Source: Chlorobiota bacterium (lineage in GTDB: Bacteria; Bacteroidota; Ignavibacteria; Kapaibacteriales; NICIL-2). Taken from it: a stretch of DNA of 64,000 bases. Each line of letters opens with the position of its first letter. Positions within the stretch are counted from its first letter, which is position 1. The notes beneath the pieces are model-generated. The model had not been told where the DNA came from, ran no database searches, and was given only the letters and a program-made list of their open reading frames with translations. The translations under genes and the position numbers were made by a program. Location: the NCBI GenBank assembly GCA_026416585.1, contig JAOAEV010000008.1, forward strand, positions 1 to 64,000, read 5' to 3'. Below are positions 1-64,000 of the stretch, in pieces.

Positions 1-4
1 CAAC

Positions 5-37
5 GAGCGGCATCGGGCAGAGTGCCTAATGCCGCTC
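5..37 (-). terminator. Candidate hairpin (terminator or mRNA 3' end) downstream of actF
   Basis: Perfect 9-bp inverted repeat GAGCGGCAT (5-13) / ATGCCGCTC (29-37) about 22 nt after the actF stop; any T-tract on the minus strand would lie at or beyond the window edge. Confidence 0.5.
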
Positions 38-59
38 ACTGTTGGTTATGTTTTTATCC

Positions 60-1283
60 TCAAATTGGATCGTAGGCGCCGGTGTGGTATTCGAGCGATT
101 CATGCAGATACGGATCATTGTATGCGACTGCTGAGTGTCGCACAAACGCCCGTGCCGCTACGATGAACAGTACCCCGAGGAATGCAAGGATTGCGCCCCA
201 CCCACTTGTAACGAGTGCCCACGACAATCGGTACGGCTCACCGTGTGCTGCTGAAAACACCGGCAATATTACCCAGCTCAAATCAATCGCATGTGCCACA
301 AGCAGTATGAACGCCCCAATAATGACCAACTGCGGTTTACGTTTGACATCCTGACGGATAAGGAACAAAAACGGTATGATGAAATGAATCACAAGTGAAG
401 CCCAGCCGAATATCTCCCAACCATTCTGGAGGCGCTTGGTGAAGAAAACCGTTTCCTCGGGCAAATTGCCGTACCAGATAATAAAGTACTGAGAGAACGC
501 AACATATGTCCAGAAGATCGTGAAGGCGAACATCAGCTTGCCAACGTCATGATAATGCTCGCGGTTGATGATACCACTAAGATATCCACCTCGATCGAGC
601 ATCCGCATCACGACTATTGTCAGTGACAGTGCTGCAACGAAATGGCCGGCAAACGAGTACACTCCAAAGATTGTGCTGAACCAATGCGGTTCGAGCGTCA
701 TGACAAGATCGAACGAGGCAAATGTAATTGTCAGTGCGTAGAGAAGAACAAATGGTGCAGACAACTTCCATGCTCGTTTGGTTGGCTCAATATCTGTTGT
801 AGTATCTTGACGAAACGAATTACCAACAATAACCCGATACATGAGCAACCACACGACTGCATACAATACAAGCCGTATCCAAAAGAATGGTTGGCTCAAA
901 TACACACCTTTGAAGCCATGATGGAGATGTTCATCGCTCGAATGCATCCACTCATAAAGGTTGCCGCTAACCGCTCCGATAATCAATGGTATTGCAGCAA
1001 TCGGCAGAATCAGAACAAAAGAGGATAGCAGCTCTGGGATACGGCGAATAGCTGCCACCCACCCAGCGTTGACCAAATACGACAGCGCTAAAAAAAACAT
1101 GAGCGTTACACTCAATCCCATCACGTACACGAACCCAAGCAGATACGCTCCCCACCAATACTGTGGATGACCAAATCCACCAACAATAAATGCGATTACT
1201 CCTATCAGAACGAAAATCATTCCCGCTCGCCGAAGTGTTGCGGGGAACGGAGTCTCGGAGAGCATAATGCGATACGTGCTCAT
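60..1283 (-). CDS. actF: Alternative complex III subunit ActF (NrfD-like quinol:cytochrome c oxidoreductase membrane subunit)
   Basis: 407 aa polytopic membrane protein, last gene of an actABCDEF-ordered set; start overlaps the actE stop. Confidence 0.9.
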   Translation of the reverse strand: MSTYRIMLSETPFPATLRRAGMIFVLIGVIAFIVGGFGHPQYWWGAYLLGFVYVMGLSVTLMFFLALSYLVNAGWVAAIRRIPELLSSFVLILPIAAIPLIIGAVSGNLYEWMHSSDEHLHHGFKGVYLSQPFFWIRLVLYAVVWLLMYRVIVGNSFRQDTTTDIEPTKRAWKLSAPFVLLYALTITFASFDLVMTLEPHWFSTIFGVYSFAGHFVAALSLTIVVMRMLDRGGYLSGIINREHYHDVGKLMFAFTIFWTYVAFSQYFIIWYGNLPEETVFFTKRLQNGWEIFGWASLVIHFIIPFLFLIRQDVKRKPQLVIIGAFILLVAHAIDLSWVILPVFSAAHGEPYRLSWALVTSGWGAILAFLGVLFIVAARAFVRHSAVAYNDPYLHESLEYHTGAYDPI

Positions 1284-1951
1284 TGCATTGTTTTCGAAAT
1301 GGTGGAACTCTGCACGGAGGTAGCTGCCATCCCGTTGGACTGGGTCAAGCCACCCGCGGCTTTCTGTTGTAGTTCGCGGACGTAATGCACAATTGTCCAG
1401 CGATCTGTTTCTGAAATCCGATCGGCATACGCAGGCATGATGTTCTGCCCTGCACTGATAACATGGAAAATTTTCGCATCGCTGTATTGGCGAGCTTGTT
1501 CACGGAGCAGGTTCATCGTCTCAGCGTTACCAAACCCTTTTTGCTGAACAAGACCATCACCAGTACCGGTGTAGTTGTGGCACGGCGAACAGAAGGTATT
1601 GAAACGATTCTGACCGCGCGCGAGTACAGATTCAGTCTTGGGAAGCGGATTGCCGGCAGCGAAGTACTTTTCCGCCGAGTCCACGTCGCCCATTGCAAAG
1701 GGATATGCACGTCCGACGCGGGGCAGCGTTCCCTCGATGGGATCACGTTGAGCACGATTGTCGGCAAAAAAGCGCGCTTCTCCTTGTGACTTGAGATGAA
1801 ATTGGTCATCCATGTCAGGAACCACCATCAACGGTGGTTCTTCGCTGAACCACCAAATTTTTCCCGACAGGACTCCAATTGCGAACGTTACCAGCAATAT
1901 TGTGACGATAGCTATTGTGATTTTCAGTGCTGTATTCATTGATCCAGTCAT
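1280..1951 (-). CDS. actE: Alternative complex III subunit ActE, monoheme cytochrome c
   Basis: One CXXCH (CSPCH), N-terminal TM, position in act operon. Confidence 0.9.
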   Translation of the reverse strand: MTGSMNTALKITIAIVTILLVTFAIGVLSGKIWWFSEEPPLMVVPDMDDQFHLKSQGEARFFADNRAQRDPIEGTLPRVGRAYPFAMGDVDSAEKYFAAGNPLPKTESVLARGQNRFNTFCSPCHNYTGTGDGLVQQKGFGNAETMNLLREQARQYSDAKIFHVISAGQNIMPAYADRISETDRWTIVHYVRELQQKAAGGLTQSNGMAATSVQSSTISKTMQ

Positions 1952-1957
1952 GAGTCG

Positions 1958-2524
1958 TTAGCCTACAGAAACCGCTTCAGTGTTTTCATTGGAAGCGTAG
2001 TGAACGTGAACATTTGCGCCACCAACGTTTTTGAGAAGCTGCTGGGTGTCGCTCGTAGTATAGCGAGGATCATCAGCGAAAATCGCCAGAACAAAAGTAT
2101 CATCCGTCGCACGTTGGAAAGAGCTGTCATCTTGGAGTGGGTGCCACCACGTCGGGAGCCGACATAGGTGCAACAGTCCAATCAAGGTGAAGAAGGCACA
2201 AATAAGCACGGTAAGCTCAAAATCCACCGGAACGGAAAACTGTATCGCAAAAAATGGCTTGCCACCGATATTGAGTTTGTAATCAAATCCACCCGTCCAC
2301 CATTGCAACAGAAGTGCACTGGCTAACCCCGTCAATCCTCCGGCAAACGAAATGTATGGGAGTATTGTCCGCTGCACACCCATAGCACGGTCAAGCCCAT
2401 GCACAGGATACGGCGTGTAACAATCGAACTTCGCGTAACCGCGTTCGTGAACAGCACGTGCAGCAGCGACTATTGCATCTGGGTCGTGAAATTCAGCGAT
2501 TGTCGCGATTGGTTTAGCTTCCAT
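1958..2524 (-). CDS. actD: Alternative complex III subunit ActD (DUF3341)
   Basis: 188 aa, two TM segments, DUF3341-like sequence, position in act operon. Confidence 0.9.
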   Translation of the reverse strand: MEAKPIATIAEFHDPDAIVAAARAVHERGYAKFDCYTPYPVHGLDRAMGVQRTILPYISFAGGLTGLASALLLQWWTGGFDYKLNIGGKPFFAIQFSVPVDFELTVLICAFFTLIGLLHLCRLPTWWHPLQDDSSFQRATDDTFVLAIFADDPRYTTSDTQQLLKNVGGANVHVHYASNENTEAVSVG

Positions 2525-2527
2525 CGT

Positions 2528-3970
2528 TTACGAGCCGTGAGTATGTTCGACTTGTGAATGTTGCATCGCAGAGGTCCCATGATGATGGCGCGGTTGTGCA
2601 GTCGGGAGAATCGCCTTCACTTCCGCGATCGCGATAACAGGAATGTATTTGGCAAAGAGCAAAAACAATGTAAGGAATATACCGAATGTGCCTGCGAAGA
2701 TGGAGACCTCTACCCATGTCGGCGTGTAATAGCCCCAACTGGCAGGCAAAAAGTCGTGGTGCAAACTTGTCGCGATAATCGTAAACCGCTCGAACCACAT
2801 CCCAATGTTGACTAAAATCGAGACGATGAACATCAGCGGGATATTTCGGCGAAGTTTCTTGAACCAGAACACCTGCGGGGAAACCACGTTGCACAGCACC
2901 ATGGTCCAGTACGCCCATGCATAGTCCCCCGTCGCACGATTGATGAATACAAATGACTCGTATGGATTGCCGGAGTATTGAGCAATGAAGAATTCCATTG
3001 CATAGGCATAGCCGACCATCATCCCCGTTGCAAGAATGATCTTATTCATGTTCTCTAAATGCTTTAGCGTAATGTACTCTTTGAGGTCGAGCACCTCACG
3101 GGCAATGACAAGCAACGTCATCACCATTGCGAATCCAGAAAAGATTGCCCCTGCGACAAAGTACGGAGGAAAAATGGTCGTGTGCCAACCCGGCAAAATG
3201 CCAGCAGTAAAATCAAGTGATACGACCGAGTGCACCGACAAAACGAGTGGCGTTGAGAGCCCTGCCAGAATCAGGTAAGCCATTTCGTAGCGATGCCAAT
3301 GACGCATCGAACCGCTCCAGCCAAGCGAGAAAAAGCCATAGAGCCGCTTGGCAAGTTTGTTTTTCACCACATCACGCAATGTCGCCAGATCTGGCACCAT
3401 TCCCAAAAACCAGAAGATCAAGGACACGGTCAAGTATGTCGAGACCGCAAACACGTCCCATTCAAGTGGGGAGCGGAAGTTTGTCCACATTTGCATTTGG
3501 TTGGGGTACGGAATCAGCCAGTATGCGAACCATATTCTCCCAACATGAATCAGCGGAAAGAGCCCCGCACAAATAACTGCAAAGATTGTCATTGCTTCGG
3601 CAGAGCGATTGATGGCAGTGCGCCACTTCTGCCGAAACAGAAAGAGAATCGCAGATATGAGCGTTCCCGCATGACCGATCCCGATCCAGAAGACGAAATT
3701 GGTAATGTCCCATCCCCATCCGATCGGATTATTCAATCCCCACACACCAATTCCGGTCAAAATGGTGTAGAGAATACAACCAACGCCCCAGGCAGCAATC
3801 GCAGATGTAAAGCTCAATGCCATCAGATATTTGGGCGATGGCTTTTCTTCAGCGATACCGGCGATTTTGGCTGTGATGTCATGCAGCGTAGGCTCTCCAA
3901 GTACAAGCGGTTCACGCTCGTAGTGAATACCATCGGGTCGGTGCATCTGTTGTGCGACGGTAGTTGACAT
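2528..3970 (-). CDS. actC: Alternative complex III subunit ActC (NrfD/PsrC family)
   Basis: 480 aa polytopic NrfD-like protein between actB and actD. Confidence 0.92.
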
Positions 3971-3972
3971 AA

Positions 3973-6900
3973 CTAAGCCACCGTGGGAGTAGTGTTACGA
4001 ACTTTCGCAAGGTATGTTACCGATGGACGAACGTTGAGTTCCTGCAACACCAGGAACGAACGCTCACTGTTGCGCAGCTTCGAGACGCGACTGTCGGGAT
4101 CGTTAAGATTGCCAAACGTGATTGCCGAAGCTGGGCACGCTTGCTCGCATGCCGTTTGAACGGCACCATCCGGAACACGGGCATGCCCTGCATCTTTAGC
4201 GTGGTATTTTGCTTCGTTGATGCGTTGGACACAGAATGTGCATTTTTCCATCACCCCGCGCATGCGGACTGTTACATCTGGGTTCATTGCCAAATCCAGC
4301 GGGTGCGGCTCTCCGGTACCAAGTTTTTCTTCGTAGAAGCGACGGAAATATGCCAGAAAGTTGAAGCGCCGCACTTTATAGGGGCAGTTATTGAGACAGT
4401 ACCGCGTCCCGACACAGCGGTTGTAAACCATTTCATTGAGTCCCTCTGGGGAATGCACAGTTGCAGCAACGGGACACACATTCTCACATGGAGCATTCTC
4501 GCAGTGCTGACAGAGCATTGGTTCGACAACGCTGCGCGGATCATCCGGCGTCCCCAGATAGTACCGGTCAAGCCGAATCCAGTGCATCACACGACCGCGC
4601 AGCACCTGATCTTTACCGACAGGTGGAATATTGTTTTCGCTTTCGCACGCTATGACGCACGCATTACATCCTGTGCACGCTGACAGGTCAATCACCATTC
4701 CCCACTTGTGCCCCTTGTATTGGTAGCCTTCGACAATGTTGAGTGGAATCTTGAAATGCCCATCGCTACCGCTGCTTGGGAACTCAATGCCTTTGAGTTC
4801 TTTTCCTTGCTTGAACTCATCGAGAGTCAAATCATGGACAATCGGGCGGAATTTGTCTTCTGGTGCGTCAGGCTCCCACTGTTTGGTGAACTGCGAGTGA
4901 AAATACTTCTGCGTTCGTGCAATTGGAGAACGTTTTTCAGTACGTGTCACCGTTGTTGCGTAGTACCCAAATGTTCCGCTCATGAGTAGTGCATATGCAT
5001 TTTGCCCGTACCCTGCTGCAACTTTGCCTGCTGCTCGGCCGTAACCAAGCGTTGTCACGATAACGCCATCATGCATGCCATATTGCGTCAGCACAGGCAA
5101 CTCCATGGACTTGCCATTGACACGAACAGTAATAACCTCCTCATCGCCTATACCCAGCTTTGCGGCGGTGCCTTTGGACATGATGGCGACATTTTCCCAC
5201 GTATGCTTTGTGACTGGGTCAGGACACTCAAGCAACCACGGATTGTTCGTGTGCGAGCCGTCATACACCGAGCTACTTGGAACGACAAGCAATGCCAGTT
5301 CGCCCACCTGCAACGCTGGACGGAAGCTCGAAAGCACTGAAAGATTCGCCGCTGGTGCCACTGTTGGTGTTCCTGGGACATAACCTTTGCGGAGAAGCTG
5401 TTCCCACTCCGCTTCAGAGCCAACACGCCGCAGTACAGCCTGTTTGAAAAAGTCGAAGTATTTCTCGGCGCCGCCGACGGTATCAGGTGCGAGTTCCTTG
5501 ATCAAGCCAAAAAGCAGCTCACCACTCGAAAGCGCATTGGCAGGCAATGGAGCTATCAGTGGTTGCTGAATGCAGTACGAGCCATCAAACGCGAGGGCAT
5601 CGCCCCAGCTTTCGTATTGGTGCGCTGACGGTATAGTAATGCTACATTGCTGAGCCGTCTCGTCATCAATCAAGCTATGAGCGAAGCGATGCGGTACCCG
5701 ACGCAAAAGGGTCTTCAATTCGTCATCAGCGGTGTACTCAGGATTGACGTTACTGAAGAGAACAGCCCCGATTCGATCGTTGCGCAAATCATCGCGAAGT
5801 GTTTCGACAGCAGCACGTTTTCCACCACTCATCGGAAGGACATATTCGAAAATTTTGCCCTGACCGACACTGCCGATCAGCACATTGATTGCCATCCCAA
5901 CAGCATGCGCATACGAAGATAAATGCTCCCCAACGAGCACGCAGCCACGTTCCCCAGCTGTCAACAACTCACGTGCGATAGACTCCGCGGCAGCCGACGC
6001 AGCAGTTGGGTACGACAGGGGCGTTACACCTTTCGCCCGTGCAATAGCGTTGTATAGTGCCGTCAGGAACCCTTCGTACTGGTTAGGATGAATGAGAACT
6101 CGCTTATCAGCTGCCGCGCCCGTTTGCGAGTAGCGTCCCTCGACTGCAATAAACCTGCTCATCGTAGGGTTGTTTCTGGTCGGACGGCGACGTGACGCAA
6201 AACCACGCGTCAGGTGGACTGCATTACGATCGGTGCTTAAAAAGTCAGCATCGCACGACACAATAACATCGGCGCGCTCGAGGTTCGGCACAAGCGTTCC
6301 ATCAATTCCAAACAGCGCTTTTGTCGCTTCAGCTGCACCATCGGCAATGGCCCAGGGGAACACGACAACTTTTGTGTTCGGGACATGCTGTTCGACCAAT
6401 TGTGCAAGCATCTGAAGCATCGGCGAGCAATGCTCATCGAGAAGAATGCGCACTTGCTTCCCGTCAGCTGCAGTTTGGCGAATAGCGTTTGCAATTTGCG
6501 CAATAGCATTTGTTGGTGTTGAGTAATTTCCACTCGGTATAACGCCGGTGCGTCTGCCAACTAAAATTGGACGAATGCGCTCAGGATCGTAGAGCTCAAA
6601 CAGTGTTGCTTGGATGAGAGCATTCGATTTACCACTAACGATCGGATGGAGATCATTCCCTTCGACTTTGACTGGCCTTCCTTCACGAACCCGAACCACG
6701 AGTGGATGAACAACGTTCTTGTGCATGTAGCACGTGCTATAATAGAGCGGCACCCCAGGAATTGCATATTCAGGATTTTTGATTGCGGGAACAAGCTTAT
6801 AATCAGGGCGGCGACATGCTGCTGCAGTCACAGCCATTGCTGCTGAAAGCATCGCCATAAATGAACGGCGCGACACCGGACTTTCCAAAATCGGCGGTAG

Positions 6901-7008
6901 ATGCTCGCTCTCACTCGGTTCTTCGCCGGTGACAGCGGCGAAATGCTCCATGCTTGCTTGGAATAGCAAATCGTGTTGCGTTTGGTTTGCCATAGTCTGG
7001 TTTGCCAT
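3973..7008 (-). CDS. actB: Alternative complex III subunit ActB (molybdopterin-like domain plus Fe-S domain)
   Basis: Tat-like motif SRRSFM followed by Cys lipobox (TAAAC), cysteine clusters [41 protein letters not shown]. The ORF call starts at 7104; the start at 7008 ([10 protein letters not shown]) overlaps the actA stop as TGATG. Confidence 0.92.
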
Positions 7009-7763
7009 CAGTAGTGACACGCTGAACAATTCTCCGGTCCCAACCCCGGCAGTTTGGGATGCGGAATCCCAGCAATCTCGGGTTTGGGCACATCGGTTTC
7101 CCATGCACCGAACTGCGGTGCAGTAATTGGCCGCACCCGAGCTGCCACACCAGCAGCGAGATTGGAGTTGATCGGCTCAAATAGATGCTCACGATAATCT
7201 TGAGGTAAGCGCCCACCGGTGAAGATGCCAGAAATCGGTCGAGCGGGGACGATGTTTTCTTCAGGATGGCGATGACAATTGAGACACCACCCCATTGAAA
7301 GCGGCTTATTCTGTGCAATTACGCCCTGAATTTCAACATTGCCGTGGCACGACTGGCAATCAATCTGTGCGCGGATGTGCCGTGAGTGATTGAAGTGCAC
7401 GTAGTCTGGTAACTTGTGCACGCGTCGCCACTGAAGTGGTATGCCTTTTTCCCAACTATCTCGAACCAGTTGAAGTTTGGGGCTTTCTGCCTTTATCACG
7501 ATATGGCAGCCCATACAGGTACTCGTCGTTGGAATCGGCGAATGTTCTGATTGCTCAACGCCTGCATGGCAGTATTGACAATGAATCTGCAACTGACCGA
7601 CGTGCAGCTTGTGCGAAAATGGTATCGGTTGTTGCGGGCGATACCCCACATCGCTCACGTCGTTGCGCATACCAAAGTACAGCACGAGAGCACCTACGGC
7701 GACGACCGTGCCCCCACCAAGTATGCTACGTTTGAGTATTCGATCAACACGCTGTGAAAACAT
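7008..7763 (-). CDS. actA: Alternative complex III subunit ActA, pentaheme cytochrome c
   Basis: Five CXXCH motifs (CQYCH, CMGCH, CQSCH, CLNCH, CSACH), N-terminal TM anchor; start MFSQRVDRIL preferred (7799 possible). Confidence 0.9.
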   Translation of the reverse strand: MFSQRVDRILKRSILGGGTVVAVGALVLYFGMRNDVSDVGYRPQQPIPFSHKLHVGQLQIHCQYCHAGVEQSEHSPIPTTSTCMGCHIVIKAESPKLQLVRDSWEKGIPLQWRRVHKLPDYVHFNHSRHIRAQIDCQSCHGNVEIQGVIAQNKPLSMGWCLNCHRHPEENIVPARPISGIFTGGRLPQDYREHLFEPINSNLAAGVAARVRPITAPQFGAWETDVPKPEIAGIPHPKLPGLGPENCSACHY

Positions 7764-7786
7764 GGTGCGATGAACAAATAGTGCGA

Positions 7787-8335
7787 CTACGATCGCCATG
7801 CATAAAGCATGACGTACACTGCAACGCCGCTGAGTGCGACGTACAACCACAGCGGCAATGTCCACTGCGCTATTCTTCGATGCCGTGCGAACTCATTTCT
7901 CCACGCCCGCACAATTGTAAACAGCGCAAGAGGGACGATGACTGCTGCCAGTATTATGTGTGTAACTAAAATCAACAGATACACCACTCGTGCAAGTCCT
8001 GTGCCGCTGAAGTACACAGGCTCTGCTTTTTGCGTGTGGTAAATCACATACGAAATCAAAAATAACGTCGAAAGAGCAAAGGCACTAAGCATGAGTGTAC
8101 GATGTATCGTAATCTTTCGACGCCGAATTGCCCAATAGCCAATCGACAAGAGCACTGCAACCGTTCCATTTATGAACGCATGGAACGCCGGCGCATAGGA
8201 AACGTCAACTGTGCCGAACCGCAATACCCCAGGGTTGAGTATGATGAATGCTACCAAAGCACTGATAACAATCGCGACTGCCGAAATGACGATGCGTAGT
8301 GTGTGGTCAGACATTCCGACAATGGAGCGTTTCAT
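7787..8335 (-). CDS. DUF420 membrane protein (cytochrome oxidase assembly-associated)
   Basis: 182 aa polytopic protein between SCO1 and ActA; DUF420-like pattern. Confidence 0.75.
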   Translation of the reverse strand: MKRSIVGMSDHTLRIVISAVAIVISALVAFIILNPGVLRFGTVDVSYAPAFHAFINGTVAVLLSIGYWAIRRRKITIHRTLMLSAFALSTLFLISYVIYHTQKAEPVYFSGTGLARVVYLLILVTHIILAAVIVPLALFTIVRAWRNEFARHRRIAQWTLPLWLYVALSGVAVYVMLYAWRS

Positions 8336-8919
8336 TGCTGCGCCTGCTGCCGTTGGTTATACTCGATAAGGAGCGAACGCAGCCGTTCGACATCGCTCGA
8401 ATCAAGGCTGTTGAAATATCCTCTTATCATACCGTCGGAACCAACGAGCACAAGGCGCGAACTATGCAAGTCTGGTGTCTTCGGATCACTGAGCAAAAAG
8501 CCATCACGAGAGAGCACCCGAACTGTATCGAGGGGTGCTCGCACGATATACCACACACCAGCACGTGCACCGTACTCGCGGGCATACTGTGCCAGCACTG
8601 GTAAGCTGTCATTGTCAGGGTCAACGCTGAACGAAACAAAACGTACCCGATCACCGAGTTCACGCTGCAGGGACGCAATATGACGATTCATAACAGGACA
8701 GACACCCTGACATGTTGCAAACATAAACGATGCGATCCACGGGCGTCCCAGTAGGGCTCGACTTTCGAGTCGTGAACCGTCGTAGTTGGTAGCTGTAAAT
8801 GATGGTGCTGTTTTGATGCGTGGCAATTCTTCCCATGCCATATTCCGGTTGTCATCACCACAACCAGGCGCAAGCACCAGCCAGACAACACAACCAATTA
8901 CATGCACCGTGGCTTTCAT
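8332..8919 (-). CDS. SCO1/SenC copper chaperone-like protein
   Basis: Cu-binding CxxxC in CQGVCPVMNRH, thioredoxin-like pattern, lipoprotein-like N-terminus. Confidence 0.88.
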   Translation of the reverse strand: MKATVHVIGCVVWLVLAPGCGDDNRNMAWEELPRIKTAPSFTATNYDGSRLESRALLGRPWIASFMFATCQGVCPVMNRHIASLQRELGDRVRFVSFSVDPDNDSLPVLAQYAREYGARAGVWYIVRAPLDTVRVLSRDGFLLSDPKTPDLHSSRLVLVGSDGMIRGYFNSLDSSDVERLRSLLIEYNQRQQAQQ

Positions 8920-9839
8920 AGTACGTCCACTGCTGCCAAAAGAAACAAACCCATCAGGAATATGTACGTTGTCATCAGTACACGACGCGCATTGGCCGAA
9001 TTAGGCACGCGAACAAGGTGGACGCAACGCACAAGCAACCATACGCTCAAAATCGCAGCTCCCACAAAGTAGAGCGTCCCTGCTCGACCGAGAACAAACC
9101 ACGCAATACTCGATGCTACCAGGAGCACCGAATACCCAAGCGTATGCCATGCCAACGGGCGAACCCGCCCGCCTGCAAGCAGGACAATCCCGCCACGACG
9201 GTAGTCGTCGGCATACATGATGGCTAATGCTAAAAAGTGCGGCAGTTGCCACCAAAACATTATTGCACCCAGTATCGCTGCGTCAGCAGAGACAAAGCTG
9301 CCTCCGCCAGCAACCCATCCACCGACAACTGGCAATGCACCCGGGACACCACCAACAAACAACGCCACTGACGTACGGGTTTTGAGCGGGGTGTATACGA
9401 CCACATACAGAACAACAGTCGCAATACCGAGCACAGCAACAAGAATATCAAGCATTGTTAACACGCCAGCGCCCACAACAAACGCAAGCGTCGCGAATAT
9501 TCCTGCTACATGTGGGGTAATTTTCCCGGATGGCAGTGGTCGAAGCGATGTTCGCTGCATAACCGCATCGGTAGTGCGCTCGAGCAGATGATTGAAAGCG
9601 CCAGCGCTTGCACCGAGTGCAAGTACCCCCACGGTTAGTCCGGCAAACCGTAGTACCATCTCCCACGCACCATAGTGCTCCCACGGCTTGGCAACCAGAA
9701 AGCCAACAGCAGCTGTAACGACCTCCATTAGCGTAATACCTGGCTTCGACAGCTCAACTACTGCACGCAACCACAACGATCGCGGCAGTATAAGCTGCTG
9801 AGCTGATGTTGGTGTCACAGGCATTGCGTCAATTGACAT
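8916..9839 (-). CDS. ctaB: Protoheme IX farnesyltransferase
   Basis: 307 aa UbiA-family membrane protein; motifs NHLLERTTDAVMQRTSLRPLPSG and YADDYRRGG. Confidence 0.92.
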   Translation of the reverse strand: MSIDAMPVTPTSAQQLILPRSLWLRAVVELSKPGITLMEVVTAAVGFLVAKPWEHYGAWEMVLRFAGLTVGVLALGASAGAFNHLLERTTDAVMQRTSLRPLPSGKITPHVAGIFATLAFVVGAGVLTMLDILVAVLGIATVVLYVVVYTPLKTRTSVALFVGGVPGALPVVGGWVAGGGSFVSADAAILGAIMFWWQLPHFLALAIMYADDYRRGGIVLLAGGRVRPLAWHTLGYSVLLVASSIAWFVLGRAGTLYFVGAAILSVWLLVRCVHLVRVPNSANARRVLMTTYIFLMGLFLLAAVDVL

Positions 9840-10360
9840 CAGAGAGGCTGCTCAAGTTCAGCTTCAGTGTACTGCGTCGTACGACTTTTCGTTGCTTCCC
9901 GGACTCGCGCAACGTCCTCAGGTTTGATTTCACTGGCACTGTTGCCCCAACTTGTTCGAACGTGATTAAGAATTGCGGCAATTTCTTCGTCGGAAAACAC
10001 TGAGTGCCACGGCTGCATCACACCATTATACTTGACACCACTACGAACGATAGCGCCACGGAATCCATGGAGCACAATACGTATCGGTTTAGTAACATCG
10101 TCGCTCGTTGCAAGCACAGAGCCTGCAAGCGGGGGAATACTCCCAGAAATCCCCTTTCCTGTCGTTTGATGACATGATGCACAATTTTTGTTGAAGAGTT
10201 TCGCACCGAGCGATTGATTCTGGTCACCAGCGGCTTGTGCTTCACTCGGTCCGTGCCAGACGGGATCGTCGGCCTGCGAAATAAAAAAGCCGCGAATGTT
10301 GCATGCGGCAAGTGTCAGCGCCAAAAGGATCGCAAACGAACCTGTTGTTAGTAGTCGCAT
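9839..10360 (-). CDS. Cytochrome c lipoprotein, monoheme
   Basis: Lipobox LAAC, heme motif CASCH; stop overlaps ctaB start (TGATG). Confidence 0.85.
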   Translation of the reverse strand: MRLLTTGSFAILLALTLAACNIRGFFISQADDPVWHGPSEAQAAGDQNQSLGAKLFNKNCASCHQTTGKGISGSIPPLAGSVLATSDDVTKPIRIVLHGFRGAIVRSGVKYNGVMQPWHSVFSDEEIAAILNHVRTSWGNSASEIKPEDVARVREATKSRTTQYTEAELEQPL

Positions 10361-10438
10361 AGAATGTGCACTCGCAGTGATAAGCAACGATTGCTACCAC
10401 AAAATTACACGACACAGGCACCATCACACCAAACACTC

Positions 10439-11722
10439 CTAAAGCTGGCACTCCCACATCATCCCACGGTTGAAAGCAAACCGTGGTTTACCTATTAGCT
10501 GCCAACCTATAAAGGGTGTGTTTTTCGACTTGCTGTGGAAACGTTCTGGCTCGACTGTCCACTGTTCATCAATGGCAACAATACTCACCGTTGCCGGACT
10601 GCCAGCGGCCAAGTTTGGCTGTGGCAATCCGAGCACCCTTCGCGGACCTATACTCAAAAGTTCAACAACTCGGCTAAGAGAAAACCTGCGCTTATGATAC
10701 AGCTCAGTAAATGTCAGACCAACTGCTGTTTCCAGTCCAATGACACCATTGGGTGCATGCGAAAACAGTTGCTGTTTTTCTTCTCGTGTGTGTGGTGCGT
10801 GATCCGTCGCAATGGCATCTATCGTTCCGTCGGCAAGTGCTTCGATGATTACCTCAAGATCGGCGCGCGTGCGCAGGGGAGGATTCATTTTGGCATTTGT
10901 GTCGAATCCATCAGCAGCATCCTCGGTCAGCGTGAAATGATGCGGTGTTACTTCAGCACTTACTCGCAATCCCCAGGACTTCGCCAGCCGGACCAAACGA
11001 ACTGCACCGCGTGTACTCAGGTGTGAGACATGATACCGCCGATTACCACAGTATTCCGACAGCAGAATATCGCGGGCAACAATGATATCTTCGGCAACGC
11101 TTGGATAGCCACGCAAACCAAGTTTTGCAGCAATTGCGCCCTCGTTGATGTCGAATCCTTCAGTCATCGAATGCTCCTCACAATGCTGACTCAGCAAGGC
11201 ATCGAATGGTGCAACGTACTCGAATGCGCGACGCATCAGCTCAGCGCTGCGAACGCATGATCCATCGTCGGAAAACATCACTGCTCCAGACTCGACAAGC
11301 TGATGCATCGGCGACAGTAGCTCACCGCGACGGCCGAGGGTAATGGCAGCGCAGATATGTACAGCGACAAGCCCCGTTGCGCGGCGTTGCACGTATTCGA
11401 TAGCCATCGGCGAATCGAGCGGAGGCTCAGTATTTGGCATGCATACGATCTCGGTGAAACCACCGTTGGCTGCTGCTGCAGTCCCTGTTGCAATAGTTTC
11501 CTTATGTGTCTGGCCAGGCTCTCGCAAATGCACGTGCATATCAACGAATCCAGGGGCTGCTATCCACCCATCAGCTCGAACGCGACGCGTACGATCGGAA
11601 ATAGTCTGGGGTGGCTCAGGACTGCTGTGTGCGATATGACCATCGCGAATCCAAAGGTAACCAATTTCGTCGCGACTTTCGAGTGGGCTGATAAGTCGAA
11701 TACGCTCGAACAGAATGTCCAT
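10439..11722 (-). CDS. pyrC: Dihydroorotase
   Basis: 427 aa amidohydrolase; GFVDMHVHLREPGQTHKET and DAIATDHAPHT motifs. Confidence 0.93.
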   Translation of the reverse strand: MDILFERIRLISPLESRDEIGYLWIRDGHIAHSSPEPPQTISDRTRRVRADGWIAAPGFVDMHVHLREPGQTHKETIATGTAAAANGGFTEIVCMPNTEPPLDSPMAIEYVQRRATGLVAVHICAAITLGRRGELLSPMHQLVESGAVMFSDDGSCVRSAELMRRAFEYVAPFDALLSQHCEEHSMTEGFDINEGAIAAKLGLRGYPSVAEDIIVARDILLSEYCGNRRYHVSHLSTRGAVRLVRLAKSWGLRVSAEVTPHHFTLTEDAADGFDTNAKMNPPLRTRADLEVIIEALADGTIDAIATDHAPHTREEKQQLFSHAPNGVIGLETAVGLTFTELYHKRRFSLSRVVELLSIGPRRVLGLPQPNLAAGSPATVSIVAIDEQWTVEPERFHSKSKNTPFIGWQLIGKPRFAFNRGMMWECQL

Positions 11723-11754
11723 AGAGGTCGGCTGGTCAGAGACAACGTTGCAAA

Positions 11755-12387
11755 TTACAGCAGCCGCTCACGACGAGCACTTCGCTCGCGCCATTTGCGG
11801 AGGAATACACGGCGATGGATCGCCGTTGGTCCCCATTTGTCAAGTGCATGAAAATGTTCTGCAGTCGGATAACCCTTGTGCCGTTGAAAACCATACTGTG
11901 GATAGACCGCTGCAAAGTCAAGCATGATGCGATCTCGCGTAACTTTTGCAATAATCGAGGCAGCACCGATTGACGCAGAACGACGGTCACCGCCAATGAC
12001 TGCCGATGCCATTCTTTGAAGCGCTGGTGGGACTTTAGGTCCATCCACAAGGACATGCACAACCGGACACCGAAGCGACTCGACTGCTTGCGCCATCGCC
12101 CACATTGTTGCCCCGAGAATGTTCCGCTCCTCAATAACTGCGACATCAGCAATCGAGACGCTCCATGCAAGAGCAGATTGGGTGATCGCACTATACAGCT
12201 GCTCCCGAATCGTTGGTGAAAGCTGCTTGGAATCTTCAATCGCTCTGCAGAGCTCATGGTGATTCGGATTCAACACAACAGCAGCTACGACAACAGGACC
12301 TGCTAAACACCCCCGCCCAGCTTCATCAACACCAGCGACAAGCTGCCCACATGACCAAAAAGGATGTTCCAGCTCTGTTGCAGCCAT
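11755..12387 (-). CDS. rnhB: Ribonuclease HII
   Basis: GVDEAGRGCLAGPVVVAAV motif; start MAATELEHPF chosen to fit the folE end. Confidence 0.93.
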   Translation of the reverse strand: MAATELEHPFWSCGQLVAGVDEAGRGCLAGPVVVAAVVLNPNHHELCRAIEDSKQLSPTIREQLYSAITQSALAWSVSIADVAVIEERNILGATMWAMAQAVESLRCPVVHVLVDGPKVPPALQRMASAVIGGDRRSASIGAASIIAKVTRDRIMLDFAAVYPQYGFQRHKGYPTAEHFHALDKWGPTAIHRRVFLRKWRERSARRERLL

Positions 12388-12388
12388 G

Positions 12389-13063
12389 TTATGGACTCGC
12401 CAATCGCAGGAACTCAGTGCGGAGGTTCGCATCGCTCTGCAACTGACCTCGCAGCACGGACGTAATCATATCACTCTGCTCGTGATCGGCCTCGACACCC
12501 CGCGCGATCATACAGTAATGTTTTGCTTGAATGATGACACCAAGTGCTCGCGGCTTAAGAAGCTGTTCGAGATAGTCGGCAATCTGTTCGCCCATTTCCT
12601 CCTGAATTTGCCCGCGGCGCGAAAACCATTCGACAATCCGTGTCAGTTTACTCAGCCCGATGATGTAATCGCCTGGCATGTATCCGATCGTGCACGTGCC
12701 GCTAATCGGCTGCCAATGGTGTGAGCACACAGACATGACTTTGATACCCGTGCTGACGATAAGTTCATTGACACGCTTACGATTGGGAAAGATTGTCACT
12801 GCTGGTGGTGGTGTATATCTCCCAATGAATAACTCTCGAACCCACATGCGCGCCAGTCGTCGCGGAGTTTCTCGACTGTTTGGATCGCCAGCACGGTCAA
12901 TACGGAGGATGTCCATTATTTCCCCAAATTTTGCCTGGAGTTTTGCGACCATCTCGTCAAGCTCATCATCATCGAGTGGCATGTTGCCATTGGCATCGAA
13001 TGCAAGGGGTCGCTTCTCCGTTACCATTATGCTACCGTTACCGTTTGTGTGTTCAGGCGTCAT
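12389..13063 (-). CDS. folE: GTP cyclohydrolase I
   Basis: CSHHWQPISGTCTIGYMPGDYIIGLSKLTRIVEWFSRRGQIQEEMGEQIA motif. Confidence 0.95.
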   Translation of the reverse strand: MTPEHTNGNGSIMVTEKRPLAFDANGNMPLDDDELDEMVAKLQAKFGEIMDILRIDRAGDPNSRETPRRLARMWVRELFIGRYTPPPAVTIFPNRKRVNELIVSTGIKVMSVCSHHWQPISGTCTIGYMPGDYIIGLSKLTRIVEWFSRRGQIQEEMGEQIADYLEQLLKPRALGVIIQAKHYCMIARGVEADHEQSDMITSVLRGQLQSDANLRTEFLRLASP

Positions 13064-13515
13064 TATACATCCTCGAATTGTTCGACATTGTAGCGTGGGA
13101 CTTCCATCAATTCACCGCGATATTCGACGAAGTTGTTTTCCGATTCGTACACCGCAACTGAATGCAACGTCCCTGACGGAATTTTCGTTTCCAGGATGCG
13201 CCAGAATGCCCATGCCAAATTTTCTGCTGTTGGGATAATACCGCGCAGAAAATCTACGTCTTCGTTCAGGTGTTTGTGATCGACCTTTGAGATAATGTGC
13301 TCTTCGATAATGTCACGCAGACGCTTGAGATCAATGACATACCCCGTCATCGGATCGGGCACACCTCGCACCGTAACTTCGAGTACGTAATTATGCCCAT
13401 GCCCACGCGGGTTATTGCATTTGTCAAAGATGCGCTCGTTTTCCTCATCGCTGAGCAGTGGATTGTACAATCGGTGTGATGCCGAGAACGTCGCTCGGCG
13501 CGTTACGTACACCAT
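13063..13515 (-). CDS. 6-pyruvoyl-tetrahydropterin synthase, PTPS-II type
   Basis: FSASHRLYNPLLSDEEN...CNNPRGHGHNY (C-x5-HGH), DHKHLNEDV, ENLAWAFW, YESENNFVEYRGE; starts at MVYVTRR, shorter than the ORF call. Confidence 0.88.
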   Translation of the reverse strand: MVYVTRRATFSASHRLYNPLLSDEENERIFDKCNNPRGHGHNYVLEVTVRGVPDPMTGYVIDLKRLRDIIEEHIISKVDHKHLNEDVDFLRGIIPTAENLAWAFWRILETKIPSGTLHSVAVYESENNFVEYRGELMEVPRYNVEQFEDV

Positions 13516-13521
13516 AATACT

Positions 13522-13536
13522 CCGAACATTGTTTGG
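13522..13536. promoter_or_regulatory. Near-perfect 15-bp palindrome in a divergent gap (candidate operator)
   Basis: CCGAACA-T-TGTTTGG, one mismatched pair, between divergent starts at 13515 and 13546. Confidence 0.25.
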
Positions 13537-13545
13537 AATAGCTGA

Positions 13546-14337
13546 ATGCAAACTACGCAGCAAAACATGATACAGCGAGTGGTAGTTCCTTTTCTTCTTG
13601 TTGCTATGTTCGGGGGATGCCGCACTGTCATCCCACCGCAGCGAACCGAGACCACACCATCTGACACTGTTGCTGTTCGGATGCCACCTGTCCATCGGCC
13701 AGCACGCACGGCATTTTGTCCGTACTGCATGCTCAGCGGAACAGTCGAGGTAAAGTCACCCCAACTGAGTGCAGATGGCACATTCAAACTACTGCTTTCC
13801 GGTCGTGATTCTTTGCAAGCAACGTTGTACGGGCCACTCGGCATCGTTGCAGCACGGACCTACTGCACTCGCAACGAAATGATCGTTTTCGATGCTCTTG
13901 CGATGGAAGCATATCAGGTGCAGATCCCGTTTCGCTCTCTGCTTGCTCTACCGATTCAGCGGGAAGACCTCTTTGCTGTGCTGCGTTGCGAGTTGCCATA
14001 TCCCGATTCGACCTACCTGGCAATGGAGCGGCGCCCCGATGGCACAACAATACTGTTACGGCGCGATTCAACATTTGCCGATGTAGCAGTCGTTGATTCC
14101 GAGGGTCAGTTGCGCGCGTACCAACGCAAATCCCTCGATAATCGTTTGCTCCTTGCTGTCGAGTATAGCACATATCGAACGTGGAATGTGATTCGCTATC
14201 CGGAACGCATTCGTGTTACAGCACCATTACAAAATGTAGAAGTGGTCATTGCCCCCGATACAATTGCTGATGAGCCAATCCGTGTACCGTTCCGCTTTCG
14301 ATTGCCTTCGAATGTGCGACCGAAGACCATCGAGTAA
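13546..14337 (+). CDS. Outer-membrane lipoprotein, LolB/DUF4292-like
   Basis: Signal peptide with Cys (MFGGC), lipoprotein-localisation-like beta-rich pattern, directly upstream of an lptD-like gene. Confidence 0.55.
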   Translation: MQTTQQNMIQRVVVPFLLVAMFGGCRTVIPPQRTETTPSDTVAVRMPPVHRPARTAFCPYCMLSGTVEVKSPQLSADGTFKLLLSGRDSLQATLYGPLGIVAARTYCTRNEMIVFDALAMEAYQVQIPFRSLLALPIQREDLFAVLRCELPYPDSTYLAMERRPDGTTILLRRDSTFADVAVVDSEGQLRAYQRKSLDNRLLLAVEYSTYRTWNVIRYPERIRVTAPLQNVEVVIAPDTIADEPIRVPFRFRLPSNVRPKTIE

Positions 14338-14343
14338 GTCTCC

Positions 14344-16887
14344 GTGCGTATCCTGGCAGTAATCGTCGTTGCAATCGCATTCGCCTGTGCGCAGCAATCC
14401 GACACGCTTCGGATCGCTGCCGATACGCTTGCCCGTCGGTCGGCAACCGATAGTATTGTCGTGGCAACAGCACGCGATTCTGCCGTCTTCGATCCAACAG
14501 CACGCAGATTGCACCTCTACGGCAATGCTCATATCCATCACAAGCAGCAATCTCTCGACGCCGCAGCAATCGAGTTGGACTTTATCTCAAAGTCACTTCG
14601 AGCATCGTGGATGCTTGACTCACTCGGCAAACGGCGTGGCTATCCGATATTGACCGACGGCGATAAACGCTATGCTGGCGAGCACATGACGTACAATTTC
14701 TCCAGCGGTACTGGTACCGTCATACTCGGAGAGACCACTATCGAAAGCGGCTACTACTTTGGCTCGGCAATCCACAAGGCTGACAGTACAACACTCTACG
14801 TTGCCGACGGTTGCTATACGACATGCGACGCTCCTCACCCCCACTTCTACTTCCGATCGCCCCGCATGAAAGTGTTGCCCGGCGATCGCGTGTTTTTGCA
14901 AGACATCGAAGTTATTGTCGAGGACATACCGGTTTTCTACCTTCCCCTTGGTATGGTTTTTCCCAATCGCGGTGGACGTCAATCAGGGTTCTTGACACCA
15001 CAGCCGGCATTTTCTGCACAACGCGGTGTCATGCTCTCTAACCTTGGTTACTACTGGGCAGCAAGCGACTACATCGGGCTTCTGGTCGCGGGGACCTACT
15101 TTTCCAAAGGCGGATATGAACTCAATGCAACGATGGATTATGCACTTCGGTACACATTCACCGGGCAAGCTGCTATATCGCTGGCAAACGTCCGACTCAG
15201 CCCACTGGAACCTTACTCACGACAATACCGGATTCGGCTCAACCACCAGCACACAATGTCACCGGTAACAACGTTTGCAGCTAATCTCGATTTTCTCTCA
15301 CAAGGGTATATCGCAAATACCCAGTTTGCTCTCAATCAACGCATCTTAGGAAACGTTACTTCGAGTGCGGGCATCTCTCACACCTTCGAAAGTGGCATTG
15401 GTGTATCACTTAACTATCTGCGCAATCAAAGCATCACGACTGGTTCCAATGATAATCGCACAACACTATCGCTAACAGTACCATCACTGATGCCACTTCG
15501 AACGGTTCTGCCGACGTCGAATTGGCTTTCGACATTGACTGTGAGCTATTCAGCAAATGCGACTGCGACCATCGCACGCGATATCAGTACTGCACCAACG
15601 CCCTACGATTCGACACGATGGATTGGGATCGTTCAACATGCGCCGAGCATCACGATTAACCCGCGATTAGGATATTTCGCGATCACTCCCTCGCTGTCGC
15701 TGCGGTTCAACACCTACCCACGACGCATCGTCCGAACGTGGAGCAATGCCATCGGTCGCCCGATTGATCACATCGAGTACGGCGTGTTCAACGAGTACGC
15801 AGTGAGCACTGCGATTTCGGCACGAACCACACTCTATGGAACGCCTCTGTTTTTGACAAAAAACTTCGCCGTGCGCCATACAATCGTGCCCAATGTATCG
15901 CTACGCTTCACACCTGATCTGAGCGCGCCAAAGTATGGCTTCTATGCTTGGTACACGATACCTGCTGACTCACTCCGTCCCGAGCAGCGTGTGCAGTACT
16001 CGCGTTTTGCGCTCGATGGTGGCGGCATCGCTTCACGTGGGCGTGCTCTGGCTCTCGACTACGCATTCGACAATGCCTTTGATGGGAAACTTTTCGGCGA
16101 TACTACATCTCGTAAAATCGAGCTATTTCGCTTTTCAGTCAGTGGTTCGTACAACTTTGTTGCCGATTCGTTTCGTCTCAGCGATCAAAACTGGACGTTT
16201 CGCTTCCCTACCATTGCAAACCTGGCCTTGTCATCGTCAATGCGTACAACACTCTATGACGAAGAGCCAACCTATGATAACACCGGTCGCATCATCGGCT
16301 ATCGGCAAGTTTCCCGTTTCCGTGCAGAGCGATTAGGTATCACTAGTGCAGTGCGAATCACCTCTTTTTCCCTGAATTTTTCTACCTCATTCGATCAGAG
16401 CGGTATTTTACCAACAACCACTACTCATCAGCCAACTCAACCTGCTCCTGATACCACTGCCGAACAGCTTGGGGAGCGCTTCCGAGCACGACGCGACAGC
16501 GACGAAACACCTGCCGATATCTGGGGACAACATTCACCGGGATGGACACCACCTCGACTTCCGTGGAGCGTCACACTCAATGCCTCATATTTCTACTCTC
16601 GTCCATTTGAGGCAATGCCGGCAACGGAACAGTTCAACATGTCAGCCTCGATGAATCTGCAACTGACGCGAACCTGGAATGCTTCAGGTGGATTTGCCTA
16701 CGATATTCTGAGCGGAGCACTCAGCGGTATCAACATCCGCATCACCAAACAACTCCACTGCTGGGCACTGAGTTTTGTGTGGTATCCTGTCGGTATCAAC
16801 AGTGGTTTTTACTTAGTCCTCAATCCGATTGCGAGCGTTCTGCGCGACCTCCGAATCGAAAAAAGGAGCACCCCGGTCTTTCAGTGA
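14344..16887 (+). CDS. lptD: LPS-assembly protein LptD-like (OstA)
   Basis: 847 aa with signal peptide, OstA-like N-terminal domain (LHLYGNAHIHHKQQSLDAAAIELDF) and long beta-barrel-like C-terminus. Confidence 0.75.
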   Translation: MRILAVIVVAIAFACAQQSDTLRIAADTLARRSATDSIVVATARDSAVFDPTARRLHLYGNAHIHHKQQSLDAAAIELDFISKSLRASWMLDSLGKRRGYPILTDGDKRYAGEHMTYNFSSGTGTVILGETTIESGYYFGSAIHKADSTTLYVADGCYTTCDAPHPHFYFRSPRMKVLPGDRVFLQDIEVIVEDIPVFYLPLGMVFPNRGGRQSGFLTPQPAFSAQRGVMLSNLGYYWAASDYIGLLVAGTYFSKGGYELNATMDYALRYTFTGQAAISLANVRLSPLEPYSRQYRIRLNHQHTMSPVTTFAANLDFLSQGYIANTQFALNQRILGNVTSSAGISHTFESGIGVSLNYLRNQSITTGSNDNRTTLSLTVPSLMPLRTVLPTSNWLSTLTVSYSANATATIARDISTAPTPYDSTRWIGIVQHAPSITINPRLGYFAITPSLSLRFNTYPRRIVRTWSNAIGRPIDHIEYGVFNEYAVSTAISARTTLYGTPLFLTKNFAVRHTIVPNVSLRFTPDLSAPKYGFYAWYTIPADSLRPEQRVQYSRFALDGGGIASRGRALALDYAFDNAFDGKLFGDTTSRKIELFRFSVSGSYNFVADSFRLSDQNWTFRFPTIANLALSSSMRTTLYDEEPTYDNTGRIIGYRQVSRFRAERLGITSAVRITSFSLNFSTSFDQSGILPTTTTHQPTQPAPDTTAEQLGERFRARRDSDETPADIWGQHSPGWTPPRLPWSVTLNASYFYSRPFEAMPATEQFNMSASMNLQLTRTWNASGGFAYDILSGALSGINIRITKQLHCWALSFVWYPVGINSGFYLVLNPIASVLRDLRIEKRSTPVFQ

Positions 16888-16950
16888 ACAGCAATAAGCG
16901 CCGACTGCCAATCCCTAATTTTGAAACATATTATTGAGCGTAGTTGTCGC

Positions 16951-18783
16951 ATGTGTGGCATTGTCGGTTACATCGGGCACCGGGAAGCGCTTCCGATCGT
17001 GCTCGAAGGATTGCGCAACTTGGAATATCGCGGGTATGATTCCGCAGGTATTGCTATTTGCGATGGAGCACGTATTCGGATTCGGAAGCGCGCCGGGAAA
17101 GTCGCGCAGTTGGCTGCCGACATCGAAGGCGAGGAATTTCCGGGTACCCTGGGTATTGGTCATACACGATGGGCGACACACGGCGAACCAACCGATATCA
17201 ATGCACATCCGCACACCGACGCCAGCGGACGCATCGTACTGATCCACAACGGTATCATCGAGAATTATGCCGTTCTCAAAACTCGGTTGGAACGCAAAGG
17301 GTACTCGTTTCGCTCGGAAACAGACACCGAAGTCCTCGCAGTATTCATCGGAATGCTCTACGAGCGGCTCGGCGATTTCGAACTTGCCGTTCGTACAGCG
17401 TTACAGGAAGTGGAGGGTACCTTTGGTTTAGCGATCCTTTCCAAGGATGACCCGGACTGCTTGATTGCTGCACGGCGCGGTTCCCCAATCGTTCTCGGCA
17501 TCGGCGACAGCGAATACATTGTTGCTTCCGATGCCTCCGCAATTGTAGCTCATACACGACGGGTGGTATATCTGCGCGATGATGAGCTGGCTATTCTTCG
17601 CCGGGATGGTTATGTGACAAAGACAATCGGCGACGAATTCATCGCACCCGAAATTCACGAGCTCGATTTTGAACTAGAGCAAATCCAGCGTGGAAATTTT
17701 CCACACTTCATGCTCAAGGAAATTTTCGAGCAGCCGGTTACGTTTCGAGATTCAATCCGCGGTCGACTCCTTGTCGAGCAAGGAAACGCAAAGCTGGGTG
17801 GGTTAACTACAGTTGCCGACAAACTCCGTGTGGCCCGACGAATCATCCTTACTGGTTGCGGTACCTCGTGGCATTCTGCACTGGTCGGTGAGTACGTCAT
17901 CGAGCAACTTGCACGGATCCCGGTCGAAGTTGAATACGCCTCGGAACTACGCTACCGTAATCCTGTGATTTACCCCGACGACATCGTTATTGGTATTTCG
18001 CAGTCAGGAGAAACAATAGACACCCTTGCAGCACTCCGCGAAGCCAGACTCAAGGGTGCAACGATTCTCGGGATCGTCAATGTGGTCGGCTCGACAATCG
18101 CTCGAGAGACTGATGCGGGAGTGTACCTGCACGCCGGGCCCGAAATTGGCGTTGCTTCGACGAAAGCGTTCACATCACAGCTTGCCGTCTTGGCACTACT
18201 CGGACTCTATCTGGGGCGACAACGAGACCTCTCGGCATCCGAGGGACAGCACCTGGCAAAAGAGCTGAACACAATACCTGAGCATATCACAACAATACTC
18301 GACAGCGCACCTACAATCGAGTACATCGCGCACCAGTACGCACATTGTACCAATGCGCTCTACTTAGGGCGTGGTGTTAACTATCCAGTCGCGCTTGAGG
18401 GTGCACTTAAGTTGAAAGAAATCTCCTACGTCCATGCTGAAGGGTATCCCGCCGCGGAAATGAAACACGGTCCGATTGCGCTCATTGACGAAAACATGCC
18501 TGTTGTCTTTATCGCCACGTGCGACGACATCTACGACAAAGTTATTTCGAATATCCAAGAAGTCCGAGCCCGGCGTGGACGCATTATTGCGATCGCAACT
18601 GAAGGTGATCAACGTGTCGCGGAACTTGCCGACCATGTCATTTTCGTGCCACCGACGCACTCATTACTAACGCCAATTCTAACAACTATTCCGCTACAGC
18701 TTTTGGCGTATTACATCGCTGTAGCGCGCGGGTGCGATGTGGACAAGCCACGAAACCTGGCAAAATCTGTCACCGTTGAGTAG
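16951..18783 (+). CDS. glmS: Glutamine-fructose-6-phosphate aminotransferase (isomerizing)
   Basis: CGIVGYIG N-terminal nucleophile; start moved to 16951 so that Cys2 follows Met; SIS domains; C-terminal PRNLAKSVTVE. Confidence 0.95.
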   Translation: MCGIVGYIGHREALPIVLEGLRNLEYRGYDSAGIAICDGARIRIRKRAGKVAQLAADIEGEEFPGTLGIGHTRWATHGEPTDINAHPHTDASGRIVLIHNGIIENYAVLKTRLERKGYSFRSETDTEVLAVFIGMLYERLGDFELAVRTALQEVEGTFGLAILSKDDPDCLIAARRGSPIVLGIGDSEYIVASDASAIVAHTRRVVYLRDDELAILRRDGYVTKTIGDEFIAPEIHELDFELEQIQRGNFPHFMLKEIFEQPVTFRDSIRGRLLVEQGNAKLGGLTTVADKLRVARRIILTGCGTSWHSALVGEYVIEQLARIPVEVEYASELRYRNPVIYPDDIVIGISQSGETIDTLAALREARLKGATILGIVNVVGSTIARETDAGVYLHAGPEIGVASTKAFTSQLAVLALLGLYLGRQRDLSASEGQHLAKELNTIPEHITTILDSAPTIEYIAHQYAHCTNALYLGRGVNYPVALEGALKLKEISYVHAEGYPAAEMKHGPIALIDENMPVVFIATCDDIYDKVISNIQEVRARRGRIIAIATEGDQRVAELADHVIFVPPTHSLLTPILTTIPLQLLAYYIAVARGCDVDKPRNLAKSVTVE

Positions 18784-18788
18784 CACCA

Positions 18789-20009
18789 ATGCACTGGGAA
18801 TCGCTCGGTGGCATTGCTCTCTGCATCTTGTTAGCCCGACTCCTTGCTCAACGCGGCAGCCGTTTCCCGTGGCGTGTGGTCGCATGGGGTCTTGGCTTGC
18901 AGCTTGTGCTTGGTCTGTGGTTGCTGAAAAGCCCGTGGGGAATTGCGATGTTCCAGCAAGTTAGCCAAGTAGTCACTGGTTTCTTGGGATTTGCCAATCG
19001 TGGTGCTGAATTTCTCTTTGGCAACCTTGTCAAAGCAGAGTACCGCAGCACTTTCGGCATGCAGGTTGCACTCATCATTGCACCGACGATCATCTTTTTT
19101 TCGTCAGTCATCGGAATTCTCTACCATCTGGGAATCATTCAGCGCGTGGTGTATGCTGTTGCATGGGTAATGTCTCGCACAATGGGAACATCGGGACCGG
19201 AATCACTATCGGCAGCAGCAAATATTTTTCTTGGGCAGACTGAAGCACCAATTCTGGTACGGCATTACTTAAGTTCAGCGACAGTGTCATAAATTCACGC
19301 AATCATGGTCGGCGGTTTTGCAACGATTGCAGGCTCGGTGCTCGGAGCATATGTCCAGCTTGGCATATCAGCCCAAGCGCTGATTACAGCCTCGCTCCTA
19401 TCGGCACCGGGCGGATTGATGCTAGCCAAAATCGCTCTGCCCGCAACTGGTGGCGAACACTCAATTGAATCCTATCACAGCATTCGCACGACATCTTCAC
19501 TTTTGGACGCAGCAACCAGTGGGGCACGGGATGGGCTATCGCTTGCGCTCAACGTCATTGCAATGCTACTGGCATTCATCGCACTGATGGCGATGCTCGA
19601 TGCGGCATTTGCATGGCTCCACTCTTGGATACCATGGATGCCAGCATCACTGCGCCAACTATTGGGATGGTTGTTTTTGCCGCTGGCATACCTACTTGGT
19701 GTTTCGAGTAGCGATGCAGCGAGTGTTGCACAACTTCTCGGTACAAAAATTATTGCTAACGAGTTTGTGGCATACACCGATTTATCCGAGATGATTCGGC
19801 TGCAGACGATCTCGCCACACGGTGCGATGATTGCGACCTATGCGTTGTGTGGCTTTGCAAACATTAGCTCGATTGCGATTCAAATCGGTGGAATCGGCTC
19901 ACTTGTACCGGAGCGACGCAGCGAGATCGTTCAGCTTGGCTGGCGTGCAATGGCGGTCGGTGCGTTGACCAATATGCTGAATGCCTCTATTGCCTCGCTA
20001 CTGAGTTAG
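18789..20009 (+). pseudogene. Concentrative nucleoside transporter (CNT/NupC family) interrupted by an in-frame TAA at 19290-19292
   Basis: N-part (18789-19292) carries [14 protein letters not shown]; C-part (19305-20009), same frame, carries [16 protein letters not shown] and GTKIIANEFVAY. Combined length is normal for CNT proteins. Confidence 0.88.
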
Positions 20010-20530
20010 TCGGGTTTCTCCAGCGGTGGTTGAAGTCTCCGGTCACGACGAATACCTGGACGCCCATCAGGCCCATCACGCTGAAGCAGTGCACGCTGTA
20101 GCGATTCCATAAAACGCACTTCGAACACGACGAGCTTAGCATACTGCTGGGGCGTCAGAAGGTGGCGCACTGCATTCAAGCGTTCGGTAATCGCCTGTGC
20201 AAATTGCTGCATCCTCTTAACAACCTGCTCGCTTTTTCCGTTAAGCTCAGAGTCCGACACTTTTGCTTTTACAGCTGCTTCGAGTTCATCAACAGCATCG
20301 TGTAATTCTTTTCGTGCCTGGTCAATTTTTTTCTGTCCTTCATTGTAGCGAACAAAAAATTTTTCGGCTGTTTGCTCATCAAGATCGAGCGTCTCGATAA
20401 GCTTGAGCTTTTTGAATTGTGCCAAACGCTTATGTCCTTGTTCTGCAGCAGGCGGCTGCGCAACAAGCGAGACCGTCGCGATTGCAATCAATACTGCCAT
20501 CCAATAATGACCCTTACTGGTACGAAACAT
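20006..20530 (-). CDS. Periplasmic Spy/CpxP-like protein
   Basis: Signal peptide, helical LxxLxxLxLxxxQ-like pattern (KKLKLIETLDLDEQTAEKF ... HLLTPQQYAKLVVFE). Confidence 0.5.
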   Translation of the reverse strand: MFRTSKGHYWMAVLIAIATVSLVAQPPAAEQGHKRLAQFKKLKLIETLDLDEQTAEKFFVRYNEGQKKIDQARKELHDAVDELEAAVKAKVSDSELNGKSEQVVKRMQQFAQAITERLNAVRHLLTPQQYAKLVVFEVRFMESLQRALLQRDGPDGRPGIRRDRRLQPPLEKPD

Positions 20531-21119
20531 CGCTCAAAACCTCGACAAATTGTTCAACAAACTGAGAATCGAGTTCTTCGTAGGGGAATGTGGCAAGAGC
20601 AACAGCATCGGGGACGAGTGATTCTTCACGAGTGTTTTTTGACGAACTACGCACGTGCTCGCTCTGCTTAGGTGTTTTGCTGGCAACATTGGAAGGACTA
20701 TCAAGCGATTTTGAAGCAATAGTCGCCGTACGCTCGTCCCGTTGTTGTGGCGAAAAGCCATGTGTCTCGAGCGACGTGCGTTCAACTGTGCGACCAAGTG
20801 GACGGAGTGCAAGCGTCAGAACAACAGCCGTAGCGATCGAAGCTACAGCCACCGCCCACCAGCGGTAATGCATAAAAAAACGACGGCGGCGGGGAACAAG
20901 ATGCTCAGAGAGCACAGCACTGATGTTACGTGACTCCCACTGCAATTGCTGGCGAATGCGTTCCGCGGGTAATACCGCGAACACTGTGCGAAGGTGTTCT
21001 ACCTCGGCGCAAAGCTCCGGCGACAGCATGAGTGCCTCTTCGACAAGACGACGCTCAGTCTCATTAAGCAGGCCGGAGATATAGTCTGGAAGCAGCGAGC
21101 GTATGTATTCGGTATTCAT
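20514..21119 (-). CDS. Membrane anti-sigma factor-like protein
   Basis: N-terminal helical anti-sigma-like domain, single TM (WWAVAVASIATAVVLTLAL), overlaps sigma gene end. Confidence 0.65.
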   Translation of the reverse strand: MNTEYIRSLLPDYISGLLNETERRLVEEALMLSPELCAEVEHLRTVFAVLPAERIRQQLQWESRNISAVLSEHLVPRRRRFFMHYRWWAVAVASIATAVVLTLALRPLGRTVERTSLETHGFSPQQRDERTATIASKSLDSPSNVASKTPKQSEHVRSSSKNTREESLVPDAVALATFPYEELDSQFVEQFVEVLSDVSYQ

Positions 21120-21721
21120 CGCTGTGCACCATTAGAAATGGGACGACCGAGCAACGCTGCAATCTTGCGAATAGCATGGTAGTAATTCGCTTTTAGGCCA
21201 CTGACGCTTGTTCCAAGGATGTCAGCAATTTCTTCGTAGCTTAATCCCTCCACGTACCGCAGATAAAACGTTTCGCGTTGTTTGGGTGGAAGCTTCGCAA
21301 GAATGCCATGGAAGAAATCAATAAATTCTCTGTCTTCCAACTCGCGATCGGGCAATGGCAACGTCGAGGGGAGTTCTTCGCCGCTCTCGACACAGCCGTC
21401 AAGAGGGACAAAACGCTTCCACCGCTTACGATATGACAAACACGTGTTGACAGTGATACGATAAAGCCACGTCTGGATCGAACTTTCTCCCTTGAAGCGT
21501 GGCAATGCTTGTAATGCACGGATAAAGGTCTCCTGTGCAACGTCGGCAGCATCATCTCGATTGCCATCGAGGTGGCGTAAAGCGATGCCATACACAAAAC
21601 GCTGATAGGTACGGATGAACCGTGATGCTGCTCGTTCACGATCGCCATCAGTCAGCTCCCGTAGGAGAGCGGTTTCTTCGGCTGTAAGCGCCATTGCGTG
21701 GGACGCCATTGTTGGGATCAT
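21116..21721 (-). CDS. ECF-family RNA polymerase sigma factor
   Basis: Sigma-2 (DVAQETFIRALQALPRFKGESSIQTWLYRITVN) and sigma-4 (LPPKQRETFYLRYVEGLSYEEIADIL) motifs. Confidence 0.92.
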   Translation of the reverse strand: MIPTMASHAMALTAEETALLRELTDGDRERAASRFIRTYQRFVYGIALRHLDGNRDDAADVAQETFIRALQALPRFKGESSIQTWLYRITVNTCLSYRKRWKRFVPLDGCVESGEELPSTLPLPDRELEDREFIDFFHGILAKLPPKQRETFYLRYVEGLSYEEIADILGTSVSGLKANYYHAIRKIAALLGRPISNGAQR

Positions 21722-21737
21722 TAGTGCTATCGACTCA

Positions 21738-21762
21738 CACGCTTTGACGCATCAGAAGCGTG
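21738..21762. promoter_or_regulatory. Perfect 7+7 inverted repeat upstream of the ECF sigma gene
   Basis: CACGCTT-11 nt-AAGCGTG, 17 bp upstream of the first possible sigma ATG. Confidence 0.35.
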
Positions 21763-21789
21763 GAAGGTTTAATGGCGGCCCCGTTCTAT

Positions 21790-22230
21790 CTACTCCATTT
21801 GCACGTCGGCAGCACGCTGCCCACCAGCCATCGCGACGATTTCGTCGTCGTAGTGATCGGCAATAATTGCCACGCTCATTACGGTTGTAACGAGCTCATT
21901 GCGATCGAGATTCGACGCGGTTACGGAGTGCGAAAAAACTATCGTGTCATCAAAAAGCAAACCGAAGCCACCAAGATGAATCTCTGCATTTTTTCGGAGG
22001 AGAAAGCGCATGAGCTGTTCGTCTATTGTCGCACCTGAGACCACGTGCGCCATACATTCGACGACGCACTCGATCTCGGTAAATGGACGGACCACAATGA
22101 TTACCTGGGTCGAGCCATGAGAGACAGCAAACGATCCGTTGGAGAAAGGAACATATTCGGGGAATGCATCACGGAGAATTGTCTCGACACGTTGTCGTGT
22201 TAACTCGATGAGTTCCTGTGGTGTCGTCAT
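21790..22230 (-). CDS. YbjN / type III secretion chaperone-like small protein
   Basis: 146 aa alpha/beta pattern with YbjN/CesT-like layout, adjacent to pspA. Confidence 0.45.
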   Translation of the reverse strand: MTTPQELIELTRQRVETILRDAFPEYVPFSNGSFAVSHGSTQVIIVVRPFTEIECVVECMAHVVSGATIDEQLMRFLLRKNAEIHLGGFGLLFDDTIVFSHSVTASNLDRNELVTTVMSVAIIADHYDDEIVAMAGGQRAADVQME

Positions 22231-22263
22231 AATTGCTCTCCAGCAAGTAGTTGAAATATGTGG

Positions 22264-22959
22264 TTAGGATGGACTGTTCTCACCAGTACTCGATGGTAGC
22301 TGTCCGAGCGATGATTTCAGTTTGGCAAGTTCTTCTTCGACAGTCGCACTCGAACCAAGCAGTTTGAACTCTTGCTCAAGCGAAGTACTCTCGCCCGCCA
22401 ATTGCTCAAATGCTGTTGCTTCTGCCTCAAGTTGTTCGATTTTGCCTTCAAATTTATCGAACTTTGAAAATGCATCAGATCCAACGCCGCTGAATGCTTG
22501 GGCAATCTGCTTTTGTGCTTTTGCTGCTTGCGAACGCGCAATCAATGTACTTTGTCGTGCACGGGCTTCATCGAGTTTTGCCTTGAGCTGATCAAGTTGG
22601 GCACGAAGTTTTGCCGTTGTTTGTTTTGCCTGCTCATAAATGGGTTGCAGATCAGCAGCGTTGCGGTCCGCAACAGCTTTTTTCTCCAACGCTGCACGTG
22701 CCAAGTCTTCTCGATTTGCCTGCAACGCATGAACCGCTTTTTGCTGCCAGTCGCGTGATTGTTCCTGTGCTTTGAGGATTTTTCGTTCGAGGGACTTTTC
22801 GTTTGCAATAGCTTGTGCAACAGCAAGGGTAGCTTTATTGACCGACTCTTCCATTTCGATGACCATCTGCTTGAGCATTTTTTCTGGGTCTTCGGCGCGG
22901 TCGAGGGCGTCATTGACGTTGGCTTTGAAGATGTCGGCTATACGACGAAAAATACTCAT
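22264..22959 (-). CDS. pspA: PspA/IM30 (Vipp1) family protein
   Basis: SIFRRIADIFKANVNDALDRAEDPEKMLKQMVIEMEE motif followed by long coiled coil. Confidence 0.93.
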   Translation of the reverse strand: MSIFRRIADIFKANVNDALDRAEDPEKMLKQMVIEMEESVNKATLAVAQAIANEKSLERKILKAQEQSRDWQQKAVHALQANREDLARAALEKKAVADRNAADLQPIYEQAKQTTAKLRAQLDQLKAKLDEARARQSTLIARSQAAKAQKQIAQAFSGVGSDAFSKFDKFEGKIEQLEAEATAFEQLAGESTSLEQEFKLLGSSATVEEELAKLKSSLGQLPSSTGENSPS

Positions 22960-23013
22960 AACCGCTTCTGTCTCGTGTGTTGACCAGTTCAGTTCAAAAC
23001 TACGAACTAATAA

Positions 23014-23805
23014 TCACAGTCGGTATGCCCATGGACGACGGTCGGCGAAAATATCGTTGATTGAATTGAAAGATTTATTCCGCGTCCGCGTGGGTTCTAT
23101 TGGTGCGGTAGCAATTCCTTCCGTATCGGGCGGAAGTTCGGTAATTACCATGCCGTTATAATTATAAATTGCTGATCGCCCATTGAACGATAGCGTTTCA
23201 GTACCATCGGATTCGCTCCCGATGCGGTTGGCAACAGCAACGTACACTTTGTTTTCGAGTGCACGAACTGGCATCGCCATCCGCCAAACGTGAGTCACCA
23301 GATTTGATGGACATGCAATAACATCAGCACCCCCGAGTGCAAGTGTCCGTGCTGCCTCAGGAAAACGCCAGTCGTAACAGATCATTGTCCCGAGCCGCAC
23401 ATCAAGCCAGCTAAAGTCAAGCACAAAGAAGCCCGTATCTCCTTCGTCGAAGACAAATTGTTCACGATAGAATAGATGCGTCTTGCGGTAGTAGTGCCGC
23501 TCGCCGCGCGGATCAAACACGACAGCAGAATTGAATAGTCGAGAGCCATCCCGTTCAGGGAATCCCACAACAACGACTTTTTCCTGCCGCTTTGCAGTAT
23601 TCTCGAGTGCATTGAGAATAACAGAATTACGTTCGAGGGCGATCGCTTCCACCTGGTGGCGCGTTGTAAAAAAATAACCACTCAGCGCTAATTCAGGGAA
23701 CACAACCACCTCCGCCTCGGCACGGTCAAGCAGCGCACAAATTCGTTCGAGATTGATCTCGACTTCGCCGAATGCAGGGTGCATCTGTACAACTGCGAGA
23801 TTCAT
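23014..23805 (-). CDS. Carbon-nitrogen hydrolase (nitrilase superfamily)
   Basis: Catalytic Glu-Lys-Cys contexts VFPELALSGY, YRKTHLF, MICYDWRFPE; start MNLAVVQMHP. Confidence 0.9.
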   Translation of the reverse strand: MNLAVVQMHPAFGEVEINLERICALLDRAEAEVVVFPELALSGYFFTTRHQVEAIALERNSVILNALENTAKRQEKVVVVGFPERDGSRLFNSAVVFDPRGERHYYRKTHLFYREQFVFDEGDTGFFVLDFSWLDVRLGTMICYDWRFPEAARTLALGGADVIACPSNLVTHVWRMAMPVRALENKVYVAVANRIGSESDGTETLSFNGRSAIYNYNGMVITELPPDTEGIATAPIEPTRTRNKSFNSINDIFADRRPWAYRL

Positions 23806-23888
23806 AAGCGGCGCTATAGAATTCAGGCGAAAAATACAGCAGCAATTTCCTAAGTTCGAGTGTGTTGCCCATCTGGAGACCAACGGCG

Positions 23889-24266
23889 ATGGATTCGAAT
23901 ATGCTCAATGCACTGCTCGTACTGCTCGCAGGGATAGCGTTCTTGGCAATTATCGCATTCATCCTCCGTCGGCTGGCAAGTGGTCGAGCTTCTACACACG
24001 GTTTGCCGATTCGAATTATATCCCGGCAACCGATCGGAGGCAAAGCCGCGCTCGTTGTCGCCGATGTTGGTGATAAACGGCTACTACTGGGAGTAACAGA
24101 ACATTCTGTCACCCTTCTTGCAACACTGGAACGTACCACGTCAAGTACCACGAGCAAAACAACAGCACCGAGAGTAACACCGGCCCCGCAAATGCACCCA
24201 CCATCGCCAGCGGAGCTGTCATTCCGTGCATATCTGGCTTCGATGTTTCAGCGGACAGAGAAATAA
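23889..24266 (+). CDS. FliO/MopB-like single-pass membrane protein
   Basis: N-terminal TM then LPIRIISRQPIGGKAALVVADVGDKRLLLGVTEHSVTLLATLER, matching the FliO core pattern. Confidence 0.7.
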   Translation: MDSNMLNALLVLLAGIAFLAIIAFILRRLASGRASTHGLPIRIISRQPIGGKAALVVADVGDKRLLLGVTEHSVTLLATLERTTSSTTSKTTAPRVTPAPQMHPPSPAELSFRAYLASMFQRTEK

Positions 24267-24381
24267 TCCATCGGCAGGGGCAAACCCACTGAGAAAGTTC
24301 GTAGTTTTGTGCCAGCCACTGTTGGCGCGCACGCACCCTGTTGGCATGGTGTGGTAGAGGACAGTTTTTTCCGCACGCTTC

Positions 24382-25404
24382 ATGAAATTTTCGTTTTTAT
24401 CGAACGACGTTGCTATTGATCTTGGCACCGCAAACACACTCGTGTGGATGAAAGGCAAAGGCATCGTTCTCAACGAGCCGTCAATTGTCGCATTCGACCG
24501 CACGACGAAAAACATTATCGCCGTTGGGCACGAAGCAAACGCGATGGTCGGCAAAACCCACAAGGATATTCGGACGATTCGCCCACTGAAAGATGGGGTC
24601 ATTGCCGATTTCGACATCGCCGAAGGGATGCTCCGAGCCTTCATTCGGAAGGTTTCGCAGTCGTGGCAGCCAGTTCGGCGTGTTGTGATCTGCGTCCCCT
24701 CAGGCATCACAGAAGTCGAAAAACGTGCAGTCCGTGACAGCGCAGAGCATGCTGGCGCTAAGGAAGTCTATCTAATCGCCGAACCGATGGCTGCAGCTAT
24801 TGGCGTAGGCTTGGACGTCCACGAACCTATTGGGAATATGATCGTGGACATCGGCGGTGGAACAACCGAGATTGCTGTCATTGCACTATCCGGCATTGTC
24901 AGCGACGAATCCATTCGCGTTGCCGGCGATGAGATGACTGATGCAATTGTACAGTACTTCAAACGCAAGCATAACATCCTGATCGGCGAGCGCACCGCAG
25001 AAATCATCAAACACGAAGTTGGCTCTGCCTATCCGATCGAGGAGGATGTGATCATCGAGGTCAAGGGACGTGATCTTCTTGAGGGCATTCCTCGTATGAT
25101 CGAGGTCAGTAGTGCCGACATTCGTGAAGCCCTCGAAGGAACAGTGCAACTGATTATTGACGCTATCATGAACCTTCTCGAGCGTACACCACCGGAATTA
25201 TCAGCAGATATCTTCGATCGTGGAATCATCTTGACTGGTGGAGGTGCCTTGCTCAAGGGTCTCGATGAACGTATCGCACGAGAAACACGCTTACCAGTTC
25301 ATGTCGCCGACGATCCACTCACTGCAGTCGCGCGAGGCTCAGGTCGAGTGCTCGAAAATCTCCCGGAATATGCTTCGGTGCTGCTCAAGTCGAAGCGGTA
25401 CTGA
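24382..25404 (+). CDS. mreB: Rod shape-determining protein MreB
   Basis: IDLGTANTLVWMKGKGIVLNEPSIVA; actin-family phosphate motifs. Confidence 0.97.
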   Translation: MKFSFLSNDVAIDLGTANTLVWMKGKGIVLNEPSIVAFDRTTKNIIAVGHEANAMVGKTHKDIRTIRPLKDGVIADFDIAEGMLRAFIRKVSQSWQPVRRVVICVPSGITEVEKRAVRDSAEHAGAKEVYLIAEPMAAAIGVGLDVHEPIGNMIVDIGGGTTEIAVIALSGIVSDESIRVAGDEMTDAIVQYFKRKHNILIGERTAEIIKHEVGSAYPIEEDVIIEVKGRDLLEGIPRMIEVSSADIREALEGTVQLIIDAIMNLLERTPPELSADIFDRGIILTGGGALLKGLDERIARETRLPVHVADDPLTAVARGSGRVLENLPEYASVLLKSKRY

Positions 25405-25410
25405 TGCGCC

Positions 25411-26265
25411 ATGCAACGGGTCGTCGAATGGCTTATCCGCTACCGTGAGCACGTCGTTACAACCCTTCTTTCGGTGATCGCTATATCACTAATGTCGTAT
25501 GGCAATGTCACGCAGTTAGGGGGCTTCCGCGCACTCATTATCGGTGGACTTGGAATGCTGCAAGAAGCATTTGCGTGGATACCAAACCCTGTCGCACTAC
25601 AGCGAGAGAATCGTGCGTTGCGCCAGATCAACATGGAACTATTGCAAGAAACGATGGTTCTTCGCCGAGCAGGAATTGAGAACGAGCAACTTCGCCGCAT
25701 GCTTGCACTTCGGCAGCAATCACGCTTACCACTATTGAGCGCATCAGTTATCGGTAAGACTGTTTTTCGCACGCGGCAATTCATTACAATTGATCGTGGC
25801 ACTACCAGTGGAGTACGCGTCGGCATGAACGTTATCACTGATGCAGGACTCGTCGGGACTATAGTTGGTGCAAGTAGCAATTACTCGATTGTCCAAACAC
25901 TTTTCAATCGCGATGTGCGCGTTAGTGCTCGTATAGTGTCAACACGCGATGAAGGTATCATTGTGTGGGATGGTTTCGAGTATCTTCTGGCACAGAACAT
26001 TCCAAAATCACATCGTGTCAATGTCGGCGATACCGTTGTAACCAGTGGATTAAGTACACGTTTTGTTCCAGAAATCCCCATTGGCATCATCCGGAGCGTG
26101 ATCAATGATCCCAACTCGATGTTCCATCGCATCACAGTCGAGCCGAATGTTGAATTTTGGCGGTTGGAGCAAGTATTCGTCATCATGCAGTTGCCACCGA
26201 CAGAGCACGCCGAGTTGGAGCGTTCACTCCAGAAATATATCGAACAGCGTATGAGGGGGAAATGA
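25411..26265 (+). CDS. mreC: Rod shape-determining protein MreC
   Basis: TM, coiled coil and beta domain (TIDRGTTSGVRVGMNVITDAGLVGTI); follows mreB. Confidence 0.92.
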   Translation: MQRVVEWLIRYREHVVTTLLSVIAISLMSYGNVTQLGGFRALIIGGLGMLQEAFAWIPNPVALQRENRALRQINMELLQETMVLRRAGIENEQLRRMLALRQQSRLPLLSASVIGKTVFRTRQFITIDRGTTSGVRVGMNVITDAGLVGTIVGASSNYSIVQTLFNRDVRVSARIVSTRDEGIIVWDGFEYLLAQNIPKSHRVNVGDTVVTSGLSTRFVPEIPIGIIRSVINDPNSMFHRITVEPNVEFWRLEQVFVIMQLPPTEHAELERSLQKYIEQRMRGK

Positions 26266-26287
26266 GGTCCTTTTGGCAGGTGCTCAC

Positions 26288-26788
26288 ATGATCATGAAAG
26301 AGTACGGTCTCTACGCTGTTCTCGCACTGCTAACCATTCTGGTGAGCACGGTTGCCAGCAACTTACTCTCGGTGGGAGGAATCACTCCAGATCTGCTGTT
26401 GCTCGTGGTAGTTGCCGTTGCACTTACGAAAGGACAATTTGCAGCGATCATTTTCGGCTTTGCCAGCGGATTGATTTTCGATCTTATCTCGACCGATGTT
26501 GTTGGGTCGAACGCTCTCGTCAAAATGCTGGCTGGTTATGTAGCGGGTTTTTTCTGGCGGGAGGGTTCGACAGTATCTGAAAGCATTGGATCGCTTCGAT
26601 ACGTAACGGTCACCCTGTTGTGTGCTTTTGTGCACAATGCTGTGTACTACCTGTTGTACACCCGCCCGGCAGACATTCCATTTGTCGAGTTCTACTTGAA
26701 AAACGGTGTCGCTGCTGCACTCTATACAACAGCTCTCGCACTACTGCCCTATTTCTACGCATCGCGCCGGCGAGAGGAAGGTGCCTAA
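26288..26788 (+). CDS. mreD: Rod shape-determining protein MreD
   Basis: Small polytopic membrane protein following mreC (TPDLLLLVVVAVALTKGQ). Confidence 0.85.
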   Translation: MIMKEYGLYAVLALLTILVSTVASNLLSVGGITPDLLLLVVVAVALTKGQFAAIIFGFASGLIFDLISTDVVGSNALVKMLAGYVAGFFWREGSTVSESIGSLRYVTVTLLCAFVHNAVYYLLYTRPADIPFVEFYLKNGVAAALYTTALALLPYFYASRRREEGA

Positions 26789-27558
26789 AAATCACACCGA
26801 CGGAATATGCGCTCACCGCGGATTAACGGATAGGCAATCCAAACAGATACAATCACAGCTATCACCAAAATGCTGCGTTCGGAACTAAAAAAATCCCGCA
26901 AGACAGCACCTGTGATACCAAGAAGAGCCGCGGTATCCGAATGTAATAGGACTGCTATACGGATGGCGTCAATCGGGTTGAATGCTAACAAGAGCAACAA
27001 TGCTCTCTCGAATGGATATTCTTGCAGCAAAGCCATCAAAGAAACCAACAGGGCATCGTAGAACACCGCGCAGTACAGCCACACTAAGAGGGTCATACCC
27101 ACACCTTTAGCTTTATCTGGCTGCCCGACTGCAATACGATAGGCAAGCGCACCAAAACATAATGTAAGCACAAGCGCTGTTGTCCCAACAATGGCAACAT
27201 CATAATTCTGCCAAATGGCATAGGTAAATGTGAACGGAACTTCGCACACCACCGCTAATGCAGCGATATTCCCTACCCACTGTCCCCAATAGTATGCACC
27301 ACGCCCGATGGGCTGAGCAAGCATCAGTTCTGTGAACTCTCGATTATTGTAATATTCCATCGCCACAAGAACAAGCGTTACAAGCGGCACTACCAGCAAA
27401 CACAAACTAACAATAGATAACGTTACTTTTGATGGATCACCACCAAATAACGAAAGTGCAGCAACAATGAGAGTGATGCCTATACCGTATCCGATCACTG
27501 CTCGACTACGAATAGTACGCAAGAACGCAGAGCGCGCCAAAACCAGAGTTACTGCCAT
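26785..27558 (-). CDS. nosY: NosY ABC-2 type permease
   Basis: Polytopic ABC-2 permease downstream of nosF in a nos cluster. Confidence 0.85.
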   Translation of the reverse strand: MAVTLVLARSAFLRTIRSRAVIGYGIGITLIVAALSLFGGDPSKVTLSIVSLCLLVVPLVTLVLVAMEYYNNREFTELMLAQPIGRGAYYWGQWVGNIAALAVVCEVPFTFTYAIWQNYDVAIVGTTALVLTLCFGALAYRIAVGQPDKAKGVGMTLLVWLYCAVFYDALLVSLMALLQEYPFERALLLLLAFNPIDAIRIAVLLHSDTAALLGITGAVLRDFFSSERSILVIAVIVSVWIAYPLIRGERIFRRCDF

Positions 27559-28280
27559 AGGATTCCGTCTTGATTGAGATACCATGCAATTGCACCCATC
27601 AGACTTGTCGCAGCAGACCGCACCATCAGCGATGCAATCGTTTCGTCTATTCGTACAACGCCGTCATACAGATACACAACTCGGTCCGCTACTTCAAGTG
27701 CATCGTTCGGGCTATGTGTAGTAAGAACAATCGTTTTCCCCTGCCGCTTTTCTTGCACGATCTTCGATTTTATCAGCTCTGTCGAGATAGGATCAAGTCC
27801 AGCAGTGGGCTCATCGAGCAACAACAATGTTGGCGAAAAATAGAATGCTAACGCCGCACTGACTCGTTGACGCTGACCACCAGAGAGTGAGCCAAGCTGT
27901 TTTTCCTGCAGCATCTCTATTTGTAGTTGATTGTATAATTGGCGATCATATGTTGAGCAATCACTCCTAATCATCTCCAGCAGCTTGAATAGCTCTCGAA
28001 CGGTCATCGTTTCAGGGTATCGTGCAATCTGTGGCATATAGCCTATCGCATGGCGGAACTTCATCCCATTTTCGATATTGCTTTCACACCCAAAGAGACT
28101 AATCGTACCACGATCGGGACGAACAAGACCGACAATACATTTGATCAATGTGCTCTTCCCAGAACCGTTCGGACCCATCAATGCAACGACCTCGCCAGCA
28201 TGAAACTCGATACTCACGCCGCAGAGTGCTCGGTGTTTCCCATACTGTTTGAACAAATCAGTGACCGTCAGCGCGTCGTT
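27549..28280 (-). CDS. nosF: NosF ABC transporter ATP-binding protein
   Basis: Walker A GPNGSGKST, LSGGQRQR, LLLDEPTAGLD; start MNDALTVTDLFKQYGKH. Confidence 0.9.
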   Translation of the reverse strand, partial: NDALTVTDLFKQYGKHRALCGVSIEFHAGEVVALMGPNGSGKSTLIKCIVGLVRPDRGTISLFGCESNIENGMKFRHAIGYMPQIARYPETMTVRELFKLLEMIRSDCSTYDRQLYNQLQIEMLQEKQLGSLSGGQRQRVSAALAFYFSPTLLLLDEPTAGLDPISTELIKSKIVQEKRQGKTIVLTTHSPNDALEVADRVVYLYDGVVRIDETIASLMVRSAATSLMGAIAWYLNQDGILWQ

Positions 28281-29589
28281 CATAGACACCGATACCATGA
28301 GTAGATAAACACATGGAGCTAACTTTCCACCGATATTGATTGCGCGTTGTCTTGGTTGCAATCGGCATCATACACGGTTTTCTATCAACCAACTGTACGG
28401 GAATGAGTGAAGGAATAGCTCGTTCCATATATGCAAGTAACTCTACGATAAAACTTCGCAGCAGCAGTACTGCCATCGGGATACGTTCGACAAGAATCGA
28501 GAATACCGAAACTGGGCGATACGGCACATCGCCATATCCATCATGATCGAGGTCATAGCCACGATACTGCTCCCAATAGTTACCATCACAATAGAACTCC
28601 GAGGAACTTGTATTGCTGAGAACATCAAACGTATTCGCGATAAAATCGTTGCTACAAACCGTATCGTCAGAGCAACTACCGAGTGCTTTCAATGCCCATC
28701 CGTTGGAATGAAAAATATTCGCTACAATCGTTGTTTGATTGGAACCTTCCATGTAGATACCGACTGTATTGCTGCGAAAGACATTACCAAAGACGGTGCT
28801 TCTCGATATATCCTTGAGCAATAATCCATAGCTACTTGGTCCCCAGTTATCAGCAAAAATGTTGGATTCCATCCGAACATGCTGAGAGTACATGACCGCT
28901 ACACCGGCACCATTCTGTTCAAATCGATTTTTCCGGTACACATTGCTATCGGAGAACATAAAATGCAAGCCATATCGCATATTGTTAGTGCTTATACACT
29001 CGGCAATATTGCAACCACGACTAAACTCGAAATAGAGACCGTCACGATGCTGTCGGATGTTACACTGTACAACTGTGCATGAGGGAGATTTCCACAAGTG
29101 AATGCCATTTCCTGATTGGGATTCCTTTGCACCTGTACCGATGGCGTTGATATTTTCGACCCGACAATTTGCTGACCGATACAGTATAACGCCAAAGGCA
29201 CAATGTTGTGTTGCGACGTCCTGGATTGTACTGTTGTAGCTATCAAGGAGCAGGATTCCTGCACGATCCTCGACTGCAGAATATCCTGTGTTTGCGATCA
29301 CGATTCCACGTATATGAACAGATGCACCTGATATAGTGAGCACCGTCCCTCTACCATCCCCATCGAGTACAGGACGATTCCTGCCAATGATGATAAGAGA
29401 TTTCGATATCGTCGCGTGGGTATTTCGGTACAATCCACTTTCAATGAAGATAGTATCGCCCGCCTGTGCACGCGCAACAGCATCCTCAACACTTTGCACC
29501 TGGCATTGAGCACAAACACGGAGAACGTCCGCTTTGATGCTACATGTGCAGACAACAACAAGAAGAAGCGCCCAATACACTGTTCTCAA
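28258..29589 (-). CDS. nosD: NosD periplasmic copper-maturation protein
   Basis: Signal peptide, right-handed parallel beta-helix (CASH) repeats, position between nosL and nosF. Confidence 0.92.
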   Translation of the reverse strand: MRTVYWALLLVVVCTCSIKADVLRVCAQCQVQSVEDAVARAQAGDTIFIESGLYRNTHATISKSLIIIGRNRPVLDGDGRGTVLTISGASVHIRGIVIANTGYSAVEDRAGILLLDSYNSTIQDVATQHCAFGVILYRSANCRVENINAIGTGAKESQSGNGIHLWKSPSCTVVQCNIRQHRDGLYFEFSRGCNIAECISTNNMRYGLHFMFSDSNVYRKNRFEQNGAGVAVMYSQHVRMESNIFADNWGPSSYGLLLKDISRSTVFGNVFRSNTVGIYMEGSNQTTIVANIFHSNGWALKALGSCSDDTVCSNDFIANTFDVLSNTSSSEFYCDGNYWEQYRGYDLDHDGYGDVPYRPVSVFSILVERIPMAVLLLRSFIVELLAYMERAIPSLIPVQLVDRKPCMMPIATKTTRNQYRWKVSSMCLSTHGIGVYERRADGH

Positions 29590-30656
29590 TTGAGCGAAGC
29601 AACATACCGTTGAACATCATCCCATGAAAGTACTTTGCCACCATACATATTTAGACTCTTACTTGCTTTCATACTATCTGAATATGCACTCAGATCAGCT
29701 CCCATAGGACTCGGGAGTTGCTCACTACGGAGGAATGATGCTTTGCGCGCATCAATCAGTGTTCCTGGCATTGTGTAATCTGTTACTAAAACAAAAACAA
29801 TACGTTCGGTATCAAATTGCTTACTGCGCAAGTAATTGGCCATACACTCGATCGAGTCAAACTTGTACACTTTACCTGTAGTCAGAACAATTTCAGAGCC
29901 GAATCGCTGATCACTGATAATCATTTTGCACAATGTGCACTCATCAAGACCGTACCGAATAGGCTCTGGTGCAGGCGAACACGAAATGCCACTGACACCC
30001 GACAAGATGAGTGGAGTAATAACCAAGGTCAATTGTTTGATGGAACTCCGCTTGCCCTGATTGGAAGACTGATATGTAGTACGTTGCCGAAGCCCTTGCT
30101 GTGAGTACCACAATGCTGCACCCCCAGCAACGATAGCCAACACGATTGCGTAACCACCCCATGACGGATACGAATGTGCTGTGATATTGAGCAACTGCTC
30201 CGTACCAATAAGTGGCGGTTTGTATATCATACCTTCTATCTTGATCGGAGCATTTGGATTGAGATTAGTGCCATAGTCACGTTCCCATTGATCGAAATCA
30301 TATAACCCAACAGCACAACTTATAACCATCGCCCCCACCCATATTCCAATGGTCCAGCGCCGTGGGAATATCAATGTAGCAACACCAAGGACAATCAAAC
30401 CACCAAGAATAAATGGCATAGCATGTAGCTCTGGGATGCTGTCCGGTTCGATAGGTTTCATACCGATGTAGTGATTCAAAATGTTGATATTCTCTAAATC
30501 GTGCTCGCCAATACCGCTGATGGTGTGGACGTAGATATACAGACCAATTGGTTCAGGGTATTGTGGCGCTTCCAGCTCAATCTGCCACAGTGGAAGCACG
30601 TATGCCAGTGCTAACAGCAGGATTCCCACCATAATCGACATTCTTGTTGCTTTCAT
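29586..30656 (-). CDS. NosB-like membrane domain fused to NosL copper chaperone
   Basis: N-terminal polytopic domain (PLWQIELEAPQYPEPIGLYIYVHTISG...NILNHYIGMKPIEPDSIPELHAMP) followed by NosL (GISCSPAPEPIRYGLDECTLCKMIISDQRFGSEI...FDSIECMANYL). Confidence 0.85.
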   Translation of the reverse strand: MKATRMSIMVGILLLALAYVLPLWQIELEAPQYPEPIGLYIYVHTISGIGEHDLENINILNHYIGMKPIEPDSIPELHAMPFILGGLIVLGVATLIFPRRWTIGIWVGAMVISCAVGLYDFDQWERDYGTNLNPNAPIKIEGMIYKPPLIGTEQLLNITAHSYPSWGGYAIVLAIVAGGAALWYSQQGLRQRTTYQSSNQGKRSSIKQLTLVITPLILSGVSGISCSPAPEPIRYGLDECTLCKMIISDQRFGSEIVLTTGKVYKFDSIECMANYLRSKQFDTERIVFVLVTDYTMPGTLIDARKASFLRSEQLPSPMGADLSAYSDSMKASKSLNMYGGKVLSWDDVQRYVASLN

Positions 30657-30684
30657 CTTTATTTCTCTCAATGTGATAGAAATT

Positions 30685-30717
30685 GGGGCAGGTTCGACAT
30701 TCAGTCTTCCCTGCCCC
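30685..30717 (-). terminator. Intercistronic hairpin between nosZ and the nosBL fusion
   Basis: Perfect 8-bp inverted repeat GGGGCAGG (30685-30692) / CCTGCCCC (30710-30717), 17-nt loop, only a weak T-run after it on the minus strand. Confidence 0.5.
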
Positions 30718-30747
30718 GTGCTGATGAGAGTGTGCTACATCGCACAA

Positions 30748-32706
30748 CTATTTACCAATACCGTAACTAATTGGAACGGCTGCACCTGCCGCTGAGACAC
30801 GCACATATCCCTGCATCTCTTGATGGAGAGCGGAACAAAAATCTGTGCAATAAAAAGGATACACACCTGATCGCGTCGGTGTCCATTTTAGTGTTTGAGT
30901 CTCCCCCGGCATAATAAGCATTTCCGCATTCTGAGCACCCTGCACCGTAAAGCCATGTGGAATGTCCCAGTCCTGTTCGAGGTTCGTCACATGGAAATAC
31001 ACTACATCCCCGACTTTTATCCCCTCGATATTGTCAGGACTAAAGTGCGACCGTATCATTGTCATGTACACATGCACTTCATTACCTTTCCGTTCGACAC
31101 GTACATCTTTTTCAGCCTTGACAGCAAACGGGTGCTTATTCTCCGCAAGTTTGAAAATGCGGACCGAATTCTTCGCTAGCAAGTCTGCAGGGCAGGCTTG
31201 AGCATAATGTGGCTCTCCAACTGTCGGGAAATCAAGTAATAGTTTCATCTTTTCGCCTTCAATACTATACAGTTGTGCTGATTGTGTCAACTCAGGACCT
31301 GTAGGCAAATAGCGATCCTTCGTAATCTTGTTGAGTGCAATCACATACTTGCCCCATGGTTGCTTGCTGTCGCCGCCAGGTATGCACAAGTGACCAATCG
31401 AATAGTAAGTTGGGATTCGGTCAACGACTTCCCATGTGCCGAGTTTCCACTTGACAATCTCTGATGAAACAAACATAGATGTATATGCATACCCTTTCCC
31501 ATCAAATTCTGTATGAAGTGGACCCAAACCCGGCTTTTGCACTTCGCCGGCAATACATGCTTCATATTTAATGATCGGAATGCCATCAACATCACCCTCA
31601 AAAGCATTGTCCTGAATAGCCTTCTGCATTCTTGAAAATGAGTACACCGGAATAACGGTTGCCAGTTTACCACCAGCAACAATATACTCACCAGACGGGT
31701 CCACATCTACCCCATGTGGAGATTTGGGACATGGCATCAGATACATCATGTTCGGGCATTCCTTCGGATCGAGTACGAGTACGTCGTTGTACACTGTATT
31801 ACTTGCGGTATGTGTTGCTTCATCATAACGGTTACTGTAATACGTCGCTTTGACACGTTTGCCTTTCCCTTGTTTGGCATATTCTTCGGCTTTTTTCCAA
31901 TTGACTGCTAAGATGAAGTCTTTGTCCTTCTGACTTGCATTGACCTCGAGCAGTGTATATGCTTTTTCCGAGTTATAGCATGAGAAAAAAGACCAATCGT
32001 GTGAGGGTCCCTTACCACAACGACTTAGGTCCCACTTAAAAGGTGGTGCGAGAATTTGGAATGCTACACTCATGTGTCCTGTTGTCGGCTCTATCTGTAC
32101 AAAAGAAATTACACCCTTAAAGTGCTGTTTGTAGGAACTGATCGGTACGTCTTGTCCTCCTGGTGGAACACTAAAGCGTGTACCGGCCACCACATACTCG
32201 GTGTTTTCTGTACAAAATGGCGACGCGTGGTTACCACCACTATTGGGAATTTCTATGATCTCAACTGTACGGAAGGTACGTAAATCGATACGCGCAATGC
32301 GAGGAGTATTATTTGCATTGATGAATAACCAGCGCCCATCGGGTTTCCCAGCTGTCATCGAGAATACCGGATGATGGGTATCATCCCATGGGATAAAACC
32401 GTAAGAAGTTTGTAGAAGCGGCTTCGTTTCTTCAGTAAAACCGTAGCCTTTCTCTGCATCAATACTAAAGACTGGAATGATGCGGAACAACCGTCCCGAA
32501 GGAAGTCCATAGACACCAACTTGTCCATTGAATCCACCAGACGTAAAAAGATAAAACTCATCATGCTTGCCTGGCGGTATGTACACTGCTTTCGCTGCAT
32601 CGTCGCTTGCCATTGCCGTCGAAGCACCGCTGTTTTTACAGCTTTGCACAGCAAAGCTTAGCACAAGCAATGTTGCTGCAATTGAGGGCCAAAGGTACCG
32701 TTTCAT
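30748..32706 (-). CDS. nosZ: Nitrous-oxide reductase, clade II (Sec-type)
   Basis: CuA ligand region FYCTDFCSALHQEMQGYVRV; His-rich propeller (DDTHHP, GNHASPF, HGVDVDPSG, GPLHTEFDGKGYAYTSMF, GHLCIPGGD, GEPHYAQ); no Tat RR motif in signal peptide. Confidence 0.95.
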   Translation of the reverse strand: MKRYLWPSIAATLLVLSFAVQSCKNSGASTAMASDDAAKAVYIPPGKHDEFYLFTSGGFNGQVGVYGLPSGRLFRIIPVFSIDAEKGYGFTEETKPLLQTSYGFIPWDDTHHPVFSMTAGKPDGRWLFINANNTPRIARIDLRTFRTVEIIEIPNSGGNHASPFCTENTEYVVAGTRFSVPPGGQDVPISSYKQHFKGVISFVQIEPTTGHMSVAFQILAPPFKWDLSRCGKGPSHDWSFFSCYNSEKAYTLLEVNASQKDKDFILAVNWKKAEEYAKQGKGKRVKATYYSNRYDEATHTASNTVYNDVLVLDPKECPNMMYLMPCPKSPHGVDVDPSGEYIVAGGKLATVIPVYSFSRMQKAIQDNAFEGDVDGIPIIKYEACIAGEVQKPGLGPLHTEFDGKGYAYTSMFVSSEIVKWKLGTWEVVDRIPTYYSIGHLCIPGGDSKQPWGKYVIALNKITKDRYLPTGPELTQSAQLYSIEGEKMKLLLDFPTVGEPHYAQACPADLLAKNSVRIFKLAENKHPFAVKAEKDVRVERKGNEVHVYMTMIRSHFSPDNIEGIKVGDVVYFHVTNLEQDWDIPHGFTVQGAQNAEMLIMPGETQTLKWTPTRSGVYPFYCTDFCSALHQEMQGYVRVSAAGAAVPISYGIGK

Positions 32707-32732
32707 CGCAGTCTCCAATAAGTGTGAAACAT

Positions 32733-33188
32733 TCACTTCGCACCATCCACCTGACGAAAGTATTCGAGGATAGCACGTGCTTGTTCTTTGCTGATATCTT
32801 GAAAGGTCATTGGTGTTAGGTAGGTTGCAAGTAATTCCTTAGCAGTTTGGTCTTTCTCGAGCATTTCTGATGGATTGAGTATCATGTTCATGATCCACTC
32901 TGGCTTTCGGCGCTGTGTGACACCTTTAAGCGCAGGACCCACGTATCGCTCTTCAAACTTGTGACAGGCTGCACACTTCTGCTCAAATATTGCTTTGCCT
33001 TTTTCCGCCAATCGAGAATCTATTGCCCCCAATTCGATGCGCTGGACAGGACCAATTCCGACATCGCTTACACTATTATTATCATGCTTTGCTGCTGATT
33101 CCGAGGCTGCCTTGCGATCGCTACACCCACTTAGCACTGCGCCAATGAGCACAATAGCAGCGATTCCTTGCTTCATTGGTAACATCAT
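32733..33188 (-). CDS. Monoheme cytochrome c lipoprotein, likely electron donor for NosZ
   Basis: Lipobox LSGC, CAACH, second Met-ligand region LTPMTFQD; immediately upstream of nosZ. Confidence 0.85.
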   Translation of the reverse strand: MMLPMKQGIAAIVLIGAVLSGCSDRKAASESAAKHDNNSVSDVGIGPVQRIELGAIDSRLAEKGKAIFEQKCAACHKFEERYVGPALKGVTQRRKPEWIMNMILNPSEMLEKDQTAKELLATYLTPMTFQDISKEQARAILEYFRQVDGAK

Positions 33189-33322
33189 ACGTTTTTTATT
33201 AAAAAATACCTTTTGGTCTAAAATACGAAAACAAAATAGTATTATTGTACATACTTATCAATAATTCAATATATTTAATTGCACGTAATTTGCTTTATTA
33301 GAAGTTTTTCTTTTCAAGAGCG
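33189..33322 (-). promoter_or_regulatory. AT-rich nos promoter region with a 15-bp A/T palindrome and FNR-like half site
   Basis: TTTTTTA-T-TAAAAAA at 33192-33206; TTGATAAGTATGTA (minus strand, 33261-33248) matches TTGATnnnnATCAA at 8 of 10 positions. Confidence 0.3.
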
Positions 33323-36300
33323 ATGTACCTATCGCGTATCGAACTGCATGGTTTCAAATCGTTTGCTGATCGTACTATTCTTCGCTTCGGTGAAGGACTA
33401 ACAGCCATCGTTGGTCCCAACGGAAGTGGAAAAACCAATATCATCGATGCTATTCGCTGGGTCCTCGGCGAGCAAAAGACATCGCTACTCCGTGCCGACG
33501 GCATGAGCGATGTTATCTTCAGCGGTACCCGGACCCGGAAGCCGCTTGGCATGGCAGAGGTCTCGATCATCATCGAAAACACGAAACGAATTCTTCCCGC
33601 AGAATTTTCGGAAGTTGTCGTCACACGGCGTCTGTTTCGTGATGGCGAAAGCCAATACTTTCTCAATGGAAGCCCCTGCCGGCGGAAAGATATCGTGGAA
33701 TTATTTACCGATACTGGCATGGGTGCCGACGCGTACTCGGTTATCGAGCTAAAAATGGTCGAACAAATCCTCGAGGACCACTCCGATGAACGTCGTCACC
33801 TTTTTGAAGAGGCAGCAGGCATCGTTAAGTACAAACAGCGTCGCAAAGAGACTCTCGCCAAGCTCGACGCGACCCGCAATGACCTAGAACGCGTCGTCGA
33901 TCATTTGACGGAAGTACGCCGCACTGTCAACTCCCTCAAGCGCCAAGCCGAACGTGCCGAGCGGTATAACGAACTCTCAAGCCAGTTACGCTCGCTCCAG
34001 CTTGAACGCACGGTCCGCACATTCGCAGAGCACATACGCGCGCTATCACAGCTTGACGAACAGATCGTCTCGATTACTGGCGAGCGTGATAATGCAAGAG
34101 CAAACTTGGAATTGATTGTACGGCAGAGTACACTCCTCGATCAGGAACGTGCGTCTCTCGAAATTCAGCGTGAGGAGGTTCTCTCTGAACACGGCCGCGT
34201 CAGTACCCAGCTTGCTGAAATTGAACGGAGCAGTGCTGTACTTCGCGAGCGGATTTCAGCGGCTGAAGCGACACTTTCGTCAGTGCTTGACGACGTCCGT
34301 AGCCGCGCAATCCGCCGCGACCAGCTCGACGACGAAATCGAACGTCACCAAAATGAATTGGAAACTCTTCAGCGGGAGCATACGGAAACAGAACAGCAAC
34401 GCAGCCAACTCGTTAGCGAGATATCTGTGCTTCACCAGGAGCTTGAAGACGCACGATTCCAACTTCAGAGTGTAACAGAACCCCTTCGCACGCTCGAACG
34501 CGAGCATGAGCGACTCAATGCGTATCGCTCCCAACTACGGCGCAATGTGGAGCTTCTCCAGCAGCGCGCTACCACATTCACAGAACGACTATCCAGCCTT
34601 CACCGTATCTATTCAGAATCTGAGACACAACATCACACCCTCACTAAGCAATATGATCGTGCACGTGCAGAGCAACGCGAAAAGGAACATACACTGATTA
34701 CGGCACGGCAGCAACGCGAGAGTATTGAACATACGATCGAACAGCTTCGCCAACAACGTGAAGCGTTTACCGAGCAGCTTTCTCACCTGCGTGCTGAGCA
34801 TGCACTGGTTTCGAGCATTATCGTCCATGCAGAGCTCGACCTTTCGTCTGCAGAGAATTTTCCAGTGCCGGACGTGGCAACGCTTGGTGACACAATCTCT
34901 ATCGATCAACGATGGGCAGTGGCACTGGAATCGGCACTGCGCGGCGGCCAGCACTATCTACTCGTCCCAACCCTGGATCAAGCAGCAGCAGTTGCAGCAT
35001 GGCTCCATACGCACCGTCGCCCCAAAGTTCATATCATCTGCACAGAATTGATACCACACATCCCAGAACCGGAGCCACTCCCGAACGCATTTGGCGCACA
35101 GTGGCTTTCATCGCTGATCGAATGCGATGAGCCGGTCGCGTCATTGCTGCGTGCAATGCTCGACGGTGTTACAGTCACTGAATCGCTTGACCATGCGGAT
35201 AGACTTTTTGCGAGCGCTCGTAACATTCGTGCTGTTGTGACGCAAGACGGTCAGATGCGATTCCGCGAAGGTATTTTCCGCGTTGGTGTACTTCAGCGTA
35301 CCGAAGGCTTGAGTATCGGTCGTCACGAACGCTTAGCTACTATCGAACAACGAATTGAGCAGATTGAAGCAGAATTGTCAGCAGTCGCAGAAGCTCTTGT
35401 TGCCGCTATAGCCCAGCGCGATAGCATCGATCTTAAGCAACTCGGCGATTGTGCCCGCGATGCAGAGCGTACTACGTTGGAGATATATCGACAGCTTGAC
35501 CAGCTTCACATTCACCGCCAACAGCTCGAACGAACCATTGCAGAACTCGAAGCAGAGCTCAAAAACATTGCACATGAGCAGACAGCCCTTGCTGCAGAAG
35601 ATGCAGCACTTGATGAGCGGTTGAGTGCCAACGAGATCGAACAAACTGAGCTACTTGGCAATCGTGAAGCTTTCGTTGAACAGGTGCGTCGGCATGAACA
35701 GCGAATAGTTGCTCTCGATCAGCAACTGCGCGACGCCGAACGCAATACTATTCGCCAACGCGCACGGATCGAAGCGCTTCGCGATACACTTTCCCGCCTG
35801 GAAGCACAGCGATCTGCGCTCGATTCTGACGAGGAAGGATCGCACATTGAGCATGAGCAATTGCGATCTCAACTGACTGCCATGGAAATAAAACTGACTG
35901 AATACAACACCCAACAGCAGATAATCGCCGAACAACTCGAAGCAATTGTTACTCGTCGTCGCAGCCTCGAAGAAGCAATCAGCGAAAAGCGAGTACTATT
36001 ACAGTCGCACAATGAAAAAGCTGCTACATTCCGTTCGCATATGGAGCAACTCCACCAGCGATTGCACGCGCTGAGTATTGAGCGCGAGCGATTGTTTACC
36101 ATCTGCGATCAGTTGAACGAACAGGGACGCAGCCGCTTCGGTGTCGAACTTTCGACATGTATTCCAACAAATGATCCACCAACCGAGCAACTCGACGCCA
36201 GTATTGCTCGCATTGAAGCACAAATTGCCTCACTGGGAGCAATCAATTTTTCTGCACTCGAGCAATACCAAGAAGAACGTGCTCGACTTGATGAGCTCGA

Positions 36301-36856
36301 ACGACAGTATCGTGACCTCCAAGCATCGGAAGCCAATCTACGCGATACTATCGCTGAAATCAACAACACCGCTAGCCAACAGTTTCTGCAGACATTCGAA
36401 GCAATCAGAATGCACTTCAAGGAGCTGTTCGCACTGTTGTTTCATGGCGATGGCGATGCTGACCTGGTCATGGATGGCAACGATCCGCTCGAAGCACGCA
36501 TCAACATCATTGCTCGTCCTAAGGGCAAGCGACCATTGACGATCGAAATGCTATCTGGCGGTGAAAAAACACTCACGGCAATCGCTCTCCTATTTGCCAT
36601 TTACATGGTCAAGCCGTCTCCATTTTGCATCCTCGACGAAGTAGATGCACCGCTCGACGATGCAAACATTGACCGCTACTTGCAGCTCGTGCGGCGATTC
36701 AGCGAGACTACCCAGTTTCTGCTTATCACACACAACAAGCGCACAATGGAAGCAGCCGATATACTCTATGGCGTCACAATGCAAGAGCCGGGCATTTCGA
36801 AAATTGTCTCTGTGCGACTAACCGATCCAGAAATTGTCTCACCATCAGACCAATAG
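33323..36856 (+). CDS. smc: Chromosome segregation ATPase SMC
   Basis: MYLSRIELHGFKSFADRT, Walker A GPNGSGKTN, C-terminal LSGGEKTLTAIALLFAIY and LDEVDAPLDDANIDRY. Confidence 0.97.
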   Translation: MYLSRIELHGFKSFADRTILRFGEGLTAIVGPNGSGKTNIIDAIRWVLGEQKTSLLRADGMSDVIFSGTRTRKPLGMAEVSIIIENTKRILPAEFSEVVVTRRLFRDGESQYFLNGSPCRRKDIVELFTDTGMGADAYSVIELKMVEQILEDHSDERRHLFEEAAGIVKYKQRRKETLAKLDATRNDLERVVDHLTEVRRTVNSLKRQAERAERYNELSSQLRSLQLERTVRTFAEHIRALSQLDEQIVSITGERDNARANLELIVRQSTLLDQERASLEIQREEVLSEHGRVSTQLAEIERSSAVLRERISAAEATLSSVLDDVRSRAIRRDQLDDEIERHQNELETLQREHTETEQQRSQLVSEISVLHQELEDARFQLQSVTEPLRTLEREHERLNAYRSQLRRNVELLQQRATTFTERLSSLHRIYSESETQHHTLTKQYDRARAEQREKEHTLITARQQRESIEHTIEQLRQQREAFTEQLSHLRAEHALVSSIIVHAELDLSSAENFPVPDVATLGDTISIDQRWAVALESALRGGQHYLLVPTLDQAAAVAAWLHTHRRPKVHIICTELIPHIPEPEPLPNAFGAQWLSSLIECDEPVASLLRAMLDGVTVTESLDHADRLFASARNIRAVVTQDGQMRFREGIFRVGVLQRTEGLSIGRHERLATIEQRIEQIEAELSAVAEALVAAIAQRDSIDLKQLGDCARDAERTTLEIYRQLDQLHIHRQQLERTIAELEAELKNIAHEQTALAAEDAALDERLSANEIEQTELLGNREAFVEQVRRHEQRIVALDQQLRDAERNTIRQRARIEALRDTLSRLEAQRSALDSDEEGSHIEHEQLRSQLTAMEIKLTEYNTQQQIIAEQLEAIVTRRRSLEEAISEKRVLLQSHNEKAATFRSHMEQLHQRLHALSIERERLFTICDQLNEQGRSRFGVELSTCIPTNDPPTEQLDASIARIEAQIASLGAINFSALEQYQEERARLDELERQYRDLQASEANLRDTIAEINNTASQQFLQTFEAIRMHFKELFALLFHGDGDADLVMDGNDPLEARINIIARPKGKRPLTIEMLSGGEKTLTAIALLFAIYMVKPSPFCILDEVDAPLDDANIDRYLQLVRRFSETTQFLLITHNKRTMEAADILYGVTMQEPGISKIVSVRLTDPEIVSPSDQ

Positions 36857-36858
36857 CT

Positions 36859-37395
36859 ATGTTCTCGCCAATCGGAGGTGTCTTCGCAATGTTGATACTC
36901 TCATCGCTGCTGGTGTTTCCATCAGCAGCACAGCCGAAAGACTCTCTTGTTGTCGTTCGCGATACATTCGAGCGTCCCTTCCCTATTGTCTGGCGTAGTA
37001 TCAAGCAACTTATTGAGGAACAGCACTGCGGTATCGAAAGTGAAAAACAAAGCTTTGATGAACAAACGGAAATGTATCGTGGTAACATTCGTTCAGCGCC
37101 ATGCGTCCTCGCATCCGGCGAAGATTCAACGTATGAAGTGCTCAAACGCTACGGACGTGTTCCTATCATTCGCGGCGGTGTGTGGACATCGGGACGCATT
37201 CAGTACAATTTCAACGTCAAGGATCTTCCCGGAAAAAAAGTTCAAGTAGTTCTCACCGCAGAATTGAGTGGATACGAAGCATACGTAACGCACCTATCGC
37301 ATGCATGGAATGCCAACGGTATTCTCGAACGGCAGATGATGGAGCGCCTGCGGCAAATGCTTACCAAAGCAAAAGACGGCAGCAGCAGCCCTTAA
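36859..37395 (+). CDS. Secreted hypothetical protein downstream of smc
   Basis: Signal peptide ending FPSAAQ, 178 aa, 2-nt gap to smc. Confidence 0.55.
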   Translation: MFSPIGGVFAMLILSSLLVFPSAAQPKDSLVVVRDTFERPFPIVWRSIKQLIEEQHCGIESEKQSFDEQTEMYRGNIRSAPCVLASGEDSTYEVLKRYGRVPIIRGGVWTSGRIQYNFNVKDLPGKKVQVVLTAELSGYEAYVTHLSHAWNANGILERQMMERLRQMLTKAKDGSSSP

Positions 37396-38654
37396 GTCTT
37401 CTGCTTTTTCTTGTGTGCAGCGGGAAAGAGCACGTTGTTAAGAATCAGCCGGTAGCCAGGCGAATTCTTGTGGAGCGATAGATCGGTCGGAGGATCCCCC
37501 ACGGCGTGTTGGTAGTCTTCGGGATCGTGTCCAGCATAGAAGGTGAATGTTCCTCGACCGAAATTGCCATGGATATATTTGGCAAAGTCCGTTCCTTCAC
37601 GCTCGGCAAGGATGGTGACAGACTTTTTGATGAATTGCTTACGGAAGTACGTTGTTTGCCCTAAGAAGTTTTTGATGACGCTGACATGACATTGGGTGAG
37701 CATTGTTGGAACCGGGTCGTATTTAGCAGAAAATTCGAAAAGCGTAAAGTAGTCTGATGCCTGGTTCGGGATCAGAATCATGGGATCAACATCAACGTCG
37801 GAAAACTCGACGATTGCTGGATCGGTAATAACGTGAAAATTCTCGAATGCAAAACAGCGAGAAAAATCGAGTTTGCTTTGGCAGTCGGGGTCAACCGGCG
37901 TCCCATCGAAAAGTGCAGGTACAATATCCGTTGCATGAGCGGCTTGAGCGATGTCGTAGGTATCAGTTGCGGTACACATGGCGAACATGAATCCACCGGA
38001 AGCAACGAACTCACGGATTTTTTCGACAACGGCAAGCTTCAGCTCGCGAATGCTCCTAAAGCCAAGCTTTTGCGCTGTTGAGCGAAGCAGCTGTTCCTGC
38101 GCAATGTACCACGGAGCTGTCGCAAACGAATAGTAAAACTTGCCAATTTGACCCGTGAAGTCTTCGTGGTGCAAATGGAGCCAGTCATACCCTTCGAGTT
38201 TGCCGTGCAAGACCTCTTCATCCCATACCTTGTCGTATTTGATTTCGGCATACTCAAGTGCGAGGGTAACGGCATCATCCCACGGACGAAATCCCGGTGG
38301 TGCATACACAGCAATTTTTGGTGCTTTTTCCAGCCGAACAGCATCCATGTTATTGCTTTCACTTTGCACTTCGGCAAGAATGCTGGCAGCCGCTGCACCG
38401 TCGAGCACTTCAAAGGATACACCACGCACCCGACACTCCGCAGCAACTGCGTCGCTGTAATCGGCCATAAACGAGCCGCCGCGATAGTTGAGCAACCAAT
38501 CTACAGGCTGTCCTCGCGTAAGTACCCAATAGGCGATGCCATAGGCTTTCAAATGATCCGATTGTGCACGCGCGTCCATTGGAATCAGAATCTTTTGTGT
38601 CCAGGCTCCAACAGTGACAAGCGAGGCGAGTAAAGCAACAAGCAGGAATTGCAT
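37392..38654 (-). CDS. Conserved secreted protein often labelled 'asparagine synthetase B' in Bacteroidota; function unknown
   Basis: Signal peptide MQFLLVALLASLVTVGAWTQ, then KILIPMD...QSDHLKAYGIAYWVL...VDWLLNYRGGSFMADYSD; no N-terminal glutaminase or ATP-pyrophosphatase motif seen. Confidence 0.65.
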   Translation of the reverse strand: MQFLLVALLASLVTVGAWTQKILIPMDARAQSDHLKAYGIAYWVLTRGQPVDWLLNYRGGSFMADYSDAVAAECRVRGVSFEVLDGAAAASILAEVQSESNNMDAVRLEKAPKIAVYAPPGFRPWDDAVTLALEYAEIKYDKVWDEEVLHGKLEGYDWLHLHHEDFTGQIGKFYYSFATAPWYIAQEQLLRSTAQKLGFRSIRELKLAVVEKIREFVASGGFMFAMCTATDTYDIAQAAHATDIVPALFDGTPVDPDCQSKLDFSRCFAFENFHVITDPAIVEFSDVDVDPMILIPNQASDYFTLFEFSAKYDPVPTMLTQCHVSVIKNFLGQTTYFRKQFIKKSVTILAEREGTDFAKYIHGNFGRGTFTFYAGHDPEDYQHAVGDPPTDLSLHKNSPGYRLILNNVLFPAAHKKKQKT

Positions 38655-38746
38655 GACCGATACCATAGTGAAAAAGAAGCCACACCACAAACGAGTGCTG
38701 GAACGGTTTATTTTCGCGCCGTCCACTGTGTAAAAGCAACGCCTCT

Positions 38747-39607
38747 ATGCGTTACGTTATCATCGGAGTACTACATTGCACAATACTTTCGACAACGGCT
38801 GCTATTGCAGGTAGTGCTGATTCATCGTCAATTGCATACAACTGCGCCCTTATTACCGCACAGCGATGGCACGAAAAAACGTTTGGTGCTCTTGTGGCGA
38901 TGGTCGCCCAACTGTTTATTGGCAAGCCATATGTAGCAGGCACGCTCGACACATCATCTGTCGAGCAATGCCGTTTCACTGCTGATGGTTTCGACTGTGT
39001 CACCCTTGTCGAAAGTGCATTGGCTCTGGCGCGTGTTGCAGAGCGTCGGGAGTGTACTTACGAACGTTTCCTACACGAACTCCAGCGGATTCGGTATCGT
39101 GGTGGCAAACTTGATGGCTATCTGTCGCGGTTGCACTACACCAGCGAGTGGATCAGTGACAACTACTCCAAAGGTATAGTCGAAAATATCACCGACCGAG
39201 TGGGAGGTCAGCCCATACGCAAGACACTCGATTTTATGAGCACTCACCCGCATTTGTATCGGCAATTGCGCGATAGCAGTGCGCTCGTTCCGCGGCTTGC
39301 ATTGATCGAACGCCGCTTGTCGCGCCGTCCACTCTATATCGTACCAACAGCACGTATTACTGCGGCGTCGGCGAAAATCCAATCCGGCGATATTATCGCG
39401 ATTGCGACCTCGAAGCCCGGTCTTGATTACACTCACGTCGGAATTGCACTCCGTTCACAAGGCAAGCTCGGACTGATTCATGCTTCATCGAAATCGGGCA
39501 AGGTTTTTTTCGAGCAGAGCTTGGAGGACTACGTTCGCAGTTATCCCAACGCAATTGGTATTACAGTTGCACGTCCGCTGGCGTCTCCCGTGACACCGTC
39601 ACGCTAA
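38747..39607 (+). CDS. DUF1460 / NlpC-P60-like amidase
   Basis: Signal peptide, FIGKPYVAGTLD...GFDCVTLVESALALAR; conserved Cys context. Confidence 0.8.
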   Translation: MRYVIIGVLHCTILSTTAAIAGSADSSSIAYNCALITAQRWHEKTFGALVAMVAQLFIGKPYVAGTLDTSSVEQCRFTADGFDCVTLVESALALARVAERRECTYERFLHELQRIRYRGGKLDGYLSRLHYTSEWISDNYSKGIVENITDRVGGQPIRKTLDFMSTHPHLYRQLRDSSALVPRLALIERRLSRRPLYIVPTARITAASAKIQSGDIIAIATSKPGLDYTHVGIALRSQGKLGLIHASSKSGKVFFEQSLEDYVRSYPNAIGITVARPLASPVTPSR

Positions 39608-39612
39608 ATGCA

Positions 39613-39855
39613 CTACAGGACACGCTCCACACGGATTGCAGGATCGATGGCACGGCGCAGTAGGCGCTCGATTCCCACACGCAGCGTCAGCGTTACTGCA
39701 TCGCACCGCTGGCAGGCTCCACCAAGTCGAACGCGGACGATGTTGCCGACCAGCTCGACAAGTTCGAACGTCCCACCATGCAGTTCAACATACGGTACCA
39801 CATCTCGCTGGAGAATTTGACGTAACGTCTCAAGATTGAACGCAGGAGGACTCAT
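39613..39855 (-). CDS. NifU C-terminal (Fe-S scaffold) domain protein
   Basis: VPYVELHGGTFELVELVGNIVRVRLGGACQRCDAVTLTLRVGIERLLR with CxxC. Confidence 0.88.
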   Translation of the reverse strand: MSPPAFNLETLRQILQRDVVPYVELHGGTFELVELVGNIVRVRLGGACQRCDAVTLTLRVGIERLLRRAIDPAIRVERVL

Positions 39856-39897
39856 GTATAACCAGCTGACAAAACACGCTGCTAAATTGCACAGATT

Positions 39898-40722
39898 ATG
39901 AACGAACGAATCGCACAACCAGCGTACGATATTCCCCTGTTGAACCAATCAGCGGAACGTATCGCTTGTGCGTGTCCTCAACAACCAACGATGTGCATTA
40001 TTGCTGGCTCAGGGCTTGCTAATGCCTTCGAGCACGCAACAGTCATTGCTCGCATTCCCTATCATGAACTTCCGTGCTTACCGCAAGCAGGGATCGCAGG
40101 GCATCGAAACGAGGTACTCATCACTGATATCGGCGGAAATGTTACCGTCGTCTTCGCCGGTCGTTTTCATGTGTATGAGGGATATTCGCCATTGCTGATT
40201 ACAATCCCGGTTGCACTGGCAGCACGCCTCGGTGTGCACGCTCTCATTGCTACAAATGCAGCCGGAGGATTGCATACTCGACTGCGCGTTGGCGATCTTG
40301 TCATTGCCGATAGTATCGTCAATATGACCTATCGCTCGTTGACATCCTCCGCACGCGGGAATGCAATTGAGCTATGCTCACCATGGAGATCACGAACAAT
40401 CGAGCATGCAATCATACGAGGCCTTCCAATCCAGGAAGGCACATACGTTGCCGTCCATGGACCGAGCTATGAAACACTGGCTGAAGTGCGATTCTATCGC
40501 CGAGTCGGCGACACTATCGGAATGTCAACGGTGCATGAAATTGAAGCAGCTGCGCTCTTGGATTTGCAGCCGCTTGTGGTCAGCGTTGTCACAAACGTGT
40601 TGACCGACGTGCCGCGCCGACACCCACTGACACACCACGAAGTATTAGCTGCTTCTCAAGAATCTGGTTCGCGACTGCGGCAACTGATTGAAATTGCCAT
40701 TACAACATTCGATGCACGATGA
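39898..40722 (+). CDS. punA: Purine-nucleoside phosphorylase
   Basis: CIIAGSGLANAFEHATVIARIPYHELP; ATNAAGGLHTRLRVGDLVIADSIVN; GPSYETLAEVRF. Confidence 0.9.
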   Translation: MNERIAQPAYDIPLLNQSAERIACACPQQPTMCIIAGSGLANAFEHATVIARIPYHELPCLPQAGIAGHRNEVLITDIGGNVTVVFAGRFHVYEGYSPLLITIPVALAARLGVHALIATNAAGGLHTRLRVGDLVIADSIVNMTYRSLTSSARGNAIELCSPWRSRTIEHAIIRGLPIQEGTYVAVHGPSYETLAEVRFYRRVGDTIGMSTVHEIEAAALLDLQPLVVSVVTNVLTDVPRRHPLTHHEVLAASQESGSRLRQLIEIAITTFDAR

Positions 40723-41378
40723 GCATAGATTGGATTGTGCTTGGACTGGGCAATCCCGGCACTGAGTATGCAGCCACGCGGCATAACATTGGCTATCGCG
40801 TAGCCGAAACATTCGTCGCACGACGTGGTGGCACGTTTTCCCCCGCTGAGGGTCCGTGGCTCGAAGCAACGGTTCGATATGCACGACAAGAATTTGCCGT
40901 CGCACTTCCGACAACGTACATGAATCGTTCGGGGATCGCAGCACGAAAGCTGCTTGCACGATATAGCACAGCGCCTGACCACCTCATTGCCATTGTTGAC
41001 GAGTACAATTTTCCTGTCGGACGGATTCATTTGAAATTCGGTGGCTCTGATGGAGGACACAATGGCATCGCATCACTGATCGAGGAACTCGGCACAGATC
41101 GTTTTTGGCGGCTTCGCTGCGGGATCGGACGCGATTTTGGGCCCGGCGAACTGAGTGACTATGTGCTCTCACCCTTTCCTCCCGACGAGCATCCCCTTGT
41201 CGATGCAATGATTGCCAATGCTGTCGAGGCTCTTGAGCGTATTGCCAAATCAGGCATAGCCCGCGCAGCATCAGAAGTCAACGCTGCATCGAAGACACAG
41301 TTACACCAGCGAACGAGCAATACTCACGGCTTGCGTGGTACAACAGACGATGTATCGGGAATTGATGGCATCGGCTGA
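40719..41378 (+). CDS. pth: Peptidyl-tRNA hydrolase
   Basis: VLGLGNPGTEYAATRHNIGYRVAE; PTTYMNRSG; KFGGSDGGHNGIASL; LRCGIGRDFGPGELSDYVLSPF. Confidence 0.94.
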   Translation: MSIDWIVLGLGNPGTEYAATRHNIGYRVAETFVARRGGTFSPAEGPWLEATVRYARQEFAVALPTTYMNRSGIAARKLLARYSTAPDHLIAIVDEYNFPVGRIHLKFGGSDGGHNGIASLIEELGTDRFWRLRCGIGRDFGPGELSDYVLSPFPPDEHPLVDAMIANAVEALERIAKSGIARAASEVNAASKTQLHQRTSNTHGLRGTTDDVSGIDGIG

Positions 41379-43372
41379 GGCACGAGCAACGGATCAGGCG
41401 ACGGTGCAATTCCACCCGGTGGTGGAATCACACCGCTCGACGGAGGAACAGACGGCTGTTTGAATCCGGGTACTTGCACTCCCGGCACTGAGGATGGCGG
41501 TGCCTCTGGCGAAGGCTGTACTGCAGGACCTGACGGCGATTGCTCCTGCCCACCTTTCCACCATGGCGGTGGTGCTCCTTCGCGTTTGATCGTCGCAAAT
41601 GCAACACTTCGTGAAATATCTTTAGCGTACTCGCTGGTCGGATAGTAGCGCACCAGCCGCGTGTAGTAATACAGGGCGCTGTCGTTATTATGAAGATCGT
41701 TTTCCCACGTCCATCCAATCAAGTAAAGTGCCCGTGGTGCATAAGGGGTGTTTGGATAGTGTTCGGCAACCTTACTGAGCTGGGAAAGAGCCAGACGGAA
41801 GTTCTGAGCGCGCCGTAGATGCTCACCGCTCGAGAGTAATTCTGCTGCAGTATCAGCAATCGCGTAATCGGTAAAACCAAGTCGCTGTTTGGCTTCGCGA
41901 CCATAGTCAGTGAATGGATATTGCTCAAAAACGATCATCAAAAGTGAATCAGCAACACGCGGCTGACGAATCTCTTCCAATCGAGCGAGTGCGTAAAGGT
42001 ATTGAGCACGTGCAGAATCACTCAGTGATGCCTCTTCAATGGCACTACGGTACCAGTACGCAGCACTATCGGAATTCCCAAGCTCCTGGTGTGTGCGACC
42101 GAGTTCGAACTGTGTGTATGCACGAACTCGACGTGTACTGTCGTCAGTTGACAATGCCATTTGGGTCAATTGCTGCAATTTTTGTACGCGAATGTTGAGC
42201 AGATCAAACAGTCGTTTTGCACCGTCAAACACTGGTGAACGCCGTACACGAGCTGTTGCGAAATACTTGATCGCCTTGTCATACTCTTTGGTACGGAAGT
42301 ACTCCAGTCCTCGCTCGAAATTGGCAACTAAAATCGCATCGCTGGCTGTTGCTTGCTGTGTGCTAATTCGTTCGAGCGAATCTAACTCAGCAGTGCGTTG
42401 TGCCAGACGCAGCAGTTCCATTCTCGCACCGGTGATGTAGCCTGCCTTGACATAGTCATCGAAGCGACGTTGCGATTCCAGATCGTCAAGGAGCTTTTCT
42501 GCTTCTGCAAAACGCCCCCGGCGGGACAGTGATAGTGCGCGATAGTATCGGCACTCAAACAGACGGAGGTTATCAGGCGAATACTCTTCGACGATTGCGA
42601 GTTCACGCTCTGCAGCATCGTAGCGACCGAGGCGATACAGTAGCAATCCCATATCCACCTGCCAAATGGCACGCTGCGACTCATCGGGGCATTGTGCAAC
42701 CGCTTGCCGATACGGTCGAACAGCACGGTCCAAATTCCCCTGCTCGATTGCCAGTTCTGCCTGCAATCGGAATGCCTCCGAAAGAACGTCATACCGAAGT
42801 CGCTCCCATGCGATGTCCACTGTTCGCGAGAGCATTTGCTCGGCCTTCGGCAGGTTACGCTGAATCAAGTAGTTCTTCGCCGACAGCAAATGCGCATCCG
42901 GTGAATAGCTGCTTTGAGGAAATTGGACAATGAGTTCTTGGCACTTGATGTTCGATGGTAACCACTCGCTGCGATAGAAGTATGCCATTGCCATCGCATA
43001 GAGGGTACCATCAACAAAGTCGCTTTGACCGTGCGTGGCAAGAATTTTTGACCCCTTGATAATGATAGAATCAACCTTTACACGGACCGGCTGAAGTTTG
43101 TTCGTTTTGATGACCAGTTGATCGAGGTATGCTGGCAGTGCACCTACAGCAGGCCGCTCAAGCACAATGTCAGGCTCGAGTGGCACGACAACGCGAGGCT
43201 TGGGAGGTTTGGCAAATTCATCGTGGTAACGGAACTCGTCGGTAATCTCTGTTTCGAGTCGCTTGATGTTGTAATAAGTGTTGAAGTACGTGGTCGTGTT
43301 GTCCCACAGGCGGCAACCCGCTAACAGCACGATTGCCAACAATAGCATAACTGATCGGTACACTTTACTCAT
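41324..43372 (-). CDS. TPR lipoprotein, PorW/SprE-like candidate
   Basis: Lipobox LLAGC, NTTTYFNTYYNIKRLE, multiple TPR repeats, proline-rich tail; start at MSKVYRSVMLL rather than the ORF 5' end. Confidence 0.7.
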   Translation of the reverse strand: MSKVYRSVMLLLAIVLLAGCRLWDNTTTYFNTYYNIKRLETEITDEFRYHDEFAKPPKPRVVVPLEPDIVLERPAVGALPAYLDQLVIKTNKLQPVRVKVDSIIIKGSKILATHGQSDFVDGTLYAMAMAYFYRSEWLPSNIKCQELIVQFPQSSYSPDAHLLSAKNYLIQRNLPKAEQMLSRTVDIAWERLRYDVLSEAFRLQAELAIEQGNLDRAVRPYRQAVAQCPDESQRAIWQVDMGLLLYRLGRYDAAERELAIVEEYSPDNLRLFECRYYRALSLSRRGRFAEAEKLLDDLESQRRFDDYVKAGYITGARMELLRLAQRTAELDSLERISTQQATASDAILVANFERGLEYFRTKEYDKAIKYFATARVRRSPVFDGAKRLFDLLNIRVQKLQQLTQMALSTDDSTRRVRAYTQFELGRTHQELGNSDSAAYWYRSAIEEASLSDSARAQYLYALARLEEIRQPRVADSLLMIVFEQYPFTDYGREAKQRLGFTDYAIADTAAELLSSGEHLRRAQNFRLALSQLSKVAEHYPNTPYAPRALYLIGWTWENDLHNNDSALYYYTRLVRYYPTSEYAKDISRSVAFATIKREGAPPPWWKGGQEQSPSGPAVQPSPEAPPSSVPGVQVPGFKQPSVPPSSGVIPPPGGIAPSPDPLLVPQPMPSIPDTSSVVPRKP

Positions 43373-44381
43373 CGTCGCCTTGGAAGTACGTGATAGCGCG
43401 CTGATCGAACGTTCCGCTTTGACGCTCGTTCCGCTGGCGGATTTCACGTTCAAGTTTATCAGCCAAATGGCGTGCGGCGTTATAGCCGTAGGTTCGCAGC
43501 AAGTAATTGAGCGCAATCACCTCGGCAATGACGGTAATGTTCTTACCAGGAAAGATTGGCAGCTTTACTGACGAAATCGGGATACCAAGGATTTCGACCG
43601 TTGAGTCATCTAATCCAACACGCTCATAATTGGCGTCAGCATCCCAATCCTCAAGTTCGACGACGATCTCTAAGCGTTTTTGGTATCGAATTGCGCGGAT
43701 GCCAAACATTTGCCGGACGTCAATGATTCCAAGTCCGCGCACCTCCACCATGTGTTCAATAAGCGAGCTACCGGTACCCATCAGAATGGCGTCGCGCTTT
43801 CGCGTGAGAATAACGACGTCGTCCGCGACGAGTCGATGCCCACGTTCGACCAAGTCAAGCGCGATCTCGCTCTTGCCAATACCGCTGCGACCGACAAATA
43901 GAACACCGACTCCATACACATCAACGAGGGAGCCATGGACTACTACATGCGGCGCGAACTGATCGCCAAGAAACTCCGAGAGAATGTGTACCGTGCGTGT
44001 TGTTTCGTGTGCTGTCTGCAGTAAAGCTACATTGTACTCCGATGCCAGCTCACAGAGCTCTCGGTCGATCTCGTGACTATTGGTCAAGATAATCGCTGGC
44101 ACTCTCCGCTCAACAATGCCACGAAAGGCGCGCACACGATCGCTTGTACCAAGCGAACGAAGGTAATACACTTCCGTATTCCCCATCACCTGGAGGCGAT
44201 GGCTGGTGAATAGCTCCAGAAATCCTGCCAAAGCAAGTTGCGGACGATGGACATTTTCGTCGGTGATGAGATTCTCCCACCCGACAGTATCATTGAGCGC
44301 AACCAATTGCAGGGGCGCTTGCAGGAGCGTTCGCACCGCAACTGCGTCTTTTCGTATTGGCTGTAAGTCGGCAACGTTCAT
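43365..44381 (-). CDS. hprK: HPr kinase/phosphorylase
   Basis: VLFVGRSGIGKSEIALDLVERGHRLVADDVV Walker A and downstream HPrK motifs. Confidence 0.93.
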   Translation of the reverse strand: MNVADLQPIRKDAVAVRTLLQAPLQLVALNDTVGWENLITDENVHRPQLALAGFLELFTSHRLQVMGNTEVYYLRSLGTSDRVRAFRGIVERRVPAIILTNSHEIDRELCELASEYNVALLQTAHETTRTVHILSEFLGDQFAPHVVVHGSLVDVYGVGVLFVGRSGIGKSEIALDLVERGHRLVADDVVILTRKRDAILMGTGSSLIEHMVEVRGLGIIDVRQMFGIRAIRYQKRLEIVVELEDWDADANYERVGLDDSTVEILGIPISSVKLPIFPGKNITVIAEVIALNYLLRTYGYNAARHLADKLEREIRQRNERQSGTFDQRAITYFQGDDE

Positions 44382-44452
44382 CGCTTGAGCCTAGCGTCGG
44401 ACGACCGCAAACTTATCTATACGACGATCGGTCGCGACAACAGTTGTAGGAA

Positions 44453-45172
44453 TTACACTCCGCGACGTGTAGGTTCCCAAATGAATTTGTGCAACTGTAG
44501 CTGCAACCGAACCGGCAGCTGGTCAGCAAGTATCCACTCGGCTAACTGATCGGGAGGCAACAGACCAAATGCGGGCGAAAACAGCACTGCAGCAACTCGA
44601 TCCGTAACGCAATGACGCTCGATGAAGTGACAAGCCCACTGGTAATCTCTACGGCTTGCGATGACGAATTTGACTTCATCTTGCCGACGGAGGAGCTCAA
44701 CGTTTTTTTCCCAATTCAGCGGCGACATTCGTGAGTCAGGACACTTGACATCAACAATACAGATCGCGCGATCATCAACATGCTCGATCGAAATATGCCC
44801 GCCGGTTTCGATTGCAACGGTATAGCCATGATCGCACAGCCATTGCACGAGACGAAATGTTCCCAACTGCTCCAGAGGCTCTCCGCCCGTTAACTCGACA
44901 AACTGTGAACCATATGTAGCCACGCGATCAAGTATTTCTGCGGCTGTCAGCGCCAAGTCAGGCGTGCGCCGATCGAGTGCATAAGGGGTGTCGCACCATG
45001 CGCAGCGAAGAGAGCACCCCTGTACCCGCACGAATACACACGGCATACCCGCACGTGTCCCTTCACCCTGAATCGAGTGGAAAATCTCGCTCAGGTATAG
45101 TGTGACTTGGGCTGGGTCGCTGGAGAGCGCAGCAATCGCCTCAGCAGTAGGCTGGAGAAATTTTGCCATCAA
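44453..45172 (-). CDS. queE: 7-carboxy-7-deazaguanine synthase (radical SAM)
   Basis: FHSIQGEGTRAGMPCVFVRVQGCSLRCAWCDTPYAL; TGGEPLEQ. Confidence 0.9.
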   Translation of the reverse strand: MMAKFLQPTAEAIAALSSDPAQVTLYLSEIFHSIQGEGTRAGMPCVFVRVQGCSLRCAWCDTPYALDRRTPDLALTAAEILDRVATYGSQFVELTGGEPLEQLGTFRLVQWLCDHGYTVAIETGGHISIEHVDDRAICIVDVKCPDSRMSPLNWEKNVELLRRQDEVKFVIASRRDYQWACHFIERHCVTDRVAAVLFSPAFGLLPPDQLAEWILADQLPVRLQLQLHKFIWEPTRRGV

Positions 45173-45180
45173 CCAACAGC

Positions 45181-47238
45181 TTAGTAAGAAAGCAACTGCT
45201 CAATGGCACCCGCAATGCGTTCGGCTGTCGGGACGACCGCTGCCATCAATGCTTTGTTGTAGGGTATCGGCACATCGGGTGGTGCCAAGCGCATTACTGG
45301 AGCGTCAAGAAGCGAGAATGCTTCTTCGGTGATTGTTGCACTAATCTCCGCTCCGAAGCCACACGTGATGGTGTCTTCATGCACAATCAGGCAACGACCG
45401 GTTTTCGCAACCGATTCGAGCACCATTTCTTTGTCCCATGGACGAATTGTTCGCAAGTCTATGACTTCGATCGAGACGCGGAGCTGACGAACTGCCTCCA
45501 GCGATTGATACACCATGTCGCCCCATGTGACGATCGTCGCAGCAGTGCCCTCAAGCACACGGTATGCCTCCCCGAACGGTACAATGAAGTCATCACCTGG
45601 ATAGGGTGTTCGCGCCGGTGCGGTATCAAGCAAGTTCCGATGTTCAAGAAACACAACCGGATCGTTTGCATACAGCGAGGATCGAAGCAGCCCTGCTGCA
45701 TCACGCGCATTCGAGGGAAAGGCAACGATCCATCCAATCGTATGCGCGAAGATCGCTTCACCGGAGACACTGTGCCAGGGATCGCCTGTACGTTTGCTGT
45801 AACCGACAGGAATGCGCACAATAATCGGGGCAGCAAATTGATTATTTGTCCGCCAGCGAATAGTACCACAGTCGTTGAACTGCTCCATCGCCGGGTCAAG
45901 ATATTTGCGAAACTGAATTTCGGGCACTGGGACAAGCCCAGCCAATGCCATCCCGACCGAGCGCCCGATGATACCTTCTTCCGACAGTGATGTATCGAAA
46001 ACGCGATCGGAACCGAACTGCCGTTGCAGGTCCATCGTTGCACCATGTACCCCACCTTTTATGCCGACGTCTTCACCGAAAACCAACACGCGCCGATTAC
46101 GCTCAAGTTCCGACGCAAGCGTACGACGCACAGCTTCGATGAAATTGACGCGATGCCCTTCCACGCTCGGCTTTAGTGTAAACGTTTGTCGTGGAGGTTC
46201 AACTGCCCACTGACCACCTACCTGCTGGATGGTCGAGCCATCGAAGAACACGTAACGTGTCACTGACGATGGATCCGGTTCTGGCTCAGCTAATGCCGCT
46301 TCGCAAGCGGAACGAACTTCATGTTCGACCGATTCAGCAAGTTCTTTCCACTGCTGAGCCGAGAGACTCCCGGCCCGTTGAAGAAAGTTTCGCAGGCGTG
46401 GAAGTGGATCGCGTTCTTCTTCGTCGGTACGTTCTTCAGCGGTTTTATACGATTGATTGTCTGCGCCAGAATGGCCACACAGACGTGGAACACGCGCACG
46501 AAGCAATACAGGTTTGCCTTTTGTACGTGCTGTTCGAATTGCTTCCTCGACAGTCTCTGCTGCGGCAGCAGGATCAGCACCATCGCAATCGAGAACAACA
46601 AGATTCCGGAACGATCGCAAATTATTGGCAATGTTACCACCAGGCGTTTGCAATTCCGATCGAACCGAGATACCAAACCCATTGTCCTCGATAACCATGA
46701 CCAGCGGCAGTTTTAGTGTCGTGGCAACGGTGAGGGCTGACCAAAACCCGTTCGTAGCAACCGAACCATCACCGCCAAGCGCAACAGCGACAGCTCCTTC
46801 CCACTTTGACTCACCAAGCACCTGCACATAGTAGCGGATCGCTTGGGCCCATCCAGCGGCTGGTGTGTATTGCGCACCGACGTCCCCAGAGGCTGGCAGT
46901 ACGGTCACGTTTCTGCGAGGCACCAAGTTGTGCACCACACCAATATCGCGCCCACCGTTACGACTGCCGCTTCGGGCAAGCGGACCGCTGAAGGCTTCCT
47001 GGTACGTCATCCCAGCGTGTAGCACAAACGGTCGTGAGCGATAGTATACTGTAGCTGCATCGTGGGGATGCACAAGTTGTTCAGCCACAAGTGCCTGAAT
47101 CAACTCATGTCCCTTTGCGGAAAACTGATATGTGACCAGTCCTTTCGGCGCAAGTTCTCGCTCTTCGATCTCGTCAATGCGTCGTGATGCGAGAACAGTT
47201 CTTGCTATCGAGCGCCATGCCTCAGATGATAGTGCCAT
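45181..47238 (-). CDS. Fused alpha/beta E1 component of a 2-oxoacid dehydrogenase
   Basis: TPP motif GGDGSVATNGFWSALTVATTLKLPLVMVIEDN plus E1-beta half (GEDVGIKGGVHGATMDLQRQFG...). Confidence 0.92.
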   Translation of the reverse strand: MALSSEAWRSIARTVLASRRIDEIEERELAPKGLVTYQFSAKGHELIQALVAEQLVHPHDAATVYYRSRPFVLHAGMTYQEAFSGPLARSGSRNGGRDIGVVHNLVPRRNVTVLPASGDVGAQYTPAAGWAQAIRYYVQVLGESKWEGAVAVALGGDGSVATNGFWSALTVATTLKLPLVMVIEDNGFGISVRSELQTPGGNIANNLRSFRNLVVLDCDGADPAAAAETVEEAIRTARTKGKPVLLRARVPRLCGHSGADNQSYKTAEERTDEEERDPLPRLRNFLQRAGSLSAQQWKELAESVEHEVRSACEAALAEPEPDPSSVTRYVFFDGSTIQQVGGQWAVEPPRQTFTLKPSVEGHRVNFIEAVRRTLASELERNRRVLVFGEDVGIKGGVHGATMDLQRQFGSDRVFDTSLSEEGIIGRSVGMALAGLVPVPEIQFRKYLDPAMEQFNDCGTIRWRTNNQFAAPIIVRIPVGYSKRTGDPWHSVSGEAIFAHTIGWIVAFPSNARDAAGLLRSSLYANDPVVFLEHRNLLDTAPARTPYPGDDFIVPFGEAYRVLEGTAATIVTWGDMVYQSLEAVRQLRVSIEVIDLRTIRPWDKEMVLESVAKTGRCLIVHEDTITCGFGAEISATITEEAFSLLDAPVMRLAPPDVPIPYNKALMAAVVPTAERIAGAIEQLLSY

Positions 47239-47256
47239 CAGTTGATTGTCAAATCG

Positions 47257-47271
47257 TTTGCAGGTTGCAAA
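47257..47271. promoter_or_regulatory. Perfect 6+6 inverted repeat in divergent intergenic region
   Basis: TTTGCA-GGT-TGCAAA, 18 bp upstream of the E1 start. Confidence 0.3.
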
Positions 47272-47354
47272 TTACGCCACATCCTCTCTGCGGTCGTGGG
47301 ATTGATTATACGTTTCGTAGTTTCACATCGTCTCAATATTCAAAGGTTTCATCC

Positions 47355-48305
47355 ATGATGAAACATGTTATTGCAGTCTTGCTCAGCGTCAGTGCGGTTG
47401 CTGTTCGTAGCCAATTCCTCGCGCCCTTCACTGCTGCCGAAGGCATGCAATCAGCAACACAGACAGCACAGCAAGCAGGAATAGTATCCGCAGGAATTGA
47501 TGCGATTTATACCACCGGCGACACATCACTGTTAGCACAAGTTGGCGGTAGCCTTGGGGGGGCCTTGTCGCTTTCGTTCAACTTCGACCGTGGGACCAAT
47601 ACCGTGTGGCTGTATTCGGTGCGTGGTAAAACACAGAACAATCGCGACACGGCTATCATATATGCAGTCATCAAACTTGTGGCGTTCTATCAGGCATTTC
47701 CTATGTTCGGTGTGCCGGGATTAGGACAGCTCGAGCAAATGCGGGGTGAAGCAGCGCTTCCAGCAACGTTCATGAACAGTAATCTCATGGTGCGAAAACT
47801 TGCAGAGGACTCAACTTTTCGCGCATTTCGGCAAAATCATCCACGTGCAATCTTGCTCGGTGCGAGTTTAGCTTCGATTCGTCTATCTCCAACGAGTCAG
47901 CCAGCCCCTGTGTGGTCGGTTTTACTCGGCGGAGGCACACTCATAGAACCAACACCCCCGACTCTCAACTGTTTCGTCGAAGCAGGTGATACCAGTGGCA
48001 CAGCACGCTGTTTTGAAGTACCCATCGCGTCGGTCACATCCGGGCAGGAGCAAGACTGGACGCTCTCTCCAACCCCAGCAACAGATGTCGTTAGCGTGCA
48101 TGTGCCATTTGAAGAATTGCTCTATCCAGCAACGATCGAAATCCGTTCGCTTTGTGGAGATCTTGTAATGTCGCATGCGCTGACGACAATCAGTGCATCT
48201 AACGCGATATCCATTCCTGTTTCGTCTCTTCCCAGCGGAATGTATCTGCTGCGCTATCGCAGCAAACGAACTGTCCGTACGCTACCATTGTTTGTTTCAC
48301 GGTAG
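47355..48305 (+). CDS. Secreted protein with candidate type IX secretion (Por) sorting domain
   Basis: Signal peptide MMKHVIAVLLSVSAVAVRSQ; C-terminus WTLSPTPATDVVSVHVP...IEIRSLCGDLV...ISIPVSSLPSGMYLLRYRSKRTVRTLPLFVSR. Confidence 0.75.
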   Translation: MMKHVIAVLLSVSAVAVRSQFLAPFTAAEGMQSATQTAQQAGIVSAGIDAIYTTGDTSLLAQVGGSLGGALSLSFNFDRGTNTVWLYSVRGKTQNNRDTAIIYAVIKLVAFYQAFPMFGVPGLGQLEQMRGEAALPATFMNSNLMVRKLAEDSTFRAFRQNHPRAILLGASLASIRLSPTSQPAPVWSVLLGGGTLIEPTPPTLNCFVEAGDTSGTARCFEVPIASVTSGQEQDWTLSPTPATDVVSVHVPFEELLYPATIEIRSLCGDLVMSHALTTISASNAISIPVSSLPSGMYLLRYRSKRTVRTLPLFVSR

Positions 48306-48342
48306 CACCATGTGTTGAACTAATTCGAGCGTATCGGCATCC

Positions 48343-49773
48343 ATGTATGACATCGTCCGAACAATCGACCCTGAGGTGTATGCGGTGCTCGTTGGTGAGT
48401 ACGAACGTCAGCGTGATAAAATTGAGCTGATCGCATCAGAAAACTTCACATCACCTGCTGTTATGCAAGCGCAAGGGAGCGTGTTGACGAACAAGTATGC
48501 AGAAGGCTATCCAGGACGCCGCTACTATGGCGGTTGCCAGTGGGTTGATGTAGCAGAAACACTCGCAATCGAGCGCGCAAAAAAACTATTTAGTGCCGAG
48601 TATGCTAATGTGCAGCCACACAGTGGGTCGAGCGCGAATATGGCGGTGTACTTCACATACCTCCAACCCGGCGATACAGTTCTCGGCATGGACTTAGCAC
48701 ACGGTGGACACTTGACGCATGGCTCACCGGTAAACTTCTCGGGGCGGATGTACAGATTCGTTGCCTATGGTGTGCATCCTGACACAGGCCGGATTGACTA
48801 CAACCAAGCCGAGCAGCTTGCACTCCAGCATCGTCCGAAGATGATCACCGTCGGGGCATCGGCGTATTCACGTGAGATTGACTTTGCAGCATTCCGACAA
48901 ATTGCCAATCGCGTCGGTGCATTTTTGATGGCCGACATTGCACATCCTGCTGGTCTGATTGCCACAGGGCTGCTGCAATCACCAATACCGTACTGTGATG
49001 TTGTCACCTCGACAACACACAAAACCCTTCGCGGCCCTCGGGGGGGCTTGATTCTGCTCGGTAAAAATGCAGAAAATCCCTTTGGTCAGGTTGCCCCAAA
49101 AAGCGGCCGGCTCAAAAAAATGGGCGAGCTGATTGATTCCTGGGTAATGCCCGGTATTCAGGGTGGACCGCTGATGCACGTCATCGCTGCAAAAGCTGTG
49201 GCGTTTGGTGAGTGTTTGCAAGAGTCGTTTACGGAATATGCTAAACAAGTCGTTCGGAATGCAAAAGCACTTGCTGAAGCTCTTATGGAGCGGGGGTACA
49301 CAATTGTCAGCGGTGGAACAGATAATCATCTCATGCTCGTTGATCTTCGTTCCAAAGGGATCACAGGCAAAGAAGCCGAAGAAGCTCTCGACCGCGCAGG
49401 AATCACATGTAACAAGAACGCAGTGCCGTTCGATACACAGCCACCTCTGGTAACCAGTGGAATTCGATTGGGTACACCAGCAATGACCACACGTGGCATG
49501 AAAGAACCAGAGATGCGTCAAATTGCCGAGTGGGTCGATCGTGCACTCCAAAATCGCTCTAATCCCGATGCACTTGAACATATCCGACTCAGTGTCCAAG
49601 ACTTCTGCCGTGCATATCCACTGTACCCCGATCTTGAGCGGCAACCGGTTGAAGAAACGCTCGACCAGCTAAAAGAGCACGCAAGCCGCACGGCAAAAAG
49701 TGTCGTCGAGAATGTCAGCACAGTCTTGGCAACGGTCAGCGAGCAGCTCAAAAAAGTTTCTCAACGACTGTAG
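48343..49773 (+). CDS. glyA: Serine hydroxymethyltransferase
   Basis: [50 protein letters not shown]. Confidence 0.96.
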
Positions 49774-49781
49774 GTACCACC

Positions 49782-50024
49782 ATGGACTATTTTGATGCCT
49801 ACGAGGAAATCTATACCCGAATTGAGCGCTATATGCTCGAGCATGGGACGCTCCCGCATGCGCTGGTTGTATCGCCATCGTTGTATCAGTGGCTCTGCGA
49901 TTGCCGCAAAGAATCAGTCGAACAGCCTCATACCGACGATCTGATGTGGTTCGAGACCCCGCATGGGAAAATACGTCTTGTTATAGACGAACGGCTGGAC
50001 CCCTACGAAATTCTCACCGAATGA
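49782..50024 (+). CDS. Small hypothetical protein (80 aa)
   Basis: ATG start 8 nt after glyA, no competing ORF, acidic composition. Confidence 0.5.
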   Translation: MDYFDAYEEIYTRIERYMLEHGTLPHALVVSPSLYQWLCDCRKESVEQPHTDDLMWFETPHGKIRLVIDERLDPYEILTE

Positions 50025-50601
50025 TGCGCTTAGCGACTGCAATACCGAGCGGCGCAGAATCAGGAAAAACTGCAGTGTACTCGACGCACTCGTACTGATG
50101 TGGAGGAAGATCTCTACACCAGGCGATAACTGCCGCGGCTTCTTCTGCCCCACCTTCATGCCCACGATATGAAACAATCGTCATCGCACCACCTTCGGCA
50201 AGAACGCTGAGTGCTCTTCCAAGCGACGGGATCGTTGTTTCCAGGCGCGTGCGAATAGACTTATCACCACCAGGTAGATAGCCCAAGTTGTACATAATGG
50301 CGCGGAATTGGCTGACACCTTCTGCCGTAGCGATTCTGTCGATATGCTCATGAGATTCCACATAAAGCCGAATACAATCGCCGACTCCATGTGATTGCGC
50401 ATTGGCGCGTGCACTCGCAACAGCATGCTCCTGAATATCACACCCAATGACACGACCGGTAGGTCCGACACACTGTGCCATCATTACAAGATCATTGCCA
50501 TGCCCGACTGTTGCATCCAATGCACAGTCACCAGGACGTAGCACACCGCTGATGACCCAATGTGACCACTCGACAATAGATGGAAGAATCATTGCATGCA
50601 A
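50014..50601 (-). CDS. Class I SAM-dependent methyltransferase, YtqB/rRNA methylase-like
   Basis: ALDATVGHGNDLVMMAQCVGPTGRVIGCDIQ; YNLGYLPGGDK. Confidence 0.85.
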   Translation of the reverse strand: MHAMILPSIVEWSHWVISGVLRPGDCALDATVGHGNDLVMMAQCVGPTGRVIGCDIQEHAVASARANAQSHGVGDCIRLYVESHEHIDRIATAEGVSQFRAIMYNLGYLPGGDKSIRTRLETTIPSLGRALSVLAEGGAMTIVSYRGHEGGAEEAAAVIAWCRDLPPHQYECVEYTAVFPDSAPLGIAVAKRIIR

Positions 50602-50635
50602 TTAATAGAACACAAACAAAAATATTATCGGAAGA

Positions 50636-51700
50636 TCACCGGGTAAATCTTGCTTGGTCAGTAAAACGGGCAACATCCCACTTATCAAGGCAATTGCAGC
50701 CCCTGACGATGCATGTAGTGAGCAGATCCGCAAGTCGCGGAGCCAACAGTAAACCACGCGAACCAAGACCATTGAATACCCACATCCCCTTCTGCACAGG
50801 ATGCTCACCAATAATCGGCCGCAAATCAGCAGTGATCGGACGAACTCCTGCCCAAGCACTACTGACCTGGAACTCGCAGTGTAAGAATGCCGACAGTTGC
50901 CTACAGAGATGTGCCGTGGTGTCTTCGGTCACAACCGGTTCGAGTAATGACCAATCGTAGGTAGAACCAAATGTAAACTGATTGCCTTCGATAATGAGAC
51001 TTTTGCCTGCAACACTGAGCCAGATTGGTTCTGTCGTGATGCGCGTGGGAAATATTCCCCGAATGCGCTGCCCACGGGCAAACATTCGCGGTACCCAGTC
51101 GAACCATCGGTTTGATGCAAGCCACGCACCGTCGCAGAAAACAACATGACGACAGCTGATACCACCAACTTCATACCCGCCACAGAAGGGCACTATATCG
51201 CATTCTCCAATTGTACGCTGCAAGTAAGTCGCGTTCATTGCACTGCGGAGTTGATCTGCGATCGCGTCGAGCACTCTTGCAGCACAGACGCGCGCAGCTC
51301 GGCGTATCTCGACCGTCGCTTGTGGCGGCTGCAGGTATGAAGCGATGCTATCGGGAAGTGTTGCCTCATGTGCTTGATCTGATTCGATAGCGAGCCGGCG
51401 TTTGCGCTGCCAAAATCGTAATTCATCGTCTCGATACAGTAGTCGGTAGCATGCAACTGGTTCGATGGCATCATAGGCGCCGTAAAAATTCCATGCAGCA
51501 CTCCACCATTGCTGCCACTGCTCGATGACCCCAAACCGTAAACCTGCCATGGTCGAGATTGCTCCTGCCCCGCGCGTAACTGCGGTGCGTTGTGGAGACT
51601 CGAACACAGCAATGCTGACGCCTTGCTCAAGCAACCTGCGAGCGAGTGTTGCGCCAGCGATACCGAAACCGATGATCACGACATCAGCCGATCGTGACAT
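50636..51700 (-). CDS. FAD-dependent oxidoreductase (DAO family)
   Basis: VVIIGFGIAGATLARRLLEQGVSIAVFES dinucleotide fold; C-terminal GVRPITADLRPIIGEHP...NGLGSRGLLLAPRLAD. Confidence 0.88.
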   Translation of the reverse strand: MSRSADVVIIGFGIAGATLARRLLEQGVSIAVFESPQRTAVTRGAGAISTMAGLRFGVIEQWQQWWSAAWNFYGAYDAIEPVACYRLLYRDDELRFWQRKRRLAIESDQAHEATLPDSIASYLQPPQATVEIRRAARVCAARVLDAIADQLRSAMNATYLQRTIGECDIVPFCGGYEVGGISCRHVVFCDGAWLASNRWFDWVPRMFARGQRIRGIFPTRITTEPIWLSVAGKSLIIEGNQFTFGSTYDWSLLEPVVTEDTTAHLCRQLSAFLHCEFQVSSAWAGVRPITADLRPIIGEHPVQKGMWVFNGLGSRGLLLAPRLADLLTTCIVRGCNCLDKWDVARFTDQARFTR

Positions 51701-51746
51701 GGAGAGTTGATATTGGTACAACCGCGCTGCAATATATTTGCGCACA

Positions 51747-52166
51747 ATGAAGACAGCACATTTACTTGCACTGCTCTGCATCGCGGCGTTAGCTGCACGT
51801 GCAGCCGAGGTTGCGGTCGAGTATCTCAGCGCCCGCAGTGATGGTCGTTCGATCACCGTGGAGTGGAAGGCAGTCACCGAACGCGATGTATTTCGATATG
51901 ACATTGAACGTTCGACAGACAACCGTACGTGGGTATTGATTGCATCGCTCGATCCAAAGGGCAGTGGCACAGTCTATCGGTACGTTGACAGTGAGGTACT
52001 TGGCAAAGGCTCAGGTGATCCCTCTGCCGCGGGGCGTGTGTACTACTACCGTTTGCGTATCGTCGGAACCGATAATTCGGCCACACACACCTCTTCGACC
52101 GCCGTCACACACAACTTGAGCACCGTGCGCCGTACGTGGGGAATGATCAAGGAAATGTTCAAGTAG
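51747..52166 (+). CDS. Small secreted protein with fibronectin III-like segment
   Basis: Signal peptide then VEYLSARSDGRSITVEWKAVTERDVFRYDIERSTDNRTWVLIAS...YYYRLRIVG. Confidence 0.65.
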   Translation: MKTAHLLALLCIAALAARAAEVAVEYLSARSDGRSITVEWKAVTERDVFRYDIERSTDNRTWVLIASLDPKGSGTVYRYVDSEVLGKGSGDPSAAGRVYYYRLRIVGTDNSATHTSSTAVTHNLSTVRRTWGMIKEMFK

Positions 52167-52177
52167 TCCAGCACAAC

Positions 52178-53821
52178 GTGATTGATCGCTGGCTCCATCT
52201 TGGTATCGCGTGCATGATCCTTTTTGATGCGGTACTCGTGGCTGCTGACGAAATTCCTCATTATTCCTGTCTCGATCGGGTCCGAAGTAAAGCCCTACAC
52301 GTGCAAAGTCGCATTCGTCCACGCATGCAATTTTCGGTGCCATCTCCTTCGGGCAAGTTCCTTGTCCACTACGACACACTTGGCATCAATGCTGTAGCAA
52401 GTGGCGACCGCGATGGCAATGGGATTCCTGATTACGTAGACTCTGCAGCCTACTTCATGGATTCCGCCTATCGGTTTGCAATTGACACGCTCGGCTACCG
52501 CGAGCCACCGCGAGACTACGTGGACACTTCGTCGTGGGATGTCTATCTTGTTCAATTGGGGCGTGTACCAGGTTTCTTTTTCGATGACCGGGATCTCGGT
52601 CAGTTCGGTTGGTACGGTGCAACATTTGCCGAAGATTTAATTCCTCTTCCGTGCGGAGGATATGCCTCGACAGGCTTTATTTTTCTCGACAACGACTACA
52701 GCAGTCGCGATTCAATAGGAGCCACAACCAAACGGCGCACGTATCTCGACACTGGCACTGTTGCGTTGGCAATCACGTGCTATCATGAGTTTCATCACTT
52801 GGTGCAGTACGGCTACTTTTATGGAGAAAGTCCCACATTCTACGAGATGACGAGTGTATGGATTGAGCAGCGTGCTTTCCCAGAGATTCACAACTACGTG
52901 CAATATATCCGTCGCCTCTTTAGCAATCCGACACTTTACTGTCTCTCATGCGATCGGAGTATCGAAGGAAGCTATGGTTATTCAATCGCGATACGATTCC
53001 TGGCACTCCAGCTCGGCGATGATATTGTTCGCTCATGGTGGGATGGCATTGGTCGCTGCACCGCTGCACCGATTTCGCTCGACAGCGTCGTATCAGCACG
53101 CGGCAGACGATTTGAGGATCTCTGGTGTCAACTGCTGCCATGGCTATACTGGACGGGCTCGCGTGCAAAACATGGCTACTACAGCGACGCTGCAATCTTG
53201 CCAGAGCTGCAAACAGACAATAGCAGTGATGATTGGCAGTACACTGATCCCTCATGGATACGGACGATTTCGCTCTACCCGCTGCAATTCAAACTTCTCC
53301 GCGCAGTGCTACCAGCCGATCAGGCACGCTTGACACCAGATACTGTTGACTTCGTCGTCACCAACCCATCAGCTCGACAGCTTGCTACCGATCCTCGCAC
53401 AAGTATCGACTACACAGTGGGCATTGCTCGAACACCCCCTGGCGACCGCTTGGGCAATTCACACTACTATTGCACACGCCGAACCGAAACAAATTGCGAT
53501 ATACTCACGTTCCGTGGTGGATTGGAGACAACCACCCAACAAATCCCGACACCCAACCCTATCATTCGTTCCCGCAACCGAGAACTCACTCTTCCTGTTC
53601 CTTCATCGGCGCGCGCTGGCAGTAGCGTTACCATTCAGTTCCTCACAACCGAGGGGATTGAAGTCTATCGTACCACCGCAACAGTCGATGTACGCATCAA
53701 TAACCGCCGCAGCGTGACGATTTTAACGGATGACGGACAATTTCCGCGTCAGGGCGTGTTTATCGCTATCGTGCGCGCTGGCGATGACCACCTTGTGACG
53801 AAAATTGCTGTGCTGCCATGA
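52178..53821 (+). CDS. Secreted HExxH metalloprotease-like protein (MXAN_6640-like) with candidate T9SS sorting tail
   Basis: HEFHHLVQYGYFYGESPTFYEMTSVWIEQRAF (HExxH with downstream Glu); C-terminus beginning TPNPIIRS and ending QGVFIAIVRAGDDHLVTKIAVLP; GTG start inferred, uncertain. Confidence 0.65.
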   Translation: MIDRWLHLGIACMILFDAVLVAADEIPHYSCLDRVRSKALHVQSRIRPRMQFSVPSPSGKFLVHYDTLGINAVASGDRDGNGIPDYVDSAAYFMDSAYRFAIDTLGYREPPRDYVDTSSWDVYLVQLGRVPGFFFDDRDLGQFGWYGATFAEDLIPLPCGGYASTGFIFLDNDYSSRDSIGATTKRRTYLDTGTVALAITCYHEFHHLVQYGYFYGESPTFYEMTSVWIEQRAFPEIHNYVQYIRRLFSNPTLYCLSCDRSIEGSYGYSIAIRFLALQLGDDIVRSWWDGIGRCTAAPISLDSVVSARGRRFEDLWCQLLPWLYWTGSRAKHGYYSDAAILPELQTDNSSDDWQYTDPSWIRTISLYPLQFKLLRAVLPADQARLTPDTVDFVVTNPSARQLATDPRTSIDYTVGIARTPPGDRLGNSHYYCTRRTETNCDILTFRGGLETTTQQIPTPNPIIRSRNRELTLPVPSSARAGSSVTIQFLTTEGIEVYRTTATVDVRINNRRSVTILTDDGQFPRQGVFIAIVRAGDDHLVTKIAVLP

Positions 53822-54489
53822 TTACGTTATCTCTCGACAGAATTGGACATCGATACGGGCACACGGAGGTATTTCGTAACATCACACTGTCAATCGAGCG
53901 CGGAACAATACTTGGATGCATCGGGCAAAACGGCAGTGGTAAATCTACCCTGTTGCGCATCATTGCAGGCTTGCTTTTCCCAACATTTGGACGGGTAACA
54001 CTCACATATGATAAACAATCTTCGAGTAATCCCTCGTGGCTGCGCAGCAAAAGCGGCTATTGCGCTCCACCAATTACGTTATATGAAGAATTGACCATTG
54101 CCGAGCAACTTGCCTTCCACTGTGCGTGCCGGTCACTTCCCGTTACAAGCGATCGCATCGAAACCATGCTCGATGAGTCAGGACTTGCACGATACAGAAA
54201 AACACGAATCGGAGAGCTATCATCCGGCATAGGACAACGACTCAAGCTGCTACTTGCATTTGTTGGTAATCCACCACTTATCATTCTCGATGAACCGAGT
54301 ACCAATCTCGATACTGCTGGCATTGAAACACTCCACACATGGATTGTGCACAGCGCCAGTTCGGCGATTATTATTATCGCCACAAATATCTCAACAGAGT
54401 TAGCGTGGTGCACTCACATGTTTGATGTCGAGCGCGGTCGATTTTCCCACGTCGTGATGAGTGATTGGGCACGTGCTGACCATGAATGA
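53818..54489 (+). CDS. ABC transporter ATP-binding protein (CcmA-like)
   Basis: GQNGSGKST Walker A, ELSSGIGQRLKLLL signature, LIILDEPSTNLD Walker B. Confidence 0.9.
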   Translation: MITLSLDRIGHRYGHTEVFRNITLSIERGTILGCIGQNGSGKSTLLRIIAGLLFPTFGRVTLTYDKQSSSNPSWLRSKSGYCAPPITLYEELTIAEQLAFHCACRSLPVTSDRIETMLDESGLARYRKTRIGELSSGIGQRLKLLLAFVGNPPLIILDEPSTNLDTAGIETLHTWIVHSASSAIIIIATNISTELAWCTHMFDVERGRFSHVVMSDWARADHE

Positions 54490-55601
54490 TAAGTGACCGC
54501 ATCCTGCCGTGCAGCTTGCCCAAGCCGCTGTCGAAGTTCAGCATTGTCCGCAAGCATAAGAATGGCATTTGCCAGCGACACTGCATCGCCAGGCTTACAC
54601 CACATCCCCGTTTGACCATCGCCAATAACCTCCGCTACCTGGCCAAGAGGAGTAGCGACAATCGCTTTCCCCATCGCCATATATTCGAATAGCTTTGTCG
54701 GTGAACCAAAGAATTCGCTCCCATCAGGATTAGGCAATGTTGGAACTGCTAAGATGTCGCATTCCGCCAAATAAGCTGGTACGCACTGGTGTGGTATGCG
54801 ACCGACGAAAGCGACAGATTGAGCAATGCCCCCACGATGGACAATCTCGACAACCCTGCCCAACATACCACCATCACCAACAAACACTCCACGCACTTGT
54901 GGTTGCCTCTCGATTGCGAGTACCAGAGCTTCGGCTAACACATCAGCGCCATGCCATGCGTCGAAAGTACCGACAAAACCTACCACGACAGCGTCGTGCC
55001 ACCCTCGCTGCTGTCGCACACCGTATGGCATAACATCAGGTGAAAATCGGTCAGTATTCACACCGTTAGGGATCACCACAACACGGGCAGGGTTAGCGCC
55101 TGCCTCGATAGCCATCTGCCGCATTGGCTCAGAAACGACCGTCACAAGGTCAGCACAACCGAGTGCGATACGTTCAGCAATGCCGAGCAAGCCCGGCATA
55201 TATGTTTTGCTCCAGTGGGTTTTCATCCATACTTCTGAGCCGTCGAATTGAAGGATGTATGGCACGCCATATCGCCGGAGAATCATCGCACCAGTGATAT
55301 TGTGGCTACTGTGCCGCTGATAGATAACATCCGGATTGAACTGTTCGAGCACCGGTACAATGCGCCGAACAACTCGCCCATTGTGCGCTATACTGAATAC
55401 TTCAGGTAAGTTCATCATGAGTCGGCTATACGGAATGGTATGCACCGGCACAGAATCATGTTCAGGGGCGGGACAGCTTGTAACGACTTCTACCTCAATA
55501 CCACATGCTGTCAATCCCTCTACGATGCCTCGTTGCATCGTGAATGAACCACCATCGGTAGTTGCACCGTAAAAATCCGTGCGGAGGTAGAGTAATCTCA
55601 T
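54414..55601 (-). CDS. Glycosyltransferase family 4 (GT-B)
   Basis: VVVIPNGVNTDRFSP; VVGFVGTFDAWHGAD; EFFGSPTKLFEYMAMGKAIVATPLGQVAEVI; start at MRLLYLRTDFYG overlaps the preceding stop (ATGA). Confidence 0.92.
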   Translation of the reverse strand: MRLLYLRTDFYGATTDGGSFTMQRGIVEGLTACGIEVEVVTSCPAPEHDSVPVHTIPYSRLMMNLPEVFSIAHNGRVVRRIVPVLEQFNPDVIYQRHSSHNITGAMILRRYGVPYILQFDGSEVWMKTHWSKTYMPGLLGIAERIALGCADLVTVVSEPMRQMAIEAGANPARVVVIPNGVNTDRFSPDVMPYGVRQQRGWHDAVVVGFVGTFDAWHGADVLAEALVLAIERQPQVRGVFVGDGGMLGRVVEIVHRGGIAQSVAFVGRIPHQCVPAYLAECDILAVPTLPNPDGSEFFGSPTKLFEYMAMGKAIVATPLGQVAEVIGDGQTGMWCKPGDAVSLANAILMLADNAELRQRLGQAARQDAVTYHSWSARAQSLITTWENRPRSTSNM

Positions 55602-56023
55602 CGGCATACCGAACGATACCGCAACAACCGTAACCACCCCACCAGAATCGCTGCAAGACTGACAACCACCTCGAGCGCAAAAAGTGGCAATTCGACGGCC
55701 AGCAGACGTGACCAGCTAAAACAATCCGTGACTCCGCCTTCATCGGCAAACATCAGCCGCGATGAGCTTGCCACCGCAGCATAGAGCTTCCATATTGTGC
55801 GGAAGCGTTGAAAGGGAATGCTCTTAGTAGCAATAATAATTGTGCTGCTCCGCATGGAACGAAGCAGCTGAATCGCACGCTGCGGATTGGACACAATAAA
55901 ATCATGGACCGGTACAATCTGAGCAGCAGTAACACCACCAAGAGCAGCAAGAACTCGCTCGACACTACCGGACAGATGCACCAGCGCTACGTTCTGCAAT
56001 GGTTGCAATCGCTTATACGTCAT
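55598..56023 (-). CDS. Hypothetical membrane-associated protein coupled to a glycosyltransferase gene
   Basis: 141 aa ORF with ATG, C-terminal hydrophobic segment, ATGA overlap with downstream GT. Confidence 0.55.
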   Translation of the reverse strand: MTYKRLQPLQNVALVHLSGSVERVLAALGGVTAAQIVPVHDFIVSNPQRAIQLLRSMRSSTIIIATKSIPFQRFRTIWKLYAAVASSSRLMFADEGGVTDCFSWSRLLAVELPLFALEVVVSLAAILVGWLRLLRYRSVCR

Positions 56024-56055
56024 CGCGCGTGACTTTCGATGGAGGATGCAAAGTT

Positions 56056-57330
56056 ATGACCAAGCATTTACAGCCGGCGCTTCCTCAGCGGCATCTTTAC
56101 AAACTGCTTGACCGCGTTCTGGGCACAATGTTCGATAGCGAAGAACAGCTTCTGAAAACCTTGGTACGGGACTTGGTCGAACGTGAAGAGTTTGCTGTTA
56201 TTGGTGCTCGCTTGTGGAAGCTCATCCCCGAACGCAACGCCTACCGCCTATTGTACCAGTATGGTGATGTGCAACACATCCCCGACAGCTACGAGCTGGA
56301 CATTTCCGAACAACCGACATTTGGAGCATTAGCAGAACGACGCACAGTGACTGACGTCGAAACTGATGCAATACTTCGAGAACGTGGTATTCGAATTTAT
56401 TCGGCAACAGGGGTCGGACGTTTGGTCAAGGTTAGAGGACAGAAGTTTTACGAGTATGTCATTGCAATCAATGCACCGGTTGTCGGGGACGAGCTGGCTT
56501 CGATGCTTGCGATTATCGGGAGTGCTGCATCGTCGGCATTGCAGAATTTGCGTCACCGTCGCGAGCGTGAGCAGCTCGCACGCGACCTCGATCGTGCCTC
56601 GGAAATCCAGCGATCGCTTCTGCCCGATCATACGGTTGAGTTTCTCGACTATATCGCTTATGGTATCTCCGTCCCCGATAGTGTCGTCGGAGGTGATTAT
56701 TTCGACTACCTTCGCCCAACTGATATGGAGGAAGAACAGCGTTTGAGTATTGTTGTCAGCGACGCAGCGAGCAAAGGCTTACCTGCAGCTGTGCAAGCGC
56801 TATTTGTTTCTGGTGCACTGCGAATGGGTATAACATACCACACGAAGATTTCTTCGCTCATTAGCAGACTCAATACGTTGGTGTACGAGACATTTCCGAA
56901 CGAGCGATTTGTGACGCTTTTTTACTGTGAGATCACTCCGTCAGCAAGCGGTCTTGTCCTCTACACAAATGCAGGACACTGTCCGGCACTGCACTACCAA
57001 GCTACAGAGGGACGCATCAATGTGCTCGAACCAACAGGACCGATTCTCGGCATTGCACCACACCAGCACTTTTCGGTCGAAAACATCAACATGCAATACG
57101 GAGACATTCTGCTTATTGTTACCGACGGTATTCTGGAAGCCCAAACTCCCGAAGGGCAACTGTATGGTGTGCAGCGTTTGGAAGAACACCTGCGCAACGC
57201 TGCATCAGAGCAGCCACACACAATTGCGATGCGAATCTTGGAAGACGTTCAGCATTTCAGTGCCGGAGCGCAATACTCCGACGATCGAACAATCGTTGTG
57301 CTCAAGCGTATCGCTCCTCAGGTGGTGTAG
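56056..57330 (+). CDS. GAF-like plus SpoIIE/PP2C phosphatase (RsbU-like)
   Basis: ASEIQRSLLPDH...SVVGGDYFDYL...VVSDAASKGLPAAVQALFVSG...YTNAGHCPALHY...GDILLIVTDGILEAQ. Confidence 0.9.
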   Translation: MTKHLQPALPQRHLYKLLDRVLGTMFDSEEQLLKTLVRDLVEREEFAVIGARLWKLIPERNAYRLLYQYGDVQHIPDSYELDISEQPTFGALAERRTVTDVETDAILRERGIRIYSATGVGRLVKVRGQKFYEYVIAINAPVVGDELASMLAIIGSAASSALQNLRHRREREQLARDLDRASEIQRSLLPDHTVEFLDYIAYGISVPDSVVGGDYFDYLRPTDMEEEQRLSIVVSDAASKGLPAAVQALFVSGALRMGITYHTKISSLISRLNTLVYETFPNERFVTLFYCEITPSASGLVLYTNAGHCPALHYQATEGRINVLEPTGPILGIAPHQHFSVENINMQYGDILLIVTDGILEAQTPEGQLYGVQRLEEHLRNAASEQPHTIAMRILEDVQHFSAGAQYSDDRTIVVLKRIAPQVV

Positions 57331-58445
57331 AATTCTGTGATCGCTTCGACGACGGCGGTAATTTCCTCGCGGTGTAGTTCGGCAAACATTGGCAATGCCA
57401 GAACGCGGGCACACGCATCCTCAGCAATGGGAAAATCTTCTGCACAGTAGCCGAGCCAGCGGAAGCACTCTTGGCGATGAAAGGGCACAGGATAATACAC
57501 TTCTGTTCCAATACCACGCGCTCCGAGCCACGAGCGCAAGCGATCCCGATCCCGAACAAGCACAACAAACTGATGGTAAATGTGCGTGTAGGGAATGTTT
57601 GGATACCGTTCATCGAGTAATTCCATAGCTTGCCCCACCAAACCGCGATCGCAGAACAATCGGCGATAAAGAGTCGCATGCTCTCGTCGTGCTGCGTTCC
57701 ATTGGTCGAGATACGCAAGTTTGACATTGAGTACTGCTGCCTGGAACTCGTCGATGCGGAAGTTGCCCCCAACCACTGAGTGATAGTAGCGCGGCTCCAT
57801 ACCGTGATTGCGCATAATGCGGATGCGATGCGCAATCTCGTCGTCGTTGGTAACGACTAAACCTGCGTCCCCGAATGCACCCAAGTTTTTTGTCGGGTAG
57901 AACGAATAGCACCCCACGTGCCCAATCGTACCGAGTCGCCGTCCATCACGGTGGTATGCTCCCAGCGCTTGCGCAGCATCCTCGATAATTGGGATGCCGG
58001 CTTCGTTCGCCAGAGTCAGCAATTCGTCCATCGCCGCTCCTTGACCGTAGAGATGCACAGGGATAATTGCGCGTGTTCGCGGTGTAATCGCTTTCCGTGT
58101 CGCTGCAACATCAAGGGTTAAGGTTCGTGGTTCGACGTCCACAAAGACCGGTTTTGCATGCACGCGCGCGACAACTCCTGCAGTAGCAAAAAACGAGAAC
58201 GTTGGAACGATCACCTCATCACGGGGACCAATCCCAAGCGCCATCAGCGATACAAGCAATGCATCGGTACCACTGGATACAGCAATTGCGTGGCGTACGC
58301 TGAGATACTCCGCAAGCGATTGTTCGAGTCGGTCGGTTTCGGGTCCAAGCACAAAGCGCTGACTCCGTGCAACATTCAAAAGACGTTCTTCAATAGCAGC
58401 ACCGATCGTAGTATATTGGCGATGGAGGTCAAGCAGGGGAATCAT
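57318..58445 (-). CDS. DegT/DnrJ/EryC1/StrS family aminotransferase
   Basis: AIAVSSGTDALLVSLMALGIGPRDEVIVPTFSFFATA; EDAAQALGA; GCYSFYPTKNLGAFGDAG. Confidence 0.94.
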   Translation of the reverse strand: MIPLLDLHRQYTTIGAAIEERLLNVARSQRFVLGPETDRLEQSLAEYLSVRHAIAVSSGTDALLVSLMALGIGPRDEVIVPTFSFFATAGVVARVHAKPVFVDVEPRTLTLDVAATRKAITPRTRAIIPVHLYGQGAAMDELLTLANEAGIPIIEDAAQALGAYHRDGRRLGTIGHVGCYSFYPTKNLGAFGDAGLVVTNDDEIAHRIRIMRNHGMEPRYYHSVVGGNFRIDEFQAAVLNVKLAYLDQWNAARREHATLYRRLFCDRGLVGQAMELLDERYPNIPYTHIYHQFVVLVRDRDRLRSWLGARGIGTEVYYPVPFHRQECFRWLGYCAEDFPIAEDACARVLALPMFAELHREEITAVVEAITEFYTT

Positions 58446-58457
58446 TGTGTGTGTAAT

Positions 58458-58500
58458 CGTAGTTGAGTCACAAAACTACGTCCATCTAAGCAGCTATAAT
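58458..58500 (+). promoter_or_regulatory. Inverted repeat plus TATAAT box upstream of the di-heme peroxidase gene
   Basis: CGTAGTT (58458-58464) - 9 nt - AACTACG (58474-58480); TATAAT at 58495-58500; ATG at 58522. Confidence 0.4.
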
Positions 58501-58521
58501 GATTGGTAAATTGCACATGCT

Positions 58522-59538
58522 ATGCAAGCAGTTGTCGTGCTTTGTGTCTGCACATTAGTTTTCACTATTGGCTGCGACCACGCTGAAGCGCCGCAGGATG
58601 TCGTGGTGTCGGAGTATCCAGTGCCTTCTGGTTTTCCACCGATTTCTACGCCGCGGGATAATCTTATCACCGACGCCAAGATTTCGTTGGGACGATTGCT
58701 TTTTTACGATGCACAGCTATCGCGCGATGGTGATCTATCCTGCTCAAGCTGTCATCAGCAGGCACGAGCATTTTCCGACACGATTTCCGTCAGCCGCGGT
58801 ACACAAAGCGAAATTGGCTTACGGAACGCACCACCGATTATCAACGCTGCATACTCGCGATCGTGGTTTTGGGATGGGCGCGCCCGATCGCTCGAAGAGC
58901 AGATCATCGGTGCTCTCACATCGCCAATCGAAATGGCTTCAGATACCGCACTGATCGCCGAGCGACTGAGCCAATCACCGAACTACCGCAATGCGTTCAC
59001 TCAGGCATTTGGCACATCACCTTCCGCGCGTGATGCAGTACGAGCAATTGCAACGTTTTGCCGTGTGTTGCTCTCGGGCAATTCCCGATTCGATCGCTAC
59101 AGTCGCGGCGATTCCTCTGCCCTCTCAGACGCAGAAAAACGTGGGATGGCGCTCTTTTTCAGTGCGCGCACCCATTGCAGTGAATGCCACGGAGGTGTGT
59201 TTTTCAGCGACTTTGATTTCCATAGTATCGGTATTCACTCGCACTACTACGACCGCGGACGTTATTACGTTACGGGGAACGAACACGACATTGGTAAATT
59301 CAAAACACCTACCTTGCGGAACATCGCGCTGACAGCGCCCTACATGAACGATGGTACACTTACGACACTCGACCAGGTGCTGCAACACTATAATAGCGGG
59401 GGCAAACCGTTCATCAATAAAGATCCACGCATCCGCCCGCTTGGGCTGACTAGTGCTGAACTTGACGACCTACGCGCATTTTTGCACACATTGACAGATT
59501 CAATGTTCATCACTAATCCGATCCTGGCAAAACCATAG
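58522..59538 (+). CDS. Di-heme cytochrome c peroxidase (CCP/MauG family), lipoprotein
   Basis: Two heme motifs CSSCH and CSECH, lipobox TIGC, MauG/CCP pattern (NAPPIINAAYSRSWFWDGRARSLEEQ). Confidence 0.92.
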   Translation: MQAVVVLCVCTLVFTIGCDHAEAPQDVVVSEYPVPSGFPPISTPRDNLITDAKISLGRLLFYDAQLSRDGDLSCSSCHQQARAFSDTISVSRGTQSEIGLRNAPPIINAAYSRSWFWDGRARSLEEQIIGALTSPIEMASDTALIAERLSQSPNYRNAFTQAFGTSPSARDAVRAIATFCRVLLSGNSRFDRYSRGDSSALSDAEKRGMALFFSARTHCSECHGGVFFSDFDFHSIGIHSHYYDRGRYYVTGNEHDIGKFKTPTLRNIALTAPYMNDGTLTTLDQVLQHYNSGGKPFINKDPRIRPLGLTSAELDDLRAFLHTLTDSMFITNPILAKP

Positions 59539-59549
59539 CCAATTCGCTC

Positions 59550-61670
59550 ATGACAGTAAAAAACGTGATCTTCTGGATAGTGTTCATCGCCGCAGCGTCC
59601 GTCTTTGCTCGAAGTGTGTGGAAGCTGCGGCAGTACTTGTCATTTGCGCGTCCGGACAGTCGCTTTGACCGACTCGGCATGCGATTGAAGCAGATGTTCA
59701 CGGTGGGATTGCTTCAGACGAAAATTCTTCGAGATCGTGGAGCTGGTCTTGTTCATGTAGTGATCTTCTGGGGATTTATTGTGTTGCTATCTGCTGCGGC
59801 TGAGGCAGTCTTAGAGGGATTGCATCCAGCACTCAATCTCAATTGGCTCGGTCCGATCTACTCGCTCTCTACAATCGCTGCGGATGTGTTTTGTGCGTTT
59901 ATCGTCGTCGCAACGATCGTTGCGCTTGTGCGTCGGTATGTTGTCAAAGTTCCTCGGCTGCAGCTTACCGATGATCGCATCGAAGCAGCAGTAATTCTGC
60001 TGACCATATTCGCAATTGTAACATCGCTGTTGCTCCTCAATGCAGCACGTATTCGGCTTGGCACCGACTATTCATGGGCAGTACGACCAATTGCATCGCT
60101 CCTTGCACCGATTTTACCACTCGGCGAGATTGCGCACGAAGTGTTTTGGTGGGTACACATTGTGCTCATCTTAGCATTTACCAACTACCTGCCGTACTCC
60201 AAACACCTCCATGTGCTCTCCTCGTTACCCAACGTATTTTTCTCACAGCTTGAATTTCCGCGAGAACTACCTACCGTTGACTTTACAAGCGAGAACGTCG
60301 AAAAATTCGGTGCTCGCGATATTGAGGACTTTTCATGGAAAACCCTGCTCGACGGCTACACCTGCACTCATTGTGGTCGCTGTACGAGTGTGTGTCCCGC
60401 CAACACAACCGGAAAGGTGCTCGACCCACGTGGGATCATCATTGCCATTCATCAACGGACGATGGACAAAGGACCGCTTCTCCTCAAGCTTCGAGATTGG
60501 GCAGACAACGCATCCCGTGCCGATCGTCGGGAGGCAGCACGTGCGATTCTCCGCGGTAAACGCTCAGACGAAATGAATGAACTGGAGCGACAGGTATTCG
60601 AAACAGTATTCACTGAGCATGAGCGTACTATATGGGATCGCCGACTTATCGGAGACTACATTTCGCCGGATGCACTATGGGCATGCACTACTTGTGGTGC
60701 TTGTATGCAAGAGTGTCCTGTCAACATTGAACATGTACCCGCAATCGTTGCGATGCGTCAATCGCTGGTGATGATGGATGCATCGTTCAACGAAGAAGCA
60801 TCACTTCTGCCGAACGTGTATTCGAACCTTGAAACAAATGCGGTCCCATGGGGTGGTATGTCACATAGCGACCGTGCTGCATGGGCTGAAGGATTAGGTA
60901 TCAAGACCGCCGCAGAAGACAGTACGATGGAAGTGCTTTTCTGGGTCGGCTGTGCAGGGAGTTATGACGAGCGCGCTAAGCGAATTAGCCGTGCCGTAGC
61001 TGAGCTATTGCAATATGCGGGAGTAGAATTCCGCATACTTGGCACCGAAGAGTGCTGCACAGGGGATCCAGCTCGTCGCACAGGGAACGAGTATCTCGCC
61101 GACATGTTGACACAACAAAACATCGAGACACTCAACCGATACAGTGTACAAACAATCCTCACGATTTGCCCCCACTGCTACAACACTTTGGCCAATGATT
61201 ATCCGCGCTTTGGCGGCACATACCGAGTGCTGCATCACACACAATTTCTGCAGCAATTGATTGAGGAAGGACGCCTCCGCATTGACCGATCAACGCTATC
61301 ACACGAAACGGTCGCCTATCACGATTCGTGTTACTTAGGACGCTATAACAGTGAGTACGAAGCACCACGAGCACTGCTTGAGAACGTGCCCGGATTGGAG
61401 ATCATCGAGGTCGAGCGTTCGCGAGATCGCGGTTTTTGTTGCGGTGCTGGCGGCGGTCGCATGTTCATGGAAGAGCACGTCGGCGAAAAAGTCAATCATA
61501 ACCGCACGCGCGAATTGCTCTCAACTGGCGCAACAACACTTGCAGCCAATTGCCCATTCTGTATGACAATGCTCACTGATGGTGTCAAGGCTGCTGACCG
61601 ATCCGATAGCGTCAGCGTTCGTGATGTCAGCGAAATCCTCCGCGATGCGATTGCCAATGGTTCAGCGTGA
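59550..61670 (+). CDS. Membrane Fe-S oxidoreductase, HdrD/GlpC-like with NarI-like N-terminus
   Basis: N-terminal TM helices, CTHCGRCTSVCPANTTGK and CTTCGACMQECPVNIEH clusters, CCG-type motifs (CCTGDPARR, CCGAGGGRMFMEE). Confidence 0.9.
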   Translation: MTVKNVIFWIVFIAAASVFARSVWKLRQYLSFARPDSRFDRLGMRLKQMFTVGLLQTKILRDRGAGLVHVVIFWGFIVLLSAAAEAVLEGLHPALNLNWLGPIYSLSTIAADVFCAFIVVATIVALVRRYVVKVPRLQLTDDRIEAAVILLTIFAIVTSLLLLNAARIRLGTDYSWAVRPIASLLAPILPLGEIAHEVFWWVHIVLILAFTNYLPYSKHLHVLSSLPNVFFSQLEFPRELPTVDFTSENVEKFGARDIEDFSWKTLLDGYTCTHCGRCTSVCPANTTGKVLDPRGIIIAIHQRTMDKGPLLLKLRDWADNASRADRREAARAILRGKRSDEMNELERQVFETVFTEHERTIWDRRLIGDYISPDALWACTTCGACMQECPVNIEHVPAIVAMRQSLVMMDASFNEEASLLPNVYSNLETNAVPWGGMSHSDRAAWAEGLGIKTAAEDSTMEVLFWVGCAGSYDERAKRISRAVAELLQYAGVEFRILGTEECCTGDPARRTGNEYLADMLTQQNIETLNRYSVQTILTICPHCYNTLANDYPRFGGTYRVLHHTQFLQQLIEEGRLRIDRSTLSHETVAYHDSCYLGRYNSEYEAPRALLENVPGLEIIEVERSRDRGFCCGAGGGRMFMEEHVGEKVNHNRTRELLSTGATTLAANCPFCMTMLTDGVKAADRSDSVSVRDVSEILRDAIANGSA

Positions 61671-63444
61671 GCGCGCGTACCTGCCTTGCTCGATTGTCGT
61701 GACGGTTGTTGTAGCTGCCATGGGGGTAGTCGGCAGTAGCTGCAAACACCGCTCGACGCCAGACCCTTCGCAACTTCGTCCTGCAGCCGACAATCGCTGG
61801 TATGGCGGCACATACCGTGTCAATGAAACCGGAGAGTTACGCTCGCTCGATCCTGTCGCAATCAACGATGTCACGAGCGCGCATATTTCGGAAAATATCT
61901 ACGACCAGCTACTCTATTTCGACGCCAATCTCAATCTTACCTGCGAGCTTGCCGAACGATGGGAGGTATCGCCTGACGGACGCTTGTACACGTACTTTTT
62001 GCGACGTGGAGTATATTTTCATGACGACCCATGCTTCCCAGGAGGAAAGGGGCGCGAACTGACAGCAGAAGATGTTGCATACTCTCTTACCCGATGCTGT
62101 GATGCCCGAACAGGCACGCTTTCGGCAGATTATTTCCGGGGCAAAGTTATCGGTGCTGAAGAGTATTACATCGCCACAAGCCAGGCAGCAGCACGTGGGA
62201 TAGAGCCTTCGGTTCGATCTGTTCGCGGATTTCATGTGCTTGACCGTTATACGTTTCGCATCGAGTTACTCGAGCCATTCGGACCCTTTGAATACTACGT
62301 AGCAATGAATTTCACAGGTATCCATCCTCGCGAAGCAGTCGAATACTATGGCAAAGACTTCTTCCAGCATCCAGTCGGAACAGGACCATTCACGTTTGTA
62401 GAATGGACTCCCGATCGAGAATGTCTGCTGGTGCGAAATAACCGTTACTGGAAGCACGATTCCGCAGGTAATCGGCTTCCCTACCTCGACACTCTGCGCT
62501 TTACCTTCATCAAAGATGACAAAGTTCAATTCCTCGAATTCACTGAAGGCAATCTCGACGAGTGCTACCGTATCCCGTCAGAATTCTTTCTCCTGGTCGT
62601 GGACGAACACAAACATTTACGTCCATCTTTTCAACGATTTCAACTTCTGCGCGTACCAGCACTCTCGACACAATACTATGGCATGCTGACGACAGCCGAA
62701 CCGTTCCGTGACCGGCGAGTGCGGCAGGCATTTTGCTACGCAGTTGACCGCGAACGAATTTTGCGATATGTTCTCAAAGGTCAAGGTGGCGAACCAGCCC
62801 ACCATGGGCTTGTTCCATCTGCTATGCCGGATTATCCTGCCTGGTCGGTTACCGGATACCATTTCAACCCGACGAAAGCACGACAACTGCTGGCAGACGC
62901 CGGGTATCCAATGGGACATAACTTTCCTTCTATCGAGCTGCAACTCAATAGTGGCGGCGGGCGCAATCTGCTGATTGCTGAAGCAGTGCAATCAGAGCTG
63001 GCGGAGGTACTCGGCATTCGTGTCGGCTTGAAGTTGGTCGAATTTGCACGGCATCTCGATGAAATTGACCACGGACGCGCGCCATTTTATCGCCTCGGTT
63101 GGATTGCCGACTATCCTGACCCCGAATCATTTCTCAACCTCTTCTACGGCAAGCTTGTCCCTTCCGATAGCACTGCACCGTCACCCCTCAATAGCACACG
63201 TTATCGCAATAAGCTCTACGACGAAGTATTTGAGGCTGCGCGACGAGTGCTCGATCGCCAGCAACGTAATCAACTGTTCGCCAGAGCCGAACAAATCGCC
63301 ATTGCTGATGCGCCAATACTTCTCCTGTTCTACGACGAAGATTACCGCTTACTGCAGCCGTATGTGCGAGGTTATCGCAACAATGCTATGGACAGACGGC
63401 AATATGTGTACGTTTGGTTCGATCCTGCAGCCACCGCTCGCTAA
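61657..63444 (+). CDS. ABC transporter substrate-binding lipoprotein (SBP_bac_5, peptide type)
   Basis: Lipobox GSSC; ENIYDQLLYFDANLNLTCELAERWEVSPDGRLYTYFLRRGVYFHDDP. Confidence 0.9.
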   Translation: MVQRERAYLPCSIVVTVVVAAMGVVGSSCKHRSTPDPSQLRPAADNRWYGGTYRVNETGELRSLDPVAINDVTSAHISENIYDQLLYFDANLNLTCELAERWEVSPDGRLYTYFLRRGVYFHDDPCFPGGKGRELTAEDVAYSLTRCCDARTGTLSADYFRGKVIGAEEYYIATSQAAARGIEPSVRSVRGFHVLDRYTFRIELLEPFGPFEYYVAMNFTGIHPREAVEYYGKDFFQHPVGTGPFTFVEWTPDRECLLVRNNRYWKHDSAGNRLPYLDTLRFTFIKDDKVQFLEFTEGNLDECYRIPSEFFLLVVDEHKHLRPSFQRFQLLRVPALSTQYYGMLTTAEPFRDRRVRQAFCYAVDRERILRYVLKGQGGEPAHHGLVPSAMPDYPAWSVTGYHFNPTKARQLLADAGYPMGHNFPSIELQLNSGGGRNLLIAEAVQSELAEVLGIRVGLKLVEFARHLDEIDHGRAPFYRLGWIADYPDPESFLNLFYGKLVPSDSTAPSPLNSTRYRNKLYDEVFEAARRVLDRQQRNQLFARAEQIAIADAPILLLFYDEDYRLLQPYVRGYRNNAMDRRQYVYVWFDPAATAR

Positions 63445-64000
63445 GTAAATATCGTAATGAGCGCAAGGATCAGCGCGACTCCCCCAAGAACGAGAGAAAT
63501 CCACACCGACAGTGACATCCGCCGCTCGAGTGCATCAGCACGGCGAATCATTTCCTTGGCACGTGCATTAGCACGCGCCAAGTCTTTGGCCAAATCATTG
63601 TTGCCAAATAGCCGCGCCAACGCTCGTTCGATATGATCATCAACACGTACGCTGTACTCAGACAGCTTTTCATCGAAACGACGTTCGGCATCTTCGAGCA
63701 TCGAAATGATGTATTTATTCGTCTCATCAAGAATGTAGCGTGTCTCAGGAATTTTCTTTTTGTACCGTGCAAGATCCTCACTCAGATCAGCTATTTCTTT
63801 TTTGAAGAACTCTTGCATGGCGTAGATGTGCGAATCGAGCGTTCCCACATCACCTTCGATCGCGCGGAGTTTTGCTGCAATATAGTCTTCGAGCTTGGCA
63901 AAACGGTCGCTTGTTGCTGTTTCGACCATATGCCGGATTGTCATGAGGACAGCGTCAAGTTCGAGAGTTCGCTTGGCAAAACGCTCTTCAAGGACGACAA
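63441..64000 (-). CDS. Coiled-coil protein with C-terminal TM (partial; runs off the window)
   Basis: Frame remains open from the called ATG (63944) to 64000; charged helices then SVWISLVLGGVALILALITIFT. Confidence 0.6.
   Translation of the reverse strand, partial: VVLEERFAKRTLELDAVLMTIRHMVETATSDRFAKLEDYIAAKLRAIEGDVGTLDSHIYAMQEFFKKEIADLSEDLARYKKKIPETRYILDETNKYIISMLEDAERRFDEKLSEYSVRVDDHIERALARLFGNNDLAKDLARANARAKEMIRRADALERRMSLSVWISLVLGGVALILALITIFT

Follow-up and report, generated by a model that had tools for sequence, protein, structure and literature searches.

An in-frame TAA private to one genome sequence in a CNT nucleoside transporter gene of the Kapabacteria/Chlorobiota: very probably a recent nonsense mutation or a consensus error

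Analysis of a 64,000-nucleotide stretch of DNA (the window; positions 1-64000 of a 131-kb contig) revealed a nucleoside transporter gene whose reading frame is broken by one TAA codon. It is very probably an ordinary single-copy CNT gene (NupC-type, cation-coupled) whose codon 168 carries a private nonsense change of one base, which would be either a recent mutation or an error of the consensus sequence. A real, recent nonsense mutation is rather probable, a consensus error is a substantial but lesser possibility, and a gene that functions despite its stop is improbable. The gene most likely does not represent a novel type of split or read-through protein. The source is a 2.06-Mb, 131-contig MAG of a Kapabacteria/Chlorobiota genus, estimated to be 97.6% complete and 3.3% contaminated, and the stop lies well inside the contig, away from its edges. 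The features of the locus are as follows.

16921..18783, + strand: glmS, glutamine--fructose-6-phosphate transaminase; longest ORF, with a probable start at 16951; intact (TIGR01135, 810 bits)
18789..20009, + strand: CNT/NupC-family nucleoside transporter gene with one in-frame TAA (frame, Pfam, structure alignment, TIGR00804)
18789..19292, + strand: N-terminal ORF, 167 aa, with the first three TM helices and HP1 with QTEAP; Nucleos_tra2_N and Gate (Pfam; helices from the AlphaFold2 model)
19290..19292, + strand: in-frame TAA in place of residue 168, which is Glu in every congener; approximate counterpart of vcCNT residue 172; third residue of the predicted TM4a, 166-178 (alignments, AlphaFold2 model)
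19305..20009, + strand: C-terminal ORF, 234 aa from the ATG at 19305, which is the conserved Met173; second half of TM4a onward, NEFVAY, Nucleos_tra2_C (Pfam, alignment, AlphaFold2 model)
20006..20530, - strand: ORF downstream of the CNT gene and convergent with it, sharing 4 nt with its 3' end; congeners have an orthologous ORF at the corresponding position (syntenic comparison)

The CNT frame comprises 406 codons and a terminal TAG, and the TAA at 19290-19292 is its sole break. The first-pass annotation had described two ORFs in the same frame parted by this codon (516 = 3x172), and its coordinates, frame and sequence were all confirmed. Both flanks of the stop are 80-86% identical to the congeners and align without gaps; a stop at this Glu site within a CNT frame is therefore far beyond chance. 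As deposited, the sequence does not encode one uninterrupted polypeptide, and the gene is intact in all congeners.

Several matches support assignment to the CNT family. The N-terminal ORF matches PF01773 and PF07670 (Gate) and the C-terminal ORF matches PF07662, which are consecutive parts of one family; the three domains occur in CNT order and each exceeds its own cut-off. The 406-aa read-through product aligns over its full length with NupC-family CNTs of solved structure, e.g. vcCNT (PDB 3TIJ/4PB1; E about 1e-87), and shares with the family the QTEAP motif of HP1, the NEF motif and a predicted helix pattern with two hairpins. It differs from the family in the TAA at residue 168 and in a TIGR00804 (nupC) score of 417.6 bits, slightly below the 442-bit cut-off, so that the transporter is a CNT by Pfam and falls outside this NCBIfam subfamily model. 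In vcCNT, nucleoside is bound by Q154, T155 and E156 of HP1 and by E332 of the NEF motif (PMC4139061, PMC5465479), and the predicted counterparts Q150, T151, E152 and E325 are all kept. The initial description of a CNT with its other hallmarks intact thus agrees with the Pfam domains, QTEAP, NEFVAY and the binding residues. The genome contains one CNT copy only.

Relatives were compared at the position of the stop. The other five genomes examined from the genus each have the gene intact (80-86% identity), with Glu at the site, encoded by GAA in four and by GAG in one. The nearest sister (G003) has GAA, a single base away from TAA, and the proposal that one GAA-to-TAA change accounts for the stop fits this codon. 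Among 94 more distant homologues the residue is Glu in 84 and Gln in 10, as expected from the earlier remark that the position is normally Glu, and none has an internal stop. The same stop in close relatives had been named as a finding that would speak against recent inactivation; it was looked for and was present in neither the five congeners nor the 94 other homologues. The stop is private to one genome sequence among those examined. Gln replaces Glu in L050, L053, L057, L077, L081, L088, L089, L091, L096 and L102, mostly Planctomycetes. A search of viral contigs found no relative.

Apart from the stop, the gene gave no sign of decay. Between species of the genus, synonymous substitutions approach saturation, indicating that the window branch is long. 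Under a codon branch model, omega for the window branch versus the background was 0.040 versus 0.090 in the N-terminal part and 0.077 versus 0.058 in the C-terminal part. The latter difference is not significant (likelihood-ratio p = 0.42), and in the N-terminal part constraint is if anything stronger on the window branch (p = 0.07 or 0.035 depending on topology). The likelihood profile of the C-terminal part placed the approximately 95% upper limit for omega near 0.147, equivalent to at most about 10% of the window branch spent neutrally. The window gene has 6+7 private replacements, against 8+5 and 6+4 in two sisters; columns conserved in at least 95% of homologues were all unchanged. Past the stop, no relaxation of constraint was seen; only an old stop would be expected to produce it. 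This suggests that the gene, if dead, died recently. A gene still translated in full, whether by read-through or because the base is erroneous, would be just as compatible with the lack of further decay. With no relative sharing the stop and no excess of replacements, the earlier view of the change as recent or an error is supported.

If the base is real, translation would end after HP1 and yield a 167-aa product without TM4-TM8, HP2 and half of the binding site, and the strain (or whichever strain dominates the population) would very recently have lost its transporter; this would be a very young loss of the genome's only CNT. If the base is not real, the stop would be a consensus error and the CNT gene intact. 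In practice, automatic annotation would report either a pseudogene or a pair of short transporter genes in place of the single intact transporter gene of the genus; beyond annotation, the finding is otherwise of little import.

Two ways in which the gene could function despite the stop were considered. In one, the C-terminal 234 aa would be made by termination-coupled re-initiation at the ATG at 19305 and would assemble with the N-terminal piece in the membrane. An in-frame ATG 12 nt past the stop is consistent with this, and since only 4 of 31 gene starts checked across the window have a Shine-Dalgarno-like motif (61741, among the coordinates listed, is no true start), the lack of such a motif does not bar initiation. 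For the same reason its absence at this ATG, raised in the first-pass annotation, is uninformative and was rejected as evidence. However, this ATG encodes Met173, which is invariant in 33 aligned homologues and also present in the intact relatives; it is therefore not a newly gained start. According to an AlphaFold2 model made for the 406-aa read-through product (mean pLDDT 87), HP1 spans residues 136-161, followed by a loop (162-165) and TM4a (166-178). The stop thus falls at the third residue of the helix. Restarting at Met173 would cost the helix its first half and leave a C-terminal piece that lacks residues 168-172 and begins in mid-helix. The gene had been described as split between HP1 and the next helix, which in the model holds for the stop, located after HP1 at the start of TM4a, but not for the restart, located in the middle of TM4a instead of in the loop. 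A split transporter would be expected to break in a loop between complete helices and to have a dedicated start; here the modelled restart is at an invariant Met within TM4a. Judging from the alignment, two pieces would also divide the binding site, with the HP1 counterparts of vcCNT Gln154, Thr155 and Glu156 on the N-terminal piece and TM4b Val188, Glu332 and the rest on the C-terminal piece (for the roles of these residues in vcCNT see PMC4139061 and PMC5465479). Furthermore, no split CNT gene was found in 60 relatives, in two of which (G029 and G056) the gene appears in two pieces only as a result of being cut at contig ends. The earlier option of a functional two-piece transporter has accordingly lost ground, with no positive support, and is very unlikely; were two pieces shown to work, the result would bear on the assembly of elevator-type transporters. 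In the other, programmed or tolerated read-through of the TAA would yield the full 406-aa transporter. The frame is open on both sides of the stop and the downstream part is constrained, as in known read-through or recoded genes, where conserved sequence continues past the stop. Unlike such genes, this one shows no reassignment: among long ORFs in 320 kb of the genome, more end in TAA (72) than in TGA (67) or TAG (58), and no stop-reading anticodon was found by ARAGORN at the loci of the genome's 40 tRNA matches. Moreover, the RNA shows no unusual degree of structure near the stop (z +1.27), and the stop is not conserved in any relative. Literature on read-through and on in-frame stops in MAGs yielded nothing bearing directly on this case. 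Read-through, also raised at first pass, is left without positive support from tRNA, RNA structure or conservation and is more improbable still than re-initiation.

The preferred reading, a private nonsense change in an otherwise ordinary CNT gene, itself includes the consensus or assembly error, in which the population would have a sense codon at 19290-19292 and an intact transporter. This arm is plausible without being the likelier one. The fragmentation and estimated contamination of the source MAG favour it, as do the uniqueness of the stop and the lack of decay in the gene, and G-to-T changes are a common type of sequencing artefact. Against it, the stop is not at a contig edge, and other conserved genes in the window are without comparable interruptions, so that nothing points clearly to a raised local error rate. 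With recent nonsense pseudogenes the locus shares a stop private to one genome, absent from relatives, in a frame that is otherwise intact; it differs in that the loss of function would here be read from sequence and a consensus error keeps its share of the probability.

The search for other interrupted genes by congener comparison covered the window, in which ORFs taken from syntenic regions of congeners matched 56 territories, some of them shadow ORFs on the wrong strand or in the wrong frame. The stop in the CNT gene is the only mid-gene stop among these 56 stretches and is present against all four congeners compared. Other stops in genes proper lie in N- or C-terminal extensions of over-long congener ORFs, the sorting of extensions and shadow frames being our reading of the table. 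One apparent stop, at 20536 in the convergent neighbour, is likewise a product of over-long congener ORFs and lies just upstream of that gene's ATG. A reference-free scan for in-frame stops based on codon usage, applied to 320 kb of the genome, missed the known CNT stop and is consequently uninformative on the genome-wide rate of interruption.

The CNT gene is probably co-transcribed with glmS, which ends 5 nt upstream of the CNT ATG in an arrangement also seen in congeners; the congener orthologues of glmS are 87-90% identical and without a stop. The rarity of Shine-Dalgarno-like motifs described above was noted for gene starts at window positions 16921-31000. Elsewhere in the window, a nitrous-oxide reduction cluster is located at 26785-32736 (- strand), encoding a Sec-dependent NosZ (TIGR04246, 953 bits), NosD (TIGR04247), an ABC ATPase and permease, and a NosL-like protein called by eye. 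Among the syntenic stretches compared, only that of G005 gave matches to NosZ and NosD, those of G001 and G004 giving none, and the cluster seems to be variably present in the genus.
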